Below, piece after piece: positions 1 to 64,000 of a stretch of 64,000 bases of DNA. The stretch comes from Pseudobacteriovorax antillogorgiicola (GTDB lineage Bacteria; Bdellovibrionota_B; Oligoflexia; Oligoflexales; Oligoflexaceae), in the NCBI RefSeq assembly GCF_900177345.1, contig NZ_FWZT01000001.1:124001-188000 (forward strand), read 5' to 3'. Within the stretch, counting starts at the first letter, position 1. The number at the start of each line of letters is the position of its first letter. Position numbers and translations under genes: made by a program. The notes under the pieces were generated by a model that was not told where the DNA came from, ran no database searches, and saw nothing but the letters and a program-made list of their open reading frames with translations.

Positions 1-67
1 CTTTGTACTCAGCAAAAGCTAGACTTGACCAAAGACCTAGACCCAGTATAAACCACCGCATTGTCAT
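1..67 (-). CDS. N-terminus of an exported protein, cut by the window edge
   Basis: Reading leftwards from an ATG at 67 (a second in-frame ATG is at 61) gives a short N-terminus that looks like a cleavable signal peptide: one Arg, a hydrophobic core WFILGLGLW and a likely cleavage site LAFA before Glu-Tyr-Lys. An AGGGG ribosome binding site lies 6 nt upstream of the ATG. The reading frame is open to the edge, so only about 22 residues are visible and the mature protein cannot be identified. It is divergent from the glycerophosphodiesterase gene. The signal peptide is well supported; function is unknown. Confidence 0.55.
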   Translation of the reverse strand, partial: MTMRWFILGLGLWSSLAFAEYK

Positions 68-247
68 GACAGACCCCTTTTCTAAAAGTCCAATTAGTGA
101 TCATTGTACAACTTAGCCATCATGACACCAATCCCTGAACTGTGAATAATATGCAGCGTATTTAGGGTCGTTTTTCCTGGTGAAGCCCTGGTATCGGAAC
201 GTATGATGAAGGACGACGTGATCAACACGACCTTGGGAGGATGCGGG

Positions 248-961
248 ATGATTGTGATTGGCCATCGAGGCGCTCCCGATGAAGCCCTAGAGAATTCATG
301 GGACAGCTTTAGAAAAGCAATCGCCGGTGGAGCAGCTCGAATAGAGCTCGATGTTCACTTGGGAAAAGAAGGGCTTTTGCCCATTATCCACGATGAAAAC
401 TTGAAGCGGACGACAGGTCACGATATTGAAGTGTCTGTGCTTTCGCCGAAGGATCTCGCTAGAATTAAACTCAGCAATCAGGAAGCACTTCCTCTATTGG
501 AAGACGTTTTGAATCAACTTCTTCCTCAGATTGAGCTCAACATCGAACTCAAGAGCGGCGGCAAAGAGCTAGCTGATGCGGTGGTCACCATCCTTCCACC
601 CCTTGAAGCACGCCCCCGTAAGATTATCATTTCAAGTTTCGACCGAGACTTAATTTATTATCTCAGTCAGCAGCACCCCCAGGAAACCCTTGCCCTACTT
701 TGGGATGAAAGTGACTTATCCTCTGTGGAAGCGGAAATGAAACGCAGCCAATGTAGGATTTTTCACCCCGAAGTTCGGTATGTGAATCAGGAGTTGATGA
801 GTATTTGCCAAGCCAATGAGTGGCTTGTTTTTCCTTATATTTCGATGAAAGACGAAACCGACCCTGAGACTATCTGGACTCAACTTGAAGACTTAGGAGT
901 TGATGGTCTCTGTACCAACTTTCCAAGGGAGATGACGCAATGGTTGCAAGGGAGATCATAA
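248..961 (+). CDS. Glycerophosphodiester phosphodiesterase family protein
   Basis: A 237-residue GDPD-family protein. Members hydrolyse glycerophosphodiesters to glycerol 3-phosphate and an alcohol, using a metal-bound TIM barrel. The family signature is at the N-terminus: GHRG (residues 5-8), EN at 15-16, the ELD metal ligands at 33-35 and the HD pair in IIHDENL (48-49). No signal peptide is visible, so a cytoplasmic location is likely. The ATG at 248 is preferred over one at 203 because GGGAGG sits 7 nt before it and family members begin just before the HRG motif. The stop overlaps the start of the downstream hydrolase (TAATG), so the two are probably translationally coupled and may act together in phospholipid turnover (inference). 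Confidence 0.9.
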   Translation: MIVIGHRGAPDEALENSWDSFRKAIAGGAARIELDVHLGKEGLLPIIHDENLKRTTGHDIEVSVLSPKDLARIKLSNQEALPLLEDVLNQLLPQIELNIELKSGGKELADAVVTILPPLEARPRKIIISSFDRDLIYYLSQQHPQETLALLWDESDLSSVEAEMKRSQCRIFHPEVRYVNQELMSICQANEWLVFPYISMKDETDPETIWTQLEDLGVDGLCTNFPREMTQWLQGRS

Positions 962-1872
962 TGGGAAGGGAGAAACAGTGGACGTATTCTCAAGTAAAAA
1001 GCAAGGATGGAACTGCAATCAGATATGGCCACTGGCGCGGTAAAACCTCAAGCAATCACACACTGGTGTTCTTGAACGGCCGCTCGGAGTGGCTTGAAAA
1101 GTACGAGGACATTGCCAAGCTTATTCAAGTGAAACCTGATTGCGATATTCTTTCCTGGGATCATCGTGGCCAAGGAGGCTCTGGGGGACTTAGGTCTCAT
1201 GTGGATTCTTATGATGAGTTCCTAAGCGACGGACGCACGGTGCTAGAGCACGCACTCGGATCGGACACGACGTATACTATCATGGCTCACTCAATGGGAG
1301 GCCTCATCGCTCTATATGGCACCCTCAAAAAGGTATTCCGTCCCCAGCAGTTGATTCTTAGCTCTCCCCTATTGATGCTACCCGATCAACCGATTAAACG
1401 ATCGATTTATATTCCGGCCTCTAAGGTGGCCTGTAGGTTGACAATGGCCCGTAAATCTCCTGGTGTCGGAGGCCAACACGACATTTATCCCGGCAACTCT
1501 CTGACCCGATCCTTTTCAGGATTCCAGAGAGTGCAGGAATCTCCATACCCGATACCTAGCCCTACGTTCGGCTGGGTGAATGCCACAGACGAAGCCATTC
1601 GCTTTGTCCATGACCCTAAAAACTTACAAGGCCTGTTATGCCCTGTGTTGATCTTGGGAGGCAGCGCAGAGGCTGTCGTAGATCATCGGGGTTTCAGTCA
1701 TTGGGTCCACGAGGCATCGAAAGCCAGCGACGAACCAATAAGCTTTTTCAATATTCCAGGTGCTCGGCACGAACTACTCAACGAGATCGGTAGGACCATC
1801 ACAACCGCTAGGCGCAACATCTTGTATTGGATGAAGCAAGAGGGCTTTAAGAACGAGGTTTTTCAAGATTGA
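961..1872 (+). CDS. Alpha/beta hydrolase, lysophospholipase / monoacylglycerol lipase type
   Basis: A 303-residue alpha/beta hydrolase of the PldB / monoacylglycerol lipase group. The oxyanion-region motif WDHRGQGGSGG is at about residues 66-76, the nucleophile elbow is AHSMGG with Ser111, and the C-terminal catalytic His lies in ARHELLNE (about 270). The start is the ATG at 961, which shares its A with the stop codon of the preceding gene and has AAGGGAG upstream; an in-frame ATG at 940 has no comparable site. Coupling to a glycerophosphodiesterase suggests sequential breakdown of lysophospholipids (inference). The last 26 bases overlap the end of the convergent methyltransferase gene. Substrate is not determined by the sequence. 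Confidence 0.88.
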   Translation: MGREKQWTYSQVKSKDGTAIRYGHWRGKTSSNHTLVFLNGRSEWLEKYEDIAKLIQVKPDCDILSWDHRGQGGSGGLRSHVDSYDEFLSDGRTVLEHALGSDTTYTIMAHSMGGLIALYGTLKKVFRPQQLILSSPLLMLPDQPIKRSIYIPASKVACRLTMARKSPGVGGQHDIYPGNSLTRSFSGFQRVQESPYPIPSPTFGWVNATDEAIRFVHDPKNLQGLLCPVLILGGSAEAVVDHRGFSHWVHEASKASDEPISFFNIPGARHELLNEIGRTITTARRNILYWMKQEGFKNEVFQD

Positions 1873-2473
1873 GCGTATAGCTCACAAGGTTATGGATGGT
1901 CTCCAAATGCTGAAAACCTAGCGACTCACACTCATGTCGAAGCCGCTTTGATGGAATATAGCAAGGGTCAGGAAGCACTTCTGTGATCGATACCATTCCC
2001 CCAGGCCTAAGCTGATCAAAAGCGTCTTGCAAAACCTTCGTATAGGCTGGGATTTCACCGAGCACCGTGACGACCACAATCCGGTCGAATGGTCCCGACG
2101 GGAGCCCATCTCTAATCACATCGCGCTGGTGCCAGCTAAGGTTTGGCAGGCTCATTCGTTTGGTTCGACGTTCCAGCTGTCGAATCATTCCGGCCTGAAG
2201 ATCCACGCCGAGTACCGAGCCTTGCGGTACCGCTTGCGCTACAGGTATTGTTACCCGCCCGGCACCACACCCTACTTCTAGGACTTTCATGTTCGGTTCA
2301 AGCCTCAGTCGAGCTAGCAAATCTTTCGGGTGGCAAAAGATAAGCATGTACGGGTTTTCAAGCCACCAGGCCATCCAAGAGGGCCATGGAATATTAAACC
2401 AATGGCAAGCCCATCGCCAGATGAAGCACCCTAGCACAATGAGACTGAGAAGGGTCGCAATCTCCATCAACAT
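1847..2473 (-). CDS. Class I SAM-dependent methyltransferase with N-terminal membrane segment
   Basis: A 208-residue protein with a hydrophobic N-terminal stretch (about residues 4-22) followed by a class I methyltransferase fold. Motif I is [10 protein letters not shown] (64-73), and the acidic end of strand beta-2 is Asp91 in GVDLQ, which should bind the ribose of S-adenosylmethionine. The RPGG post-IV loop is also present. The membrane segment suggests anchoring to the inner membrane and a lipid or membrane-protein substrate, but the substrate cannot be read from sequence. The start overlaps the stop of the serine dehydratase gene by 7 nt, so the two are probably cotranscribed. The 3' end runs 26 nt into the convergent hydrolase gene. 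Confidence 0.8.
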
Positions 2474-3846
2474 TCGATCACGTTCACCGCAAGACCGCCT
2501 CTTGAGGTTTCCTTGTACTTGGTTTTCATATCAGCACCAGTCGCCTTCATAGTCGCGATAACAGAATCGAGAGACACAAAGTGAGTTCCATCACCCCGCA
2601 AGGCCATACGGCTAGCATTGATCGCTTTGATAGCTGCCATTGCATTACGCTCGATACAAGGAATCTGCACGAGGCCACCAATCGGATCACAGGTAAGGCC
2701 CAGATTATGCTCCATCCCAATTTCAGCAGCTTGTTCAATCTGCTTAGGCGTCCCCCCCATGACGGCGGCTAGTCCCGCAGCGGCCATAGAGCAAGCAACC
2801 CCTACTTCTCCTTGGCAGCCGACTTCGGCACCTGAAATTGACGCATTTTCGGCAAAGAGAATCCCTATTGCTGCCGCTGTAAGCAAAAATATTCGAACGC
2901 CCTCTTTGTTGGAGTTGGGAACAAAGTCCTCATAGTAACGTATCACGGCGGGGATTACGCCAGCTGCACCATTGGTTGGAGCTGTAACGACTCGCGAACC
3001 ACTGGCGTTTTCTTCGTTCACAGCCAAGGCGTAGAGATTGACCCAATCGAGTACCGACAGAGGGTCTCGAAGAGATGATTGCGGCCTCGCCATCATCTCT
3101 CCAAACAGCCGATGGGCCCGCCTTGCGACCTTCAAGCCACCAGGTAGAACGCCATCCGTGCGGCAACCTCGATCGATGCAAGCGTTCATCACAGACCAAA
3201 TGTGATCCAAGCCCTGATGAATCTCCTCCTCAGAGCGCCAAACCAATTCATTTTCCTGCATCAATTGCCAAATTGGTAAACCCTTTTCCTCACACAGGGC
3301 CAAAAGTTCTCGCCCGGACTTAAAAGGATGAGGCTGAGGGCTTTGATCTTTCTTAAGGGCATCTTTCTCTGCCGTCTCTTCGTTTACCACGAAGCCGCCA
3401 CCAATGGAGTAGTACACACGGTTGTGCAAGACTTCAAAGTTCTTGTCATAGGCAATGAAGCGCATTCCATTGGGATGGAGAGGCAACGATTTACGTTTAA
3501 AGAAGACAATGTGTTTACGCGGATCGAAGTGAATTTGATGCTCGCCACCTAGAAGGATCGTCTTTGTCTTAGTGATCTGCTTAAGTTTCGGGTCAATGGT
3601 ATCGGGATCAACTTGATCGGGAGCTTCACCCAAGAGCCCGAGCATCACGGCCTTGTCTGTGCCATGACCAACTCCAGTCAATGCCAATGAGCCGTAAAGT
3701 TCAACGCTCACCGCCTGCACCTGCTTGAAAACCTGCCGATCCTTAAGACCCATCAAGAAGCGATTGCCAGCCCGCATGGGTCCGACTGTATGTGAACTTG
3801 ACGGCCCAATTCCAATTTTAAATAGGTCGAATATACTAATAGCCAA
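2467..3846 (-). CDS. sdaA: L-serine ammonia-lyase (iron-sulfur L-serine dehydratase)
   Basis: A 459-residue single-chain L-serine dehydratase, which converts L-serine to pyruvate and ammonia with an oxygen-sensitive [4Fe-4S] cluster. The N-terminal domain opens with the characteristic [17 protein letters not shown] block followed by GPMRAG. The C-terminal catalytic domain carries [12 protein letters not shown] and LTCDPIGG...IPCIERN, containing the conserved cluster Cys residues. Length fits the E. coli SdaA/SdaB type. The start is a TTG at 3846 with AAGGA upstream. The 297 bp between this gene and the upstream tRNA hold its promoter; I could not pick out a convincing -35/-10 pair there. The stop overlaps the downstream methyltransferase start. 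sdaA versus sdaB cannot be separated here. Confidence 0.93.
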
Positions 3847-4143
3847 CGATATATCCTTCGAGTGTGATGGGGCGTTTTCCGTAGGAGTGACCTTCTAAAT
3901 CTCGCCCCTAAAAACTTAAGGCTATGATTCGCTGCTTCTTGGAAACTGTTTATATACCAAGACGGCCTACTCTTACGGTCTCAGGATTATCATGACTTGA
4001 GATGGGGCAGCAATGGCTTTTGGTTAATCTCGAGGCGCGTTTTTGCATTGGCTAATTGTGATCAACGATGCAGTTTATATTTCTGCCACATTGGAAGTGT
4101 GAATGATCTTTATTGGGCTCTAATGTGGGATATAAAATAGATT

Positions 4144-4220
4144 TGGTAGCGGGGGCAGGATTTGAACCTGCGGCCTTCGGGTTATGAGCCCGACGAGATA
4201 CCAGACTTCTCCACCCCGCG
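4144..4220 (-). tRNA. Initiator tRNA-fMet (CAT)
   Basis: A complete cloverleaf is read on the minus strand, with the CCA end encoded (4144-4146). The anticodon loop CTCATAA is CAT, and the anticodon stem closes with three G-C pairs (GGG/CCC), the mark of initiator tRNA. Position 1 is C facing U72, so the first acceptor pair is mismatched, as expected for an initiator (usually C1-A72). The T arm GGTTCAAAT is standard. The gene stands alone, downstream of a strong promoter at 4250-4278. Confidence 0.95.
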
Positions 4221-4249
4221 GTAAGAAGTTCTCTGTGCGAGAGAGCTAG

Positions 4250-4278
4250 TTTATAAGGGGAGCAGATTTTTTTGTCAA
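4250..4278 (-). promoter_or_regulatory. Sigma-70-type promoter of the tRNA-fMet gene
   Basis: On the minus strand, TTGACA (4278-4273) is followed after exactly 17 nt by TATAAA (4255-4250), about 30 nt before the tRNA 5' end. The -35 box is a perfect consensus match and the -10 box matches at 5 of 6 positions. A G+C-rich stretch precedes the -10 box. Confidence 0.8.
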
Positions 4279-4303
4279 CCCGCTTTACAAACTTTTTCTC
4301 AAT

Positions 4304-4900
4304 TCACTTTTTGGCATACTTCTCTGCAAGTTGGTTCAGCTTACCAGCTAGGGCATCCAATTGATCACCACCACGCAAGGATAGCTTGTCTGGCTGTTCT
4401 CCCTCATTAAGCTGGTCGATAAATTGAAAGATCGGCACGAAGTTGTTCTCGCGTCGCTCCAGGGGAAAGCGCTTGGCAAGCTCGTTAAGCTTTTCTGCAA
4501 GTTCTTTAAGCTGATCCGACTCTCTTAAGTTTAAAGGAGTCACACTTCGCCCTTCGAGAAAATCGTCAAGATAGCGGTGAATGGAAACCAACGGCCCATA
4601 TATCCGGTGCGTATAGCGAACCGAAAGCAGGATCGAGACGACCACAAACAGAACCGTGAGGGTCAAGGCGATAAACATTGGCGGTAGAAACTTATCCAGG
4701 ACTTGGGAACTTTGGTCGGTCGTAAGCTTGAAGTAGGTGGCAACTGTAGAGTACACGTCCCAGAAGTAAAATCCGAAGACTCCCAATATGACCATCGAGA
4801 AACTGAGATTAAGAAGCAAAAACATCAATCCCAGCTTCACCTGACGATGAGGCTCAACAAACCACGAGGAAAACCCTCGCCTACGACCAGACGGCTTCAT
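4304..4900 (-). CDS. HAMP-type inner-membrane protein without output domain
   Basis: A 198-residue protein with two transmembrane helices (about residues 22-46 and 72-95), a short periplasmic loop between them, and a cytoplasmic HAMP-like tail starting HRIYGPL. The tail has no kinase, cyclase or methyl-accepting output domain. The second half of the HAMP unit appears twice: NLRESDQLKELAEKLNEL and, about 50 residues later, SLRGGDQLDALAGKLNQL. The start is an ATG with AAAGGA upstream. It follows rsmE on the same strand. A protein of the same architecture is encoded at 51528-52106. A signalling adaptor role is inference; no ligand or partner is visible. Confidence 0.7.
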   Translation of the reverse strand: MKPSGRRRGFSSWFVEPHRQVKLGLMFLLLNLSFSMVILGVFGFYFWDVYSTVATYFKLTTDQSSQVLDKFLPPMFIALTLTVLFVVVSILLSVRYTHRIYGPLVSIHRYLDDFLEGRSVTPLNLRESDQLKELAEKLNELAKRFPLERRENNFVPIFQFIDQLNEGEQPDKLSLRGGDQLDALAGKLNQLAEKYAKK

Positions 4901-4969
4901 GGCAATATTCGTCCTTTAAGAGAAGTACTGCCGGTATCTTATCATGAAGCGTTTTGGCCTTCCAGGTCT

Positions 4970-5683
4970 TTAGATTCCATGCTGGCTATGAGCTATGATG
5001 CTTGCGAATGAAATCGCTGCTGTGCGGGCACGAAGTACATAGGGTGCAATACTCACCTCTATGCATTGATGACTTTTCAAAAGCTCTCGCTCGGCCTGAT
5101 TCAAGCCTCGCTCGCTCCCAAGCACCGCAAGACAGCGATTCCAATTGTCATCCAATCCCTCCACTAAAGGCGGAGCAGAGGCCTCAAGCACCATGCACTT
5201 GTCGAATGCTGGAAACCCCTTGACGAGTTGGTCGATAGAATCGTGATAGATAACCTGAGGCAGATAACTTCGTTTGCACTGCTTGATAGCAGTTTTTGCA
5301 ATTTTCTCCCAGCGCCCCAGAGTCTTCTCTGTCACGCGAGCTTTGTCACCTCCGGATTGCCTAAAAAGATGAATCCCGTCTACACCAAGTTCAATGAGCG
5401 ATGGCAGGACATCATCAAAATCACCTGGCTTAATAGCCCCCATTGCAATGCTATATTTCTTCTTGGCTCGCTCCTCGTAAAACTCTTCACGAGGCTCGAA
5501 TCCAACCCGAGTTTTTGATTCAATGGTCGCGACACCGATAGCCCAAAGGCCTTCCCCGTTACAAACTTCAATGGTTTCCTGATCCTGCAATCGCAAAACC
5601 TTGAGAAAGTGGTGACACTCATCTGGATCTAAGTGCCACCGACCATCAACTTTATTCCCAATGAACCTAAACAGGTGCGCCAT
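4970..5683 (-). CDS. rsmE: 16S rRNA (uracil(1498)-N(3))-methyltransferase RsmE
   Basis: A 237-residue SPOUT-class methyltransferase of the RsmE family, which methylates N3 of U1498 in 16S rRNA. The N-terminal PUA-like part carries HHFLKVLRL. The C-terminal knotted domain carries GSERGLNQAERE and the cofactor-binding stretch VLRARTAAISFASII; most family members have LR(A/T)ETA there, so Arg replaces the usual Glu. It is the second gene of a prmA-rsmE unit: its ATG lies 17 nt inside the end of prmA and has AGGAAAG upstream. Both enzymes modify the translation machinery, which supports the assignment. Confidence 0.9.
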   Translation of the reverse strand: MAHLFRFIGNKVDGRWHLDPDECHHFLKVLRLQDQETIEVCNGEGLWAIGVATIESKTRVGFEPREEFYEERAKKKYSIAMGAIKPGDFDDVLPSLIELGVDGIHLFRQSGGDKARVTEKTLGRWEKIAKTAIKQCKRSYLPQVIYHDSIDQLVKGFPAFDKCMVLEASAPPLVEGLDDNWNRCLAVLGSERGLNQAERELLKSHQCIEVSIAPYVLRARTAAISFASIIAHSQHGI

Positions 5684-6602
5684 GATCTTTCCTATAAAGC
5701 AACGAAACCCAACCGTTTAGCTCTTGCTTACGAACCACGCTCAGTCGATTGCCGACTAGAGGGTCGATCTCGTGCTCTTCTTCTGCGAGTATGCCTGATA
5801 ATAGAAGGTGCCCACCAGGCTGAACACGAGCAATGAGATCATCTAAAATCCTGCGAATAACCGTGAACAATATATTGGCGATCACAAGGTCATAGGCACC
5901 CTCTGATGGCACACTTTCCTGTCTCACCTCAAACGAAACCGCATTCTCACGGGCATTATCACGAGTCGCAATCACAGCATCAGGATCGATATCAGTTGCC
6001 AAGACTTGCTTGCAGCCCAATTTCAACAGGGCGATAGCTAGAATGCCAGTGCCTGTCCCCACATCAAGAGCTTGGCTCATGGGATTCTGTGTCCCGTGAC
6101 GTTCGATCTCTTGTAGGCAAAGCTGGGTCGTTGCATGTTGTCCGGTACCAAAAGCCATTCCTGGCTCGATCATCAACGGCATACGATCTTCGTTTGCCGG
6201 AACCGACTCCCAAGGTGGGTAGACAAAAAATCGCTCCGTTGTGAACGGCTTGAAGGAATCTTTCCACCCCTCCATCCACTCCTGGGTGTCCAGCTCTACC
6301 AGGTTGATGCTAAGCTCTTCACCAAACTTTTTGCTTAAAAGTACTTCGATTTGTTGAAGGTGGCTTTTATCGTATTTATATATGGAAAGCGGGGCAATCG
6401 CTCCACCCAGTTCTTCGTAATAGTCTCGGTCGTCATGATCGTAGTCAAAGTCAAGATCTAGGCCATCAACAACGCCCTCAACAAAGGTGGCCTCTCCGAT
6501 GCTTATCAAAAACTGTTTAACATCTTCTTTGACGTGAAGCGCTTTCTTGTCTCCCTGATCTTGGAAGGATATTCTAAGTTCGTAGGTTGAATTAGGGTGC
6601 AC
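5667..6602 (-). CDS. prmA: Ribosomal protein L11 methyltransferase PrmA
   Basis: A 311-residue protein that trimethylates ribosomal protein L11. An N-terminal L11-recognition domain is followed by a class I methyltransferase domain with motif I LDVGTGTGILAIALLKLG, the acidic residue in ATDIDPDA, and the family motif ANILFTVI with a downstream PGG loop. The length is close to the usual 290-310. The start is a GTG at 6602 with an excellent AAAGGAGG ribosome site 7 nt upstream. It leads a probable operon with rsmE and the HAMP protein, driven by a promoter at 6627-6655. Confidence 0.93.
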   Translation of the reverse strand: MHPNSTYELRISFQDQGDKKALHVKEDVKQFLISIGEATFVEGVVDGLDLDFDYDHDDRDYYEELGGAIAPLSIYKYDKSHLQQIEVLLSKKFGEELSINLVELDTQEWMEGWKDSFKPFTTERFFVYPPWESVPANEDRMPLMIEPGMAFGTGQHATTQLCLQEIERHGTQNPMSQALDVGTGTGILAIALLKLGCKQVLATDIDPDAVIATRDNARENAVSFEVRQESVPSEGAYDLVIANILFTVIRRILDDLIARVQPGGHLLLSGILAEEEHEIDPLVGNRLSVVRKQELNGWVSLLYRKDHGAPV

Positions 6603-6626
6603 TATTTACCTCCTTTTTAAGGGCTG

Positions 6627-6655
6627 CTTATAGCGCGGTGACTCCTGAAGGACAA
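6627..6655 (-). promoter_or_regulatory. Probable promoter of prmA-rsmE
   Basis: On the minus strand TTGTCC (6655-6650) is separated by 17 nt from TATAAG (6632-6627), ending 24 nt before the GTG of prmA. The -10 matches at 5 of 6 positions and the -35 at 4 of 6. Placement between the stop of the upstream gene and a start with a strong ribosome site supports it. It is not experimentally tested. Confidence 0.5.
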
Positions 6656-6664
6656 TGGGATATG

Positions 6665-8563
6665 TCATTGATGTATGTAAAAAACAGGGAGAGCTAAAGG
6701 ACTTAAAGGATTTTCAGTACTTACTTCATATTTTTCGCCCGACCCGAGGGCTAGTAGGCTCCGATTCACCACTTCCAGACTTTTGAAGTCGTTATGTGAC
6801 TCAAAGTAGACTTGCAGGAACTCAAGCCCATACCGAAAGTCTGGATATTCCCGCATCAATCGTTGAGCTAGCTCTTTAGCGGCTTTTTGGTCGTTGAGAA
6901 TGATAGCCGCCTTTAGGCGCGAGAACATATACCAACGGCGACCTTCCTTTTGGGGACCTACACCAGGCCAACTCTTAAACAGAAGGTTGATTCGCTGAGC
7001 ATCTTTGCTGGGCACTAGCCCCATGACCGCTCCGTAGTAGCCTTGCCAGTCGTTGCTTAAGTTGATCATCTTCTGAAACTCATTCACGGCGAAAATCTTG
7101 TGATTTTCCTGTTCCGTATAATTCAAATACGCCAAGCCTTTAAGGTAATAGTATTCGGGGTTCTTTAGTGACTTATAACGAACCACATTAAGTTCTGACA
7201 AGGCTTGGCCGTATCGATCAAGAGCCAGGTATGCCCGCGCACGCCAAGTATGTAGCCAGTTCCTCCCCATTGTATCCAGCTGATGCTGTTGAACCATGTG
7301 AACAATCAGAAAGCTAAAATAGCTGTCCACAGCAGGAGCGAGCCCAACCCGAATTCCTTCATAAGCGAGAATAGCAACCAGCTCGGGGTCCCCCGTATAC
7401 CGTTGGTACATCCCCCTTCGGCCAAAAAATAGTGCCAAAGCCCGCTTGCTCAACTTAGGCCTCTGCACCGCATAAAGCACATCGATATTTGCGTAATCCT
7501 TGCGATCTTCCTTTGGTACCCAGCGACGGTAGTTTTGAAAGACCTCTTTCGCGAAAGCCTGATCTTTGCTGAAATATGCGATTTTTACTCCCTCTAGAAG
7601 TGCCATTCGTCGAAGATAGAAACTATCGGTGAGCAAGGCAGAAAACACTTGCTTGATCCTCAATTTAGCAAGGTCAAACCGTTCCATCTTACGAGCGCTG
7701 ATTGCGCCAGCAATAAGTGTTCTGATATGCGCTTTCTTGCCAAATCGTTGCCCCATCGCCTGGAGCTTCAGGTAACCTTTTTCAGCATCCCGATACCGCA
7801 CGGTTCGAGCATACACCAGCAACTTACCAATACACGCAGGCGTCCATTTCCACCCGCGACAATTAAGGAATGCTTGATCAGTTGCTTGCCCTAGCTTCCA
7901 ACGAGCAAGCAGGGTTTCTAAGTAGAGGTGATAACCTTCAATATCCTCGGCTGACCACTTGCTCTTTTCTCGCAGCACAGGTGCTTCATACTCTTGCAAA
8001 AGCTCTTGAGACGAAGCAGTCACATTTTGAAATAGATAGCAGGTGGCTAGCCGCTGAGCCCCTTCGGCCGAGAGCCAGCCGCGAACCTTCATACTAAGAG
8101 CTTTTTCGATCAGAGCTTCACAATTGAGACCATCAAGGGATAAATCTTGTGGCGCAATCACTGGATTCTTGGGAGTTTCGACTCCTTTCACCGGCAGGTA
8201 AGGCTTCACAGCAGGCACCTGTTCTGCAATCAAGGCCATCGAGCGGGCCGCCAGGGTTCGGACCCCATGAGGATCGGCAAAATACCATATAAGCCCCGAG
8301 CTAATGAAAGCCAAGACAAGCCAGAGGGAGATGGATTTACCTGAGGCCCGACTTTTGGTCGGATCGCGATACTTGACCTGATCAGAATGGAAAGAAACTT
8401 CGGCCGCCAGAGAATGCTTTTTTTTCCCCATTTGCATTGGCTCAGAACTACTTGGGGCGCCAGAAAGATCGAGAGGCTTCTTCGGTGGTGTCGTGAGAGA
8501 CTCCGATACCGACTGTCCAGTTTGCGGATTGACTATTTGGCCGGGTTTTCGAGAATCCGACAT
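6665..8563 (-). CDS. Membrane-anchored TPR-like protein of unknown function
   Basis: A 632-residue protein not recognised as a named family. The first ~75 residues are polar, low in complexity and rich in Ser, Pro and Lys. One transmembrane helix follows (about residues 78-96, SISLWLVLAFISSGLIWYF), then some 530 residues of helical repeat character with TPR-like spacing, for example ALDRYGQALSELN and YYLKGLAYLNYTE. The predicted topology is a cytoplasmic N-terminus with a large periplasmic TPR domain. The ATG at 8563 has GAGGG 4 nt upstream and is preferred to an in-frame GTG at 8584. It may scaffold an envelope complex (inference). The next gene upstream on this strand encodes an Smr protein. 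Confidence 0.7.
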   Translation of the reverse strand: MSDSRKPGQIVNPQTGQSVSESLTTPPKKPLDLSGAPSSSEPMQMGKKKHSLAAEVSFHSDQVKYRDPTKSRASGKSISLWLVLAFISSGLIWYFADPHGVRTLAARSMALIAEQVPAVKPYLPVKGVETPKNPVIAPQDLSLDGLNCEALIEKALSMKVRGWLSAEGAQRLATCYLFQNVTASSQELLQEYEAPVLREKSKWSAEDIEGYHLYLETLLARWKLGQATDQAFLNCRGWKWTPACIGKLLVYARTVRYRDAEKGYLKLQAMGQRFGKKAHIRTLIAGAISARKMERFDLAKLRIKQVFSALLTDSFYLRRMALLEGVKIAYFSKDQAFAKEVFQNYRRWVPKEDRKDYANIDVLYAVQRPKLSKRALALFFGRRGMYQRYTGDPELVAILAYEGIRVGLAPAVDSYFSFLIVHMVQQHQLDTMGRNWLHTWRARAYLALDRYGQALSELNVVRYKSLKNPEYYYLKGLAYLNYTEQENHKIFAVNEFQKMINLSNDWQGYYGAVMGLVPSKDAQRINLLFKSWPGVGPQKEGRRWYMFSRLKAAIILNDQKAAKELAQRLMREYPDFRYGLEFLQVYFESHNDFKSLEVVNRSLLALGSGEKYEVSTENPLSPLALPVFYIHQ

Positions 8564-8627
8564 AGAGCCCTCAGGAATTTTCACTATGAGTCATTATCGG
8601 CAGACGAGGGCGGATTCTGTAGCTGAA

Positions 8628-9209
8628 TTAGAACTTTATGACAAAATCAAAGTAGCCGCGGATGGGTATGTTGTTGATCCGAGCGGCGGCAGGAGGATCG
8701 TCAATGGTTTCAATTTGGTGTCCGTAGCGATCGCGAACATATTGATAGATTTCAGACGCCAAAACAGGGCCGCTAAGACCACTATTCAAACCCTTCCCCG
8801 TGATCAATCGCACTCGGTACTTCACATGCTTGGCCCTAATTTGACTCAGCTTTTCGTCTATATATGCCTGAGCCTCAAAAACAGTCATACCGTGAAGGTC
8901 AAGACTGACTTCCGCCTTGCGTTTGCTGCGATTTTGCTTTTTTGGCTTTTCAAGCTCGTTATCTTTGATAGGCATCGGATCATTTTCTAAATACGACAAG
9001 AATATCTCGGCGGCATCCTCTTCAATATCGAAAAGGCCGCTATGTTTAATTGGCTTCCGATTTGTTTTTCGCTGTTTACCCAAAACCGTATTGACTTTCC
9101 AAGGCCTGTAATAAAAACTAGGTATCTCGAACAAATTGTTGTAAACACTCCTGCTGGCACAATGCCAAACCTTCATGCAGTAGTATCTTAATACAGACAA
9201 GATTTCCAC
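8628..9209 (-). CDS. Smr-domain protein
   Basis: A protein of up to 193 residues whose C-terminal half is an Smr (small MutS-related) domain: LDLHGMT, then ITGKGLNS, the two hallmark motifs of this nuclease or nucleic-acid-binding fold. The N-terminal ~90 residues are basic and probably disordered. The start is unclear: the frame opens at a GTG (9209), has an ATG at 9176 without a clear ribosome site, and a TTG further in preceded by GGAAAG. Standalone Smr proteins have been linked to ribosome-collision cleavage and DNA metabolism; the role here is not shown. It is divergent from the gene at 9260, with two DnaA-box-like sites between them. Confidence 0.8.
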   Translation of the reverse strand: MEILSVLRYYCMKVWHCASRSVYNNLFEIPSFYYRPWKVNTVLGKQRKTNRKPIKHSGLFDIEEDAAEIFLSYLENDPMPIKDNELEKPKKQNRSKRKAEVSLDLHGMTVFEAQAYIDEKLSQIRAKHVKYRVRLITGKGLNSGLSGPVLASEIYQYVRDRYGHQIETIDDPPAAARINNIPIRGYFDFVIKF

Positions 9210-9221
9210 AGTTTATCCACA
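9202..9221 (+). promoter_or_regulatory. Tandem DnaA-box-like sites
   Basis: TTATCCACA at 9213-9221 is a perfect match to the consensus DnaA box. ATTTCCACA at 9202-9210, in the same orientation and 11 bp away, differs at two positions. The perfect box is in the 50-bp gap between the divergent genes at 9209 and 9260; the degenerate one straddles the first codons of the longest Smr reading frame. Binding is not demonstrated. Confidence 0.4.
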
Positions 9222-9259
9222 AGTGCCTCTTTACCCTAAGTTATGGAGATTAATCGATA

Positions 9260-9868
9260 ATGACAGTATCTGACGAGAATTTGCTGGCCCATGTTGAAAA
9301 ACTATTAACAGCGAGCAAATCCAAATCATTTCTGGGTCGAGAGTTCCTCACTTGGCTCTGGTATCTGGTGGAAAAAAACGACTCCCCGATGCATGTTCAA
9401 AGCCCACGCACAGGCCACAATTACCTAGTTGACATATGGATCGACGATCGCTTGGTCCTGGAGTCCCAAGCAGCAAAAGCCCATGTGCAAACCTTAAAAG
9501 GCGGCGACCCGAGTCGTAGCGTTGAAGCTGCTACTGCACTTTTAACGGGGAAATCAGTCAAGGAGATGCGCGTTGGCTTCAACCTTGACTCCATGGGTGA
9601 TTTCACTTTCAATCTAAACGGCAGCGATTTAGCCCCTCGAACTATCGCACTTCCTGAGCCTCCAGCAGAACTGAGCCAAGAGGAGGGCTTTTCGCAACTG
9701 AGCTTCCGACTTAAGGCTAGCCAAGTTTTAGTCGATGTGATCGATGGGCTATTTGCGCTTTTCTTAGACGAAAGAACAGACGAGACTTGGAACGACAAGG
9801 GGCTTGGTGAAATCAAGGCCTGGATGAAACAGAGGACGCCAGATTTGAGCAGTAGCTCACTTCACTAA
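9260..9868 (+). CDS. Conserved protein with FLGREFLTWLW motif, possibly RdgC-associated family
   Basis: A 202-residue soluble protein. Near the N-terminus it has FLGREFLTWLWY, followed by a short beta-rich part with DIWIDDRLVLES, a GKSVKEMRVGF segment and a C-terminal helix ending LDERTDETWND. From memory, this order of motifs occurs in proteins annotated near or as RdgC-like in deltaproteobacteria, but I cannot confirm the family, so no symbol is given. It starts at an ATG with GGAG upstream and is followed after 20 bp by the YihY gene in the same direction, probably cotranscribed. Its upstream region holds a consensus DnaA box. Confidence 0.6.
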   Translation: MTVSDENLLAHVEKLLTASKSKSFLGREFLTWLWYLVEKNDSPMHVQSPRTGHNYLVDIWIDDRLVLESQAAKAHVQTLKGGDPSRSVEAATALLTGKSVKEMRVGFNLDSMGDFTFNLNGSDLAPRTIALPEPPAELSQEEGFSQLSFRLKASQVLVDVIDGLFALFLDERTDETWNDKGLGEIKAWMKQRTPDLSSSSLH

Positions 9869-9888
9869 ACTGACCTAAGGAGGGACTC

Positions 9889-11049
9889 ATGAGAGAGCAA
9901 TTCAATGACTTCTCTCATCGAGCGATGGCAGTCGGCCACTCCTTCTACAAAGATATGATTCGGCATGATATTCTCAGACACGCCTACGCAATGTCTTATG
10001 TCAGCCTGCTATCGTTGATTCCATCTCTTGCCGCTATATTTGCTGTATTGAGCTTATTCAATCCTCTGCTAAGCCAAGATTCTAATTTCATTCACTATCT
10101 TAAAGATTTTGTCTTGGAGCATTTAGCTACGGCGAGTGGCCAGCAAGCTATCGATCACATAGAGGGCTTTATTGCCAACCTGGATCTCAAAAAAATTGGC
10201 ATATCTGGTCTAGCTGGAACGATGGTCACCTTGATCCTGTTACTCAAACATATCGAAGTCGCACTCAATACTATTTTTCAAGTGCATAAGCCACGGAACC
10301 TGATCACCCGTTTCGTAAACTTTTGGACTTTCCTGACCCTAGGTTCATTCAGCCTAGCAATATTTGTTGGCACTCTCTCTAGCTATGCCAGCGATGGAGC
10401 CTTAAGCGAGGCTCGTTCTTACTTTAGTATTTTTGCCAACAAGTTCATAATGGTGATCTTATTTAGCCTCATCTACAAGCTGGTCCCCAATTGCTATGTA
10501 AGCACGTTGTGGGCCTTCTTAGGAGGTCTCCTCGCAACTGCAGCCCTAAATTTGGCAAGTTCTATTATCCAAAGCTACATTGTGCTATTCACCAACTACG
10601 AAGCCATTTACGGGGCGGCACTAGCAGCATTGCCTATCTTTCTACTTTGGCTCTACATCATATGGATCATTATATTGCTCGGAGCATTATTCACCTGGCG
10701 CATGCAGAATCGCCGACAATTGGCGCAGGAGCAAGACCAATCGACAATGGTACCAGAATCACCATATTCCGAAGCAAAAGCGAAAACCAAACTTCCCGAG
10801 CAAATCTTGGATTCTTGCTACAAAAAGTTTGACGAAGGAAAAGGAGAAGGACTCACAAAGAGCGAACTTGCCTCTGAACTTTGTGTGCCTTTGTATTGGA
10901 TTGAAGAGTTTGTCGATCTTCTAGCAGACCGCAGCCTCATTATTGTCGACCGATCCACCGGACAAGAACCGAGTATTCACCCCAAGCGCCCAAAAGACAG
11001 CTTGGACGAAGTCGCTCTGGATGAACTCCTCAGTGATAGACCTCAGTAA
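9889..11049 (+). CDS. YihY/BrkB-family inner-membrane protein with C-terminal winged-helix-like tail
   Basis: A 386-residue membrane protein of the YihY (UPF0761, formerly ribonuclease BN-like) family. The first 280 residues contain about six hydrophobic helices and the family landmarks HAYAMSYVSLLSLIPSLAA near the start and YEAIYGAALAALPIFLLWLY before the last helix. The remaining ~100 residues are soluble, including a segment (TKSELASELCVPLYWIEEFV) resembling a small winged-helix fold, seen in longer family members. The start is an ATG preceded by AAGGAGGG. It follows the gene at 9260 in a likely two-gene operon. The biochemical function of the family is not settled. Confidence 0.88.
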   Translation: MREQFNDFSHRAMAVGHSFYKDMIRHDILRHAYAMSYVSLLSLIPSLAAIFAVLSLFNPLLSQDSNFIHYLKDFVLEHLATASGQQAIDHIEGFIANLDLKKIGISGLAGTMVTLILLLKHIEVALNTIFQVHKPRNLITRFVNFWTFLTLGSFSLAIFVGTLSSYASDGALSEARSYFSIFANKFIMVILFSLIYKLVPNCYVSTLWAFLGGLLATAALNLASSIIQSYIVLFTNYEAIYGAALAALPIFLLWLYIIWIIILLGALFTWRMQNRRQLAQEQDQSTMVPESPYSEAKAKTKLPEQILDSCYKKFDEGKGEGLTKSELASELCVPLYWIEEFVDLLADRSLIIVDRSTGQEPSIHPKRPKDSLDEVALDELLSDRPQ

Positions 11050-11052
11050 GTT

Positions 11053-12558
11053 TCAAGTCGACATTGTAGGCCGTGCTGAAGGCACCATCTCGATGGCTTT
11101 CTTCTTTTTTGATACCGCAAAGCCATCGAACTTATCACCATGGGGAATCGTTGCTCGAAAGCGTGCTCCCTCGCCTAAGGTAGATTCCACAGTAAGATTC
11201 CCGCCATGAAGTGACACAAGCGCTTTTGCGAGGCTTAGACCGATACCCACGCCTCCAGAACCGCGATTTCTGGCTGTATCCGCTCTAAAAAACGTATCGA
11301 AAATATACGGTAGAGACTCAGGCGGTATTCCCTCGCCATGATCGATGACATCGAACCGAGTGTCCCCATAGGTGGAACTTACTTTAATTTCCACCACGCC
11401 TCCTTGTGGAGAATGCTTACAAGCGTTCAATAGCAAGTTCTTCAATGCGAGAGAAAAGTAACCGGGCGACATTTCCAGTGTCTCTTTGCCCTCATTAACG
11501 ATCTTCAGGTCGATTTCTTTCCGATCAAGCTCAGGCTTGATCGACTCAACCAGGCTCGTCAAGAAGCCTTCCACATGAACCGTTTCCGATTGCAAGGTTA
11601 TTGATTTGCCCTGGGCTCTAGCCAAGAGCAAAAGATCTTCTACGATGGCCGACATATTCTCGGCTTCTTTCACCACTGTCCGCAGCGACTCCTGGTACTC
11701 CCCAGGACTTCTCTCGCGACGTAAGGCTAACTCGGCTTCACCTCTCATCACCGCTATAGGAGTACGAAGCTCGTGGGACACATCCCCAGAAAACCGTCTT
11801 AGCCTCATGAAAGCATCCTCAAGACGATCGATCATCTCGTTAAATGTTTTCATAAGCTCACGCATCTCATCTTGGGCTGGAGGTAACTTCAGACGCTTAT
11901 CAAAATCGTTATTGATTCCAAGGCTTGCTACAGCAGTCGTTACCTGAGTGACTGGACGAAGAGACCAACGAGTCAATTGATAGCCAAACATCACGGAAAT
12001 AATCAGACCAATGCTGAGAGTAATCCACAGCATTCGTTTGACACTTTTAAGAGTTTGGTTGGTTTCAGTCATGGACGAAGCCACCTGGATCAGGTGGCCA
12101 GTAAATCGATCACGCTTCATAACTGGAAGAGAAAGCTGCCTCAACACCAAGCCGGAAGGTAATATAAAGGTTTCGTAGGACTCCTGACCTTGGTCTGCTC
12201 GTGAAAGTGCATGACGAGAAACCGGCAAACGGACCCTAATGTTCCTAGTCTTAGCATGAACGGCTCCAGAGGTGTCTATGAGCTGAGCGTAGGCTTTGAT
12301 CTGCCCCTTCTGATTCCCAAAAAAGTCATCGAATAGACTCTCCCAGTAGCGCGAGCCTTTGAAGGGTGATCGCTTTGCAGTTATATTCTCATCCCGGATA
12401 TTCTTTGCCGAAGTCATCAACGTGGCATCGAGAGATTGCATGATGTTATCTTCAACCACCCGATACACACCGATACCAATCCCAATAAAAATCAGGGCCA
12501 TCCAAATTGCGTGTCCGAAGGATAGCCTAGCTCGAATTGGGATGTGGTCCAATAGCAT
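11053..12558 (-). CDS. Sensor histidine kinase (HAMP, HisKA, HATPase)
   Basis: A 501-residue membrane histidine kinase. It has a transmembrane helix at about residues 18-34, a periplasmic sensor region to about 175, a second helix at about 177-196, HAMP, then HisKA with the phospho-acceptor His262 in SGDVSHELRTP. The ATPase domain has the N box (NLLLNACKHS), DHGEGIP and GSGGVGIGLSLAKAL. The architecture is that of CusS/ArlS-like kinases paired with OmpR-type regulators. Its ATG overlaps the stop of the regulator gene (TGATG), so translation is coupled. A Ser/Lys-rich tail follows the ATPase domain. The signal sensed is not evident; no metal-binding motif stands out in the periplasmic part. 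Confidence 0.9.
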   Translation of the reverse strand: MLLDHIPIRARLSFGHAIWMALIFIGIGIGVYRVVEDNIMQSLDATLMTSAKNIRDENITAKRSPFKGSRYWESLFDDFFGNQKGQIKAYAQLIDTSGAVHAKTRNIRVRLPVSRHALSRADQGQESYETFILPSGLVLRQLSLPVMKRDRFTGHLIQVASSMTETNQTLKSVKRMLWITLSIGLIISVMFGYQLTRWSLRPVTQVTTAVASLGINNDFDKRLKLPPAQDEMRELMKTFNEMIDRLEDAFMRLRRFSGDVSHELRTPIAVMRGEAELALRRERSPGEYQESLRTVVKEAENMSAIVEDLLLLARAQGKSITLQSETVHVEGFLTSLVESIKPELDRKEIDLKIVNEGKETLEMSPGYFSLALKNLLLNACKHSPQGGVVEIKVSSTYGDTRFDVIDHGEGIPPESLPYIFDTFFRADTARNRGSGGVGIGLSLAKALVSLHGGNLTVESTLGEGARFRATIPHGDKFDGFAVSKKKKAIEMVPSARPTMST

Positions 12559-13259
12559 CAACTTTTGCTGACCTCAATACCTTGATCGGCGTCGACATCA
12601 AACATATAGCCATGGCCGCGCATGGTCTTGATAAAGTTTGACCCCCAAGCCTTGTCAACCTTGTTACGCAGGTACCCAACGTAAACATCAACGACGTTAG
12701 AGGTCGGCTCAAAGTTCATATCCCAAACATGCTCCGATAGCTGGGTTCGGCTCAGTACAACCCCTGCATTACGACCAAAATATTCCATCAGAGCGTACTC
12801 TTTGGCAGTTAGCTCAATGGCCTTTCCATCACGAGTTACCTGCTTCTTCGCCGGATCGATGCGAATGGGCCCGATCTCAAGAATTGAAGATGTCACACCG
12901 CTGTTGCGACGAAGCAACGCCCTAATCCGAGCTAGTAATTCATCCAGAGAGAAAGGTTTGGTAATGTAGTCATCACCACCAATATCCAAGCCTTTGACCA
13001 CATCGTCTTTCGAGTCTTTGGCTGTCAGGAATAAAACAGGGGTTTGAATACCACCATCCCGCAAGTTTTTAAGAACGGTAACACCATCTTTTATCGGTAG
13101 CATCACATCTAAGACAATAACATCATAGGGATTCTCAAACGCTAGCCACTCAGCCTCTTGGCCATCTTGTGCAAGATCTACGGCATAGGATTCTTCTCTT
13201 AACGCCCTAACCAAAAGGCTCGAAAGTGCCGGATCGTCTTCTACTACTAATAATCTCAC
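12558..13259 (-). CDS. OmpR/PhoB-family response regulator
   Basis: A 233-residue two-domain regulator. The receiver has an acidic pair in VVEDD near the start, phospho-acceptor Asp51 in VIVLDVMLP, and the conserved Lys in DDYITKPF. The C-terminal winged-helix domain runs from about residue 130 and ends with the usual YVGYLRNKVD...IKTMRGHGYMF. The start is the GTG at 13259, which has AAAGGAG 9 nt upstream; a longer frame to 13295 lacks such a site. The partner kinase follows immediately. An AT-rich inverted repeat at 13338-13359, between this gene and the divergent peptidase, is a candidate operator. Confidence 0.93.
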   Translation of the reverse strand: MRLLVVEDDPALSSLLVRALREESYAVDLAQDGQEAEWLAFENPYDVIVLDVMLPIKDGVTVLKNLRDGGIQTPVLFLTAKDSKDDVVKGLDIGGDDYITKPFSLDELLARIRALLRRNSGVTSSILEIGPIRIDPAKKQVTRDGKAIELTAKEYALMEYFGRNAGVVLSRTQLSEHVWDMNFEPTSNVVDVYVGYLRNKVDKAWGSNFIKTMRGHGYMFDVDADQGIEVSKS

Positions 13260-13337
13260 GATTTTATCTCCTTTGCCTGATTCGACAAAAACCAAGCTAA
13301 TATAGCATAGATTAGATAATTTTAAGACCCAAAAATT

Positions 13338-13359
13338 ATTTTAATTTGGCCATTAAAAT
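13338..13359. promoter_or_regulatory. AT-rich inverted repeat between regulator and peptidase genes
   Basis: The 7-bp arms ATTTTAA and TTAAAAT are separated by TTTGGCCA, making a near-palindrome of 22 bp. It sits in the intergenic region shared by the response regulator (leftwards) and the oligopeptidase (rightwards), where an autoregulatory operator would be expected. Binding is inference. Confidence 0.3.
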
Positions 13360-13427
13360 TGGAATATTACCCTGGTAATGCTAGAGCTAGCCCAAGTACG
13401 GGGACTAAAAAAACAGGAGAGACGCCT

Positions 13428-15269
13428 ATGGATTCACGGTCATATTCAGGCCCGAGCTGGGATAACTCACAAGAATATCATGATTTTAATGACCCTCAGA
13501 TCAAGTTCGACAGCGATAAAAGCATCGAGCTGATCGAAGAGATCGAACGCTCGTCACCAAGCCTCCAAGAAGCTGTTTCAAACATGAAAGGCAATCATAT
13601 CGTCGCCAGTTCCGAGCAAATTCGAACAGCGCAGAGGGTTGCTGAGAAGAGGCAGAGCGTGGTGCTGTTCTTAGGCAACCTGGGCACGTATGCCTCCTGC
13701 TCCTTGTCCGTTAACGGTGACGATGGGGACGCTAAGGCGTTGCTAGGACAAGTCCAAAGTCTTAGAGCAAGATTGGAGGCAAGCCTCAAGCCACTTCAAA
13801 TATGGCAAATATTTCTGGGCAAGGATCAACTTGAAGAATACCTCAAGCACCCCATCGTCAAGGACGATGAATTTACAATAAAGCGAGCGCGCCTGAAGCG
13901 AGAAGCACTTCTTAGCCTCGACCAAGAGGCCCTCATCAAGACTTTAGAAGTGAACGGTCCCACTGCCTTTGGGAATCTCTACGATGATCTATCATCAACA
14001 ATCGGCTGTAAGTTGGAAATAGATGGCACTACGAAGACCCTCGGACTCGCCCAAGCTTCTGCCCTTCTTGAAGACTCGAATCGTGAACTTCGTCATAAAG
14101 CCTATCGAGCTATTGAAGATGCCTGGCGTTCGGTAGCTGTGCCATGTGCCGCAAGCCTCAACGCTCTAGCAGGCTGGCGTTTGACCCTATCTGAAAAACG
14201 TAGAAAACACTTTCTTGATGAGCCACTTTTTGACAACTGTATCACGCCAGCGACGCTCGATACCATGATGCAAACCATTCAGGACCGAAAATCTACTGGC
14301 CAGAACGCTGTTGCCACCCAAGCTCGCATCTTGAAAATCAAGGACTACAGTCCCTGGGATCTCTTTGCACCGTTCCCAAGTGACAGCAGTCAGGACTCTC
14401 GACTTACGTTTGATGAGGCCATCGAGTTAATCAAAGATGCCTTTCGCACCGTACACCCAAGTATGGCCGATTTTGTTCAGCAGATGATAAACGAACACTG
14501 GATTGAGGGCACTACAGGAAGCAAGAAGCGTCCGGGAGCATACTGCACAAAATTTCCTAAATCTCGCACTCCCCGAGTATATATGACCTACACAGGAGGA
14601 ATGAAAGACGTCATCACATTGGCTCATGAGCTTGGCCATGCTTTTCACAATTGGGTTATGCGCGATATTCCGATGGCTAAAACGCGCTATCCCATGACCC
14701 TAGCTGAAACAGCAAGCATACTTGCCCAAACAGTGGTCAACGAATTCCTCATGGAGCGAGCCAAGTCTGACCAAGACAAACTTTCTGGTCTTTGGACGGA
14801 TAGTCGTGATGCCGAAGCATTTTTACTGAATATTCCTTGCCGCTATCAATTTGAATACAAATTTTACGAGCGTCGCCCCGAAGGGTCACTTACGGCCTTC
14901 GACTTTGAAGAACTTATGAATCAGTCTTGGAATGACTGGTATGGTGATACTCTGAGTGAAGGCAATAAGATGTTTTGGGCTTCGAAGCTGCACTTTCACA
15001 TTTCAAGCCTTAGCTTCTATAACTTTCCATACTCTTTCGGCTACCTTTTTAGCCTAGGAGTTTATGCACGGCGGGCTGCAATGGGTCAGGACTTTTTTGA
15101 ATCCTATGTAAAATTACTCAGAGAAACAGGCGAGATGACTGCTGAGCAATTGGCCCGCAAGCATTTGAGTGTAGACCTAGAAGACAAACAGTTCTGGGAT
15201 CAAAGCATTGATATTGTCAGTAATAAAATGGATCAATTTAGTTCCTTATCAAAGTCCCTCGGTTATTAG
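13428..15269 (+). CDS. M3-family oligoendopeptidase (PepF type)
   Basis: A 613-residue zinc metallopeptidase of family M3. The zinc-binding motif is HELGH at residues 400-404 within TLAHELGHAFHNW, followed by the downstream Glu in LAETASILAQTVV. No signal peptide is present, so it should act on cytoplasmic oligopeptides. The length fits PepF-type enzymes (about 600). The start is the ATG at 13428 with AGGAGA 8 nt upstream; the frame extends back to a TTG at 13359, but the extra residues cross the operator-like repeat and are unlikely to be translated. It is divergent from the two-component system, which may control it (inference). A hairpin lies about 80 bp downstream. Confidence 0.92.
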   Translation: MDSRSYSGPSWDNSQEYHDFNDPQIKFDSDKSIELIEEIERSSPSLQEAVSNMKGNHIVASSEQIRTAQRVAEKRQSVVLFLGNLGTYASCSLSVNGDDGDAKALLGQVQSLRARLEASLKPLQIWQIFLGKDQLEEYLKHPIVKDDEFTIKRARLKREALLSLDQEALIKTLEVNGPTAFGNLYDDLSSTIGCKLEIDGTTKTLGLAQASALLEDSNRELRHKAYRAIEDAWRSVAVPCAASLNALAGWRLTLSEKRRKHFLDEPLFDNCITPATLDTMMQTIQDRKSTGQNAVATQARILKIKDYSPWDLFAPFPSDSSQDSRLTFDEAIELIKDAFRTVHPSMADFVQQMINEHWIEGTTGSKKRPGAYCTKFPKSRTPRVYMTYTGGMKDVITLAHELGHAFHNWVMRDIPMAKTRYPMTLAETASILAQTVVNEFLMERAKSDQDKLSGLWTDSRDAEAFLLNIPCRYQFEYKFYERRPEGSLTAFDFEELMNQSWNDWYGDTLSEGNKMFWASKLHFHISSLSFYNFPYSFGYLFSLGVYARRAAMGQDFFESYVKLLRETGEMTAEQLARKHLSVDLEDKQFWDQSIDIVSNKMDQFSSLSKSLGY

Positions 15270-15349
15270 AAAAACTTACATAGGGACTGTTTGTGAAAAT
15301 GCGAATCAAAGAAATCTTCCATCCGATTAAAAAATAATAAACCGCAAGA

Positions 15350-15370
15350 GGGTCGTTTTTATAACGACCC
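15350..15370. terminator. Hairpin downstream of the oligopeptidase gene
   Basis: A perfect 8-bp stem GGGTCGTT / AACGACCC encloses a 5-nt loop. It is not followed by a T-run on the plus strand, so it is not a classic intrinsic terminator. It may be an mRNA 3'-end stabiliser or weak terminator of the peptidase transcript. Confidence 0.35.
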
Positions 15371-15502
15371 GACCTACTTAAGTTTCAAGTTTGTAGTTCT
15401 AGAGCGTTTTTTATCAATTCAGCCTGCTCAAATCTTTTTCACATCATCTTCGACATAACGATTTTTACGAGTGTTTTTGGTCATTTGTTCAAAGCTCTCC
15501 AG

Positions 15503-15530
15503 TTGACAAAGTCTTTCTTCAAACTGTAGT
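15503..15530 (+). promoter_or_regulatory. Probable promoter of the exported-protein cluster
   Basis: TTGACA (15503-15508) is followed after 16 nt by TGTAGT (15525-15530). The -35 is perfect, the -10 matches at 4 of 6 positions, and the start codon is 54 nt downstream. Confidence 0.5.
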
Positions 15531-15583
15531 TTGGCAAAAGTTTTAAAGGACAATCGAAGAAATATTTTTAGAGGGGATCTATC

Positions 15584-16414
15584 ATGATTCGATACGCACT
15601 TGGTGTATTGGCAACGACTGTTAGTCTTGGAGCTGTAGCTGATGAGGCCCAGTTCAAAACTGCTGATGACCTATTTGCTCTTAGAGAAGGAAGTGTAGAA
15701 AATACACAGGCTGCAAGACAAAAATACCTTGAGATCGCTGATAGCGGTGTAAAAGGCGCAGATCTTGTACGCGCTATTGTTGGTGCAGCACGAACCCTTA
15801 TCTACGAAGGCGAAGCTCTTACCGGCATGACTTCCGATGACGATGTTCAGACTCGCCGAGCATTGTTCAAGGATTGCTTCGACAACGTAACTCAAAAAAT
15901 CAACCCAGCAAATCTAGGCTATGCATCACCAGCCTACTACTACTTCACTGCGTCCTGCATGGGTTACTACGCCCAGGTATCAGGCACCCTGGAGAACCTA
16001 GCAAACGTTAAAAGACTTAATGACACGCTCAATGCTGGCTATGAAACCCAAGGCGGTAACAGCTACGAGGGCGGTGGCCTTAATCGCGTAAAAGCTGCTG
16101 TAACCAGCAACCCCAAAGCGAAGCCTATTCCTGGTGGACTATACAATCCAGAAGCAGCGCTTGTTTTGATTAACGATGCTATCGCCAGCGAAGCTTATCC
16201 TGGCAACTACGAAGGAACTCTATTCTGCGAAAACTATCGCCGTAAAGTAGATGTTCTTGTCGAGCTTGAGAGACCTGCTGACGCTAAAGCAACTGCAGAC
16301 CAAGCTGTTGAAGAATTTGAGTTCCTTCTGGAGCTTGAGGAAGTGCCTGCTGTGCTTGTAGCTGAAACAAAGCATTGTGTAGCGAAAATTCAGGAAAAAG
16401 CTGCCACGCTATAA
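15584..16414 (+). CDS. Exported alpha-helical protein of unknown function
   Basis: A 276-residue protein with a clear signal peptide (ALGVLATTVSLGAVA before DEAQ), so it is periplasmic or surface-located. The mature part looks helical, rich in Ala, Glu and Lys, with TPR-like pieces at both ends (AARQKYLEIADSG and PADAKATADQAVEEFEFL), and contains four Cys that could form disulfides. No named family is recognised. The gene has its own promoter and a strong ribosome site (AGAGGGG). A perfect terminator lies between it and the barrel gene, so it is probably the most abundantly expressed product of the three-gene set. The function is unknown; a part in an envelope assembly with the next two products is inference from order. 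Confidence 0.75.
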   Translation: MIRYALGVLATTVSLGAVADEAQFKTADDLFALREGSVENTQAARQKYLEIADSGVKGADLVRAIVGAARTLIYEGEALTGMTSDDDVQTRRALFKDCFDNVTQKINPANLGYASPAYYYFTASCMGYYAQVSGTLENLANVKRLNDTLNAGYETQGGNSYEGGGLNRVKAAVTSNPKAKPIPGGLYNPEAALVLINDAIASEAYPGNYEGTLFCENYRRKVDVLVELERPADAKATADQAVEEFEFLLELEEVPAVLVAETKHCVAKIQEKAATL

Positions 16415-16437
16415 TTTCAAGATTTAAGTAGAAAAGA

Positions 16438-16460
16438 GGGGGAGCAATCCCCCTTTTTTT
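16438..16460 (+). terminator. Intrinsic terminator inside the exported-protein cluster
   Basis: The stem GGGGGA / TCCCCC with a GCAA tetraloop is followed at once by seven T. It ends 17 nt before the ATG of the next gene, so it should limit readthrough from the first gene into the barrel and lipoprotein genes. Confidence 0.9.
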
Positions 16461-16476
16461 GTCAAGGGGGATCGCA

Positions 16477-17703
16477 ATGAAACGAATCACAGTCATGTGT
16501 CTGGCTATGTGGGTTACAAGCCCTATTGTCCAAGCCTTTGAAAGCACGAAGGTTCTGCCTAAGGGGATTCGAAACCTTAACTTACGAACCATCTATACCC
16601 AAACAAGCACGAAGACCAATAAAGATGGCAACATTGAGCCGCTTGCGGAGCCATTATGGAAGCCACTTCGCTTTCGGAATATTCTGTCTAGTGAAACTGG
16701 TTTAAAAAAGAAACAGCTCCAGGCTCTGATGCTCCAACAAGGCTGGTCTGAAGAGGATACAGTGGGCGATTTCTACGCCGAGCTAGAAGCTCAGATCAAT
16801 GTCTGGGCACCCATATTTGCGTTTGGGGTCAGTGAGCGCGTAACACTTGCCGCCGCGCTTCCTGTCTACTCAGCAAGCACCGATATCCAGGTGGGATTTC
16901 GCACCAACGAGGGTGCCGATAATTTTATTGGCGCCCTAACAGATCCAGCCATGTCAAACAACAAGTCTGCAATTGAAGCTGCTGAAAAGCTTCAGAACGC
17001 GATTCCGAGACTCAATGAGAAGCTACTAGACAACTCTTACGATCCATTAGAAAAATGGAACGGCACCGGCATCGGTGATCTCACCCTGCTAGCAAAATAC
17101 TTAGCCGTAGATGGTGAAATTTTTAAGGCTGCTCTCAGTGGTGGTGTCACAATCCCTACCGGAGATACAGAAAACCCTGATATTCTTACCGACCTTCCCT
17201 TTGGAGATGGCCAGTGGGATATTATTTCGCAGCTGACATTTGACCAGTTCATTACGTCAAATCTAATGCTTAATCAATTTTATAAGTACACCTACCAAGC
17301 ACCTGGTAACAAGCCCACGCGGCTTAAAACTGGCGATGAAACTATCGAAGTTGAACTAGTCGACCTTGACTATAAGCTTGGTGACAAAGTCGATGCTGGG
17401 GTTTCCTTGCAGTATGAGCAACCTGGAACAGGGATCCAAGCTGGGCTTGGCTTACTTGCCTATCGAAAGTTTGGCGATCGGTATGAGACTGACGACCTAC
17501 CAGCAAAGGATGAGCTACAGCGCGCCACAGCTCATGAAGCCAACTACTGGCAGGCAAAGCTTGGCTACTCTTCATTGGAAGCCTTTCGAAGAGGAGAGAT
17601 TGCTGTGCCGTTGATGGCTAGCATAGAGTATCGAAAGCAAACCACCAGTCGTAATGTACCTCGTACTGATTTCACCCAAGTCGATATCCGACTATTTTTT
17701 TAA
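16477..17703 (+). CDS. Outer-membrane beta-barrel protein, MetA-pathway/transporter-like
   Basis: A 408-residue protein with a signal peptide (VMCLAMWVTSPIVQA before FES). The mature part alternates polar and hydrophobic residues as in beta-barrels and ends in Phe (VDIRLFF), the usual C-terminal signal for BAM-mediated insertion. GIGDLTLLAKY followed by LSGGVTIPTGDTENP resembles the barrel family annotated as phenol meta-pathway MetA-like, whose members are mostly uncharacterised. The ATG at 16477 has AAGGGGG just upstream; a TTG 18 nt earlier lies in the terminator tail. The upstream terminator means expression depends on readthrough or an unseen promoter. The downstream lipoprotein gene is 11 bp away, so a barrel-lipoprotein pair is likely. 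Confidence 0.8.
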   Translation: MKRITVMCLAMWVTSPIVQAFESTKVLPKGIRNLNLRTIYTQTSTKTNKDGNIEPLAEPLWKPLRFRNILSSETGLKKKQLQALMLQQGWSEEDTVGDFYAELEAQINVWAPIFAFGVSERVTLAAALPVYSASTDIQVGFRTNEGADNFIGALTDPAMSNNKSAIEAAEKLQNAIPRLNEKLLDNSYDPLEKWNGTGIGDLTLLAKYLAVDGEIFKAALSGGVTIPTGDTENPDILTDLPFGDGQWDIISQLTFDQFITSNLMLNQFYKYTYQAPGNKPTRLKTGDETIEVELVDLDYKLGDKVDAGVSLQYEQPGTGIQAGLGLLAYRKFGDRYETDDLPAKDELQRATAHEANYWQAKLGYSSLEAFRRGEIAVPLMASIEYRKQTTSRNVPRTDFTQVDIRLFF

Positions 17704-17714
17704 AGGAGGCTCCT

Positions 17715-19652
17715 ATGAAATCCTATCTAATGCTCGGTGGAGCTATCGTCTTAGGCCTAGGTCTTAGCTCCTGCGGAAAATGGGCAAAGGCTAAGAATCA
17801 ATCCGTAGATACTATAGCGGTACCTGAATATCCTAGTTTTAGGGACAATGTCTATTCTCTGACGCCGAGCCAAGAGGCTGTTGGCTATGGCGGAACCATG
17901 GTTATTCTTAACCAGGCTGTGGACCCAGGGGACCTTGCCGATCTTTTGCAAGCATCTATAGACTCTCGCAAGGCTTGGGCAGAAACCCGGCTCTTTACTG
18001 AGGAAAACGACTTCGCACTGAAATATGCAGAGGGTGGAATCTATGAAGTCGCCATTGAAGATATGAAACTAGAACTCAAAAAATTCGAGGCCGAAGCGAG
18101 AGATCGAACCGAGGAAGAGGTTCCAGACGAGACTCTAGAAATAACAGCCGACACCTGGCTCAACGAAGAGCTAGAGAGGCTCTATCCAGGGGATACTAAA
18201 CAGCAGAGCGATGCCATGGCCGTTATTGGGCGGTATTGCGATGCCAAAATTTGGGAATTAGCTACCAACTCCTATTTCGCGATGAACCGCTACAGCGAAC
18301 GCCCCACTCCCATGGCATTTTGTGAGCCCTTCTTCGAAAGTCAAGGCTACTTCCAAGGAGCTACCTGTGCAGATAACCCTGCTGGAAGAAACTACTTTGG
18401 CTGTATGTGGAGTCAAGGAGTTCTTAATACCTCTTTCTTCAAGGCCTATGATCAAGGAACCCAGACTAAGATCACAGCTATGGTAAATGATCCAACAAGT
18501 CTCGGGTTGATGCGCGATGTTCTCGGGCTTGAAGACTCGGCTTTCACCTTTCCCAGCCCTCTTTATAAGAGAAGAACCATTGGAGAAAACAAGGAAAATC
18601 GAGACTATTTTTCAAATATCATACTGAAGCAAGACAGTGTTGGCAGACTTTGTACCGCTAGTATTAGTGGGATTAGTGAGCTATGCTCGGTCTTTTCTTA
18701 CTCTTACAATGCTGCAAGCCTAGATGCTCTGGAAATGACTCCCTTTGACTTTATGGCGATGGTTGAGGGGCGAAATATTGATCTCTCTACATTATTTCCC
18801 TTGCCAAACCGCCCTGACTCCGTGATCAGTACGAAGGACATCTTTCATTATTTTGGCTTCCGCCAGGGTCACAACAACAATGAAAGTGATCGACTCTTCC
18901 ATAAACTTGTGGATGGTGAACCGACCAAGAAGCCAGTCTTTGAAGATCCCACCTTTGCGGAAAAAGGCTCAGAAATCGAGTCCATTTTTGATAGCCAACT
19001 GTATCCCAAATTAAATCCCCAAGACTTGGCTGTCTTCAATCGAAAGTCTCAGCAAATCAGTGATCTAGAGAAAGACTACAAGGCAAAAAACCAACAGTAC
19101 GAAGACTATCGTCAGCAGATTACTGATACCAGTGCCAAGGCTTTTGAAGTTGGTTACAGACCCAACGTTGCCCATGCTTTCATGGAGATTCGATTAAAGG
19201 TATCAAACCGCAACGGAGTCCTAAGAGCCTACCATTGGATCAAAGACTTTGAAGATGTAGCGATCATCGCGTGCCTTGATCTTAGCACCCGCAAGCGAAT
19301 CACTGAAGGCTGTACCGCCGACCCTTTAGACAAGGTTGATGCAAGCCAGTACCTTGCTGCCAAACATTTCCATGTGGATCAAGAAACTGGCAAAGTCGAG
19401 TTCGAAGTTCTTTTTAATGACCCGGCTATCATTGGGTTTGAGCTTAAAGAGCGGGTGACTGAAGAGGGTGCTATTCTTGATTCATTCAGCGACCTCACTG
19501 CCAATGACTATCAAGATCGCAGTCTTTTCTTCGAGCTCTATCCGAACCTAGTCTACGGCTATCTGGAAATTTTAACTGGCAAGGCCTTTCTTAGAGAAAA
19601 TGGCCAAGACATAGAGGAAGCAGCAGTATCTCTTTGGGACCAAAACTTATAA
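17715..19652 (+). CDS. Large outer-membrane-type lipoprotein of unknown function
   Basis: A 645-residue lipoprotein. The signal peptide ends in the lipobox LSSC (Cys20), followed by Gly-Lys, which is compatible with outer-membrane sorting. The body is acidic and soluble-looking, with several Cys that could form disulfides and a helical coiled stretch near residue 450 (SDLEKDYKAKNQQYEDYR). No known enzyme motif is recognised. AAGGAGG lies in the 11 bp between the barrel gene stop and this ATG, so the two are surely translated from one mRNA. A strong terminator ends the unit at 19713-19743. It may be a partner of the barrel at the outer membrane; this rests on gene order and localisation signals only. 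Confidence 0.78.
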   Translation: MKSYLMLGGAIVLGLGLSSCGKWAKAKNQSVDTIAVPEYPSFRDNVYSLTPSQEAVGYGGTMVILNQAVDPGDLADLLQASIDSRKAWAETRLFTEENDFALKYAEGGIYEVAIEDMKLELKKFEAEARDRTEEEVPDETLEITADTWLNEELERLYPGDTKQQSDAMAVIGRYCDAKIWELATNSYFAMNRYSERPTPMAFCEPFFESQGYFQGATCADNPAGRNYFGCMWSQGVLNTSFFKAYDQGTQTKITAMVNDPTSLGLMRDVLGLEDSAFTFPSPLYKRRTIGENKENRDYFSNIILKQDSVGRLCTASISGISELCSVFSYSYNAASLDALEMTPFDFMAMVEGRNIDLSTLFPLPNRPDSVISTKDIFHYFGFRQGHNNNESDRLFHKLVDGEPTKKPVFEDPTFAEKGSEIESIFDSQLYPKLNPQDLAVFNRKSQQISDLEKDYKAKNQQYEDYRQQITDTSAKAFEVGYRPNVAHAFMEIRLKVSNRNGVLRAYHWIKDFEDVAIIACLDLSTRKRITEGCTADPLDKVDASQYLAAKHFHVDQETGKVEFEVLFNDPAIIGFELKERVTEEGAILDSFSDLTANDYQDRSLFFELYPNLVYGYLEILTGKAFLRENGQDIEEAAVSLWDQNL

Positions 19653-19712
19653 GTGAATACCCCAATTTGAATTTCTGCAAAGCTAAGCTCATCGCTTTCC
19701 AAGCATCACGAG

Positions 19713-19743
19713 AAGGGATATCATCATACGATATCCCTTTTTG
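19713..19743 (+). terminator. Intrinsic terminator after the lipoprotein gene
   Basis: A 10-bp perfect stem AAGGGATATC / GATATCCCTT with a 7-nt loop continues into a T-rich tail. It lies 60 bp after the lipoprotein stop and 17 bp before the CPBP protease start. Confidence 0.85.
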
Positions 19744-19760
19744 TCGTTTGGAGTTTCCCC

Positions 19761-20747
19761 ATGCTTTCGCTTCTTAAAAGCCGTCCAGCCCTTGCGACCT
19801 TAGCTACTGCCACAGCCTTAGCCGGCTTGCTAACCCATCGAGTGCTTCAAGAAGATATCCCTGTTTCTACCGTACCAGCAGGCATGGGAGTGTTCTTCTG
19901 TCTCTTGCTGTGGTACTTGCTTTTGGGCTTAAAACCAATTCAAGATGCGATCAGTTCTTGGCTCAAGAAGCAGCCTCGGCACCTCTTCCTTCCGTCCTTA
20001 CTCTACACAGTGGGTTATATCATCTATGGGCTTGGAACTGACTCCGGAATAGGTGACTGGTGGATCATTCTCCTCTATGGTCTACTTCCCAGCGCAGTCA
20101 TGAGCACTTGTAAAGCACGACCTCAGAAAATCATATGGCAAGATATTGTCCTTATCCTTCTATTCTGGATTCCTGTAGATGCCCGCTTGGTGCAGCCCCT
20201 GTGGCCCTGGCCGAAAGGTGTTGGTGGCAACGCCTTCACAATCACCCTCGCAGTACCTTTGTTAGCGTTTTTAATGTCGTGCCAACGTCAGCTCTCAGGA
20301 GTTGGGTACTACTGGACTGTGAGTCGCAGCGAGCTAATCGAAGGCCTTAAAAACTTTGTGCTATTTATCATCGTAGCCATTCCTTTCGGCCTGCAAACCC
20401 AGTTCATCTCCTGGGCAGGGTGGAGCCTCAGCCCCGAAATGCTTTTCACATTTTTGATCACATTTCTTTGGATCGCTGTGCCTGAAGAGCTATTGTTCCG
20501 AGGGGTGATTCAGAACCTTCTGCAAAAACATTGGCAGTCGAAGACTCTCGGCCTGATCGTCGCTTCTGTAATTTTTGGCCTATCTCACCTGAATAATGGA
20601 CCAGAACCAGACTGGCGTTACTTTGTCCTATCAACTATCGCTGGAATCTTTTACGGATTAACATTCAACAAAAGTCGATCCCTAGTAGCCGCAGCTCTGG
20701 TCCACACCCTCGTAGACACCGTCTGGATACACTATTTCCGCGGCTGA
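19761..20747 (+). CDS. CPBP-family intramembrane metalloprotease (CAAX/Abi type)
   Basis: A 328-residue polytopic membrane protein with about eight hydrophobic helices. The C-terminal third carries the CPBP (Abi, Rce1-like) active-site motifs: EELLFR (EExxxR) in PEELLFRGVIQ, FGLSH (FxxxH) in IFGLSHLNN, and HTLVD near the end. These residues bind the catalytic metal within the membrane. Substrates of bacterial CPBP proteases are mostly unknown; some act on membrane-anchored or peptide substrates. It sits directly after the terminator of the lipoprotein cluster, so it is probably transcribed separately or by low readthrough. Confidence 0.85.
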   Translation: MLSLLKSRPALATLATATALAGLLTHRVLQEDIPVSTVPAGMGVFFCLLLWYLLLGLKPIQDAISSWLKKQPRHLFLPSLLYTVGYIIYGLGTDSGIGDWWIILLYGLLPSAVMSTCKARPQKIIWQDIVLILLFWIPVDARLVQPLWPWPKGVGGNAFTITLAVPLLAFLMSCQRQLSGVGYYWTVSRSELIEGLKNFVLFIIVAIPFGLQTQFISWAGWSLSPEMLFTFLITFLWIAVPEELLFRGVIQNLLQKHWQSKTLGLIVASVIFGLSHLNNGPEPDWRYFVLSTIAGIFYGLTFNKSRSLVAAALVHTLVDTVWIHYFRG

Positions 20748-20858
20748 TCTCAGGGTAAAAATTTCTGAGGCAGCGAGCCGATGTAGGGATAATCAGTTCC
20801 CTGGACGGAATTTCCATGGTACCAAGATAGATCGGAACGATTCGGAAAGGATGTCTAT

Positions 20859-21857
20859 ATGACGCAATTAAGAAAAGCGAAGATTGCAGGCACAGGCATG
20901 TATGTGCCACCTAAAGTTGTAACCAATAAAGACCTAGAAGCTGTAATGGATACCTCCGATGAGTGGATCAAACAACGATCGGGGATTGAGCAACGGCACC
21001 ATGTCGAAGGCATAGGCACATCAGACTTAGCTTTTGAGGCTGCTAAGAATGCCATGACTGCAGCCAATGTTTCAGCTGAAGATATTGACCTGATACTCCT
21101 CGCGACCTTATCACCGGATCACCAATTTCCTGGATCGTCCGCAGTTCTCCAAGCCAAACTTGGCCTAAGCACCACACCATCCATGGATATAAAATGCCAG
21201 TGCTCGGGCTTTATCTACGGCCTTAATGTCGGCAAATTATTTGTTGAGAGTGGCCAGTACAATCGCGTTCTTGTGGTAGGAGCGGAAGCCCATAGCCCCG
21301 TACTAGACTTCTCAACCGAGGGGCGAGATGTCACCGTGTTATTCGGTGACGGCGCGGGTGCAGCTATCATCGAAGCCTCTGATGACGACTCGCAAATCAT
21401 GCATTGCAGCCTTCATTCACAAGGTGAGTTTGCAAATCGTCTGTGGATTGAACGCCCTGGTACAGCTGGCGGTGAGTGGCTCACAGAAGCTCACAAAGCA
21501 GAACGCCAGCACTTCCCCTACATGGAAGGGCGCTATGTTTTCAAACATGCTGTCACACGACTTTCTGAAGTCATTCACGAAACTCTTGAGAAAAATGATC
21601 TGACACTCGCTGACATCGACCACTTCCTATTTCATCAGGCTAATCTTCGCATTAATGAGAAAGTTGCGGCGATGTTAGAGATACCTGAGGAGAAATGTCA
21701 CAATAATATCATGAGATATGGCAACTGCTCAGCGGCATCGATTCCAATGCTGCTTGACGAGTGCGTTCGGCAAGAGAAAGTTAAAAAAGGTGACATCATT
21801 TTGATGGCCGCCTTTGGAGCTGGCTTCACCTGGGCGGGAAGCGTGATTAAGTGGTAA
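20859..21857 (+). CDS. fabH: 3-oxoacyl-ACP synthase III (FabH family)
   Basis: A 332-residue thiolase-fold condensing enzyme that joins acetyl-CoA with malonyl-ACP to start fatty acid synthesis. The N-terminal signature TSDEWIKQRSGIEQRH is present. The catalytic triad is Cys115 in QCSGFIYGL, His in FLFHQANLRI and Asn in YGNCSAASIP, with the C-terminal GAGFTWAG. Length is normal for FabH (about 320-330). An AAAGGATG ribosome site precedes the ATG. It stands alone, not with the rest of the fab cluster, so a paralogue specialised for another starter or for secondary lipid synthesis cannot be excluded. The 99 bp downstream contain only a weak hairpin before the convergent gene. Confidence 0.9.
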   Translation: MTQLRKAKIAGTGMYVPPKVVTNKDLEAVMDTSDEWIKQRSGIEQRHHVEGIGTSDLAFEAAKNAMTAANVSAEDIDLILLATLSPDHQFPGSSAVLQAKLGLSTTPSMDIKCQCSGFIYGLNVGKLFVESGQYNRVLVVGAEAHSPVLDFSTEGRDVTVLFGDGAGAAIIEASDDDSQIMHCSLHSQGEFANRLWIERPGTAGGEWLTEAHKAERQHFPYMEGRYVFKHAVTRLSEVIHETLEKNDLTLADIDHFLFHQANLRINEKVAAMLEIPEEKCHNNIMRYGNCSAASIPMLLDECVRQEKVKKGDIILMAAFGAGFTWAGSVIKW

Positions 21858-21956
21858 TGCTGGGGTCGTGCACCTTGGTTCCAATGAACTCGTCAACATC
21901 GATTATCTCAGATGCTAGCGAGATATTTCAACCTCCAAAGCGCACGGCTTTCAGAC

Positions 21957-22283
21957 CTAAAAGCGAAGACTTAGGACATACCCGAAAGCAATGCATGACA
22001 TGACAAAGAATGCATAAACAGCCCATCGGCCCCACGTTGTTCCATGACTGATCTTTTTTGCTGCCACCGTCGTGGGCAGCAACGTGCGACCATTCGCAGA
22101 ACCATGCTCACTTTTAATAAATGCCCAGTTGTCTTTTGCTGGAAGAAACTGGTAGTTCTCAGACAAACACACCGGGCATTGACCTCTAAGGGCCCGGGAG
22201 TTGTTAGCAAGAACAACTGAGTGCTTATTCAAAGTGTTCGTGTGGGCTTTACATTTCACACAGTACGCAGCTGGATAAGACAT
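21957..22283 (-). CDS. Small zinc-ribbon (DUF5679-like) membrane protein
   Basis: A 108-residue protein. The N-terminal half is a zinc ribbon: AYCVKCKAHT and, about 25 residues later, GQCPVCLSE, closely following the DUF5679 pattern (CVKC, then RALRGQCPVC). The C-terminal end is a single transmembrane helix (WAVYAFFVMSCIAFGYVLSL), giving a tail-anchored protein with a cytoplasmic zinc ribbon. The ATG at 22283 has TGGAGAG 6 nt upstream; an in-frame TTG further out lacks one. Function is unknown. It is convergent with fabH. Confidence 0.7.
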   Translation of the reverse strand: MSYPAAYCVKCKAHTNTLNKHSVVLANNSRALRGQCPVCLSENYQFLPAKDNWAFIKSEHGSANGRTLLPTTVAAKKISHGTTWGRWAVYAFFVMSCIAFGYVLSLRF

Positions 22284-22462
22284 AAACGCTCTCCATTTCT
22301 CAACCCGCTCAGGATCAGCCAAGGTCAGAAATGCAAGTCTTATTCCACCGACCCAACCACTATCTGGCTGTAATAACTTGGATAACTAAGATTCTTTAGG
22401 CCAAAGCTTAGACAATTGTTGCTAAAATTGTAGAAAAAAATTTTCTTAAGGGAAGAAGGAGA

Positions 22463-22538
22463 TGGCTCCTCAGGACGGGCTCGAACCGCCGACCCGGTGA
22501 TTAACAGTCACCTGCTCTACCAACTGAGCTACTGAGGA
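22463..22538 (-). tRNA. tRNA-Asn (GTT)
   Basis: A full cloverleaf on the minus strand with encoded CCA. The acceptor pairs TCCTCAG with CTGAGGA, the D arm contains AGCTCAGTTGGTAGAGC, and the anticodon loop CTGTTAA gives GTT, decoding Asn. The T loop is GGTTCGAGC. Confidence 0.95.
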
Positions 22539-22556
22539 ATATCCGAGAGGACTCAA

Positions 22557-22585
22557 TAGATACAGGGAAGTTTTTTTATTGTCAA
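22557..22585 (-). promoter_or_regulatory. Sigma-70-type promoter of tRNA-Asn
   Basis: On the minus strand TTGACA (22585-22580) precedes TATCTA (22562-22557) with a 17-nt spacer, ending 18 nt before the tRNA 5' end. The layout is the same as at the tRNA-fMet gene. Confidence 0.75.
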
Positions 22586-22604
22586 GTTCTGGCACCAAAA
22601 AAAT

Positions 22605-23111
22605 TTAGGAATTTTCGCCAAATACTTTCCGAACAACTTCTGTCATTTTTTCAGCGTCAAAAGGTTTGACTAAGTACTCGTCGCAGCCGGCAGCAAACGC
22701 TTGATGGATCGTTCCTGAATCTTGCTCGTTGCCAGTAAGTATCACGGGCACACCTTGTAAGCTTCGATGACCCTTAATCAATTGACACAGCTCCACTCCG
22801 TTCACCCAAGGGAGGTCCATGTCTAGAAAGATCATGTCAAGGCTGCCTTGCTCGATGGCTTCGGAAAGTGTTATGGCATCCTCCGCCAGCTCAACCCGGA
22901 ACCTTTCCCCTTCAAGAAATCGCTTCATACCATTCCGTGTGACCTCATCCTGGTCCACCACAAGGATATGCCGTTCTCGCGCTCTCTTTTTCATATGTCG
23001 ATAAGTGCTCAAGTCCACAACGGCATCCTGAGACATTTTCTTGCACTTCAACTCAATGATGGTATCCCTCAAAGATTGAGAGCCACGGGACCGAGGAGGC
23101 CTAGAGGTCAT
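22605..23111 (-). CDS. Single-domain response regulator (receiver) with basic N-terminal extension
   Basis: A 168-residue protein whose residues 48-165 form a CheY-like receiver: acidic residues in VVDQDE, phospho-acceptor Asp97 in MIFLDMDLPWVNG, Thr in VILTGNEQ, and Lys in YLVKPF. The first ~45 residues are basic and unlike a known domain. There is no output domain, so it should act by protein-protein contact or as a phosphate shuttle. No kinase gene adjoins it; an Hpt protein is encoded 3 kb away (26193-26597). The ATG has AAGGTGAG upstream. It is divergent from the AroB-like gene across a perfect palindrome. Confidence 0.88.
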   Translation of the reverse strand: MTSRPPRSRGSQSLRDTIIELKCKKMSQDAVVDLSTYRHMKKRARERHILVVDQDEVTRNGMKRFLEGERFRVELAEDAITLSEAIEQGSLDMIFLDMDLPWVNGVELCQLIKGHRSLQGVPVILTGNEQDSGTIHQAFAAGCDEYLVKPFDAEKMTEVVRKVFGENS

Positions 23112-23163
23112 ATGTACTCACCTTGCTGCGATGGTTCTTTATACAGTATCGTCAATTTGATAA

Positions 23164-23178
23164 GAACACTTAGTGTTC
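23164..23178. promoter_or_regulatory. 15-bp perfect palindrome between divergent genes
   Basis: GAACACT-T-AGTGTTC has 7-bp arms around one central base. It lies in the 130-bp region between the receiver gene and the AroB-like gene, as expected for a dimeric repressor site. No regulator is identified. Confidence 0.35.
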
Positions 23179-23241
23179 GCCTTTGATCGATCTGTTAGCA
23201 AGGGCGGATAAGAGAGAGAAATCAGGCAATAGGAAAAGCCA

Positions 23242-24573
23242 ATGACAAACGAGTTAACCATCACTTGGGAAATGCCCGACCCACCGGCTCAGGCGAGTAA
23301 GGACCACCTCTGGGAATCGTCGCCTATGGAGAGCAGCCCTCTAGAAAAGCGCCTCTGCTGGCCTGTCGGCACCTTACAAGTGCTCCACAAAGCGTTTCGC
23401 CACGGCCTCGACCGCTTTACTCGATGGGACCTCTCTCAAGTTTCTGATGAAAGCCCCTATATCCAAGCATCTTGCATCTTCCGCCGTGGCGTGGAGCACT
23501 CAGCATCCAAAGCACAGACTCTATCGAGTTCCTATTTGATTCGTTTGGTTGACGAACAACCCCAGTTTCTGGACCAGGTCGCAATTATCGACCAGAATGT
23601 CGCAGAGGCTTGGAGTCTCAAACCTCACCCAGGCCACCTCTGGATTGCTATTGATGAATTGAGTAAGTCTCTAGATACAGTAGCCACTGTGATTGAGTTT
23701 CTTAGAAAACACACAGCAACGCCTTTGGTAGCCATCGTAGGAGGGGGAGTTCTATGTGATACTGTGGCGTTTGCCTGTGCATTAGCTGAAAGACCGTTCA
23801 ACCTAATACCCACAACCCTACTATCCATGGTCGATGCCTGTGTCGGCGGCAAGACGGGAGTTAACTTTGAGCCATACGGCAAGAATCAACTGGGACGTTT
23901 TGCCTTCCCTGAAGAAGTCATGGTGTGGGCTGACTGGCTCAAAACCTTAGATCCTCGAGATTATCGATCCGGTATCGCTGAGTGTGTAAAGCATGGCCTG
24001 CTAGTAAAGCAAGCAAGTTTATTGAACTCCATTCCCACAGGAGTCTACGATCCATCACTACAGGACATCTTGATAGAGATTATTGAAGTTAAAGCCCGTG
24101 TCGTAAGCGAAGACCCATCAGAAATTGGCCGGCGTGCATCGCTCAATTTGGGGCACACCTTTGCTCACGGACTCGAGTCCCTTTCCCACAAGAACAGGCC
24201 TAAGGACTATCTTCGCCACGGGGAAGCCGTTGGAATAGGGTTAGGTTTTATGGCTGTACTCAGCCATCAGGCAGGCGTCCTAAGCCAAGATTCGCGAGAT
24301 CAAGTGTTGCAGGTTTTAAAAGACCAAAAACTACTTCTTTCTCAAAAGGTTCTTGAAACTTATCTTGGGTTAGGGGACCTAAGAAGCCAAGAGTCCAGGA
24401 CCCAAATTTACGGTAAACTAACCCAAGATAAGAAGAATAAAGATGGTGCCATTCACTGGATCCTCCTAGAGGAACTCGGAAGTGTCTACCAAAAGGATGG
24501 TCAGTTCACGTGCTCTGTGTCCCGGTCGACTTTTGAAACGGCGTTCGACCAGTTTGTTGCCCTACTGCCTTAA
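23242..24573 (+). CDS. 3-dehydroquinate synthase-like sugar phosphate cyclase (divergent AroB)
   Basis: A 443-residue member of the dehydroquinate synthase superfamily, NAD- and metal-dependent cyclases that make 3-dehydroquinate in the shikimate pathway or related cyclitols. NAD-binding GGG is at 167-169 and the PTTLLSMVDACVGGKTGVN block at 190-208. Metal ligands are Glu246 (SGIAECVKHG) and His residues in NLGHTFAHGLE and LRHGEAVG. Three things are unusual: about 80 extra residues before the first recognisable block, LCDTVAF where AroB normally has VGDLAGF, and no aroK or aroA neighbour. Ordinary AroB is about 360 residues. It may be the sole AroB of a divergent lineage or a different cyclase. 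The 3' end overlaps convergent murJ by 12 bp. Confidence 0.75.
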   Translation: MTNELTITWEMPDPPAQASKDHLWESSPMESSPLEKRLCWPVGTLQVLHKAFRHGLDRFTRWDLSQVSDESPYIQASCIFRRGVEHSASKAQTLSSSYLIRLVDEQPQFLDQVAIIDQNVAEAWSLKPHPGHLWIAIDELSKSLDTVATVIEFLRKHTATPLVAIVGGGVLCDTVAFACALAERPFNLIPTTLLSMVDACVGGKTGVNFEPYGKNQLGRFAFPEEVMVWADWLKTLDPRDYRSGIAECVKHGLLVKQASLLNSIPTGVYDPSLQDILIEIIEVKARVVSEDPSEIGRRASLNLGHTFAHGLESLSHKNRPKDYLRHGEAVGIGLGFMAVLSHQAGVLSQDSRDQVLQVLKDQKLLLSQKVLETYLGLGDLRSQESRTQIYGKLTQDKKNKDGAIHWILLEELGSVYQKDGQFTCSVSRSTFETAFDQFVALLP

Positions 24574-26178
24574 GCCTTTCATTTGCCTTATAAGGCTCGA
24601 CCAAGGGACTCCTAAGAGGGTCTTTGCTAGACTCGCAAATACGAGGGCCACCACGATGCCATTGGCAAGCAACGAAATGATTTTGCCGACTTTACCAAGG
24701 GGCAGTATGTAGGGCTGGAGCGCAAACTGACTAAGCCCCCATTGAACACCGATTGCTAAAATCGTGGCCAACATAAACCAAATAAGCCAGCGAAGGTTGC
24801 GCTTGTGACTCATCATGTGTCGATAAGGTAGCAGGCCTAATAGAAGAAAGGTTGCATTCAAGCTCAACGTAATGGAGCTTGTCGCTGCTAACCCTACGTG
24901 CTCAAATCGCTCCACAAGGAGGTAGTTACCAAGAAAGTTAAAGGCGATGCCAAGCAATGCCGTTTTCATTGCATAACTGGTGCGCTCAACCGCGTAGTAA
25001 AACGATGTCAGAACTTTTATCAAGCCATAGGCCAAAATACCAAACGAATAGGCGAATAAGGCGTCGCTCGTCTGCTGAACATCAAACGCACTAAAAGCCC
25101 CGTATCGGAAAAGTAAATCCACGATTTCCTGGCGGTTCACGAGCAGAAATGCAAAGCAGGCCAGCATCAGAAAGCCCACCATTCCTGTGCCTTGTTCCAA
25201 CTGCTCCATGACATCAGGACCAACCTCTTGGTTGTTCTGTGCGATCTTGCGACTCAAACTTGGTAATACTGCAACCCCAATAGCTACCCCAAATAGGCCA
25301 ATCGGCAGCTGTAGAAGGCGGAAGGCGAAGTTCAACCATGAGACAGCCCCCTCACCTAGAGACGTCGCAAAGTTAGTATTGATAAAAACATTGATTGGTC
25401 CTGCTCCGGCGGCGATCGAAGCCGGAATCATCAAGCTAACCACAGCTTTTAAATCTGGACTCCAGGGGAACTTTGCGAGGATCGCAGTTCGAAAGCCTTG
25501 AAAGCGCTCCCGACAACCCCAAGCCTGAACCACTAGTTGCGTGAAACCACCAAGCATGACTCCCACAGCCAAGCCCACGATTTCTGGATCACCAAAACTG
25601 TCTCTCAACCATGGCAGGTCCCAACCTTGAAACCATCGGGCCAAAAGCAAAGCTCCTAGAATATATCCTAGGTTCAAGCTGATGGAAGAAGCAGCACTGA
25701 TGAAAAAGGACCCTTTTTGATGAAGTGCCCCCATGATGATGGAACTCAGCATCGCGAGCCCCAAAAAAGGAAAGACCAAACGTGTTAGTCCCGTCGCATT
25801 CGTTACCAGAGCATCCCGATAGCTTGGGTCTACATCAAGGGTGAGAGCTTGCACCAGCCAAGGAGCCAAGAGAACCCCAAGAGAACAGAACACTGTGGAC
25901 ACTAGGGTAAAAAGATAGAGCCCTTGAATAAGTAGGTCCCGCGCTCGCCCTTCATCCTGCTCCGATATCTGGCTGTAAACCTTGGTGAACGAGCTTCCCA
26001 AAGCCCCTTCGGCTAGCATCTCACGAAACAAGTTGGGAATTCTAAATGCTATAAGAAAGGCATCAAGAAGAACGGAAGCGCCAAAAACTCCTCCAAGAAC
26101 TGACTCTCGGAGGAGACCACTAATTCGGCTTAGAAAAGTTCCAAGCGCGAATAACAAACTCGATTTTGCAAGGGACAA
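24562..26178 (-). CDS. murJ: Lipid II flippase MurJ (MviN)
   Basis: A 538-residue membrane protein of the MviN/MurJ family, which moves the peptidoglycan precursor lipid II across the inner membrane. About 14 hydrophobic helices are seen. The N-terminal signature GTFLSRISGLLRESVLGGVFG and the DAFLIAFRIPNLFREMLAEGALG stretch are typical, and FINTNFATSL follows in the middle. The length is normal. The start appears to be a TTG at 26178 with AGGTG upstream. The Hpt gene lies 14 bp upstream in the same direction, and a PBP gene is further upstream, giving a peptidoglycan-related neighbourhood. Confidence 0.94.
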   Translation of the reverse strand: MSLAKSSLLFALGTFLSRISGLLRESVLGGVFGASVLLDAFLIAFRIPNLFREMLAEGALGSSFTKVYSQISEQDEGRARDLLIQGLYLFTLVSTVFCSLGVLLAPWLVQALTLDVDPSYRDALVTNATGLTRLVFPFLGLAMLSSIIMGALHQKGSFFISAASSISLNLGYILGALLLARWFQGWDLPWLRDSFGDPEIVGLAVGVMLGGFTQLVVQAWGCRERFQGFRTAILAKFPWSPDLKAVVSLMIPASIAAGAGPINVFINTNFATSLGEGAVSWLNFAFRLLQLPIGLFGVAIGVAVLPSLSRKIAQNNQEVGPDVMEQLEQGTGMVGFLMLACFAFLLVNRQEIVDLLFRYGAFSAFDVQQTSDALFAYSFGILAYGLIKVLTSFYYAVERTSYAMKTALLGIAFNFLGNYLLVERFEHVGLAATSSITLSLNATFLLLGLLPYRHMMSHKRNLRWLIWFMLATILAIGVQWGLSQFALQPYILPLGKVGKIISLLANGIVVALVFASLAKTLLGVPWSSLIRQMKGLRQ

Positions 26179-26192
26179 TGCACACCTACGAT

Positions 26193-26597
26193 CTAAATAA
26201 CACTTTCCAGATCTCGACGCACATTAAGATACTCTAATTCCAAGTCTTGAACAATCACTTCAGCCTGCTCGAAGTCTTTGTAACGAGCGACACTCTGCAG
26301 TTCAAAGGCTGATTTGAGCATGCCCGCTGCCCCAACTCGCAATGCGTGGGTCGAAAGCTCCAAGGCTGCTTGCTCTAGGTCTTGATTATTCTGTGTGGTT
26401 AAATACTGGCGAGCGTTTTTCAATGAATGCAAAATCTTTTGCGAGTACTCCTCAATCGCAGATTGAAAGTCGAGACCACTGCTCGGATCGCTGATCTGCT
26501 TCAACATGTCGAGCATGTTTCGATCGATCGATGTACTCCGCTTCGAAGAGAAACCCTGGGCTATCTGAGGACTCAAAACCTTGGTTGATTTCATCAT
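26193..26597 (-). CDS. Hpt-domain (histidine phosphotransfer) protein
   Basis: A 134-residue helical protein. The central helix THALRVGAAGMLKSAFELQSV follows the Hpt pattern (H-x-L-K/R-G-x-A-x-x-x-G/L-x), with His as the likely phospho-acceptor, preceded by a helix rich in Gln and Asn and followed by a long helix ending LEYLNVRRDLE. It would relay phosphate between a hybrid kinase and a receiver. The ATG at 26597 has GGGAG 8 nt upstream. It is 14 bp from murJ, so the two are likely cotranscribed. The receiver at 22605-23111 is a possible partner (inference). The match is by pattern only; Val replaces the usual Gly after Arg. Confidence 0.6.
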   Translation of the reverse strand: MMKSTKVLSPQIAQGFSSKRSTSIDRNMLDMLKQISDPSSGLDFQSAIEEYSQKILHSLKNARQYLTTQNNQDLEQAALELSTHALRVGAAGMLKSAFELQSVARYKDFEQAEVIVQDLELEYLNVRRDLESVI

Positions 26598-26999
26598 TTG
26601 ATCGACTCCCAACTAGGACGAATTGCCATATTTTGTCATATCTATTGTTATACTGAAGATCGGATATTTTGAAGGGAAATTATTGTAATCGCTAAGTTTT
26701 TTTTCGTCATGTAGTAAGTTTACACATACTAAAAAAGGAGATAGGCAGCAGTTGGAAAACATCTTTACAAGCAACAACACAACAACAAAAGGAGCACACT
26801 TCAACAACACGAGGGATACACAATGACAGCAATCACCAGGACTTAAAGTCTTGGCGCCCAACTGCCCCTAACTCCGCTTAACATAGAGCAACCTATGTAC
26901 CAGTTTGATCGATAATTTAATTATAAATAAAGTTAGCTATTTAGTTCAAGCCAGAGAACTGAATAAATTGTTTACACACTGTCTAGATGTCAAAAAAAG
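26598..26999 (+). other. 402-bp AT-rich intergenic region with two tiny overlapping ORFs
   Basis: There is no clear gene. On the plus strand, AAAAAAGGAG (26731-26740) precedes a TTG at 26752 that opens a 24-codon frame rich in Asn and Thr and ending in TGA at 26826. A second frame starts at ATG 26823, overlapping by ATGA, with GAGGG 7 nt upstream, and encodes seven residues. A CAACA-rich stretch lies between them. Nothing transcribed rightwards follows except the 3' end of the convergent PBP gene. The region must also hold the leftward promoter of the Hpt-murJ unit; a TATAAC at about 26645 is a candidate -10. Confidence 0.3.
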
Positions 27000-28817
27000 T
27001 TACAACGAGCTTCGATGTCGCTCTCTACCAAAAGCCTTACTACGAGCGATTTGTGGTAAAAATACATCATTATCCTTGGAGCTTAGTTCCCGACTCCAGA
27101 AAAAATGTAGCCCTTCTTTAGATGAATCCTCCCCAAATGACTCACCTGTTATGATTTTTGACAATTCTCGATGGGCAGACGTTAAAACCTCTCGAAACAG
27201 ATCAGGGCTATGCCCCCCCTGCCCAGAGTCAACTCCAACCCATAGCCCCAGCAGGAAACGCTTCCCCAACAAGAGCAACCATGCGTTCTGCCGATCGTCG
27301 GTGATCGCTGCAATTGCAGGAGTAGGAGCGCCCTTTAACCAAGCAGGCGAGCTCATAGCGATATATCTTTTAAAGAGCTTGGCCCGTTGATTGCCATAAA
27401 TGGCGACCGAGCGATGGCGCTTTTGAAAAACCTGACTTGAATCATATGCAATCTGACGAATAAGATACGGTCTTCTGTATTGCCCGGTTCTAAAGGCAGA
27501 AAAATAGCTAAGAACCTCTTCCAGACTAAGGGCTTGGAAACCAAGAACAAAACTCCAATCGGCTAGTCTGTGAGGCCACTTGAGTCTGAGTAATTCTTGC
27601 CTGAGAGTTCCTAGACCCACTTGACTCAACGCCGCCCCAGCTTCAAAAGGCAACTGGCCTTGCTCGACCTGCCACGAGTCAAATGAACTTGCGTTGGAAA
27701 AGGGAAACGAAATATTGAACTTTAGCCCTATACCTCTTAAAAGAGGAAGCATGAGGCCTCCTACTGCCCTTCTACTCTGATAACTGCGATTGAATTGGGA
27801 CTGGTTATAGCTCCGGCTTCCAAGAACAGCGAGAGTTTCGCTAGTCTTGGAGTCTAGTACCATACAGGCAAATTCCAGATCAGGCGGTTGCCCTTTACTG
27901 ATCCTCTTTAGCCTCGAAAATAGCTCTTCCTGCAATGACCTATCAATTGTCGTTTGAATGGTAAGCGACCTGTCCTGGCCTGAATCAAACCCTAGCCTAC
28001 TCCCTTGCAAGACAGCCCAGTCTACGGAAAAACCATGGGTCTGCCAACGAGCTTGGAGCGACTGAACTCTTGGGGCTTCGGCCAGGGCTTGATGATAATC
28101 CTCCTGCTTGATCCACTCATCTTCAAGCATCCGCCTAAGAACGTAGCGCTGCCGATCGATAGCCCGACGATAGGATCGTTCATCGTCTAGAGCATAGCGA
28201 GCTGGCGCTTTTACAATAGCTGCTAGCAAGGCAGATTCTGCTATGGAAAGGTCTTTAGCTGGCTTTCCAAAGTAGCCTTGGGCCGCTGCACCTAGACCAT
28301 GAAAACCTGAACCAAAATATATTCGGTCAAGGTAGAGCGAAAGGATTGATGGTTTATCGAGCTGTCTTTCTAAAAAGATCGCCATAACGATTTCAGAAAC
28401 TTTGCGAGATAGGGTTTTTTCGCGTCGCTCTATTATATTCCGAACCAACTGCTGCGTGATGGTAGATCCCCCCTGTTTGAACCGCATCGCCATGAGATTA
28501 ACCCATGCGGAGCGCAGCATACCCCTCCAGGAAAATCCATGATGCTCGTAGAAGTATCGATCTTCGGCACTAATAAACGCAGCAGGAACATGAAGAGGTA
28601 GTTCTTTCAGAGACGGAGCTCGATGCCTCCTTAGCCCCCGATGCCCCAGGATCTCATCATTGCGATCTAAAACTAAAACACCATACTTAGGCTCTAAGGA
28701 GAACGCCTTCTGTAGAGACAAGTCCGATTTCCATAGACGATACCCCCAGCTCACACACAAAACAGGAATGATGATAGCTAGCGAAATCAGTGCAACGATG
28801 GTCAATCGAGTTGTCAT
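27000..28817 (-). CDS. Class A PBP-like protein: active-looking glycosyltransferase, degenerate transpeptidase
   Basis: A 605-residue membrane-anchored protein (N-terminal helix, residues 4-24). Residues 60-250 are a GT51 peptidoglycan glycosyltransferase with the catalytic Glu in SAEDRYFYEHHG (Glu85), RFKQGGSTITQQLVRN and the second-motif region ERQLDKPSILSLYLDRIYFG. From about 290 a transpeptidase-like fold follows, recognisable by FACMVLDSKTSETLAVLG and SQFNRSYQSRR. There, the catalytic SxxK block (normally GSxFKP) reads VGGLMLPLL, and the KTGT block before NAWLLLLG reads APTPAIAAI. The Ser and Lys are missing, so cross-linking activity is not expected. The tail after WVGVD is short. It probably polymerises glycan strands. 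It follows the TonB-like gene by 47 bp. Confidence 0.88.
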   Translation of the reverse strand: MTTRLTIVALISLAIIIPVLCVSWGYRLWKSDLSLQKAFSLEPKYGVLVLDRNDEILGHRGLRRHRAPSLKELPLHVPAAFISAEDRYFYEHHGFSWRGMLRSAWVNLMAMRFKQGGSTITQQLVRNIIERREKTLSRKVSEIVMAIFLERQLDKPSILSLYLDRIYFGSGFHGLGAAAQGYFGKPAKDLSIAESALLAAIVKAPARYALDDERSYRRAIDRQRYVLRRMLEDEWIKQEDYHQALAEAPRVQSLQARWQTHGFSVDWAVLQGSRLGFDSGQDRSLTIQTTIDRSLQEELFSRLKRISKGQPPDLEFACMVLDSKTSETLAVLGSRSYNQSQFNRSYQSRRAVGGLMLPLLRGIGLKFNISFPFSNASSFDSWQVEQGQLPFEAGAALSQVGLGTLRQELLRLKWPHRLADWSFVLGFQALSLEEVLSYFSAFRTGQYRRPYLIRQIAYDSSQVFQKRHRSVAIYGNQRAKLFKRYIAMSSPAWLKGAPTPAIAAITDDRQNAWLLLLGKRFLLGLWVGVDSGQGGHSPDLFREVLTSAHRELSKIITGESFGEDSSKEGLHFFWSRELSSKDNDVFLPQIARSKAFGRERHRSSL

Positions 28818-28864
28818 ATCCCCATATTACCACATAGGAGATGGGATACATTTGAACGGCTTGA

Positions 28865-29788
28865 CTAGAAGGCTCCGAAACCACGAAGCCTGTAGAAGAA
28901 TGAATATACAATGGTGAGCTTTTCTTTCCCAAAGCCATCCGGCAAAGGTGCATAAGGCGAGGAGAGCTTAACCGCATCGAGAACCGCATCATCGAGTATG
29001 TCATGACCTGAGGTTTCCAAAACTTTGACCCGCTCTAGCTGGCCATCTTTGGCAATCGTAAATTCTACTTTAACCTCGCCTTGCAAGCCCCGTCGGACTG
29101 CTTCTGACGGGTAGACCCAGGTCTGGCTAAACCCCTTGCGAAGGCCTGTAAAATAACCGATAAAGCGATACTTTGATGTCGTCAAATCAATACGATCGCC
29201 GATGTCCAACTCTTCATCGATATAATCCTGATACCCAGCTTCTCGGGCCGCTACTAAGTCCTGGGCCTTTGGTAGAAGGGATTGGTAACGGCTGTCTTTT
29301 CCATTTGGCTTTGGTAACCCTGCCCCCACACCGTATCTTGGCGCCATCTCTTTCTTGCCAACCACCTTGTCTGCAGGCTGTTGCTTGCTGGCAGAGGTCG
29401 CTTTCTTCGCACTACCACCCTGCCCGACCTCCTGGTCGTTGATCGAACTTGGCCGAGATGTCTTAGTTTCTTTCTTGGCGATGTGATCTTGGTTACTTAG
29501 ATATTTCGCATCTTTAGGCTTGGCCGTTTCGGCCTGTTTGGTCTCGATAATTTTTTTCTTAGGCAAAGTAGAGTCTGGCGCAGGCTTGGGCACCACGCGG
29601 ATTTTCACTTTCGAATCCTGTTTTGGCTGCTGTGCGAGCCGTTTTCCTTTGACAGAGCCAGCGAAATTGGAGACGTTAACATACGAGAAAAGGTGCAAAA
29701 GTGCCGAGATGACGAGGGTTATCAAAAACCACTTACGATTGGGACGTGGAATCCCATTGAAGCTGACTGTTTGTTCTTTGTATGTCAT
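28865..29788 (-). CDS. TonB-family energy transducer
   Basis: A 307-residue protein with a cytoplasmic start, one transmembrane helix (about residues 20-38, WFLITLVISALLHLFSYV), a long Lys/Pro/Ser/Gln-rich periplasmic spacer (about 45-185), and a C-terminal TonB domain: GEVKVEFTIAKDGQLERVKV...SGHDILDDAVLDAV...PYAPLP. This fits TonB or TolA-like transducers that couple the inner-membrane proton motive force to outer-membrane receptors. No exbB/exbD adjoin it. The ATG at 29788 has GGAT upstream; a TTG further out is less likely. It precedes the PBP gene on the same strand and is divergent from bamD. Confidence 0.85.
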   Translation of the reverse strand: MTYKEQTVSFNGIPRPNRKWFLITLVISALLHLFSYVNVSNFAGSVKGKRLAQQPKQDSKVKIRVVPKPAPDSTLPKKKIIETKQAETAKPKDAKYLSNQDHIAKKETKTSRPSSINDQEVGQGGSAKKATSASKQQPADKVVGKKEMAPRYGVGAGLPKPNGKDSRYQSLLPKAQDLVAAREAGYQDYIDEELDIGDRIDLTTSKYRFIGYFTGLRKGFSQTWVYPSEAVRRGLQGEVKVEFTIAKDGQLERVKVLETSGHDILDDAVLDAVKLSSPYAPLPDGFGKEKLTIVYSFFYRLRGFGAF

Positions 29789-29946
29789 TTCTATCCACTT
29801 TGTAGGATTCAGAAGCTGACAAATCAATCATCAACTTGTAATACTCTCGGATACCGAATGCGCTTTTTAGACTGTTTTCGAGGGAGCCGAAACCACCAAT
29901 TTCTTAAACTATATCGGAAATAAAACTGGAATTTGAAGGGTACAAT

Positions 29947-30720
29947 ATGGAAATGCTACATTATTCTCTGAAGCGGGTTTTTATCATCCTGTTTTTACTA
30001 ATTTTTTCTCAAGCCTGCCAAGAGAAGAGTTTTAACCCTCAGGATCCAGCAGATGTCTTTGCACGAGCCTCTGAGCCTTATGAAGACGGTCTATATGACA
30101 TCGCTTTACAGAAGCTCGGCGAGTTTCGGTCACGTTTCCCGTATTCAAAGCACACCACGCAGGCTGAACTTATGATGGCAAATTGTCACTACGAATTAGG
30201 CAATTATCAGGAAGCCGCTTTCGCCTACGAACAATTTGTCAAGCTTCACCCGCGCCACCCCAAAGTTGACTTTGCCCTGTACCGGGTGGGTGAGTCCTAT
30301 TGGATCGAAGCACCCGAGGATATCGACCGAGAACAAGACTTCACACAGAAAGCACTGACCGAATGGGAAACCTTGGTCAATCGATTTCCAAATAGCCAGT
30401 ATAGCACAGATGCGAAATCAAAGATCAAGCTAGGTAAGAAGAGAATTGCTGATAGCCAAGTCTTCGTGATGAATTTTTACTGCAAGCAGGAGCGCTTTCA
30501 TTCTTGCGCATACAAGGCCCTGATAATACTTGATAAATACAAGGATTTCACCGATATCCGCAAACAGGCACTCAAGCAAGCTGCCCGATCATTCGCTAAA
30601 CTTGCTAACCAGAAAGCCGAAGACCCCGAAAGCGACAAGAACGTTTACGTTCGCTCCATGAGCCTAAAAGAACTTCAGGACAAGGCTGCGACCTTCAAAC
30701 GCCTCTCCGAAGCGAGTTGA
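29947..30720 (+). CDS. bamD: Outer membrane assembly lipoprotein BamD
   Basis: A 257-residue lipoprotein: signal peptide (VFIILFLLIFSQAC) with lipidated Cys24, then a TPR domain. ASEPYEDGLYDIALQKLGEFRSRFPYS and the AELMMANCHYELGNYQEAAFAYEQFVKLHPRHPKVDFALYRVG array match BamD/ComL-type repeats in order and length (about 245-280). BamD is the essential lipoprotein of the BAM complex that inserts beta-barrels into the outer membrane. AAGGG stands 7 nt before the ATG. A lytic transglycosylase gene follows in the same direction after 85 bp. Confidence 0.88.
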   Translation: MEMLHYSLKRVFIILFLLIFSQACQEKSFNPQDPADVFARASEPYEDGLYDIALQKLGEFRSRFPYSKHTTQAELMMANCHYELGNYQEAAFAYEQFVKLHPRHPKVDFALYRVGESYWIEAPEDIDREQDFTQKALTEWETLVNRFPNSQYSTDAKSKIKLGKKRIADSQVFVMNFYCKQERFHSCAYKALIILDKYKDFTDIRKQALKQAARSFAKLANQKAEDPESDKNVYVRSMSLKELQDKAATFKRLSEAS

Positions 30721-30805
30721 ACGCTAACGACCAAACCTTGATTTGTCGCGACTAGGCCCGTTACTTTATAATGACTGCATCAGGTGTTGATTTTAGGAGA
30801 TAGTC

Positions 30806-32131
30806 TTGCTCAAACGAACCCTACTCATGACCTCTTTCTTGGGTGCTTCGTGTACCACGCCATCTTCCAAAATTGTGAACCTCCCCGCTGGGCAGCAATC
30901 CGCCGCCCTACCCAGCCCAGAGCCGTTTGTCCCTGAGCCTCCCAAGGAGCGTGACCAGAGATTCTGTACCGACAGCATCTATGGCCAATACCTTAAGAAG
31001 CACTACCGTGCTGCGGCTTCGAAAGAACTCAGATCCATTCGTGGCTGGCGTCAGCGTCGGCAGTTCAAACGAAAGATCAAACACGAAGTCCGTCACCACG
31101 CAAAAATAGCCCTTGACCACTCTGAAGGAGTTGTGACCTCCGAGAGCTTCCCAGTGGTGCGGAACCCTAAAGTCGATCGCTGGATTCATTACTTTGAAAA
31201 TGAAGGCCGATCTACATTTATGAAGTGGCTCGTCCGAAGTGAGAATTTTAAGGGCATTCTCCTACCTCTTCTCAAAGAAGACGGCATGCCTCAAGAGCTG
31301 CTGTTTTTAGCCATGATTGAGTCGGGCTTTAACAATCGCGCCTACAGCAGGGCGCGAGCCACAGGGACTTGGCAATTTATGAGCGGTACCGCGAGGATTT
31401 ACGGCCTCAGGGTGAACTACTGGCTTGATGAGCGTCGCGACCCTGTGAAGTCTACCGTTGCAGCAGCCAAGTACCTCAAGGATCTCTATACAGACTTCGG
31501 TGACTGGTACTTAGCTATCGCGTCTTACAATGCTGGTCCCGGCCGAATCAATCGGGCTATTCGTCGACTCAAGACACGAGATTTTTGGACCATTGCAGAA
31601 TCAAGATACATTCGATCTGAGACCAAAAACTACGTTCCCAAAATGCTAGCGGCTCTAAATATAGCTCGAAACCCGCAAAAGTATGGCTTCTATTACATCC
31701 CGTCAGCCAATGACTACACACCCCGAGCTTCCGTAACGGTTGATCGCCCTGTAAAGCTCAGCGACGTGGCCCAAAAGCTTAATATTCCAGCAAAGTACCT
31801 TCAAAGGTGGAACCCGGAATTGATTAAAGGTATTACCCCACCCCTTCATCGCATCGATGGGCAGCCCTACAGAATCAGAATTCCAGAGAATTATGTTCAG
31901 CAGTTCGAGGCCATCAAACCAACTCTGGCATTCCTTGAAATCAAGGATGTCAAAATGCATCGAATTCGCCGTGGAGAAACTCTGACTCACATCGCAAGGC
32001 GCTACAAAGTACCTCTACGAAAAATTATGAAGATGAACCCCAACCTATCCCCACGACGTCTCCGCCCTGGCAAGAAGATTGCTATCCCCATTCCTGCAAT
32101 TATCACCAGGTCGAAGCCTAAAACAGTTTGA
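30806..32131 (+). CDS. Membrane-bound lytic murein transglycosylase, MltD-like, with LysM
   Basis: A 441-residue lipoprotein (lipobox GASC, Cys16) with a family 23 lytic transglycosylase domain at about residues 155-290. The catalytic Glu172 is in AMIESGFNNRAYSRARATGTWQF, followed by LDERRDPVKSTVAAAKYL and SYNAGPGRINRAI. The C-terminus carries one degenerate LysM-like segment (about 310-370) and one clear LysM repeat (385-432, HRIRRGETLTHIARRYKV). The domain order is that of MltD, which cleaves glycan strands to 1,6-anhydro products. The start is a TTG with AGGAG upstream. A hairpin at 32188 ends the transcript or spans into the next gene leader. Confidence 0.9.
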   Translation: MLKRTLLMTSFLGASCTTPSSKIVNLPAGQQSAALPSPEPFVPEPPKERDQRFCTDSIYGQYLKKHYRAAASKELRSIRGWRQRRQFKRKIKHEVRHHAKIALDHSEGVVTSESFPVVRNPKVDRWIHYFENEGRSTFMKWLVRSENFKGILLPLLKEDGMPQELLFLAMIESGFNNRAYSRARATGTWQFMSGTARIYGLRVNYWLDERRDPVKSTVAAAKYLKDLYTDFGDWYLAIASYNAGPGRINRAIRRLKTRDFWTIAESRYIRSETKNYVPKMLAALNIARNPQKYGFYYIPSANDYTPRASVTVDRPVKLSDVAQKLNIPAKYLQRWNPELIKGITPPLHRIDGQPYRIRIPENYVQQFEAIKPTLAFLEIKDVKMHRIRRGETLTHIARRYKVPLRKIMKMNPNLSPRRLRPGKKIAIPIPAIITRSKPKTV

Positions 32132-32187
32132 TTGAGTTGCATAAGCTAGTTTTCTCTTGGGCAGGGACGATAATTTAGATACTTTCA

Positions 32188-32223
32188 CCCTCGAAGCATT
32201 TATAGACAGCTTGAGGGCCTTTT
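32188..32223 (+). terminator. Terminator-like hairpin that also contains the next gene's ribosome site
   Basis: CCCTCgAAGC pairs with GCTTGAGGG (one bulged G) across an 11-nt loop and is followed by CCTTTT, directly before the ATG at 32224. The GAGGG in the 3' arm is the only good Shine-Dalgarno for that ATG, so the hairpin could both terminate upstream transcripts and mask translation. Confidence 0.5.
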
Positions 32224-33375
32224 ATGAGATCACTGCCTCCCATTCGGAACCGCCTCTTTTGCCCCGGTCCAACACCAGTTCCTGCGGAATCATCATTAGC
32301 CGGACTTGAAACAACTCTCTATCATCGATCCTCTGAATTTAAGGCCGAGGTATTGCAAGCTAGAAAGGGTCTCCAACCGTTTTTTCAGTCCCCTGAAGAT
32401 CCGCTAATTTTAACTAGCTCTGGTTCAGGAGCCATGGAGTCAGCCATGGTGAACTTGACGGGTGAAGGTGATCCCATCATCGCCATCAATGGTGGCAAAT
32501 TCGGAGAACGCTGGACCAAGCTTGGCCAAGCCTACGGTTGCCAGGTCAAGGAGATGCGCTTGACCTGGGGCGAAACGGTTGACCTCGATGCTTTGAAAAC
32601 CCTTATCCAAGAAACCCCGGGGCTCAAAGCTGTGTTCGTCCAGGCAAACGAAACAAGTACCGGAGTGGCTCATCCAATCCAAGACATCGCCGATTTGGTC
32701 CATAAGGAATCCGATGCGCTCCTGGTGGTCGATGCCGTCAGTGCTCTAGTTGCACATCACATACCCATGACTGACTGGGGGATCGACTGCCTCCTATCAG
32801 GCAGCCAAAAGGGCTTTGGAACACCTGCCGGTCTTGCCTTCATTGCCCTATCAGATCGCGCTTGGGGTCGGCTTAGCTCCCGCCGCCGGTTCTACTTCGA
32901 CTTAGATAGAGAACGGAAAGGCCAGGAATCGGGAACAACGGCCTGGACACCAGCGACTTCACTGATCAGGTCATTGAATGTATCCCTCATCAAGCTCAAC
33001 GATATTGGTGTTGAAGCTTGCGACCAATACCACAGAACTGCTGCAGAAGCCTGCCGAGAGGCTAGCGCCACTTGGGGGCTTTCTTTGTTTAGTAAGAGTC
33101 ACCACTCGCAAGCTCTCACGGCGGTAGCACTCCCTGCAGAGGTTGATGGTGTCGCTCTTCTTAAACATGCCAAGGAGCGCTACGGCGCGATGTTTGCTGG
33201 CGGCCAAGATCAAGCTAAGGGGAAGATCGTACGAATCGCTCACCTTGGATTATTTGACATGTTTGATTTGCTAGCTGGCCTCACGGCCTTAGAGTACACC
33301 CTGAAGGATTTTCATGTGATCGAGGAACTTGGTCAAGGCGTTGCGGCAGCGATGACGCGACTGCATCAGCCGTGA
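32224..33375 (+). CDS. Class V aminotransferase (serine/alanine-glyoxylate aminotransferase type)
   Basis: A 383-residue PLP enzyme of the class V group. CPGPTPVP near the N-terminus, TSSGSGAMESAM, VDAVSALVAHHIPMTDWGID (Asp170 contacts the PLP nitrogen) and SGSQKGFGTPAGLAFI with the Schiff-base Lys196 match serine-pyruvate / alanine-glyoxylate aminotransferases and the small subunit of soluble hydrogenase annotated from them. The amino acid and oxo-acid pair cannot be decided from the sequence. The only ribosome site lies within the 3' arm of a hairpin, suggesting translational control. The etfBA genes follow after 86 bp in the same direction. Confidence 0.88.
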   Translation: MRSLPPIRNRLFCPGPTPVPAESSLAGLETTLYHRSSEFKAEVLQARKGLQPFFQSPEDPLILTSSGSGAMESAMVNLTGEGDPIIAINGGKFGERWTKLGQAYGCQVKEMRLTWGETVDLDALKTLIQETPGLKAVFVQANETSTGVAHPIQDIADLVHKESDALLVVDAVSALVAHHIPMTDWGIDCLLSGSQKGFGTPAGLAFIALSDRAWGRLSSRRRFYFDLDRERKGQESGTTAWTPATSLIRSLNVSLIKLNDIGVEACDQYHRTAAEACREASATWGLSLFSKSHHSQALTAVALPAEVDGVALLKHAKERYGAMFAGGQDQAKGKIVRIAHLGLFDMFDLLAGLTALEYTLKDFHVIEELGQGVAAAMTRLHQP

Positions 33376-33461
33376 TACTAGATTCCTTGCTTATATGAGG
33401 ACCACTTGATAGTCTCAGCCTCTTAGGAGGCACAAACTAACAACTTGTCTAGAGGATCTTG

Positions 33462-34247
33462 ATGAAGATACTAGTCCTGCTTAAAAAAACCCCAGATACC
33501 GAAACCAAAATTGAGATCGCCTCAGATGGCGCGACAATCGATCACAGTAACACAAAGTTCATCATCAACCCATACGATGAATTTGCTATCGAAGAAGCTC
33601 TGCAAATAAAAGAAAAAGTAGGGCAAGCCGAGGTCGTGATCGCCAGCTTTGGTGACGCGTCTTGCAAGGACCTTATTGTCAAAGGCTTGGCAATGGGTGC
33701 CGATCGCGGCGTTCTCGTCAGCAATGACGGCCTTGACAGTGCTGATTCACTAGCCGTAGCCAAGGTACTGAAAGCAGTGGTCGAAAGCGAGCAAGCAAGC
33801 CTTGTTCTTTGTGGCAAGCAAGCTATCGATGATGACAACATGCATGTCGGTACGATGGTAGCCGAACTTCTCGATTGGCCCCACGTAAACGTTGCTGGCA
33901 AAGTCACTATTGAAGGCGAGTCTTGCACCGTTGAACGAGAAGTGGAAGGCGGCCAGGTAGAAGTTCACCAGTTTAATCTCCCCGGGGTAGTCGGCGCGAA
34001 TAAATCCCTCAACACCCCTAGATACACTTCGTTGCCAGGCATCATGAAAGCCAAGCGCAAGCCGTTCGATAACAAAAGCCTTGCAGATCTAGGCCTCAAT
34101 GCCAGTGATTTATCAAATACTGTCGTTCTAAAAGGGCTAGAGTATCCTGCAGAGAAACCTGCTGGTCAGGTCTTCCAGGGTGATGATGTAGCAAGCATGG
34201 TTGGCAAGGTAGTCGAGCTGCTTCGCGACGAAGCTAAAGTTCTTTAA
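33462..34247 (+). CDS. etfB: Electron transfer flavoprotein subunit beta
   Basis: A 261-residue EtfB. It opens MKILVLLKKTPDTETKI, has NPYDEFAIEEALQIKEK, the nucleotide (AMP)-binding stretch VLCGKQAIDDDNMHVGTMVAELL and the recognition-loop region LPGVVGANKSLNTPRY. With EtfA it carries electrons from acyl-CoA and other dehydrogenases to ETF:quinone oxidoreductase. The ATG at 33462 has AGAGG 6 nt upstream; a TTG one codon earlier is less likely. The next gene is etfA, 17 bp away. No acyl-CoA dehydrogenase gene is in the window. Confidence 0.96.
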   Translation: MKILVLLKKTPDTETKIEIASDGATIDHSNTKFIINPYDEFAIEEALQIKEKVGQAEVVIASFGDASCKDLIVKGLAMGADRGVLVSNDGLDSADSLAVAKVLKAVVESEQASLVLCGKQAIDDDNMHVGTMVAELLDWPHVNVAGKVTIEGESCTVEREVEGGQVEVHQFNLPGVVGANKSLNTPRYTSLPGIMKAKRKPFDNKSLADLGLNASDLSNTVVLKGLEYPAEKPAGQVFQGDDVASMVGKVVELLRDEAKVL

Positions 34248-34264
34248 TAAAGGGGAAAGCGCAT

Positions 34265-35233
34265 ATGAAAGTTCTTGTATATATCGATCAAAGAGACGGC
34301 CAGCTTAAAAACAACGGCTTCGAATTGCTAACTGCAGCTCGCCAGCTCTCACCAAACGCTGCTGATGTCTCAGCAGTTATAGTTGGGGACGGTGTCGACA
34401 GCTGTGTCAGCGAACTTGCTGGCTACGGTGCCGACCAAGTTTTTGTAGCGAGTCATATCGACTTATCTCTTTATAACGTGATGAACTATGCAGCTGCGGT
34501 GCAGACAGCAATCGATAGCTTTAAGCCTGACTTAGTCCTAGGATCAGCATCCCCTATGGGCCGCGACCTTTTCCCGAGACTTGCCGCTCGCAACAACTCT
34601 GGACTTCTCACCGATGTGGTTAAAATCGAAGACGTTGGCGGAGAGCTCGTAGCTACCAAACCACTCTATGCTGGTAAATGCCTTGGCAAATTTGGATTTG
34701 CGGGTGATGGCATCAAGTTTGCTACACTACGTCCCAATTCAATGGCTGCTGAAAAGAATGATCAGGGATCTGCTACCGCCCAGGCTCTCGATGTAAGTCT
34801 ACCGGAAGCAAAGATTAAAACTGTGGAAGTTCGCAAAGGCGCCAGCCAAAAAGCTGACCTCACAGAAGCCAGCCTCATTATTTCCGGTGGCCGCGCTATG
34901 GGTTCTGCCGAGAACTTTAAAATACTTGAAGAGTGTGCTGAAACTTTTGGCGCTACCGTGGGAGCATCTCGTGCTGCGGTTGACTCAGGTTATGCACCTC
35001 ATGATATGCAGGTTGGACAAACTGGTAAAACAGTGAACCCGAACCTGTACATCGCATGTGGAATCAGTGGCTCCATCCAGCACATGGCAGGTATGAGAAC
35101 GTCTAAAACGATCGTTGCAATCAACACCGATCCCGACGCCCCTATTTTCACTGTCGCTGATTATGGAATTGTAGCTGACCTTTTTGAAGCTGTCCCAGTT
35201 CTAACTCAGAAGCTTAAAGAACTAAATCTCTAG
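34265..35233 (+). CDS. etfA: Electron transfer flavoprotein subunit alpha
   Basis: A 322-residue EtfA. The N-terminal domain is followed by the FAD-binding C-terminal half with [52 protein letters not shown] and [11 protein letters not shown], all hallmarks of the alpha subunit. AAAGGGGA precedes the ATG. It forms a heterodimer with the EtfB encoded 17 bp upstream. A possible bidirectional hairpin follows before the convergent ABC transporter gene. Confidence 0.97.
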
Positions 35234-35240
35234 CGAAACA

Positions 35241-35276
35241 CTCGAAAGCTCCATCCGGTAGTGATGAGTTTTCGAG
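35241..35276. terminator. Weak hairpin between convergent etfA and ABC transporter genes
   Basis: CTCGAAA and TTTCGAG arms enclose a 22-nt loop in the 47-bp gap between two convergent genes. It has no clear T-run, so its action as a terminator is uncertain. Confidence 0.3.
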
Positions 35277-35280
35277 CTCC

Positions 35281-37053
35281 TTAGAAGCTATCACGCTGAA
35301 ACAGCTCTGAGCACTGCTCCAACTGTTTCAGCTCCTGGTAGCCGCCTTGAGCCACCAGCTTCCCTTTTTCTAGGTAGAGCACCTCATCCGCAAGCTGGAT
35401 ACCAGAATGTCGGTGGGCTATCATGATTACACATGCCCCATCATCCGCAAGGCGCCGCATGGATTGATAGATCCTTGCCTCATTCTCAGGATCGACGGCC
35501 GACGTACCTTCATCGATCAAAACCACAGGAAAGTGATGATAGAAGACTCTGGCCATGAAGGCCCTTTGAATTTGGCCGCCTGAAAGCTGCTCAGCTTCTA
35601 AAGAATCCTCCTTGCTTGAATCCCCATCGAGTTTGGAAGCAAGTTCGTCGGCAGCGGCATCGACCAGGGCCTTATGCAAAGCGGCTGGTGATGGATTTTT
35701 TTCAGGATATGAAATATTCTCACCCAGGGATGTCGGCGCTACAAACATCGCCTGCGGCAAGTAGCCAATGTCAGACCTTTGAATACCTTCCCGGTAGGTG
35801 ATGGTTCCCGAGTCGGGCTCCACAAGACCCAGTAAGGCTGAAAACAATGAGCTCTTGCCTGCACCTGATGGCCCACACAGGCAATAGATCTTACCCTGGT
35901 AGAATTTACTAGAAACTTCATCAAGAGCAGGAGTTTCCTGCCCTGGGTAGCGGAGAGAGATTTGATCCAAAACAACAGTTTCTACTCCCTGATGATTCTC
36001 AACTTTCATGTCCGCTTGGTGATTCTGATCCATAAAGCCTTGAAGCTCTTGAATACGCTCTACTGCAGCCCCACCCTCGCGATTACTGTTATAGTAGCGG
36101 CCAAGCTTGGAGGCTGATTGAGATAGAATCGCTAGAATGGAAAAAAATGACATCAACACGCTGCCAGTAGCAGTGCCCTCAGATACCATATCCAAGGCGA
36201 TAAAAAGGACTCCAACCATAGCTCCAACTGCTATGGTTTCAATGATGGGAGCGGTGCGGGCTTTAACTCTTATAGTCTTCAAGAATCTCCTGTTCAGCTC
36301 TTCAGTGAGGTCCACTAGACTGGCAACTTCACGTTCCTCTGTTTGATATTGTTTAATGGTTTCCACTCCCATCAACCGCTGTTGCAGCCACTCGCTCAAC
36401 TGCCCGAAGTTATCGAGCGCTTTCGCTGAACGACGCCGGATCTTCTTACCAAGCCGCGAGATAAGCACTCCCGCTGGGCCAATACCCAAAATAAATATGA
36501 GAAAAAGTTTGGGCGAGAGTAGGACCAGAGTCACCAGATAAAGGAGAACTTGGATCAACTCCCGTGGCAAGCCCCCGTAAAAGTGAATCAGGTATTCGCG
36601 AGTCATCTTCACGTCGGTGGTCAATATACTGGACAGCTTCTGATCGAACGACTCGTTCTCATAGCTAGCCTGAGGTTTCAAATTAATATAGGCCTTCACC
36701 AAATGGGATCGCATGCTGGCAGCAATTTTTTCACTTGTCCGCTCCCAAAGAAACCACTGACTACTTGCAAATAGCGCTCTCAGGCCAGCAAGGCCAATCA
36801 AGAGGTAAGGCAGGAGCTGCCAGAGCTTTGCCGCTTTTACATGATCGGTTCCACTTAGTTCGGTTAATAGGTTGCCTAGATAAGGGCCCAGTAGCTCTTG
36901 CCAGGAGACTTGGGTTAACTGAGGCTCAATGATGATTTGCAGCGCTGGACCCACCAGAGAAAATAAAACTGTGGAAACTAGGCCTAATAATAAGGAGCAG
37001 AGGGTGGCAATCAGAATGCTTCCCCAATGTTGCTTCAAATACAACTTAATCAC
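35281..37053 (-). CDS. ABC transporter, fused permease and ATPase (exporter type)
   Basis: A 590-residue half-transporter: an ABC exporter membrane domain with six predicted helices (residues 1-330) followed by a nucleotide-binding domain. Walker A is GPSGAGKSS, the signature is LSGGQIQRAF, Walker B is FPVVLIDEGTSAVD (with Glu as catalytic base) and the switch His is in IAHRHSGI. It should work as a homodimer, similar in layout to MsbA or lipid and peptide exporters. Nothing in the sequence fixes the substrate. The gene is alone, downstream of clpP on the same strand but separated from it by a terminator at 37090-37114. Confidence 0.92.
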   Translation of the reverse strand: MIKLYLKQHWGSILIATLCSLLLGLVSTVLFSLVGPALQIIIEPQLTQVSWQELLGPYLGNLLTELSGTDHVKAAKLWQLLPYLLIGLAGLRALFASSQWFLWERTSEKIAASMRSHLVKAYINLKPQASYENESFDQKLSSILTTDVKMTREYLIHFYGGLPRELIQVLLYLVTLVLLSPKLFLIFILGIGPAGVLISRLGKKIRRRSAKALDNFGQLSEWLQQRLMGVETIKQYQTEEREVASLVDLTEELNRRFLKTIRVKARTAPIIETIAVGAMVGVLFIALDMVSEGTATGSVLMSFFSILAILSQSASKLGRYYNSNREGGAAVERIQELQGFMDQNHQADMKVENHQGVETVVLDQISLRYPGQETPALDEVSSKFYQGKIYCLCGPSGAGKSSLFSALLGLVEPDSGTITYREGIQRSDIGYLPQAMFVAPTSLGENISYPEKNPSPAALHKALVDAAADELASKLDGDSSKEDSLEAEQLSGGQIQRAFMARVFYHHFPVVLIDEGTSAVDPENEARIYQSMRRLADDGACVIMIAHRHSGIQLADEVLYLEKGKLVAQGGYQELKQLEQCSELFQRDSF

Positions 37054-37089
37054 ATTGACTCACTAACTTGGGTAAATGACGAAGGCAAG

Positions 37090-37114
37090 AAAAAAGAGGA
37101 GTCTGGAACTCCTC
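37090..37114 (-). terminator. Intrinsic terminator downstream of clpP
   Basis: On the minus strand GAGGAGT pairs with ACTCCTC across a 5-nt loop and is followed by six T. It lies 58 bp after the clpP stop and ahead of the ABC transporter gene. Confidence 0.85.
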
Positions 37115-37171
37115 GGAAGATGCGTATTGATCGTTGGCTCCATCATCCACGTTGGTACATGGATGTGAGAT

Positions 37172-37759
37172 CTAGCCTAAATCATCAATCTTGGAAACTA
37201 TTTTTGAAATCAAGCCATACTCAAGAGCTTCATCAGAGTTCATCCAATAATCGCGAGTGGTGTCTTCTTCCACCTTTGCGAATGGTTGACTACACTCCTC
37301 AGAAAGTAAGTCATTGATTTTTTTTCGGGTTTTGATAATTTCCCGAGCAGTGATTTCCAAATCTGACGCTTGGCCTTGAACATGACCACCAATCAGAGGC
37401 TGGTGGATTAAGTACTTACAATTAGGCATACCATAGCGATGTTCTTTTTCCGCTCCGAGGAGCATGATTGTCGCAATACTGGCGCATAGACCGGTGCAAA
37501 CCACCCGCACATCTGACTTGATGAATCTCATCGTATCGTAGATTGCGAAGCCGCTATTCACCTCACCACCAGGGCTGTTGAGATACATATAGATGGGCTG
37601 TGAGCTGTCTTGAGCTTCCATTGCCAAGAGGTGATTGATCACACGCTTGGCAACGGTGGAGTTAATGCCCTCGGAAACAAAGATAGTTCTCTTTTCGATG
37701 AGCTTCGATTCACTTTGGAAAGAGGGTAGCTGCTCGAGTCCGACTTCATTGACTTCCAT
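37172..37759 (-). CDS. clpP: ATP-dependent Clp protease proteolytic subunit (ClpP family)
   Basis: A 195-residue ClpP-type serine protease with the complete triad: Ser94 in GLCASIATIML, His119 in KYLIHQPLIGG and Asp166 in VEEDTTRDYWM. LNSPGGEV and GQASDLEITAREI are also conserved. CAS-IAT replaces the usual AAS-MGA next to the nucleophile, and there is no clpX or tig neighbour, so this may be a second ClpP paralogue rather than the main one. The ATG at 37759 has GAGGA 5 nt upstream. The frame runs open for another 150 bp, but that part is translated from a 121-bp repeat and is not expected to be coding. Confidence 0.88.
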   Translation of the reverse strand: MEVNEVGLEQLPSFQSESKLIEKRTIFVSEGINSTVAKRVINHLLAMEAQDSSQPIYMYLNSPGGEVNSGFAIYDTMRFIKSDVRVVCTGLCASIATIMLLGAEKEHRYGMPNCKYLIHQPLIGGHVQGQASDLEITAREIIKTRKKINDLLSEECSQPFAKVEEDTTRDYWMNSDEALEYGLISKIVSKIDDLG

Positions 37760-37785
37760 ATATTTCCTCATCATTAAATGCATTA

Positions 37786-37906
37786 AGAGGCTGTCTGAAA
37801 CGTCCAACCTCTGCGTTATGTCTCGATAAAAAACCTCATTTAGCTTGCCAAACTCTAGTTTTTTATCGTCACCAAGCCTTGATCTAGGGCCCTTTAGGCA
37901 GCCTCT
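37786..37906 (+). mobile_element. 121-bp MITE-like element, copy 1
   Basis: The left end AGAGGCTGTCTGAAA and right end TTTAGGCAGCCTCT form terminal inverted repeats. The interior aligns along its whole length with an element of identical length and orientation at 61983-62103 (shared blocks include GATAAAAA, CTTAG/TTTAG, AAACTC and CAAGCCT-GATC). It has no ORF of its own. It lies between clpP and priA, its left end 27 bp upstream of the clpP start, so it could influence clpP expression. The pattern is that of a miniature inverted-repeat element mobilised by a transposase encoded elsewhere (inference). Confidence 0.75.
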
Positions 37907-37961
37907 CAAGACAACTCAGCTTCGGGCTTTATCGTGATCTAGGGCCCTTCAGACAGCCTCT
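37907..37961 (+). repeat. Partial second copy of the element's right half
   Basis: Directly after copy 1, the 26-bp right end (GATCTAGGGCCCTT...CAGCCTCT, 37881-37906) recurs at 37936-37961 with two differences. It is preceded by AACTCAGC and TTTATCGT, which match the element's interior with a short deletion. The outer right end fits the left end of copy 1 better (16-bp inverted repeat TAAGAGGCTGTCTGAA) than the inner one, suggesting tandem duplication or nested insertion. Confidence 0.65.
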
Positions 37962-38026
37962 TAGGCTCTGCCAAGTTATTGTATTACGAGGCCTTCCAAA
38001 AAGAAACGTGAATCCACTTATTGTCA

Positions 38027-40300
38027 TCAAAGAATCGACTGAGGATCAACGTCAATCTTCATTCTTACATCGGATGGCAGACGGGAGCAAGACAACTGGA
38101 TGAAGCGGGTGGCGCTCCATAAGTCTTTCGGTTCCTTTGACGTCAAAATTAGCGAGCGGCGGATCCGCCCACGGATCATTTCTATAGGCGGTGCAATTGG
38201 TCCTAAGATGGATAAACTTCGCCGGTAGCTTTCGTGCCTCCGCAGCATTTCTTGAATCAGGTCTTGGAGTCCCGACACGACTCCTTCAAGACGCGCTTCT
38301 TCAGGCGAATTAAACTCGATATGAACCATCTTATAGAATGGTGGAAACTGATGTGCCTCACGAAAACCTAGTTCAAACTCCGCAAAGGCTCGGTAGTCCT
38401 GCGCAACTGCAAAGCGAATAATGGGGTCATCTGCCTTCTGAGTTTGCAACAAAACTCGCCCTGAAAGTTCAGCACGCCCAGCGCGACCTGCAGCTTGTAC
38501 CATCAACTGAAATGCTCGCTCTCCCGCCCTAAAATCTGGTAGCTGAAGCATTTGATCCACTTCTAGCAGACAAATTAGAGTAACATTGGGAAAGTCATGA
38601 CCCTTGGCCAAAATTTGTGTGCCTACCAAAATATCGATCTTGCCCTGGCGGAAGTCCCTAAGGATGTCTTCTAGAGCCCCTTTCTTGGCAACCGTATCCG
38701 AGTCGACTCGCACGACCCGCGCTCCCGGGAGCTGACGCCTCAGAAACGATTCCGCTTGCTCGCTGCCATAACCAACTATCAAGTATTCATCGTCGCTACC
38801 CATAAAAGCACTCAGGCTTTTCTGATATTCGCAGTAATGACATTTAAGGGTCTGAGACTTCTTATGTACTGTCAGACTAACACTGCATTGAGGACAGGAA
38901 ACAGTCTTTTTACTCGCGGGATGAAATAAGAAGTAAGCGTAGCCTCGGCGGTTGACGATCACAATGGATTGCTCGCCCTTCTCTACGTTCTGCCTCAGTT
39001 CAGCTATAACATCTTCATGAACAGGAATTTCACCCTCATCGAGACCTGCACGGATCGTTTGACCGCGACGCTTTTGAGCCTTTTGCTCTAGCACTGTGAT
39101 TTCTGGTAATGCCCTCTGATGCACTCGCTCAAGCAGCTCCAAAATCTCGTACTTACCAGATCTGACATTAGCCATAGTTTCGATCGACGGCGTCGCACTA
39201 CCGAGAACAACGAGAGCCTGCTCCATCTGCCCTCGAAGGACCGCTACATCTCGCCCATGATACTGAAGGCCGCTTGATTGCTTGTAGCTCGAATCGTGCT
39301 CCTCGTCGCAGATTACTAGCCCCAAGTTCCGAAATGGACCAAATACGGCAGATCGCGGGCCAACAAGGATACGAGCCGCCCCTGTGCGAATCGCCTCCAA
39401 GCGATGCCAGCGCTCCTTTTGATCGAGTGCTGAATGGACCACGGACACTAAGCCAGGAAAGCGGCGTTCGAAGATCATCGTCATCTGCGGAGTCAGTGAA
39501 ATTTCTGGGACAAGAACTAAGGCCTGGGAATCCCTGTGGAATCGAAAACAATCAGCAATCAGCTGCAGGTAGATTTCTGTCTTACCAGCTCCGGTAACTC
39601 CCCATAGAACTTGAGCTTTCTTCTTCTCAGCCTTCATGGCAGCCTGAAGCCGCGAAAATACCTCGGTCTGCTTGACGGTTAGGTTTTTAGGCGGTTCCGG
39701 AGTTGTTGGCAAATCTTGCTGATGACTTTGAACAAGGGTAGGCTTCACTTTAGACTCATCCGCGCGCTCCACCAATCCTAGTGAAACCATCTTCTTCTTG
39801 GCTCCCGCAGCACTTGGCCCTAGAGAATCTATAGCACTAATTTTTTTGGTAAATGTTCCATCGGCCAAGGGACTACGCCGCACGAAAACCTGCCGAACGA
39901 CCTTGTGATGTGGGTGGTCATCAACCTCCCAAGCTTTTCTACCCTCAGCCGTAAGATGCCAAGCAATTTTCTGTTTCACCTTGCTACTTGCCGGCATCAT
40001 GGCCCGTAGAACTTCGCCAATGCTATGAAAATAATAATCGGCCAGCCAACGCGCCAAGCGCAGCATCACGGGAGATAGGCTTGGCTCCTGATCCAATCGC
40101 TCGATGATTCCCTTAATCTTGGATGCCACAAGGCCTTCAGTCTGGGAGCGACCCAGCACCACACCTATAACACGTCGATTTTGTTTACCAAATGGCACCA
40201 TCACCCGACAACCAGGGGGAATCTCGTTTTGATGGGAATAGGTAAACGTCCGGGCGAGAGGAGTATCCACTGCTATCTCTAGCAGAATTTGTTCGGACAT
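38027..40300 (-). CDS. priA: Primosomal protein N' (replication restart helicase PriA)
   Basis: A 757-residue PriA. It has the N-terminal 3'-DNA-binding domain (LARTFTYSH...GCRVMVPFGKQNRRVIGVV), Walker A GVTGAGKTE (234-242), DEEH box in LVICDEEHDSSYKQ, GSATPS, and C-terminal helicase motifs ILVGTQILAKGHDFPNVTLI and QAAGRAGRAE. It reloads replisomes at stalled forks. The zinc region is reduced: CPQC (469-472) and CHYC (487-490) are present, but the flanking CxxC pairs of E. coli PriA are replaced by FHPASKK and MGSDDEY. The ATG at 40300 matches family N-termini; upstream in-frame ATGs at 40327 and 40351 lack good ribosome sites. Confidence 0.94.
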   Translation of the reverse strand: MSEQILLEIAVDTPLARTFTYSHQNEIPPGCRVMVPFGKQNRRVIGVVLGRSQTEGLVASKIKGIIERLDQEPSLSPVMLRLARWLADYYFHSIGEVLRAMMPASSKVKQKIAWHLTAEGRKAWEVDDHPHHKVVRQVFVRRSPLADGTFTKKISAIDSLGPSAAGAKKKMVSLGLVERADESKVKPTLVQSHQQDLPTTPEPPKNLTVKQTEVFSRLQAAMKAEKKKAQVLWGVTGAGKTEIYLQLIADCFRFHRDSQALVLVPEISLTPQMTMIFERRFPGLVSVVHSALDQKERWHRLEAIRTGAARILVGPRSAVFGPFRNLGLVICDEEHDSSYKQSSGLQYHGRDVAVLRGQMEQALVVLGSATPSIETMANVRSGKYEILELLERVHQRALPEITVLEQKAQKRRGQTIRAGLDEGEIPVHEDVIAELRQNVEKGEQSIVIVNRRGYAYFLFHPASKKTVSCPQCSVSLTVHKKSQTLKCHYCEYQKSLSAFMGSDDEYLIVGYGSEQAESFLRRQLPGARVVRVDSDTVAKKGALEDILRDFRQGKIDILVGTQILAKGHDFPNVTLICLLEVDQMLQLPDFRAGERAFQLMVQAAGRAGRAELSGRVLLQTQKADDPIIRFAVAQDYRAFAEFELGFREAHQFPPFYKMVHIEFNSPEEARLEGVVSGLQDLIQEMLRRHESYRRSLSILGPIAPPIEMIRGRIRRSLILTSKEPKDLWSATRFIQLSCSRLPSDVRMKIDVDPQSIL

Positions 40301-40608
40301 ATAGCTAACTTTCCTTCCGGTGGTCATGACTTGGCAAATATTGCTTGCCATCAGGACTGCTCTGTTTTATCAAGAAAGCCTTTAGGCGACTAGTTAGATA
40401 TTAATGCGTCAATTTAGCCTTTTTTATGCGATATAAAAACCACTTGATAGCCTCTGGTGGAGGGACTGGCGTATTTGTCTAAATAGCTTGCCTAATGCGA
40501 CTTTTTGAGTTATTTTTCCCCACCCAAATTAAGATGGGATACCCGTTCAGAAAACTGAAATCGTTGGGGGAAAGCATTTAGGGTATCTGATCGCTAACTG
40601 GAGGCTTC
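40301..40608. other. Intergenic region upstream of the ribosomal-protein cluster
   Basis: An AT-rich, 308-bp divergent control region between priA and rpsR. It should hold promoters in both directions. I see no consensus TTGACA/TATAAT pair at good spacing; TTGAGT...TAAGAT (about 40507-40537) is a weak rightward candidate with a 19-nt spacer. No rpsF or other gene fragment is visible. The right end carries GGAGG, 5 nt before the rpsR ATG. Confidence 0.4.
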
Positions 40609-40995
40609 ATGGCTAACGCGAAGAGAAAAAGAAGACTTTTGTTCCGCCGCAAGCGGACACTCGATCCCAGCATTGTGATCGACTACAAAAAACCGGAAGT
40701 TCTACGCCGATTTATCACCGATCGCGGCAAGATCATCCCTCGCCGAATCTCTGGTGCTACAGCTCGTCAGCAACGCGCTATCTGTACCGCAGTTAAGAGA
40801 GCACGCTACCTAGCATTGCTTCCTTACTCACTAGCACACCGTCAAGAGCGAAACTTTGCAACTGAGATGTCTGCAATTGCTACATCTGCAATCGGCACAG
40901 CTCGTAAGGTTCAGCATCGTTCTGATCGTGATCGTCCTAGCGGAGACCGCGACAACAAGGCTTCCGACGCACCAAAAGAGCAAAGGGGAGAATAA
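40609..40995 (+). CDS. rpsR: 30S ribosomal protein S18 with long C-terminal extension
   Basis: A 128-residue S18. Residues 1-78 are a normal S18 ([32 protein letters not shown]...[11 protein letters not shown]). The remaining ~50 residues are an added tail: a short helical part and a highly charged end rich in Asp, Arg and Lys. Typical S18 is 75-90 residues. It has few Cys and so is the zinc-free form. The gene leads rpsR-rpmB-small ORF-rpsT rather than lying between rpsF and rplI. The ribosome site is GGAGG. Confidence 0.95.
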
Positions 40996-40997
40996 TC

Positions 40998-41228
40998 ATG
41001 TCAAGACGTTGTGAACTTTCTGGAAAAGGCGTTCTAGTCGGAAACCGCGTTTCTCACTCGAACATCAAATCAAAGCACCGCTTTCTTCCTAACCTTCAAA
41101 AGAAGAAGTTTTGGTCGCCCGAGCTTAACAAGTTCGTAACTCTGAGGGTTTGCACCTCAACAATTCGCACTATCGACAAGCTTGGACTAGACGCTTACGC
41201 ACGTAAGAACGGCATTAAACTGAAGTAA
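40998..41228 (+). CDS. rpmB: 50S ribosomal protein L28
   Basis: A 76-residue L28 with the family order: SRRCELSGKG near the start, GNRVSHSNIKSKHRFLPNLQ, and VTLRVCTSTIRTIDKLGLDAY at the end. Paired CxxC motifs are missing, so it is the zinc-independent type. It starts 2 bp after the rpsR stop, with AAGGGGAG inside the rpsR end. L28 is usually beside rpmG (L33); here it lies between rpsR and a small basic ORF. Confidence 0.96.
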   Translation: MSRRCELSGKGVLVGNRVSHSNIKSKHRFLPNLQKKKFWSPELNKFVTLRVCTSTIRTIDKLGLDAYARKNGIKLK

Positions 41229-41241
41229 TAGGGAGAATGAT

Positions 41242-41349
41242 ATGGGTCGCGGCGACAACCGTAGAACGCTAAAGATGAGACGTAAAATTTCTCGTCGTAA
41301 ATTGAAAGCAAGAATCAAAAAGAAAATCGAAGCTGGCTCCAGCAATTAA
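41242..41349 (+). CDS. Small basic protein (35 residues), putative ribosome-associated
   Basis: An ATG at 41242, with AGGGAG about 7 nt upstream, opens a 35-codon frame ending TAA at 41349. The product begins MGRGDNRRTLKMRRK and is about half Lys and Arg, with a mostly helical pattern to the end (KLKARIKKKIEAGSSN). The MGRGD start recalls the MG(K/R)GD start of small ribosomal protein bTHX, but the rest differs. It has proper spacing on both sides (13 bp after rpmB, 19 bp before rpsT), which strongly suggests it is expressed. A ribosomal role is inference from position, charge and the N-terminal resemblance. Confidence 0.75.
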   Translation: MGRGDNRRTLKMRRKISRRKLKARIKKKIEAGSSN

Positions 41350-41368
41350 GATAAATTGAGGAAACAAA

Positions 41369-41668
41369 GTGGCACATCATAAATCAGCAAAAAAGAGAAT
41401 TCGTTCTGACGCTGTTAAGCGCGACAGAAATCGCTCTTACCTTTCATCGGTAAGAACTGCTGTTAAGAGCTTCCGCAACGCTGCTGAAGGCGGCGAGCAA
41501 GGCGAGAACGTTCAGAAGTTGTTCGTAGCTGCACAAAAAGCTCTTACTAAAGCAGCTAGCAAGGGCATCCTTCACAAGAACAACGCATCTCGCAAGGTTG
41601 CACGACTTTCTGCTGTCCTTAATAAGGCTCAGAAAGGTGAGTTCAAAGCAGATGTGAAGAAGAAGTAA
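41369..41668 (+). CDS. rpsT: 30S ribosomal protein S20
   Basis: A 99-residue S20: AHHKSAKKRIRSDAVKRDRNR, TAVKSFRNAAEGG and the C-terminal KGILHKNNASRKVARLSAVLNK are the family features. The length is slightly above the usual ~87. It starts with GTG preceded by GAGGA. It is the last gene of the ribosomal-protein unit, followed 22 bp later by a strong terminator. Confidence 0.96.
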   Translation: MAHHKSAKKRIRSDAVKRDRNRSYLSSVRTAVKSFRNAAEGGEQGENVQKLFVAAQKALTKAASKGILHKNNASRKVARLSAVLNKAQKGEFKADVKKK

Positions 41669-41690
41669 TTCTTAAGTCAATCTGACTTTT

Positions 41691-41722
41691 AAAAGGCTGC
41701 TCTAATAGGCAGCCTTTTTTTT
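41691..41722. terminator. Strong intrinsic terminator after rpsT, shared with mazG
   Basis: A 10-bp perfect stem AAAAGGCTGC / GCAGCCTTTT with an 8-nt loop is followed by more T on the plus strand. Because the stem ends in A/T runs on both sides, it may also terminate leftward transcription from mazG, whose stop codon is inside it. Confidence 0.92.
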
Positions 41723-42557
41723 ATCTGTTTCTATCGATCTGCTTAGCTCTCTTCCAAAACTCTTCCATCTCTTCAAGGTCAAGGTCTGACAAGGACTTGC
41801 CTTGAGCTTGCACCAAACCATCAATAACACGAAAGCGACGCAGAAACTTTTGATTACCCTGGCTTGCAGCCACTTCGGGGTCAACCTTCAGGTGACGACA
41901 TAACTGGGCTAGGGAGAAAAAAACATCCCCCATCTCATCAACAATGGCCTGCTGATTTCCCCTGTCGATCTCGATTCTTAATTCTTCTAACTCAGAACTC
42001 AGCTGCTGCCAAACCTGCTCTGCATCAGCCCAGTCGAACCTCACCTTTTCAGCCCGTTTACCAATCTTGTAAGCTTGCATCAATGCAGGAAAGGTTTCCT
42101 TCTCCTCATTGGCGAAGGTGTGCTCCACCGAATCTGGCTTTTCTTCACTCTTAATTTTCTGCCAGTTAGCTTTGACCTCATCTTCCGTTAGCTTACCGCT
42201 ACTCTCATCAAAGACATGGGGATGGCGCCGCACCATTTTATCGGTGATGGACTCTATTACAGAAGTGATCCCCTCTTCACCCGAGTCACGCAAGAGCTGG
42301 CTATTGAGCACCACTTGCAACAACACATCTCCCAGTTCTTCCCGCAGGTGATCAAAATCGTCACCTGCCATGGCCTCAGCCGCTTCATAAGCCTCTTCAA
42401 TCATGAATCGTCGCAGAGAACGATGATCCTGCTTTAGATCCCAGGGACAACCATCTTGGGGATGCCTTAGCTTGGCAATCACTTCAATAAGCTTCTTGAA
42501 GTGATCTGGCGCCTGTGAAAGATCTTCACCTAGTCGATCTTGCCATTCCTGACTCAT
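41721..42557 (-). CDS. mazG: Nucleoside triphosphate pyrophosphohydrolase MazG
   Basis: A 278-residue MazG with two MazG domains. The first has LRHPQDGCPWDLKQDHRSLRRFMIEEAYEAAEAM followed by LREELGDVLLQVV, giving the EExxE and ExxD metal ligands; the second has LEELRIEIDRGN...VDEMGDVFFSLAQL. The enzyme removes pyrophosphate from (d)NTPs, cleansing the pool or tuning ppGpp signalling. The length agrees with E. coli MazG (about 263). The start overlaps the stop of gpmI (ATGA). The stop lies in the shared terminator. Confidence 0.95.
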   Translation of the reverse strand: MSQEWQDRLGEDLSQAPDHFKKLIEVIAKLRHPQDGCPWDLKQDHRSLRRFMIEEAYEAAEAMAGDDFDHLREELGDVLLQVVLNSQLLRDSGEEGITSVIESITDKMVRRHPHVFDESSGKLTEDEVKANWQKIKSEEKPDSVEHTFANEEKETFPALMQAYKIGKRAEKVRFDWADAEQVWQQLSSELEELRIEIDRGNQQAIVDEMGDVFFSLAQLCRHLKVDPEVAASQGNQKFLRRFRVIDGLVQAQGKSLSDLDLEEMEEFWKRAKQIDRNR

Positions 42558-44194
42558 GATTTCACCTTGAGGAGACTTGGTAGGTACTCATCTTGCTCTG
42601 GAAGGCCTGCCAGACTCAATATTGTGGAGGCAACGTTGCCAATGGACGCCTGGTTATTTGTGTGAAGCTCGTAGTCCGAAACACCTTTGGGGTCGTAGAT
42701 ATAGAGCGGCACTTCATTGAGGGTATGAGAAGTCTTTGCCTTGGGTCGATTCTGGTCTAGATTAAGTAGCCACTTTGGATCTGTTGAGCTTTGATCCTTG
42801 GTATCAAACATCTCATCACAGTTTCCATGATCTGCGGTGACCATAAGTATCGTATCCGTCTTGTCGCAGGCCTTCATCAGCCGACCAATTTGTAAGTCGA
42901 CAGTAGCCATTGCAATGATGCTGGCTTCTAGGTTGCCTGTATGTCCTACCATATCACCGTTGGCATAATTAATACGCCCTACATCGAAGGAGCCCTTCAT
43001 CAAGCGTTGGACGGTTTCATCGGTGATTTCTGCTGCCTTCATCCACGGTTTTAGGTCGAAAGGAATATTATCTGACTTAATTTCCACATACTCTTCGATG
43101 GACTTATCGAAGTAGCCGGAGCGATTACCATTCCAGAAATAAGTTACATGACCAAACTTTTGAGTCTCGCTACAGGCAAACTGGGTTACTCCTTGACTCA
43201 CTAAGGATGCCCCTAAAGTTCCATCAATAGCAGGAGGCTGAACGAGATACTGCGAAGGAATGTGCAGGTCGCCATCATACTCCATCATCCCAGCGTAGTT
43301 CACTTTCGGGAACCGCACCCGATCGAAGCTATCCAAATCATCCTCGGTAAATGCCCGAGAGATCTCTATGGCTCGATCACCACGAAAATTCCAGAAAATA
43401 ACCGCATCGTCATCCTCAATCGTCCCAACGGGTTTGCCATCTTCTACTATCACGAAGGGCGGAAGATATTGATCGATTGTATCAGTTTCAGACCTAAAAT
43501 ATTCAATCGCCTTAGGCAATGACGGGAACTGCTGGTCGGCCTTACCAAGAACATGGGCATGCCAACCTCTTTCCACCATGGACCAATCCGCTTCGTAGCG
43601 GTCCATTGTCGTGGTCATTCGGCCACCCCCAGAGGCTACCTTGACATCAAAGTCACTCGCTGTAATGGCTGACATCTTTTCTTCCAGGCGATCAATATAG
43701 GTTTCGGCAGTTTTCTCTCCCACATCCCGACCGTCTAGTAGGACATGAAGCCTGACTTTCTTTACCCCTGCCTTTTTAGCTTCCTCAAGCATGGCGTGAA
43801 CATGATCTTGATGCGCATGAACATTGCCATCGGATAGCAGACCTATCATGTGGAGGGTAGACGAAGCTTCTTTCACCTGGGCCATCATACTCCGCCAGAC
43901 TTCTCCATCAAACATCGTACGATCTTGAATGCCGTTCGCTACAAGCTTGGCACCCTGATCATAGATCTTGCCAGCTCCTAAGGCATTATGACCAACTTCG
44001 CTATTACCTATATCCCCGTCACTGGGCAGACCCACATAGGTGCCATGAGCTTTTAAGGTACGGTAAAGAGCACGGTCTTTGAGGCGATCAAGAAATGGTG
44101 TGCGCGCTAGCTTCACTGCATTACCGTAGTCGCTATCTCGAACGCCAACTCCGTCCATGACCACTGTTAAAATTCTACGTTTTGTACGTCCCAC
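42554..44194 (-). CDS. gpmI: 2,3-bisphosphoglycerate-independent phosphoglycerate mutase
   Basis: A 546-residue alkaline-phosphatase-superfamily enzyme of glycolysis, converting 3- to 2-phosphoglycerate with two Mn ions. The catalytic Ser is in GDIGNSEVGHNALGAG; metal ligands are in VVMDGVGV at the start and TADHGNCDEM plus KTSHTLNEVPLYIYD near the end. HAHQDHVHAM, LLDGRDVGEKTA and the YEADWSMVERGWHAHV segment are conserved. It is slightly longer than usual (about 510). The start is a GTG preceded by GGAGAG. It is coupled to mazG by a 4-bp overlap. Confidence 0.96.
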   Translation of the reverse strand: MGRTKRRILTVVMDGVGVRDSDYGNAVKLARTPFLDRLKDRALYRTLKAHGTYVGLPSDGDIGNSEVGHNALGAGKIYDQGAKLVANGIQDRTMFDGEVWRSMMAQVKEASSTLHMIGLLSDGNVHAHQDHVHAMLEEAKKAGVKKVRLHVLLDGRDVGEKTAETYIDRLEEKMSAITASDFDVKVASGGGRMTTTMDRYEADWSMVERGWHAHVLGKADQQFPSLPKAIEYFRSETDTIDQYLPPFVIVEDGKPVGTIEDDDAVIFWNFRGDRAIEISRAFTEDDLDSFDRVRFPKVNYAGMMEYDGDLHIPSQYLVQPPAIDGTLGASLVSQGVTQFACSETQKFGHVTYFWNGNRSGYFDKSIEEYVEIKSDNIPFDLKPWMKAAEITDETVQRLMKGSFDVGRINYANGDMVGHTGNLEASIIAMATVDLQIGRLMKACDKTDTILMVTADHGNCDEMFDTKDQSSTDPKWLLNLDQNRPKAKTSHTLNEVPLYIYDPKGVSDYELHTNNQASIGNVASTILSLAGLPEQDEYLPSLLKVKS

Positions 44195-44330
44195 CTCGAC
44201 TCTCCTTCAGTTTTTAAACACGCAATGACAGCCTGAGTTCCTTGAATCGCCTGACCGTCACGTGTAACCTAGCTAAATTTAATTCCTGATCCTATAGGAA
44301 TTTTGGTTCCATGATAGAGAGGCAACATCC

Positions 44331-44780
44331 ATGAGAGCAGTCGTTCAAAGAGTCAAAGAGGCATCTGTGACCGTCGAGGGAAAAACGGTTGGGTCCATTG
44401 CACAAGGATTGCTGGTCTTTTTAGGTATTGGCCAGGATGACAAGCAATCAGACATTGCATACATCCGAGATAAAGTGGTTAATCTTCGGATTTTCAATGA
44501 TGATCACGGCAATATGAACCTTAGCGCCGCCGACCTAGGAGCTGAAATTCTGCTAGTGAGTCAATTCACTCTGTATGGGGATTGTCGGAAAGGAAGACGC
44601 CCCAGCTTCAATCAATCAGCACCTATTGTAAGTGCCAAAGAAATCTATGAAGCTTCTGTTACTGAGTTTAAAGCAAGTGGCTTGAAGATCGAAACTGGTC
44701 GATTCCAGGCCCACATGAACATCGCATCGATCAATGACGGCCCTGTAACAATTATGCTCGATAGCCAAAAGCTTTTCTAG
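44331..44780 (+). CDS. dtd: D-aminoacyl-tRNA deacylase (DTD)
   Basis: A 149-residue DTD, which hydrolyses D-amino acids and glycine wrongly attached to tRNA. The two signature motifs are present: VSQFTLYGDCRKGRRPSF and the cross-subunit NDGPVTI near the end. Length and start (MRAVVQRVKEASVTV) are canonical. Upstream, TTGAAT and TAACCT 17 nt apart (44242-44270) are a weak promoter candidate, and AATTCCT/AGGAATT (44281-44302) forms a small leader hairpin. The ribosome site is GAGAGG. A short AGGC/GCCT stem with five T after the stop may terminate it. Confidence 0.96.
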   Translation: MRAVVQRVKEASVTVEGKTVGSIAQGLLVFLGIGQDDKQSDIAYIRDKVVNLRIFNDDHGNMNLSAADLGAEILLVSQFTLYGDCRKGRRPSFNQSAPIVSAKEIYEASVTEFKASGLKIETGRFQAHMNIASINDGPVTIMLDSQKLF

Positions 44781-44803
44781 AGGCGGGTTTCAGTCAAGCC
44801 TTT

Positions 44804-46021
44804 TTAGTCAGTGGAAGATTCTGAATCTTCCACACCAATCTTGTTATAGAACAGTTCGTCTATGGTCTTTTTGATAAGAATCCAGAGCAGCTCCCGATCG
44901 GAGCATTTACCAAAGACTCCAAGAGGAATCTGAAATCCTCCCTTATCCTTACGACCACCCCCATAATACACACCATGTTGATCCATCCCAAAAACATCCT
45001 TGATCCACTTATCGGGGTCCAGGACGTGAGACTTGGTGCGTAGCGAGCCGTCGACGAACTCACCGCCGACAACGCCGTAAACAACAACCGTGTCGATTCC
45101 CTCACGATTGAGCATGTAGTCAGCACACTGGCCAATGCCATCGCGATCTTCTTCACGAACATAACCGACACCCGAGAACATGAAGGTGCCGCGAATGTCT
45201 TTTCGTTGAAGCGCTATTTGAGTCAAATCCATAGTCTTGGCCGGAATGGATTGACGAGAAATCAAAGACAGTAAGTCTTTATCTACAAAGCGTGATAAAA
45301 ATTCACTCGCTTTATAGTCAATTGGCGTTGCGTTCACAAAATTATCCGTATCCGACCGCACACCATGCATCAATGCTGTTGCGATCTTTGATTCTTCACT
45401 GGTATCCCCAGAAAAATTAAAGACTGGCTCTTGCAGATATTCTCCATAGATCGCGGATGTGGAGCCAGACCCCTCTCGGATATCCACAAAATGACCTTTG
45501 ACTGTACCTAAACGCTTGTGATGGTCTACGAAAACTAAGAGCTCACAAGTCTCAGGGATCTTAATGGGGAGGTCAGTGTTTTGGGAGTCGTTGATGGCAT
45601 AGTAATCGTAGCTCGAATAGTCGAACTGATCGGAGTACTCCTCGATATCTAGGTCGAGCTTCTTTACCAAAGCCCGGTTCTCATGGTGGGAGATTTGCTC
45701 GAAATGAACGATGGTCGACTGAATATCGAACGCTTGAGCCATATAGCTAAGAGCCAAAGATGTCGCAATATTATCAGGATCAGGGTAGCCCTTGATGCAG
45801 ATCAAGAGTCTTTTTCCCCTCGCCGTATCGAGAGTTGCAATCAACTCAGCTGTTTTTGAATCAAAGGCGCTAGATTTATCTCCGGCGGTGCTGTCATCTT
45901 CTTCGAGCAAGTCTTGGTCGTCTCCATCAAGTTCTTGTTGGGCTTTCACCTTTTTCTTGAGCTTGATCAACTCAGCCTCTTTTTCTTTGATCTTGTTGTC
46001 GATTGAAGTTCCCAATTTCAT
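44804..46021 (-). CDS. DHH-family phosphoesterase with N-terminal coiled coil
   Basis: A 405-residue protein. The N-terminal ~35 residues form a short coiled coil rich in Lys and Glu, followed by an acidic linker. A DHH domain begins with GYPDPDNIATSLAL and includes the DHH motif in LLVFVDHHKRLG and a later RSDTDNF. The C-terminal DHHA1-like part has YYGGGRKDKGGFQIP, where Arg replaces the His of the usual GGGH. DHH proteins include NrnA-type nanoRNases, cyclic-dinucleotide phosphodiesterases and RecJ; which this is remains open. The ATG at 46021 is chosen, though its GGAAGG is unusually close; a TTG at 46042 is possible. It follows the DUF790 gene on the same strand. Confidence 0.75.
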   Translation of the reverse strand: MKLGTSIDNKIKEKEAELIKLKKKVKAQQELDGDDQDLLEEDDSTAGDKSSAFDSKTAELIATLDTARGKRLLICIKGYPDPDNIATSLALSYMAQAFDIQSTIVHFEQISHHENRALVKKLDLDIEEYSDQFDYSSYDYYAINDSQNTDLPIKIPETCELLVFVDHHKRLGTVKGHFVDIREGSGSTSAIYGEYLQEPVFNFSGDTSEESKIATALMHGVRSDTDNFVNATPIDYKASEFLSRFVDKDLLSLISRQSIPAKTMDLTQIALQRKDIRGTFMFSGVGYVREEDRDGIGQCADYMLNREGIDTVVVYGVVGGEFVDGSLRTKSHVLDPDKWIKDVFGMDQHGVYYGGGRKDKGGFQIPLGVFGKCSDRELLWILIKKTIDELFYNKIGVEDSESSTD

Positions 46022-46075
46022 ACCCTTCCACCACACTTCCAATCTTGCTGCACCCTAGCACCTTTTGAACTCCAA

Positions 46076-47293
46076 TTATAGCACTTTGCCATGGCTATCC
46101 AGGTAGGCTAATACTGCCCGAACCGTCGGGAACGTGCTGTATTCAATGACCGAATTGAGGCTGCTGTCAAGACTCTGTAATTGTTGCTTTATCCCCAGCT
46201 TTTCTACTAACTTTTTTGGCACAGCTAGCACCAGATCGAGCTGAGAGAACGACTTAGCATCACCGAGTCTTCGCTGCAATTGAGATTGATGCCAGCGATG
46301 GAAGATCTCAATATGTCTTTTTGACCCCGACTTATGGACGAGAGTTATGTCAGGAAAGCAGTAGTTCTGCCCCCCAAGATTGATAAAGTTTTCAGAGGCC
46401 ATCGCTTTCCAGCCCTTCTCTGACAGGGCTTTACTATCGTTGAGACCCTTCAAGAAACCCTGTAAATCATCAGGGATATATCCAGCAAGATCCTTGTAGT
46501 GAGATTTGATCTTCTTTTTCGAGTCGCACTTAAGGACAAGCGCTTTTTGATTTAGTTTGAGTTGCGCTTCCAGTTGCCAAGCTTTCATATGAAGAAGGTA
46601 GGGGAAGAAGTTAGCCAACCTACTGCCATAGGTATGGCTGCCCTCGAAGATCGACATGGGGCCACCAATCACAAACCGCAAGCTCTTGTCGTTGATGTCG
46701 CTATCTAAGCTGGCGATGAGACCATGAAACTTTACTTTCTGAAACAATCTACGCCGCTTAACAAGATCGGGATCATCGACAACAACCTTGATTTCCTTCG
46801 CCTGCATGAGAAGCCCTTGGATCTGTGCACAGTTGAATCTGTGAACCAAGTCTTTGGGATCGTAGGGCTCGAATTTTGTAATTAATTTTTTGTATGGAAG
46901 ATCCCCATACAAGCTGGCCTTAGCTTCTGCAAAGGAAACTCCCCAGGATCGAGACAGGCTGTCCTGAAAATCTTGACGGCTCATCCCGCCTTCTAAACGG
47001 AGAGCTTTGGCAGCCTCAATATATTGCCAGCGTTGCGCCTCCAAATCCGCAAAGCCTTCGTCTGAAAACTCGCATCGCTCCTCAAGTAGCTTGCGTAATC
47101 CGTCTGCCAGAGCAGACTTTCCCGCCTTCTTCAACTTGCCTTCAATGTCGACAGTGGACTGACCGATGGCTGCACTATAGACCGAAGTCAACGCGTCGAT
47201 ATCCTCAAGGACTTTAGCGTCTGTAGGTGACACATACTTTGGATATACTGAACCACTACGGCTTGTGTACTTCAGATGAGCTTTGGTAAGCAT
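46076..47293 (-). CDS. DUF790-family nuclease, Bax1-like partner of XPB
   Basis: A 405-residue protein beginning MLTKAHLKYTSRSGSVYPKYV, the usual opening of DUF790 proteins. Residues ~135-230 include the conserved RFNCAQIQGLLMQAKEI and RFVIGGPMSIFEGSHTYGSRLANFFPYL block. A PD-(D/E)xK-like nuclease core follows at about 310-345: FPDITLVHKSGSKRHIEIFHRWH. In archaea DUF790 is Bax1, an endonuclease that binds XPB helicase and is proposed to act in nucleotide excision repair. Here it overlaps the XPB gene by 38 bp, the same pairing. The nuclease assignment rests on family knowledge and the visible PD...E spacing. Confidence 0.85.
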   Translation of the reverse strand: MLTKAHLKYTSRSGSVYPKYVSPTDAKVLEDIDALTSVYSAAIGQSTVDIEGKLKKAGKSALADGLRKLLEERCEFSDEGFADLEAQRWQYIEAAKALRLEGGMSRQDFQDSLSRSWGVSFAEAKASLYGDLPYKKLITKFEPYDPKDLVHRFNCAQIQGLLMQAKEIKVVVDDPDLVKRRRLFQKVKFHGLIASLDSDINDKSLRFVIGGPMSIFEGSHTYGSRLANFFPYLLHMKAWQLEAQLKLNQKALVLKCDSKKKIKSHYKDLAGYIPDDLQGFLKGLNDSKALSEKGWKAMASENFINLGGQNYCFPDITLVHKSGSKRHIEIFHRWHQSQLQRRLGDAKSFSQLDLVLAVPKKLVEKLGIKQQLQSLDSSLNSVIEYSTFPTVRAVLAYLDSHGKVL

Positions 47294-48653
47294 GGTGCAT
47301 CCGCCTTCTTTGGTTCACATATTTCTCACTCGTATCTTTCGATATCAACTCATAGAGCACCGCTCTTTTGCCCTCCTGGTGACGTAGAATTCGGCCCAAG
47401 CGTTGCACATGCTCGCGAACCGCACCACTCCCCGATACCACAATCCCAACACTAGCCTCAGGAACATCCACACCTTCATTGAGAACTTTTGAAGTCACAA
47501 GAATATCTAATTCACCAGACCGAAATGAGCTAAGCATCCGCTTTCTCTCCTTGGGCTTGGTTTGATGGGTTAGAACAGGCAGAATATACTCCTCACCAAT
47601 GCGGTAGGCTAAGGCGTTATCATTGGTGAAGACAATGATGCGATCACCTCTGTGGTATTGAAATAGATTCCACAACTCATCGACCTTGCCCTCAGACCCC
47701 TGGGAAAGCTGTTTCTGTTTGCGATAAGAGTCCATCGCCTCCTGCCCACCAGGCATCCGAGCACTTTTTCGGATGAATTCCTGCCAACCTCCTGGAGATG
47801 AGAAGTTTACCCCCGCGCGTCGCAAGAAGTCGGTATATACTTTACGATGCTTCTTATACTCTTCACGCTCCTCGTCGGTCATATCAATCTCGATACTAAC
47901 AACATCGTATGGAGACAAAACATCTGCCACCATAGAACTGATCATACCCTCATAGACTAGGTCCCCTAGCAGCTCATAGATAATCTCTTCTTTACCATCA
48001 GGACGCTCCACAGTTGCGGATAGACCAAGCCTGAATGGCGCTATAGCTGAGCGTGCGATCATCTGATACTGAGGCGAAGGCAGGTGATGGCACTCATCAA
48101 AAACAACAAACCCAAACTGACAACTTAGCTGATCGATCATCAGATAAGCTGAATCATAAGTGGAGACTGTTATAGTCTGGATGTCCCGATCTCCTCCTCC
48201 CAACGAACCGATGGGCACAGAGAAAAATACCGACAAAGTCTTCTGCCACTGATGCAGGAGATCAATCGTTGGAACGACAACTAAGGTAGGTCGTTTAATT
48301 TTTGCCATCGCTAGCACAGCGAGGATCGTCTTACCCGCCCCCGTTGGGAGACATACAACCCCTTTGCCACCATGGCTTTCCCAGCTTTCCAAAGCCTTCT
48401 TCTGATGGTCACGAGGAATGATCCGCTGCTGCAGGCTCAAATCAAGTTTATCGTAAGCGCGGGCGCGATCTTCCAATGGAATTTTTTTCTGAAAGGCTTG
48501 ATAGACGATATCACGATATTGATAAGCTGGGCTACGCCACTGCTTGGTTCTCTGATCAAAAACAATGTGTTCCACTTCATTCCGAAGCTCTTCGGGAAGA
48601 TTGCCAATTACCAGAGTGCCGTCGTCATACTCGATTTTCGGATTCTGTGTCAT
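47256..48653 (-). CDS. XPB-like superfamily 2 DNA helicase (archaeal type)
   Basis: A 465-residue SF2 helicase of the XPB/Ssl2/RAD25 group. A short N-terminal domain (residues 1-60) resembles the damage-recognition domain of archaeal XPB. Then come Q-like RDHQKKAL, Walker A PTGAGKT (103-109), DECHH (186-190), SATVERPDG (212-220), and helicase domain 2 with IIVFTNDN, VLNEGVDVPEA and VQRLGRILR. The stretch SGSGAVREHVQRLGRILR followed by AVLYELIS closely matches my memory of Archaeoglobus XPB. The RED motif reads RPD here. The ATG at 48653 has GAGG 9 nt upstream. It overlaps a small membrane-protein gene before it and DUF790 after it. Confidence 0.9.
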   Translation of the reverse strand: MTQNPKIEYDDGTLVIGNLPEELRNEVEHIVFDQRTKQWRSPAYQYRDIVYQAFQKKIPLEDRARAYDKLDLSLQQRIIPRDHQKKALESWESHGGKGVVCLPTGAGKTILAVLAMAKIKRPTLVVVPTIDLLHQWQKTLSVFFSVPIGSLGGGDRDIQTITVSTYDSAYLMIDQLSCQFGFVVFDECHHLPSPQYQMIARSAIAPFRLGLSATVERPDGKEEIIYELLGDLVYEGMISSMVADVLSPYDVVSIEIDMTDEEREEYKKHRKVYTDFLRRAGVNFSSPGGWQEFIRKSARMPGGQEAMDSYRKQKQLSQGSEGKVDELWNLFQYHRGDRIIVFTNDNALAYRIGEEYILPVLTHQTKPKERKRMLSSFRSGELDILVTSKVLNEGVDVPEASVGIVVSGSGAVREHVQRLGRILRHQEGKRAVLYELISKDTSEKYVNQRRRMHHAYQSSSEVHKP

Positions 48654-48888
48654 CGTCTTCATCCTCTTGTAGGGCCCCAGTCTTCCACAAATAGGTGCCA
48701 TAAATCCCTAGGCACACCCCAAGGATACCGACCCAAGCAACCCCAATGAGAAATGCAAGTTGCATCCAGAGTGGTGTGACCTTTTCTGTAAATAGCTGAA
48801 TAAACCAGATGTTCCCTAAGACTATCAGATAGATAAATCCTAAGGCAATCAGCCGGACCACTAAGGATCTTCGCAGTTTGGGTGGCAT
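48625..48888 (-). CDS. Small two-helix membrane protein
   Basis: An 87-residue protein: basic N-terminus (PPKLRRSLVVR), two transmembrane helices (about 12-31 and 42-66) and an acidic C-terminal tail (QEDEDDDTESENR). GGAGGG lies 4 nt before the ATG, so it is very likely translated. Its last 29 bases overlap the start of the XPB helicase gene, coupling the two. No family is recognised. A link to the helicase-nuclease pair is suggested only by the overlap. Confidence 0.7.
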   Translation of the reverse strand: MPPKLRRSLVVRLIALGFIYLIVLGNIWFIQLFTEKVTPLWMQLAFLIGVAWVGILGVCLGIYGTYLWKTGALQEDEDDDTESENRV

Positions 48889-48936
48889 AGGCCCTCCGCT
48901 GGTGAACTCACAGCATAGGACTTATACCAAATTCGG

Positions 48937-49743
48937 CTAGTTGACCAAGAAAAACAGAGAGATAGCTAGAATTACTCGATAAATCGCAAATGCAGCGAGC
49001 CCAAATCGCTTTACAAATTCCAAAAGAAAGTGGATCGAGAGGATGCCAACAATGATCGAGGTGACAAAGCCGATGTAAAAAACCGGGTCAGAGAGGCTTT
49101 GACTAATATTCTTAGCCTCAAGAAGAGCTGCACCAAGCATGGCTGGCGTACCGAGCAGAAAGGAAAAACGTGCGGCGCTCTCCCGATCAAAGCCTAGCAA
49201 TCGCCCCCCTAAAATCGTAGCCCCGCTTCGAGAAGTCCCCGGAATCAAGGCACAGGCTTGGGCTAGCCCCACCAGAAAGCCATCGCGAATCGAAAGATCT
49301 TGCAGAGATCGTTTTGCAGGCACCTTTAGGTCTACAAGCCATAGAGCGACACCCACAATAGCAAGGGGGTAAACGACAAAGCCTGGGTTGTGAAAAAATC
49401 TTTCAATCTCGTCTTTCCACAAGAGGCCGATCACTCCCGCAGGAATGGAACCTATGATCATACCAGGTAGCAAGACATGGCTTGAAAAGGACTTTTCCTT
49501 CTTGGTGGCAGCTTTCAGCACACCGTCCGCGATCGCCCACCAATCCTTCTTAAAATAGATCAGAACCGCAACCAAGGTTCCAATATGAAGGGCTACATTC
49601 AAGCTCAGGGGCAAGGTGTCCCCTTGAAAGAACCAAGACACAATGATCAAGTGAGCAGAACTTGAAACCGGCAAAAACTCTGTGATCCCTTGGACAACTC
49701 CCAAGATCAAAGCATAAATAAGTGCTGAAATATCCACGTTCAC
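48937..49743 (-). CDS. uppP: Undecaprenyl-diphosphatase UppP (BacA)
   Basis: A 268-residue polytopic membrane protein that dephosphorylates undecaprenyl diphosphate to recycle the lipid carrier of cell-wall synthesis. The signature VQGITEFLPVSSSAHL near the N-terminus and PGTSRSGATI in the middle contain the catalytic Glu, Ser and Arg. Length and helix pattern are standard. The start is a GTG at 49743, overlapping the ruvB stop by 4 bp (GTGA). Its linkage to ruvAB is probably only operon packing. Confidence 0.96.
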   Translation of the reverse strand: MNVDISALIYALILGVVQGITEFLPVSSSAHLIIVSWFFQGDTLPLSLNVALHIGTLVAVLIYFKKDWWAIADGVLKAATKKEKSFSSHVLLPGMIIGSIPAGVIGLLWKDEIERFFHNPGFVVYPLAIVGVALWLVDLKVPAKRSLQDLSIRDGFLVGLAQACALIPGTSRSGATILGGRLLGFDRESAARFSFLLGTPAMLGAALLEAKNISQSLSDPVFYIGFVTSIIVGILSIHFLLEFVKRFGLAAFAIYRVILAISLFFLVN

Positions 49744-50780
49744 CTCGATAGGGATTGGTGTTGATCACAGTTTTCTAGGTGATTGATAGCTTCTTCAGAC
49801 AGCTCTCGGCCCCGAGGCCCTCGTTGAATAAGCCCTTTATGGGTAAGGTAAGGCTCATAGACATCTTCAATGGTGGTACGCTCCTCGCCCACCGTAGCAG
49901 CCAATGTCTCGATACCAACCGGACCACCTCGATAGCGGTCTCGAATAGTATAGAGTATACGCCGATCCATACGATCAAGCCCCTGTTGATCGATGTCCAA
50001 GCGAGACAGGGTCAGATCGACGATATCCCGATGCAGCTCACTTACGCTATGAAAGTCTGCAAAATCACGGACCCTTCGAAGTAGTCGATTGGCAATCCGA
50101 GGTGTACCCCGCGATCGATGGGCCAATTCCATAGCTCCATCTTCCGCTAGTGGGATGTCCCAGATACTGGCGCTTCTCATAAGAATCTTGGCAAGAGACG
50201 ACTCAGAGTAGAAGTCGAGGTGCTCTTGAATGCCAAATCGACTAATTAATGGCGCAGAAATGCTTGCGATCCGTGTTGTTGCGCCAATCAACGTAAATGG
50301 GTTGATCGGCATCCGCACGGTTCTTGTGGCTGGTCCCTGACCGACCAAAATATCAACGCAGAAGTCTTCCATGGCGGAGTAGAGAACTTCTTCAACAGTA
50401 ATAGGCAAACGGTGGATCTCATCAACAAATAATACTCCCCCCGGCTCAATCCCAGCGAGAATCCCAGCTAGATCTCCTGGTTTATCGATCGAAGGCCCAC
50501 TTGTCTGATAAAACGGTGCACCCAACTCATTAGCGACAATTTTCGCCAGCGTAGTCTTGCCCAGACCGGGGGGGCCATGAAAAATACTATGATCTAAGGG
50601 CGTTTGGCGCTTTCTCGCTGCCTGAACATAGACCCGCAGGTTCTCTTTCACGGCTTCCTGACCGGGATAATCATCAAATAATTGAGGCCGAAGGCTTGGC
50701 CCTGAAATAACTTCTGACTCCTGAGACTCAGGTTCATCAGCGACGGGAGATAGGATCACTCGCTCGATCTCTGCTGTCAT
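49740..50780 (-). CDS. ruvB: Holliday junction branch migration ATPase RuvB
   Basis: A 346-residue AAA+ motor of the RuvAB branch-migration complex. DDYPGQEAVKENLRVY, Walker A GPPGLGKTTLAK, Walker B VLFVDEIHRL, sensor 1 GATTR, the Arg-finger region LISRFG and the C-terminal winged helix (GPVGIETLAATVGEERTTIEDVYEPYL...GLIQRGPRGREL) are all present. AGGAGAG precedes the ATG. It lies 9 bp downstream of ruvA; no ruvC is in the window. Confidence 0.98.
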   Translation of the reverse strand: MTAEIERVILSPVADEPESQESEVISGPSLRPQLFDDYPGQEAVKENLRVYVQAARKRQTPLDHSIFHGPPGLGKTTLAKIVANELGAPFYQTSGPSIDKPGDLAGILAGIEPGGVLFVDEIHRLPITVEEVLYSAMEDFCVDILVGQGPATRTVRMPINPFTLIGATTRIASISAPLISRFGIQEHLDFYSESSLAKILMRSASIWDIPLAEDGAMELAHRSRGTPRIANRLLRRVRDFADFHSVSELHRDIVDLTLSRLDIDQQGLDRMDRRILYTIRDRYRGGPVGIETLAATVGEERTTIEDVYEPYLTHKGLIQRGPRGRELSEEAINHLENCDQHQSLSR

Positions 50781-50789
50781 ACCGCTCTC

Positions 50790-51524
50790 CTAAAATAGTT
50801 CCCGGTCAAGACTAGCACTCGGTGCCCGCACAGAACCTTTTTTGGGGTCTTTTTGGCCTTGGTCGGTGAGAAGTTTTAAAGCATGCTTCATCACATCCTG
50901 AAAGCTGGTAACATCAGCTTTTTTCTGGATCGACTTGATGATCGGATCGATGGCCTTATCCTTAAAACCAAGGTTTTCCAATGCCGAACGCACATCATCT
51001 AGGATTTGAGTTTGGGCATCCCTAGCTTCAAATCGCTCTTCGGGGTGTATGTGATCGAAGTCTGCTTCATCCATCCGCATAGCACCGTCATCAAAGCCGA
51101 ACGATGCCACGTTGCTAAGTTTCTCTAGCTTTGGCTTGAGTTCGATTAAGATCTTTTCGGCAAGCCTAGGCCCTACACCAGGAACAGCAACCAAGATTTT
51201 GGGATCGTTATATTGAATCGCTCGTCTAATCGCAGCAATACTCAAAGTCGAAAGCGTTGCCAGAGCCACTTTTGGTCCAACACCACTCAGGCTAAGCATC
51301 ACTTCGAAAGACACCCGATCTTCGTAGCGTAAAAAGCCAAACAACTTAATACTATCTTCTCGCACATAGGTATAAGTCCAAAGTGTAACTGACTTGCCTA
51401 GTGGAGGGAGTTCGCACATAGAAGACAAGGGCATTTCTAGGCCATAACCAACCCCATTGACATTGAGGATAATGCCAGTGGGTAGCTGGGTGTCATAGAC
51501 TCCCGAAAGTTTTTCAATATACAT
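50790..51524 (-). CDS. ruvA: Holliday junction-binding protein RuvA
   Basis: A 244-residue RuvA. Domain I is an OB fold (YIEKLSGVYD...GVGYGLEMP...REDSIKLFGF), domain II has the helix-hairpin-helix motifs LSGVGPKVALATLS and VPGVGPRLAEKILIELK, and domain III is the C-terminal RuvB-binding bundle (ILDDVRSALENLGFKDKAID). It is longer than most (about 200) because of an acidic linker of some 50 residues before domain III and a short basic tail. It follows a HAMP-protein gene by 3 bp. Confidence 0.97.
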   Translation of the reverse strand: MYIEKLSGVYDTQLPTGIILNVNGVGYGLEMPLSSMCELPPLGKSVTLWTYTYVREDSIKLFGFLRYEDRVSFEVMLSLSGVGPKVALATLSTLSIAAIRRAIQYNDPKILVAVPGVGPRLAEKILIELKPKLEKLSNVASFGFDDGAMRMDEADFDHIHPEERFEARDAQTQILDDVRSALENLGFKDKAIDPIIKSIQKKADVTSFQDVMKHALKLLTDQGQKDPKKGSVRAPSASLDRELF

Positions 51525-51527
51525 AAT

Positions 51528-52106
51528 CTAGCTCGCTATGGGGTTCGCGTCGCCTTTGGGCAGCCGTGATCGAATATCCGACCCCAGATCGTTAACAGCT
51601 TGGAGGGTTTTTTCAAGTTTTTCTTCAGCATTAAGCTCGTTGCCCTGAATATCCTGGCTAATCTCATCCAAAACCGCAAGATCAGCATGAAGACGGCTGG
51701 TGATAGCATCCATCATACCGTTGAAGTTGCGCACTACGTAACGAAGATCATCTCCATCCCTCAGTCTCATATTTCCCGTCCAAACCCCGCCTTCTTCAAC
51801 ACTTCGAAAATGTCGTACTAAGCTATACATGGGTCCAGCAATCTTATGGGTGATGAAAATTGCCAGCAAGCCAACCAACGCCACATTGATGACTGCAGCC
51901 ATCCCCATAATCACCATAACAGGCAGCGGTAGAAACCTTGGAATTCTCAGGATTTCAAATTGATAAAGGGGAAATAAGATCAACGTCGTCGTTAGAGCGG
52001 TCGACAGTAATCCTACCACTACGGCCGCACCTGCATAACGCATCTGGAAGTCACGGTTAACCAGATAAAGCCGCTTTTGTTTTTTTCGGTCATTCGTTTG
52101 ATTCAT
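51528..52106 (-). CDS. HAMP-type inner-membrane protein without output domain (second example)
   Basis: A 192-residue protein with two transmembrane helices (about residues 23-45 and 60-87) and a cytoplasmic HAMP domain starting THKIAGPMYSLVRHFRSVEEGG, followed by MRLRDGDDLRYVVRNFNGMMDAI and a short coiled coil. No kinase, cyclase or chemoreceptor tail is present. The layout resembles the product of 4304-4900. Its gene ends 3 bp before ruvA, so the two are cotranscribed, although no functional link is known. No strong ribosome site precedes the ATG. Confidence 0.72.
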   Translation of the reverse strand: MNQTNDRKKQKRLYLVNRDFQMRYAGAAVVVGLLSTALTTTLILFPLYQFEILRIPRFLPLPVMVIMGMAAVINVALVGLLAIFITHKIAGPMYSLVRHFRSVEEGGVWTGNMRLRDGDDLRYVVRNFNGMMDAITSRLHADLAVLDEISQDIQGNELNAEEKLEKTLQAVNDLGSDIRSRLPKGDANPIAS

Positions 52107-52143
52107 AAGAACCAGTATATCGAGGCAGACACCTGGGGCAAAG

Positions 52144-52171
52144 AAAAAAAGCTCAGGGAAACCTAAGCTTT
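52144..52171 (-). terminator. Intrinsic terminator after metK
   Basis: On the minus strand AAAGCTTAGG pairs with CCTGAGCTTT (one G-T wobble) around a TTTC loop and continues into a T-run (seven T in all). It lies 25 bp after the metK stop and ends the rimP-to-metK run. Confidence 0.88.
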
Positions 52172-52195
52172 GAAATTGAACTGGTTACGGACTGC

Positions 52196-53359
52196 TTATA
52201 CAAGCTTTTTCAGGGCAGCAACCTTATCTGTTTTTTCCCAAGGGAACTGATCACGACCGAAGTGTCCGTAAGAAGCCGATGGCTTGTAGATAGGACGAAG
52301 AAGGTCGAAAGTTTCTACAATACCCTTCGGAGTTAAGTTGAAGCACTCACGAACCGCCTCTGCGATTTTTAGATCAGAAGCCTTACCTGTACCGTAGGTA
52401 TTCACATAAACACTTACTGGATCTGGAACACCAATCGCATAGGCCAACTGCACGAGGCAGTTATCTGCAAGACCTGCCGCAACAATATTCTTGGCGATGT
52501 AACGCCCCATGTAAGCCGCAGAGCGATCCACTTTAGTGGGATCTTTTCCAGAGAATGCACCCCCACCATGGGCACCGTGGCCGCCGTAGGTATCGACGAT
52601 GATCTTACGACCCGTCAAACCACAGTCACCCTGAGGTCCACCAATCACGAACCGGCCCGTTGGGTTGATATGATACTTGGTTTGATCATCCAGCAACTCA
52701 GCAGGAACGACTTTTTTAATCACTTGCTCAATAACGAACTGCTTAAGCTCAGCATGCTCAACATCTTCTGTGTGCTGAGTAGAGATTACAACAGCGTCAA
52801 TTCGCGCAAGCTTGCCATCCTTATATTCAGCGGTCACCTGGCTCTTCGCATCAGGTCGCAAGTAGTCAACGGTTTTTGCTTGGCGATGCTCGGAAAGCTT
52901 TTGTAGGAGTCTATGCGCATAGCTGATAGTGGCTGGCATGAACTCAGGGGTTTCGTTACTAGCGTAACCAAACATCATACCCTGGTCACCGGCACCTTGC
53001 TCTTCATGTAAGCCTTCTCCTGCTGTAACACCCATAGAAATATCGGGAGACTGCTGATCAAGAGCCGTAATCACACCGCAGCTTTTAGCATCAAAGCCAA
53101 GAGAACCATCGTTGTAACCGATTTCTTCGATAACCTTACGGGCGATAGCGGCATAATCTACAACGGCTTTAGTTGTAACTTCACCAGCGATCACCACAAG
53201 CCCTGTTTTGACAAGGGTCTCAACAGCTACACGAGAATGCTTGTCTTGCTCTAGGAGCGCATCAAGAATCGCGTCACTAATCTGGTCTGCAACTTTATCT
53301 GGATGGCCTTCACTCACGGATTCAGAAGTAAATAGATAGTTTTTATTTTCGCTGGTCAT
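52196..53359 (-). CDS. metK: S-adenosylmethionine synthetase
   Basis: A 387-residue MetK, making S-adenosylmethionine from methionine and ATP. The start [24 protein letters not shown], the signature [12 protein letters not shown] and the P-loop-like [16 protein letters not shown] are intact. The length is standard. GGAGAGGG precedes the ATG, which overlaps the truB stop by 4 bp. The unit is closed by the terminator at 52144-52171. No SAM riboswitch is seen upstream, where truB coding sequence lies. Confidence 0.98.
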
Positions 53360-54327
53360 GAGAGCCCTCTCCTCATTTGAACGGCCATACGCCCTGAATT
53401 TAGGATGCTGGCGCTACCAATACCAAAAGACCTACTATCCTTATCTAAAAGGAGCATTCGGTCAATAGAATGTATACGGACCCTACGGTCCCCCATTTGC
53501 TCAAGGCCGTCTTCAAAAAAACGCATATCCACATGCATGGTCTGCCCCATTTTAAGACGCCTCACCAAATCGTCATCAACAGCTTGCCATTTAGGAAGTT
53601 GGAGAGGAATTTTCCCTAAGGGGATCAAGAATTCCTCGAATCGATCCAAGTTCTCGGTCAAAAATTCTAAGCTATAGCATTGCTCCAAAGCAAACCCTGC
53701 CGCCTTCGTGCGTACAAGTCTTGTCACATGACCGCAAGTTCCTGCATTTCGAGCAATGGTGTCGGCTATAACCCTAACGTAGGTACCTTTTGAGCAAGAA
53801 ACACTAAATGTTGCTGTGTCTTCCTCGAACTTTAATAGCTCTAAGCCATGGATTTCAACATCTTTCTTGAATCGCTCAAGAGGAACTTCATCACCACGCC
53901 CGGCTCGGGCATACTCATACAAGGGTTTGCCCTCATACTTGACCGCTGAATAAAGTGGAGGAACTTGTGGGAAAGCCCCTACCAATCCCGTAGCAATCTT
54001 ACGAAGCTCCAGCTCATTGACGTGGTCATGAGGCATTTCTTCATAGACCTCCCCCTCCACGTCGAGTGTCACAGTTGCTTGTCCGAATTTAATATCAAAC
54101 TCGTAACTTTTATCCATTTCTAGGAGATAATCTTGGAGGCGTGTGGCTTTGCCAAATACAACCGGTAAGACTCCAGATGCTAGGGGATCAAGTGTCCCTA
54201 CGTGGCCCAGCTTCTGCCGCCCAAAATGCCTTTGAACCCAGCGCGAGACATCTTTAGATACCATTTCATATGGTTTCTCTACAAGAAGCAGGCCAGAGAA
54301 GGCCTTTCTACTTTTCCTCTTTTCCAA
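53356..54327 (-). CDS. truB: tRNA pseudouridine(55) synthase TruB
   Basis: A 323-residue TruB, which makes pseudouridine 55 in the T loop of tRNAs. [39 protein letters not shown] (catalytic Asp), [18 protein letters not shown] and the later [14 protein letters not shown] are the family motifs. The proposed start is a TTG at 54327 with GGAG 8 nt upstream, just after the rbfA stop. An in-frame start at 54393 would overlap rbfA by 53 bp and add 22 residues foreign to the family. The next gene is metK. Confidence 0.94.
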
Positions 54328-54340
54328 AGTTTCTGCTCCA

Positions 54341-54673
54341 TTACAGCTTTTTGAGTAGCTCTTCGATTCGCGAGGCATGCTCGATGCTTTCATCGAAGAA
54401 GAACTTCAGTTCAGGAACTCGTCTCACATCTAAGCTCTTCGCAAGCTTCTTCTTCAAGTAACCTGCTGCGGATTCGAGGCCTTTCTGTGCTTGCTCGCCC
54501 TTATCGTCGCCGTACACTCGGTAGTAGACGTAGGCCAATTGCAAGTCTGCGCTGATTTTTACTGCTGTGATGGTTACCGATTCAAGGCGAGGATCTGACA
54601 TTTTCCCACCGAGAAAACACTCAGCGAGAACATCACGAACCTCATCTGCCAATCGTTCTTGACGCAATCCCAT
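54341..54673 (-). CDS. rbfA: 30S ribosome-binding factor RbfA
   Basis: A 110-residue RbfA, a KH-fold factor for maturation of the 30S subunit. Features are RQERLADEVRDVLAECFL, DPRLESVTITAVKISADLQLAYVYYRV and the C-terminal LDVRRVPELKFFFDES. Length is typical. AAGGAATC precedes the ATG. It lies in the classical nusA-infB-rbfA-truB order, 131 bp after infB. Confidence 0.96.
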   Translation of the reverse strand: MGLRQERLADEVRDVLAECFLGGKMSDPRLESVTITAVKISADLQLAYVYYRVYGDDKGEQAQKGLESAAGYLKKKLAKSLDVRRVPELKFFFDESIEHASRIEELLKKL

Positions 54674-54742
54674 GATGATTCCTTTTTTCTAAGCCCTATT
54701 TTCATTTTGTCGAACAGTTTGTGCAAAGGGCTAAACTGCTAA

Positions 54743-54774
54743 AACCCCTAGAAGGCAAACCGCCCCCAGGGGTT
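54743..54774 (-). other. Hairpin between infB and rbfA
   Basis: On the minus strand AACCCC pairs with GGGGTT across a 20-nt loop, followed by TTAGC. It may attenuate or process the mRNA between infB and rbfA, or be chance. It has a short stem and no good T-run. Confidence 0.3.
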
Positions 54775-54804
54775 ATTCCGATCTATCTTAAGGCGTCAGA
54801 CTCC

Positions 54805-57800
54805 CTAGAGAGTCGCCGCCTCCTCTTCTATGACAAAGGCTTCAATAATATCGCCAATGCGAATATCGTTATAGCCATCAATTCCAATACCACATTCGTA
54901 TCCTTGAGCCACTTCTTTGACATCGTCTTTGAAGCGCTTCAAAGAGCCCAGTTTGCCGCTGTAAACCACAACATCTTCGCGAATCAAGCGAACGTTGGAG
55001 TTTCGTACCACCTTACCATCAGTAATAGCTGTACCAGCAACCAAGCCAACCTTCGGCACCTTGATGGTTTGCCTCACCTCAGCATGACCGATGACAACTT
55101 CCCGCTGAATAGGTGGCAATTTACCAGCCATAACAGCTTTTAGAGCATCGACAATCTCGTAAATGACACTGAAGTACTTAACCATAACACCACGCTTCTC
55201 AGCCTCTTCATCGAGACCACGAGCAGCACGGACGTTGAAGGCGACCACAACGGCACCCGATGTCTCCGCTAGTGACAAGTCGGATTCATTAATACCGCCA
55301 ACAGCCTTGTGAACCACACGGTTGCGAACTTTATCAGTGTTTAGCTTCATTACGGCTTCCGTAACAGCTTCCACCGAGCCCTGAGTGTCAGCCTTAACTA
55401 TAACTGGAACTTCAGGGGTATCCGCATCCTTGACTTTGCTGAGCAGCTCTTCAAGTGACGCAGCGCTAGATTTGCCAGAAGCCATGGCTGCGGCTTGCTC
55501 TTCACGCCAGGCAGCAACCTCTCGTGCTTGGCGCTCACCTTCCACCACATCGATGGTATCACCAGCCATAGGCACTTCAGAAAGACCTACGATCTCAACT
55601 GGAGTTGATGGGCCTGCACTTTTTAGTCGCTTGCCTAGGTGGTTGGTCATTGCTCTCACACGCCCCACCTTGGTTCCAGCAACAACATGATCTCCGACCC
55701 GTAATGTTCCTTCACGAATCATAACTGTCGCGACCGGACCGCGGCCCTTATCGAGGTGAGCTTCCACTACAGCTCCTGTACCAGGAACATCGGTTGCTGC
55801 CGTAAGCTCAAGGATTTCAGACTGCAATAGGACTGCTTCGATCAAATCGTCTAGCCCAGTGCCCTGTAAGGCAGAGACTTTAACAAACTGGGTGTCACCA
55901 CCCCACTCTTCAGACTGAATACCGTGCTCAGTAAGCTCAGTATAAACCCGATCGAGATTGATATTAGGCTTGTCTATCTTATTGACCGCCACGATGATGG
56001 GAACCCCAGCATCTTTCGCATGGGAGATCGCTTCAACTGTTTGAGGCATCACACCATCATCAGCAGCAACAACCAAGATGACGATATCCGTCACCTGTGC
56101 ACCACGAGAACGCATCGCAGAGAAAGCTTCGTGACCCGGAGTATCGAGGAAGGCCACTTTTCGACCATCCTTCTCAACGCTGTAAGCTCCGATATGCTGA
56201 GTGATACCGCCAGCCTCGCCAGCTGCGACCTTAGCTTTTCGAAGCGCATCGAGGATTGAAGTCTTACCATGGTCAACGTGACCCATGATAGTTACAATCG
56301 GAGGCCGCTCTTGCTGATCCGCTGATTCATAGGCGTCCTTCTTCGAGGACAAAATATCGTCAAGAGAAACTAGGTTACTCTTCACTTCGTACTTGTATTC
56401 CGAGGCGATTAATGTGGCGGTTTCAAAATCGACATTTTGATTGATAGTCGCCATCACCCCTTCTGCCATAAGCTTCTTGATAAGCTCGCCCGCTTTGACA
56501 GATAGCTGTCTGGCGAGATCTCCAACAGTAATCTCATGACCCATTTTAACAACCCGAAGGGAAGCCTTGGGAGTTGTAATCTGAGTTTTCTTGAGATCTT
56601 TGCGACGCTTCAAGTCTCTTTTACGATTGCCAGCTTGCGGTGTATAAACCGTCTTCTTTTTAGCCGGAGCTGGTACTGGAGCCTCTTCGGGAGAATCAAT
56701 TTGACTTAGTATAGCTCGTGTCGAGAAATGATCTCGTTTTTGTTTCGGTGGTGCTTTCCGAGCTGCGGCTGCGGCTGCGGCTGCCTCTTGCTCAGAAGTA
56801 GGCTTAGTCGTTCTTTTCTTATCTCGCCTTGGCTCGCCCCACTTACTCTCTTTTACAGAGCCTGGATCAAATGCCGCTGCTGGGCTTACAGGAGTCTCTT
56901 CCTGATTGCGAGGTGGCCTCGGCGGGCGACTGTCGTTGCGATCGCGAGGACCGCGAGGACTTCCACCTTCCGGACGTGGGCGATCATTGCCAGGTCGACC
57001 TTGGAATCCACCACGTTGAGGTCGCTCACCTCCTCGTTGCGTTCGACGATCGGCTCGTTCGGCACGCTCTCGCTGCACCTTAGCAACCTCGTCCTTAGTT
57101 GCACGCCGAACTATCGTCGCGCTACCAGATGATCGAGGAGCAGCGGCACGTTGCGGCTCTCTATTCTTCTTCTCAGCTGCTGCCTCGCTTTGCTTGGCAG
57201 TCTGCTTTGGTTGTTCTTGGGTTCTTGCGGCTTGACTAGCTTCCACTGGTGCTTGAGTCTCCATCTTGGGTGATTCAGAAGATGAAGATGCTCCTAGCTC
57301 CGCGCGTTCCGCAACAGGCTCAGCTTGGGGTTTCTCCGGTTCCTTGGCTTCGGCTGGTTCCTCGCTCACGCTCTGGTCAGCCTCAGGTGCGGCATGTTCC
57401 GCTCGGGGAGATTCCGCCGCTGGCGCAGCTGTCGTTTGCTCTCCCTCGCGATCGACTTCAGAGCTGGGCGCCTCAGGGGCTCCGGTAGACGCTACACGAG
57501 CGACTTCTTCTGTTTCTGGTTTCGATTCAGGGGATCCAACTTCAGTCTTTTGCTCAGTAGAGTCCTGAGGGGCTGACTCAGCCCCAGGGGCTGCTTGCGC
57601 CTTCCTTCGCCTCCTTATTACCCGAGGAGACTTTGCCGAGTCGCTACTTCCTCCTTGGAATTGCCGTTTGATACGAACCACCTGATCAGCACTCAAGGTA
57701 CTTTGGTGGCTAGACACATCGATTCCCATCTCTTTGATTTTAGGAACTAGCGCCTTGCTTTCTACTTTAAGCTCACGAGCTAACTCATAAACACGAACTT

Positions 57801-57807
57801 TGGACAT
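54805..57807 (-). CDS. infB: Translation initiation factor IF-2
   Basis: A 1000-residue IF-2. The first ~60 residues are the IF2N domain (KVRVYELARELKVESKALVPKIKEMG). A very long low-complexity linker follows (about 65-400), rich in Ala, Glu, Pro, Arg and Gln, with an Arg/Gly-rich part (RPQRGGFQGRPGNDRP). A second IF2N-like segment precedes the G domain with MGHVDHGKTS, DTPGHEAF, NKIDKPN and later beta-barrel and C1/C2 domains. It delivers fMet-tRNA to the 30S subunit. The ATG at 57807 is preferred to an in-frame TTG at 57825. It is 24 bp after nusA. Confidence 0.97.
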   Translation of the reverse strand: MSKVRVYELARELKVESKALVPKIKEMGIDVSSHQSTLSADQVVRIKRQFQGGSSDSAKSPRVIRRRRKAQAAPGAESAPQDSTEQKTEVGSPESKPETEEVARVASTGAPEAPSSEVDREGEQTTAAPAAESPRAEHAAPEADQSVSEEPAEAKEPEKPQAEPVAERAELGASSSSESPKMETQAPVEASQAARTQEQPKQTAKQSEAAAEKKNREPQRAAAPRSSGSATIVRRATKDEVAKVQRERAERADRRTQRGGERPQRGGFQGRPGNDRPRPEGGSPRGPRDRNDSRPPRPPRNQEETPVSPAAAFDPGSVKESKWGEPRRDKKRTTKPTSEQEAAAAAAAARKAPPKQKRDHFSTRAILSQIDSPEEAPVPAPAKKKTVYTPQAGNRKRDLKRRKDLKKTQITTPKASLRVVKMGHEITVGDLARQLSVKAGELIKKLMAEGVMATINQNVDFETATLIASEYKYEVKSNLVSLDDILSSKKDAYESADQQERPPIVTIMGHVDHGKTSILDALRKAKVAAGEAGGITQHIGAYSVEKDGRKVAFLDTPGHEAFSAMRSRGAQVTDIVILVVAADDGVMPQTVEAISHAKDAGVPIIVAVNKIDKPNINLDRVYTELTEHGIQSEEWGGDTQFVKVSALQGTGLDDLIEAVLLQSEILELTAATDVPGTGAVVEAHLDKGRGPVATVMIREGTLRVGDHVVAGTKVGRVRAMTNHLGKRLKSAGPSTPVEIVGLSEVPMAGDTIDVVEGERQAREVAAWREEQAAAMASGKSSAASLEELLSKVKDADTPEVPVIVKADTQGSVEAVTEAVMKLNTDKVRNRVVHKAVGGINESDLSLAETSGAVVVAFNVRAARGLDEEAEKRGVMVKYFSVIYEIVDALKAVMAGKLPPIQREVVIGHAEVRQTIKVPKVGLVAGTAITDGKVVRNSNVRLIREDVVVYSGKLGSLKRFKDDVKEVAQGYECGIGIDGYNDIRIGDIIEAFVIEEEAATL

Positions 57808-57831
57808 CCGTTTTGAGTCCCCCAATAAATT

Positions 57832-59400
57832 CTATTCAGACTGCAAATACCTATCTGCTGCCATTTGGACAGTTCGCGCAACACCAATCGATAGACCAGT
57901 TTTCTGCGCCACTTCCTCAGCGGTATCCGCAATGATATCTCCAATTGTCCCGTAACCGCCATCTGCGAGAGCATATGCTGTTGCTTCACCTACGCCCGTT
58001 AGTTCTAAGAAGATACTAACTTTTTCATCTTCAACCACCTCTTCTTTGGCAGCTTCGACGACTTCTTCAACTGGGGCAGCGGACGAGTTCTCTAATAGTT
58101 CCTTATCAGCACTTACAACATGACCTTCGTCTTGCTGCCGTTCCGCAAGCTCTTTTGCCGCTTCGATAATCGGAAGTGCCTGCTCTTCTTCAACATTTAG
58201 CAAACGCAAGAAGGTTCTCGGCGTCATTTCTGACACGGCTGCTGGCGTATTATACCCTTCTTGGACCAAGAGTTCAGCCATCATATCGTTGATACCTTCA
58301 ATTGAAGCCAAGACATTCTTAGCACCACTGAGTTTCTCTTCAATAGACGATTCACTCTTAATGTCAAGACGCCAACCTGTAAGTTGTGCAGCCAAGCGTA
58401 CATTTTGACCACGCTTACCGATAGCCAACGACAGCTGATCATCAGCCACAATGACTTCCATGTTCTGGTTGTCTTCATCGACAATCACCTTACTAACCAC
58501 TGCTGGAGCAAGAGCGTTACACGCAAGTCTCGCTGGATCATGATCGTAAGGCACAATATCAATCTTTTCGCCATTAAGTTCATTCACAACCGCTTGAACC
58601 CTAGCACCCTTCATACCGACGCAGGCGCCCACCGGGTCTACCGTCGAGTCCCGAGAGTAAACAGCAATCTTCGAACGATAGCCTGGATCACGAGCAGCAC
58701 TTTCGATGCTGACAATCTCATCATAAATTTCTGTTACATGCTGGCTGAAAAGCGCAATCAGGAATCCTGGATGCGCACGAGACATGACAACCTGAGGTCC
58801 TCGCGAAGACCGCTTCACATCGAGGACATAGGCCTGAATGCGATCTTTGACGCGAAATTTCTCGGTTGGGACTTGTTCTTTATATGGAATCACAGCTTCT
58901 GTACGTCCGAGGTCAACGATAATGTCACTTCTCTCGAAACGACGTACATAGCCACTGAGTATTTCACCCTTCCGATCGCTGAACTCTTCAAATATTTGAG
59001 CCCTTTCAGCATCTCGGACTTTTTGAACTATAATCTGCTTGGCTGACTGAGCCGCGATGCGACCAAACTTTGTCGTATCGATCTTAACGCCCAGCGCGTC
59101 TCCCATTACCGTTTCTGAATCGAGCTTCTGGGCATCATCAAGGGCAATTTCAAGCTGGTCATTGGCCACATCGTCGTTATCAACAACAGTACGGAATTGA
59201 TAAAGCTCAATTTCATCAGTGTCTTCGTTATAGTGTGCTTCAAGGTCAGATGTTGCACCCAACGACCGGCGAGCGGCATGAACCACAGCCTGCTCGAGAG
59301 CGTCGACAATCACAGCCTTGTCAAGGTTCTTGTCTCTACTGACACCTGAAATGACTTTCCTTAATTCTGATTCTAGTTCAGAACTATCCAATAACGTCAT
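57832..59400 (-). CDS. nusA: Transcription termination/antitermination factor NusA
   Basis: A 522-residue NusA. The RNA-polymerase-binding N-terminal domain is followed by S1 (about 135-200; GYVRRFERSDIIVDLGRTEAVIP), two KH domains (DPVGACVGMKGARVQAVVNEL with SLAIGKRGQNVRLA) and a C-terminal region with two helix-hairpin-helix repeats (about 355-410 and 470-522) split by an acidic linker. It modulates pausing, termination and antitermination. GAGGT lies 6 nt before the ATG. It stands between rimP and infB as in most bacteria. Confidence 0.97.
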   Translation of the reverse strand: MTLLDSSELESELRKVISGVSRDKNLDKAVIVDALEQAVVHAARRSLGATSDLEAHYNEDTDEIELYQFRTVVDNDDVANDQLEIALDDAQKLDSETVMGDALGVKIDTTKFGRIAAQSAKQIIVQKVRDAERAQIFEEFSDRKGEILSGYVRRFERSDIIVDLGRTEAVIPYKEQVPTEKFRVKDRIQAYVLDVKRSSRGPQVVMSRAHPGFLIALFSQHVTEIYDEIVSIESAARDPGYRSKIAVYSRDSTVDPVGACVGMKGARVQAVVNELNGEKIDIVPYDHDPARLACNALAPAVVSKVIVDEDNQNMEVIVADDQLSLAIGKRGQNVRLAAQLTGWRLDIKSESSIEEKLSGAKNVLASIEGINDMMAELLVQEGYNTPAAVSEMTPRTFLRLLNVEEEQALPIIEAAKELAERQQDEGHVVSADKELLENSSAAPVEEVVEAAKEEVVEDEKVSIFLELTGVGEATAYALADGGYGTIGDIIADTAEEVAQKTGLSIGVARTVQMAADRYLQSE

Positions 59401-59458
59401 TGCTTACCTCATCGGGTATAGATTTAAACCAAATTGAGCCTGTGGCCCGTCAAAAAAC

Positions 59459-59917
59459 TCAACTCCAATCATATACTAAGTTGGCACGATTAAGGAGTTC
59501 AATCGGGCACGACCATTCGTTTGAATCGATATTCAAAGTTAGGGAACCGGAGTCGGCAACCTTCTCTAAAATGCCCTTGCCGCGCTTGCGACCATCCACT
59601 TGCTCAAGCAGCGTAATGTTTATCAATTGCCCGACCGCTTCTTTGAAGTGATCTACAGTCCGTAATGGCCGTTCAATTCCCGGCGAACTGACCTCAAGGC
59701 GGTAAGCACCAGAAACCATGTCGTCGAGGTCATCGAGGTCCTTCAGGATACCATTAGCAGCCAGGCAGTCATCCATGTCAATCCCATTGGGGCCGTCGAT
59801 AAAAATCCGCAGGGCTCGCTCCACTTGGTCCCATTCGACTTCTAGGCATTCATATCCCAAGGGCTTGATAGCCTGATCTACCAGGGAAACAATTTGGTTA
59901 CGTTTCTGTCGGTCCAT
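59459..59917 (-). CDS. rimP: Ribosome maturation factor RimP
   Basis: A 152-residue RimP, required for 30S maturation. LVDQAIKPLGYECLEVEW, LRIFIDGPNGIDMDDCLAAN and YRLEVSSPGIERPLRTVDHF are the family motifs in order. The ATG at 59917 has GGAAA 7 nt upstream; the frame is open to 59968, but the extra N-terminus is not family-like. It is the first gene of rimP-nusA-infB-rbfA-truB-metK, with a candidate promoter at 60034-60062 and a leader of about 115 nt. Confidence 0.94.
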   Translation of the reverse strand: MDRQKRNQIVSLVDQAIKPLGYECLEVEWDQVERALRIFIDGPNGIDMDDCLAANGILKDLDDLDDMVSGAYRLEVSSPGIERPLRTVDHFKEAVGQLINITLLEQVDGRKRGKGILEKVADSGSLTLNIDSNEWSCPIELLNRANLVYDWS

Positions 59918-60033
59918 ATCTTTTTCCAATAAAAAAGCCCAGCTACATCCCCAACTAGGAGACCGCAAGGCATCACGATAACTTCATGACTTCTTTCGCC
60001 GAATACCCTTATAAGGATATCCGACTGCCGGTG

Positions 60034-60062
60034 AGGCTATCACACGGAAAAGATCCCGTCAA
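60034..60062 (-). promoter_or_regulatory. Candidate promoter of the rimP-nusA-infB operon
   Basis: On the minus strand TTGACG (60062-60057) is followed after 17 nt by TAGCCT (60039-60034), with TG just before the -10 area. The -35 is strong and the -10 weak. A perfect CCTTATAAGG palindrome (60007-60016) lies in the leader. Confidence 0.4.
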
Positions 60063-60122
60063 CTTGAATTAGAAAGTTCGTAGACTCTCTGCGAGAGGAG
60101 CTAAACCCCTCAAGATACAGGA

Positions 60123-61925
60123 TTAGTTATCGGCATACTGAATCAGGCTCACGAGATCCGAGCGATTAATATTCAGGTGGAGCCATCGAACAAACTCCCG
60201 TAGAGAGTAGATTCCTGAAAACGGCTCGTAAACCGAGTTTCTCATTCCAACAATTAATCGCCCTTGAGACGCACTGAATGCACTATGAGGACTTTGAATC
60301 ACCCGAACACCTGCTACAAATAAAGGTTTGAACGAGTAGCTGTCAAACTGAAACCCACCATCGAGCAAGCTGGCATTGACATCCTTCACATTGCCTTCGT
60401 GAATCAGAACTGTCACACTATCCTGCTCCTGACGAATGATACCGTGACCGTTAATGATACCATGGCCATTTATAATACCGTGACCATTGACTCGTTGAAA
60501 TCCATTTTTGGGGCTATCAGTGATCGTTAGGACCTCTTGAAAAAGCCATTGCCCTCTGAGAGGCGCGACCCCTTTCAAACTAGGAGAGCCCAGATTCCCA
60601 TAGTCACAAGCCTCTGTGTAACTCTCAATTGTCAACAAGCGACTGTTTGGATTGAAATTTAAGAAACAGCCTGCACGGGATTCAATCTTTGTATAGTCGG
60701 CCTCAAAGAGGACGCCGATCAACTCATCCTCATCGATCGGCTTTTCAATCGCAATGCCTACCGCTTGACCCATTGAATTGATGATGGGCCCCCCAGACAT
60801 TCCAGGTTCAGCCAAAGGCCATGGGTCATCGTCATCAGGAACAAGTTTAAACTTTCGAACTCGACCGAAGTTAGACGTATCATCAGTGGGAAACTCTTCA
60901 TTGTTGAGGTGTGCTCGTTTGCGCGCCAACGCCCCCATTTTTGAGACAGGGTACCCAAGGACCTCGAATGAGCGGCAGGCTCCAACCTGACATTGATCTA
61001 AGACTGAGCCTTCAGCCAAGGGAATTCCGAATGTATCCCGACCAAAGGCATCGTAGATTTCTTGAACCTTCTGATCCACAACCCTTAAAACAGATACGTC
61101 GGAGCTTATATCCCAAAAAGCAAGTTCGAGAGCCTGGGGAATCACACGCCCTTTAAGCCGAAGATCAAACAACTGAGGTGGCCGACGCTCCTGGTGACCG
61201 TGAACTCCCGGCACCCGATCCATAGGAAAGATATGTGCAGCAGAGACAACAAAGATCCCAGCTTCAAGCTTTAGGCCTTGTACCAACTGATGGGTCAGGG
61301 CGTGATCATTGCGAGCCACAAACCCCGTACCAATCGACATGTTTCCAGGTAGAATAATTTGAACCACAGCCTCGTGATCGACAGCTGAGAAAGACACGTA
61401 GGAATGATTTTTTTCGGTCTTCTCTCTTTCGAATCCAGATTCGAGTTGGAAGCCAGCTTCCGGCAGTATCATCACGTAGTAAAGGTTTGGATGCCTGACA
61501 AGGTTGCCTTGGTCCCAGATTGCCACCTGGAAGCTAATCAAACCACTGGGAGTCGAATCTTGAACTGTGAAATCAATAAAGCACTGGTAGCCTTCTGTAC
61601 CACGGGAGTCAACTCCCACAACAGTCGTGTCACAGTCGATAGTGTGTATAGTCAGGTGCTGCAACTGATTCAGAAACGGTCCCCGAATCTGCAGTTGTAA
61701 ATTGTATGGGTTTAGCGGTCGGCTGGTATAGAACTCTAACCTGAAGTCCTGATCGTAGCCTTTGCGATGGAATATCGATCTTAGGCCAGGGAAATACACC
61801 AGCCGATCTTCTTTCTGCCAAAGAATAGAACTAATCACCTCTAGAGGCTCAGCTCGACCGTACTCGGGAATCAACGTAAGAAAAACCAGGAACAGAGTCC
61901 TGATGGCTTTTTTAAACTTCGCCAT
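60123..61925 (-). CDS. Secreted trypsin-like serine protease with C-terminal domain
   Basis: A 600-residue exported protein (signal peptide to about residue 25, ...PEYGRA before EPL). An N-terminal domain of ~170 residues of unknown type is followed by a chymotrypsin-fold protease with His231 in VVSAAHIFP, Asp276 in ISSDVSVLRV and Ser377 in PGMSGGPII, the last resembling V8/HtrA-like S1 peptidases. After the protease (from about 440) comes a beta-rich C-terminal region containing three tandem NGHGII units. No membrane anchor is seen, so it is periplasmic or secreted. The ATG at 61925 has GGAG 7 nt upstream. It is alone between the rimP promoter region and a 121-bp repeat. Confidence 0.82.
   Translation of the reverse strand: MAKFKKAIRTLFLVFLTLIPEYGRAEPLEVISSILWQKEDRLVYFPGLRSIFHRKGYDQDFRLEFYTSRPLNPYNLQLQIRGPFLNQLQHLTIHTIDCDTTVVGVDSRGTEGYQCFIDFTVQDSTPSGLISFQVAIWDQGNLVRHPNLYYVMILPEAGFQLESGFEREKTEKNHSYVSFSAVDHEAVVQIILPGNMSIGTGFVARNDHALTHQLVQGLKLEAGIFVVSAAHIFPMDRVPGVHGHQERRPPQLFDLRLKGRVIPQALELAFWDISSDVSVLRVVDQKVQEIYDAFGRDTFGIPLAEGSVLDQCQVGACRSFEVLGYPVSKMGALARKRAHLNNEEFPTDDTSNFGRVRKFKLVPDDDDPWPLAEPGMSGGPIINSMGQAVGIAIEKPIDEDELIGVLFEADYTKIESRAGCFLNFNPNSRLLTIESYTEACDYGNLGSPSLKGVAPLRGQWLFQEVLTITDSPKNGFQRVNGHGIINGHGIINGHGIIRQEQDSVTVLIHEGNVKDVNASLLDGGFQFDSYSFKPLFVAGVRVIQSPHSAFSASQGRLIVGMRNSVYEPFSGIYSLREFVRWLHLNINRSDLVSLIQYADN
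60435..60488 (-). repeat. Three tandem 18-bp units inside the protease gene
   Basis: Three in-frame 18-bp units encode NGHGII three times. The DNA units differ at several positions, so the repeat is not freshly expanded. Confidence 0.85.
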
Positions 61926-62324
61926 CATCAATCTCCAGGTCAGCAGATGATGAATCTTAGGAAAGAAAAAGACCAGATTTTTAGAGGCTGTCTGAAAAAC
62001 CCAATCTCCGCATAATAGCTTGATAAAAATCTTCGCTTAGATGACTAAACTCCGCTTTATTATCTTAGTCAAGCCTAGATCACAGACTTTTCAGACAGTC
62101 TCATAGGTCACGTTTGGCCTTGTAATCTTCTATAAACTTCGTGCTATTTCGTTTCCGTTTTAATTCAAACTATTAGAGTTTGTCAAATCCTTCTTATGTC
62201 TCATTTAATGTCATAAGTTAATTCCTGTAAACTTCGGATTTTTAGATTCTCCTAAGACAAATGGTATCCTGTTTGCTAATGTAGAAAAGAGCAGTCCCAC
62301 TTTTAAAATCGAGATGTCAGCGTA
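61926..62324. other. Intergenic region holding the second repeat copy and TPR-gene promoter area
   Basis: The left part carries the 121-bp element (61983-62103). The rest (62104-62324) is AT-rich; a weak TTTAGA...TATCCT pair (about 62241-62270) could be the promoter of the TPR gene. No other gene is visible. The reverse-strand frame at 62303-62653 is a shadow of the TPR gene. Confidence 0.5.
61983..62103 (+). mobile_element. 121-bp MITE-like element, copy 2
   Basis: The left end AGAGGCTGTCTGAAAA and right end TTTTCAGACAGTCTC form the inverted repeat. The length (121 bp) and orientation equal copy 1 at 37786-37906, and the interior aligns throughout at about two thirds identity by eye. It is non-coding and lies between the divergent protease and TPR genes. 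Confidence 0.75.
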
Positions 62325-64000
62325 ATGCAATGGTTTGCTGTGATTAAAAAGGCAAGAAACTGCCATTCCAGACAATCTTGGCAATTATTTGTCGAAGAAT
62401 TTGGCGAAGATCTATCATCGACCAATGACTCAAAGCCTATTGCTGAAATTTTTAAAATACTAACCGATGATAGCCACTCACTGAAGTACGGGGAGTCCCT
62501 GTGGCAATGCCTCCTCTCGGGTTGTATCTCGTCCTGGAATTTGAGTTTGGGCTGTGAAATCGCGAGTTTTGTGGAAAAAATCCCCTCAGCGGCGATCAGA
62601 CTTAAAATCGCAGAAATCTTTATGGAAAGCGGACTTCCAAGCCAGGCCCGCAAGGTGTCTCAACGAAGCCTTAGGCTAAAATCCATCAATCAGGCCGACA
62701 TCATTTCGTTTCAATTAGTCACATGCAAAAGCTATGTGGAAGAAGGGCGGCATACTATGGCCCGGCGAATGCTGGAGAAGCTGGAAAGCTCGGTAAGTAC
62801 AACCAATCTACCCAGCGAAACAAAAGCCGATATGCTGCTTAATATTGCAAGATCGAAGTTTTTCCTTGGCAACTACACCGAAGCAGCCTTCTTGTTTTCT
62901 CGCGCCTATAGGATCTATCGATTTCATAAGCGCTGGGAATCTGCAGCTTGCGCCTTATTTAATTCAGCTGCGAGCTATGACAACAGCGGCATGGACTATC
63001 GCGAGAAGGCCATGAGTCTTGTCGCAAAATGCCAACAAATGTCTATTAAACATAGTCTTCCAGGCCCCTTGTCTCATTGTTATGCCTTTCATGCCACATA
63101 CCTTCATCACCGCGGTAGTTTTTCAGAGTCGGTGGATTACTACCGGAAAGCGCTAAGACTGATTCCTTCATCTGAGAATCGTTTTCGCAAGCTTCATATC
63201 ATTTCCATGCTGACGTTTACCCTTTACAAAGCAGGTAAGTTTAAGTTAGCGGCCAAGTATGGCCGCCAAACCCTCAAGCTAGCTGAAGAAGATGAGTCGG
63301 AGCGTTTTAAGATTCGCTACATTACCCTGAAAGCAGAGCTTGATTGGCAAGAAGGGCATGTGATGGAAGCTTATCAACTACTTGCTCAAGCTATTAAACC
63401 CCTAGAAGCAAATGGCATTCATACCCTAGAAGAGCTATCCGCATTAAGTCGGTTTAACATTAAATCAGCTCAGCTCAATACTCCTGTCAACTATTCTGTA
63501 AAGATAGCCCGGAGTCTAAAAAACAACAATGCTACATGGCTTGAGTATCGTATCTCAAAAGCCTTCCAAATGATCGTGAGAGGCGACATCGATGAATCTT
63601 ACCATGAAGCTCGGATGAGCCTGCAAGACGCCCTGGAGCACGGTTTCACCTACTACGAAGCGCAAAGCCTATGTGTGCTCTTGCTAGCTAAGGTAAGAAG
63701 CACTACCTGGGATGACGAGTTTGATCAATTTTGTCAGTCTCTAGAAGGGTTGGCGACCTCAAATGACTTTAAGGTTTTCTTGACTCAGGTATTACTCGCA
63801 AAGGCATCCAGGGCCTATTATGAAGGCGACTTCGAGACCGCAGCCAAGCTTATTTCAGATGCTCTGAGGCTTCCCAGATTATCCATTCAGAAAGACGAAG
63901 TCTTAGGAACTTGGCGACAAACCATTTCTGGCAATGCTCCCCGATTCAATCACGGTTGGAAAGCCCAATTCGTCATAGCAACAACAAAAACCTACTTTAA
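62325..64000 (+). CDS. Large TPR-repeat protein, cut by the right window edge
   Basis: From ATG 62325 the frame stays open to the window end (558 codons and counting), which is far beyond chance. The product is helical with TPR-like units, for example NIARSKFFLGNYTEAAFLFSRAYRIYRF, GSFSESVDYYRKALRLIP, KAGKFKLAAKYGRQTLKLAEE and YYEGDFETAAKLISDALRLP. There is no signal peptide or membrane helix in the visible part, so it is likely cytoplasmic. Such long TPR stretches occur in transcriptional regulators and scaffold proteins, where a DNA-binding or catalytic domain may be at the unseen C-terminus. No clear ribosome site precedes the ATG, and a downstream in-frame GTG (62340) is possible. Confidence 0.75.
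   Translation, partial: MQWFAVIKKARNCHSRQSWQLFVEEFGEDLSSTNDSKPIAEIFKILTDDSHSLKYGESLWQCLLSGCISSWNLSLGCEIASFVEKIPSAAIRLKIAEIFMESGLPSQARKVSQRSLRLKSINQADIISFQLVTCKSYVEEGRHTMARRMLEKLESSVSTTNLPSETKADMLLNIARSKFFLGNYTEAAFLFSRAYRIYRFHKRWESAACALFNSAASYDNSGMDYREKAMSLVAKCQQMSIKHSLPGPLSHCYAFHATYLHHRGSFSESVDYYRKALRLIPSSENRFRKLHIISMLTFTLYKAGKFKLAAKYGRQTLKLAEEDESERFKIRYITLKAELDWQEGHVMEAYQLLAQAIKPLEANGIHTLEELSALSRFNIKSAQLNTPVNYSVKIARSLKNNNATWLEYRISKAFQMIVRGDIDESYHEARMSLQDALEHGFTYYEAQSLCVLLLAKVRSTTWDDEFDQFCQSLEGLATSNDFKVFLTQVLLAKASRAYYEGDFETAAKLISDALRLPRLSIQKDEVLGTWRQTISGNAPRFNHGWKAQFVIATTKTYF

Follow-up and report, generated by a model that had tools for sequence, protein, structure and literature searches.

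Class A penicillin-binding proteins (PBPs) such as PBP1A, PBP1B and PBP1C combine a GT51 glycosyltransferase (GT) domain with a transpeptidase (TP) domain of the PF00905 family. What purpose can such a protein serve when its second half has lost the catalytic residues? The question is raised by a gene in a stretch of 64,000 nucleotides from Pseudobacteriovorax antillogorgiicola (contig NZ_FWZT01000001.1, positions 124,001 to 188,000; hereafter the window). Our preferred answer, to which we give a probability of roughly 0.75, is that the window protein is a TP-dead class A PBP, a glycan polymerase in which the TP fold survives to serve as a scaffold or for regulation. The features of the locus are collected in Table 1.

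Table 1. Position of the class A PBP-like gene, its domains and former active-site motifs, and its neighbours (window coordinates; residue numbers are those of the 605-aa product)
Feature	Position	Strand	Basis or remark
Whole gene, class A PBP-like protein, GT51 + pseudo-TP, 605 aa	27000..28817	(-)	
N-terminal membrane-anchor helix, residues 2-31	28725..28814	(-)	hydrophobic; helix 2-31 in the AlphaFold2 model
GT51 glycosyltransferase domain, residues 63-230	28128..28631	(-)	Pfam Transgly E=1.2e-56; invariant columns
Pseudo-transpeptidase domain, residues 285-560	27138..27965	(-)	model retains the TP fold
SxxK site, G354-L-M-L357, without nucleophile or Lys, followed by conserved Pro358	27747..27758	(-)	alignment
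SxN site, QLP, residues about 388-390	27648..27656	(-)	alignment, less sure here
KTG site, I502-A-A504, on a predicted strand	27306..27314	(-)	alignment, AlphaFold2 model
Presumed MurJ-like lipid II flippase, also a neighbour in other genomes	24562..26178	(-)	cluster c15, MurJ matches elsewhere
139-aa protein adjoining the pseudo-PBP gene	26193-26612		no Pfam match
TonB-like protein, a conserved neighbour lying about 50 bp upstream of the pseudo-TP gene	28868..29827	(-)	TonB_C E=4.1e-18
BamD (YfiO) lipoprotein	29947..30717	(+)	YfiO E=8.6e-33
SLT + LysM lytic transglycosylase (MltD-like), conserved neighbour	30806..32128	(+)	

Domain structure and predicted fold of the window protein

The reading frame starts at ATG and contains no internal stop. 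Its product begins as expected of a class A PBP, with an anchor followed by a GT51 domain that carries the catalytic Glu, the STITQQ and the RKxxE elements in the form of EDRYFYEHHG, QGGSTITQQ and RKVSE. This confirms the intact GT51 domain claimed in a preliminary description of the DNA. Where GT51 has the motif ILExYLN, the protein has ILSLYLD, a departure that could lower GT activity. In the C-terminal half the SxxK, SxN and KTG motifs are missing. When the protein was aligned with the ordinary class A PBPs of the order, their GSSIKP was matched by GGLMLP and the KTG position was occupied by IAA, which bears out the erasure of the TP active site proposed earlier. A Pfam scan found PF00905 at residues 317-349 only, with a sub-threshold E value of 0.014; by themselves, 11 of 21 orthologues match this family (best 4.6e-13). 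A frameshift or an assembly error as the source of the missing motifs was ruled out. A six-frame search of the whole genome with PF00905 gave 7 matches and the window protein was in no frame among them, so no intact TP domain is hidden by a frameshift, and the same losses were seen in independent genomes.

The family models reflect this mixed structure. Among the curated NCBIfam families of bifunctional PBPs (PBP_1a, PBP_1b, PBP_1c and PbpC) the cut-off was reached in none, the scores being 279.6 bits for PbpC (cut-off 900) and 268.9 bits for PBP_1a (cut-off 508.75), and the window protein was aligned only up to residue 355-365. The model of the monofunctional GT51 protein MtgA (TIGR02070) gave 127 bits against a cut-off of 182.65. 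The expected activity, glycan polymerisation without cross-linking, is that of the monofunctional enzymes MtgA and SgtB, but MtgA-type proteins have no TP domain, whereas the window protein continues beyond GT51 for about 320 residues and is predicted to keep the complete TP fold. With class A PBPs it shares domain order, membrane anchor, GT51 motifs and overall fold; it differs from them in the three lost motifs and has about 90 residues fewer than the 698-aa PBP1A encoded in its genome.

The AlphaFold2 model of the window protein (pLDDT 84, pTM 0.80) contains beta3-beta5 and the C-terminal helix of the TP fold and is unsure at the last 45 residues and at 373-386. It was built on an alignment of 52 class A PBPs that includes active, ordinary ones and so favours the TP fold. 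Folded alone and without an alignment, the TP half gave no usable model (pLDDT 35.6). In a Foldseek search of the PDB the best match of the model was PBP2 of S. aureus (E=3.1e-30); E. coli PBP1b (TMq 0.63) and the Aquifex GT51 domain (TMt 0.95) were also found. The PF00905 matches of the orthologues support the fold independently of the AlphaFold2 model. Taken together, the view that a pseudo-transpeptidase has been retained behind GT51 is supported. Residues 561-605 (window positions 27003-27137) form a C-terminal tail predicted with low confidence. A short hydrophobic-Pro motif (FLP, VPF, LPV), perhaps a docking peptide, closes the sequence of most members of the family.

Loss of transpeptidase residues and distribution in the order

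A profile made from 21 TP halves detected full-length relatives in 21 of 43 genomes of the order, one per genome, with 252-368 bits. The ordinary PBPs of the same 43 genomes scored 190 bits or less and formed a clearly separate class. The full-length matches, from a search of 56 relatives, are about 590-665 aa long. Three more divergent TP-dead proteins (L169, L189 and L190) came to light on reading the bamD locus and the short GT51 proteins; with them the set comprises 24 members, the orthology of L189 and L190 not being established.

Loss of the motifs in orthologues had been set beforehand as a test of the pseudo-transpeptidase, and it was seen in 24 of 24 members. The Lys of SxxK, the Asn of SxN and the Lys of KTG are missing in every one of them and the Ser of SxxK is missing in 20. 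The former active site has drifted widely, with 10 residue types at the Ser and 8 at the Lys position. In the ordinary class A PBPs of the order (n=24) the motifs are intact, one protein being without the KTG stretch in the alignment. Among 80 class A PBPs from elsewhere, a canonical SxxK was absent in only two and KTG was present in 79, the exception being a 508-aa open reading frame that does not contain this stretch. On Verrucomicrobiota contigs, two class A PBPs (L083 and L100) show GTAMKP or GTAITP where others have GSxxKP, that is TxxK and TxxT, with KTG intact; in these, TP chemistry may have been partly lost in separate events.

Nineteen of the 43 genomes of the order yielded no member, which shows that lineages can do without the gene for long times. 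In several close relatives it has been cleanly lost. A search with the family profile found the family neither in 15 genomes of the same class outside the order nor in 291 genomes of the phylum of a Bdellovibrio MAG (G059), at a threshold that would miss divergent cases such as L169. The best match in the latter phylum reached 182.7 bits and has SxxK and KTG intact. In a search of genome contigs, the matches listed were swamped by ordinary PBPs.

In a quick tree of full-length sequences, 23 pseudo-TP members were set apart by a branch with an SH-aLRT value of 97; L190 was left out of this test, and L169 and L189 are long branches of unsure placement. In a tree of the GT half only, the pseudo-TP members were not one group, but their grouping was not rejected (p-AU 0.58, likelihood 2.79 higher). 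Long branches make the details of these trees unsure. Judged from the full-length tree, the TP-dead members share a common origin and form one clade in the order. Most likely there was one old inactivation in an ancestor within the order, after which the former active-site positions would have drifted while the fold stayed under selection, and the whole gene would later have been lost several times.

Selection on the two halves and competing explanations

The two halves of the protein could be compared in three near pairs, the other pairs being saturated at synonymous sites. For the TP half dN/dS (NG86) was 0.028/0.319, 0.052/0.247 and 0.171/1.447, or about 0.09, 0.21 and 0.12. The same pairs gave 0.018/0.283, 0.009/0.305 and 0.097/2.829, or about 0.06, 0.03 and 0.03, for the GT half. 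Since the values of the TP half are above those of the GT half but low, the TP half evolves faster and is still clearly constrained by purifying selection. It might nevertheless be thought that the TP half is a decaying, functionless leftover and that the protein acts as a monofunctional glycosyltransferase. The faster evolution of this half, the wide drift at its active-site positions, the loss of the gene in several lineages and the presence of monofunctional GT51 enzymes in the same genome would all agree with this. We consider it unlikely, however, because in 24 genomes the TP half has kept an open frame of about 250-350 codons, its dN/dS lies far below 1, R350, W526 and G528 of the TP core do not vary among 21 proteins, and a useless domain of 300 residues should have been truncated in some lineages. 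A pseudogene is ruled out by dN/dS and conservation. The catalytic loss is a conserved feature common to about half of the genomes of the order and does not mark a broken gene.

Conservation is strongest in the GT half. Of 34 invariant columns in the alignment of 21 sequences, 30 fall within the first 227 residues, among them E85, D86, H92, STITQQ (118-123), R138, K139 and E142. In the larger set the catalytic E and D are found in 24 of 24 members, the H, T, R, K and E positions in 23, and the Glu of ILExYLN in 18. In the divergent member L190 (2599-4329, genome G038) the GT51 motifs are degraded too, reading EDSTFFTNYG and ESMSLTQK. It is possibly a double pseudoenzyme, and given its degraded GT51 motif not every protein of the group has polymerase activity. 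This member, and the fact that pseudoenzyme regulators typically keep their fold but not catalysis, could be taken to mean that the proteins are negative regulators or decoys which vie with ordinary class A PBPs for partners, GT activity being secondary. The strict GT51 catalytic set of 23 members out of 24 makes this improbable, as it argues that selection in most of them has been for polymerase activity. A 670-aa protein of another kind, L008:97-2106 (G000:C17:55478-55891), has GT51 at its C-terminus behind a long N-terminal region, which from its sequence we take to resemble AsmA-like proteins.

That the TP domain is still catalytic through an alternative nucleophile or a shifted motif is very hard to believe in spite of its apparently preserved fold and the Ser in the S column of four members, because these four have G, L, Y or V three residues on in place of Lys, KTG and SxN are missing throughout, and in the family alignment the only invariant residues of the TP half are Q, R, W and G, with Ser, Cys, Lys and His conserved nowhere in it.

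Genomic neighbourhood and proposed role

The genes of the window are arranged in the order aroB (presumably), MurJ, 139-aa protein, pseudo-PBP, TonB-like protein, BamD, MltD-like protein, aminotransferase and ETF; the second of these, judged by its sequence, is presumably MurJ-like. The arrangement in G001 is the same. In G004-G006, which belong to the family of the window genome, the TonB-like gene abuts the gene of the 139-aa protein and the pseudo-PBP between them is missing, a clean loss. In ten other genomes (L149, L151, L154, L158, L159, L160, L164, L167, L168 and L169) the pseudo-PBP gene lies immediately after bamD on the same strand, with gaps of about 7-130 bp. Altogether the bamD/tonB locus houses half of the members, while the other half, including all of family f7, lie elsewhere. 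Directly after the pseudo-PBP gene, five genomes of family f8 encode a 781-aa protein (L154:10100-12442) without a Pfam match but with MORN-like repeats recognised by eye, which is a possible operon partner.

The genome has further enzymes of wall synthesis. Four other GT51 proteins have a C-terminal TP region, and SxxK and KTG could be read in three of these. Two others match PF00905 strongly but have no GT51, and the genome also encodes additional GT51 proteins and two LD-transpeptidases of the YkuD type. The suggestion in the preliminary description that the gene is tied to an unusual wall or growth mode found no support, because ordinary PBPs and LD-transpeptidases are present and close relatives have lost the gene. 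An LD-transpeptidase as the obligatory cross-linking partner found no support either: three members (in G009, G017 and G025) come from genomes without a PF03734 match, and LD-transpeptidases do not track the distribution of the pseudo-PBP gene.

The conserved GT51 domain beside erased TP chemistry points to an enzyme that makes glycan strands and relies on other proteins for their cross-linking. In the TP-dead polymerase that we propose, the membrane-anchored GT51 enzyme would polymerise lipid II into glycan strands, and the cell's other PBPs would cross-link these strands. The C-terminal domain would no longer be acylated by D-Ala-D-Ala or beta-lactams and may be kept as a folded scaffold for the docking of partners or the control of the GT domain. 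The recurring location beside bamD and tonB suggests that the protein works where wall growth and outer-membrane assembly are coordinated. A possible, if rather doubtful, extension is that the pseudo-TP domain is a docking platform for BamD or the TonB-like neighbour and thereby couples wall synthesis to outer-membrane biogenesis.

Engineered proteins offer parallels. The nearest is E. coli PBP1B(S510A), a GT-active and TP-dead class A PBP which fully prevents lysis on failure of outer-membrane assembly (PMC6428754). It differs from the window protein, whose activity we infer, in that it carries a single engineered point mutation, whereas all three motifs have been erased in a natural family. 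By analogy, the location beside bamD fits a role like that of PBP1B(S510A). Catalytically inactive PBP2B (S309A) of B. subtilis has a structural role independent of catalysis (PMC5656894). It illustrates that a TP protein lacking catalytic activity can still be important for the assembly of a complex, but it is a class B PBP without GT51 and its mutation, too, was engineered. In a limited search of open-licence papers we found no description of a natural family of TP-dead class A PBPs.

The family represents a natural experiment that uncouples the GT half of a class A PBP from its TP half. If the TP fold has been kept through the history of the order without catalysis, the TP domain has a job beyond cross-linking. 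To judge from its motifs, the cell would also possess a wall polymerase that is probably insensitive to penicillin. Moreover, the recurrent adjacency to bamD and tonB provides a testable handle on the coordination of wall growth with outer-membrane assembly.
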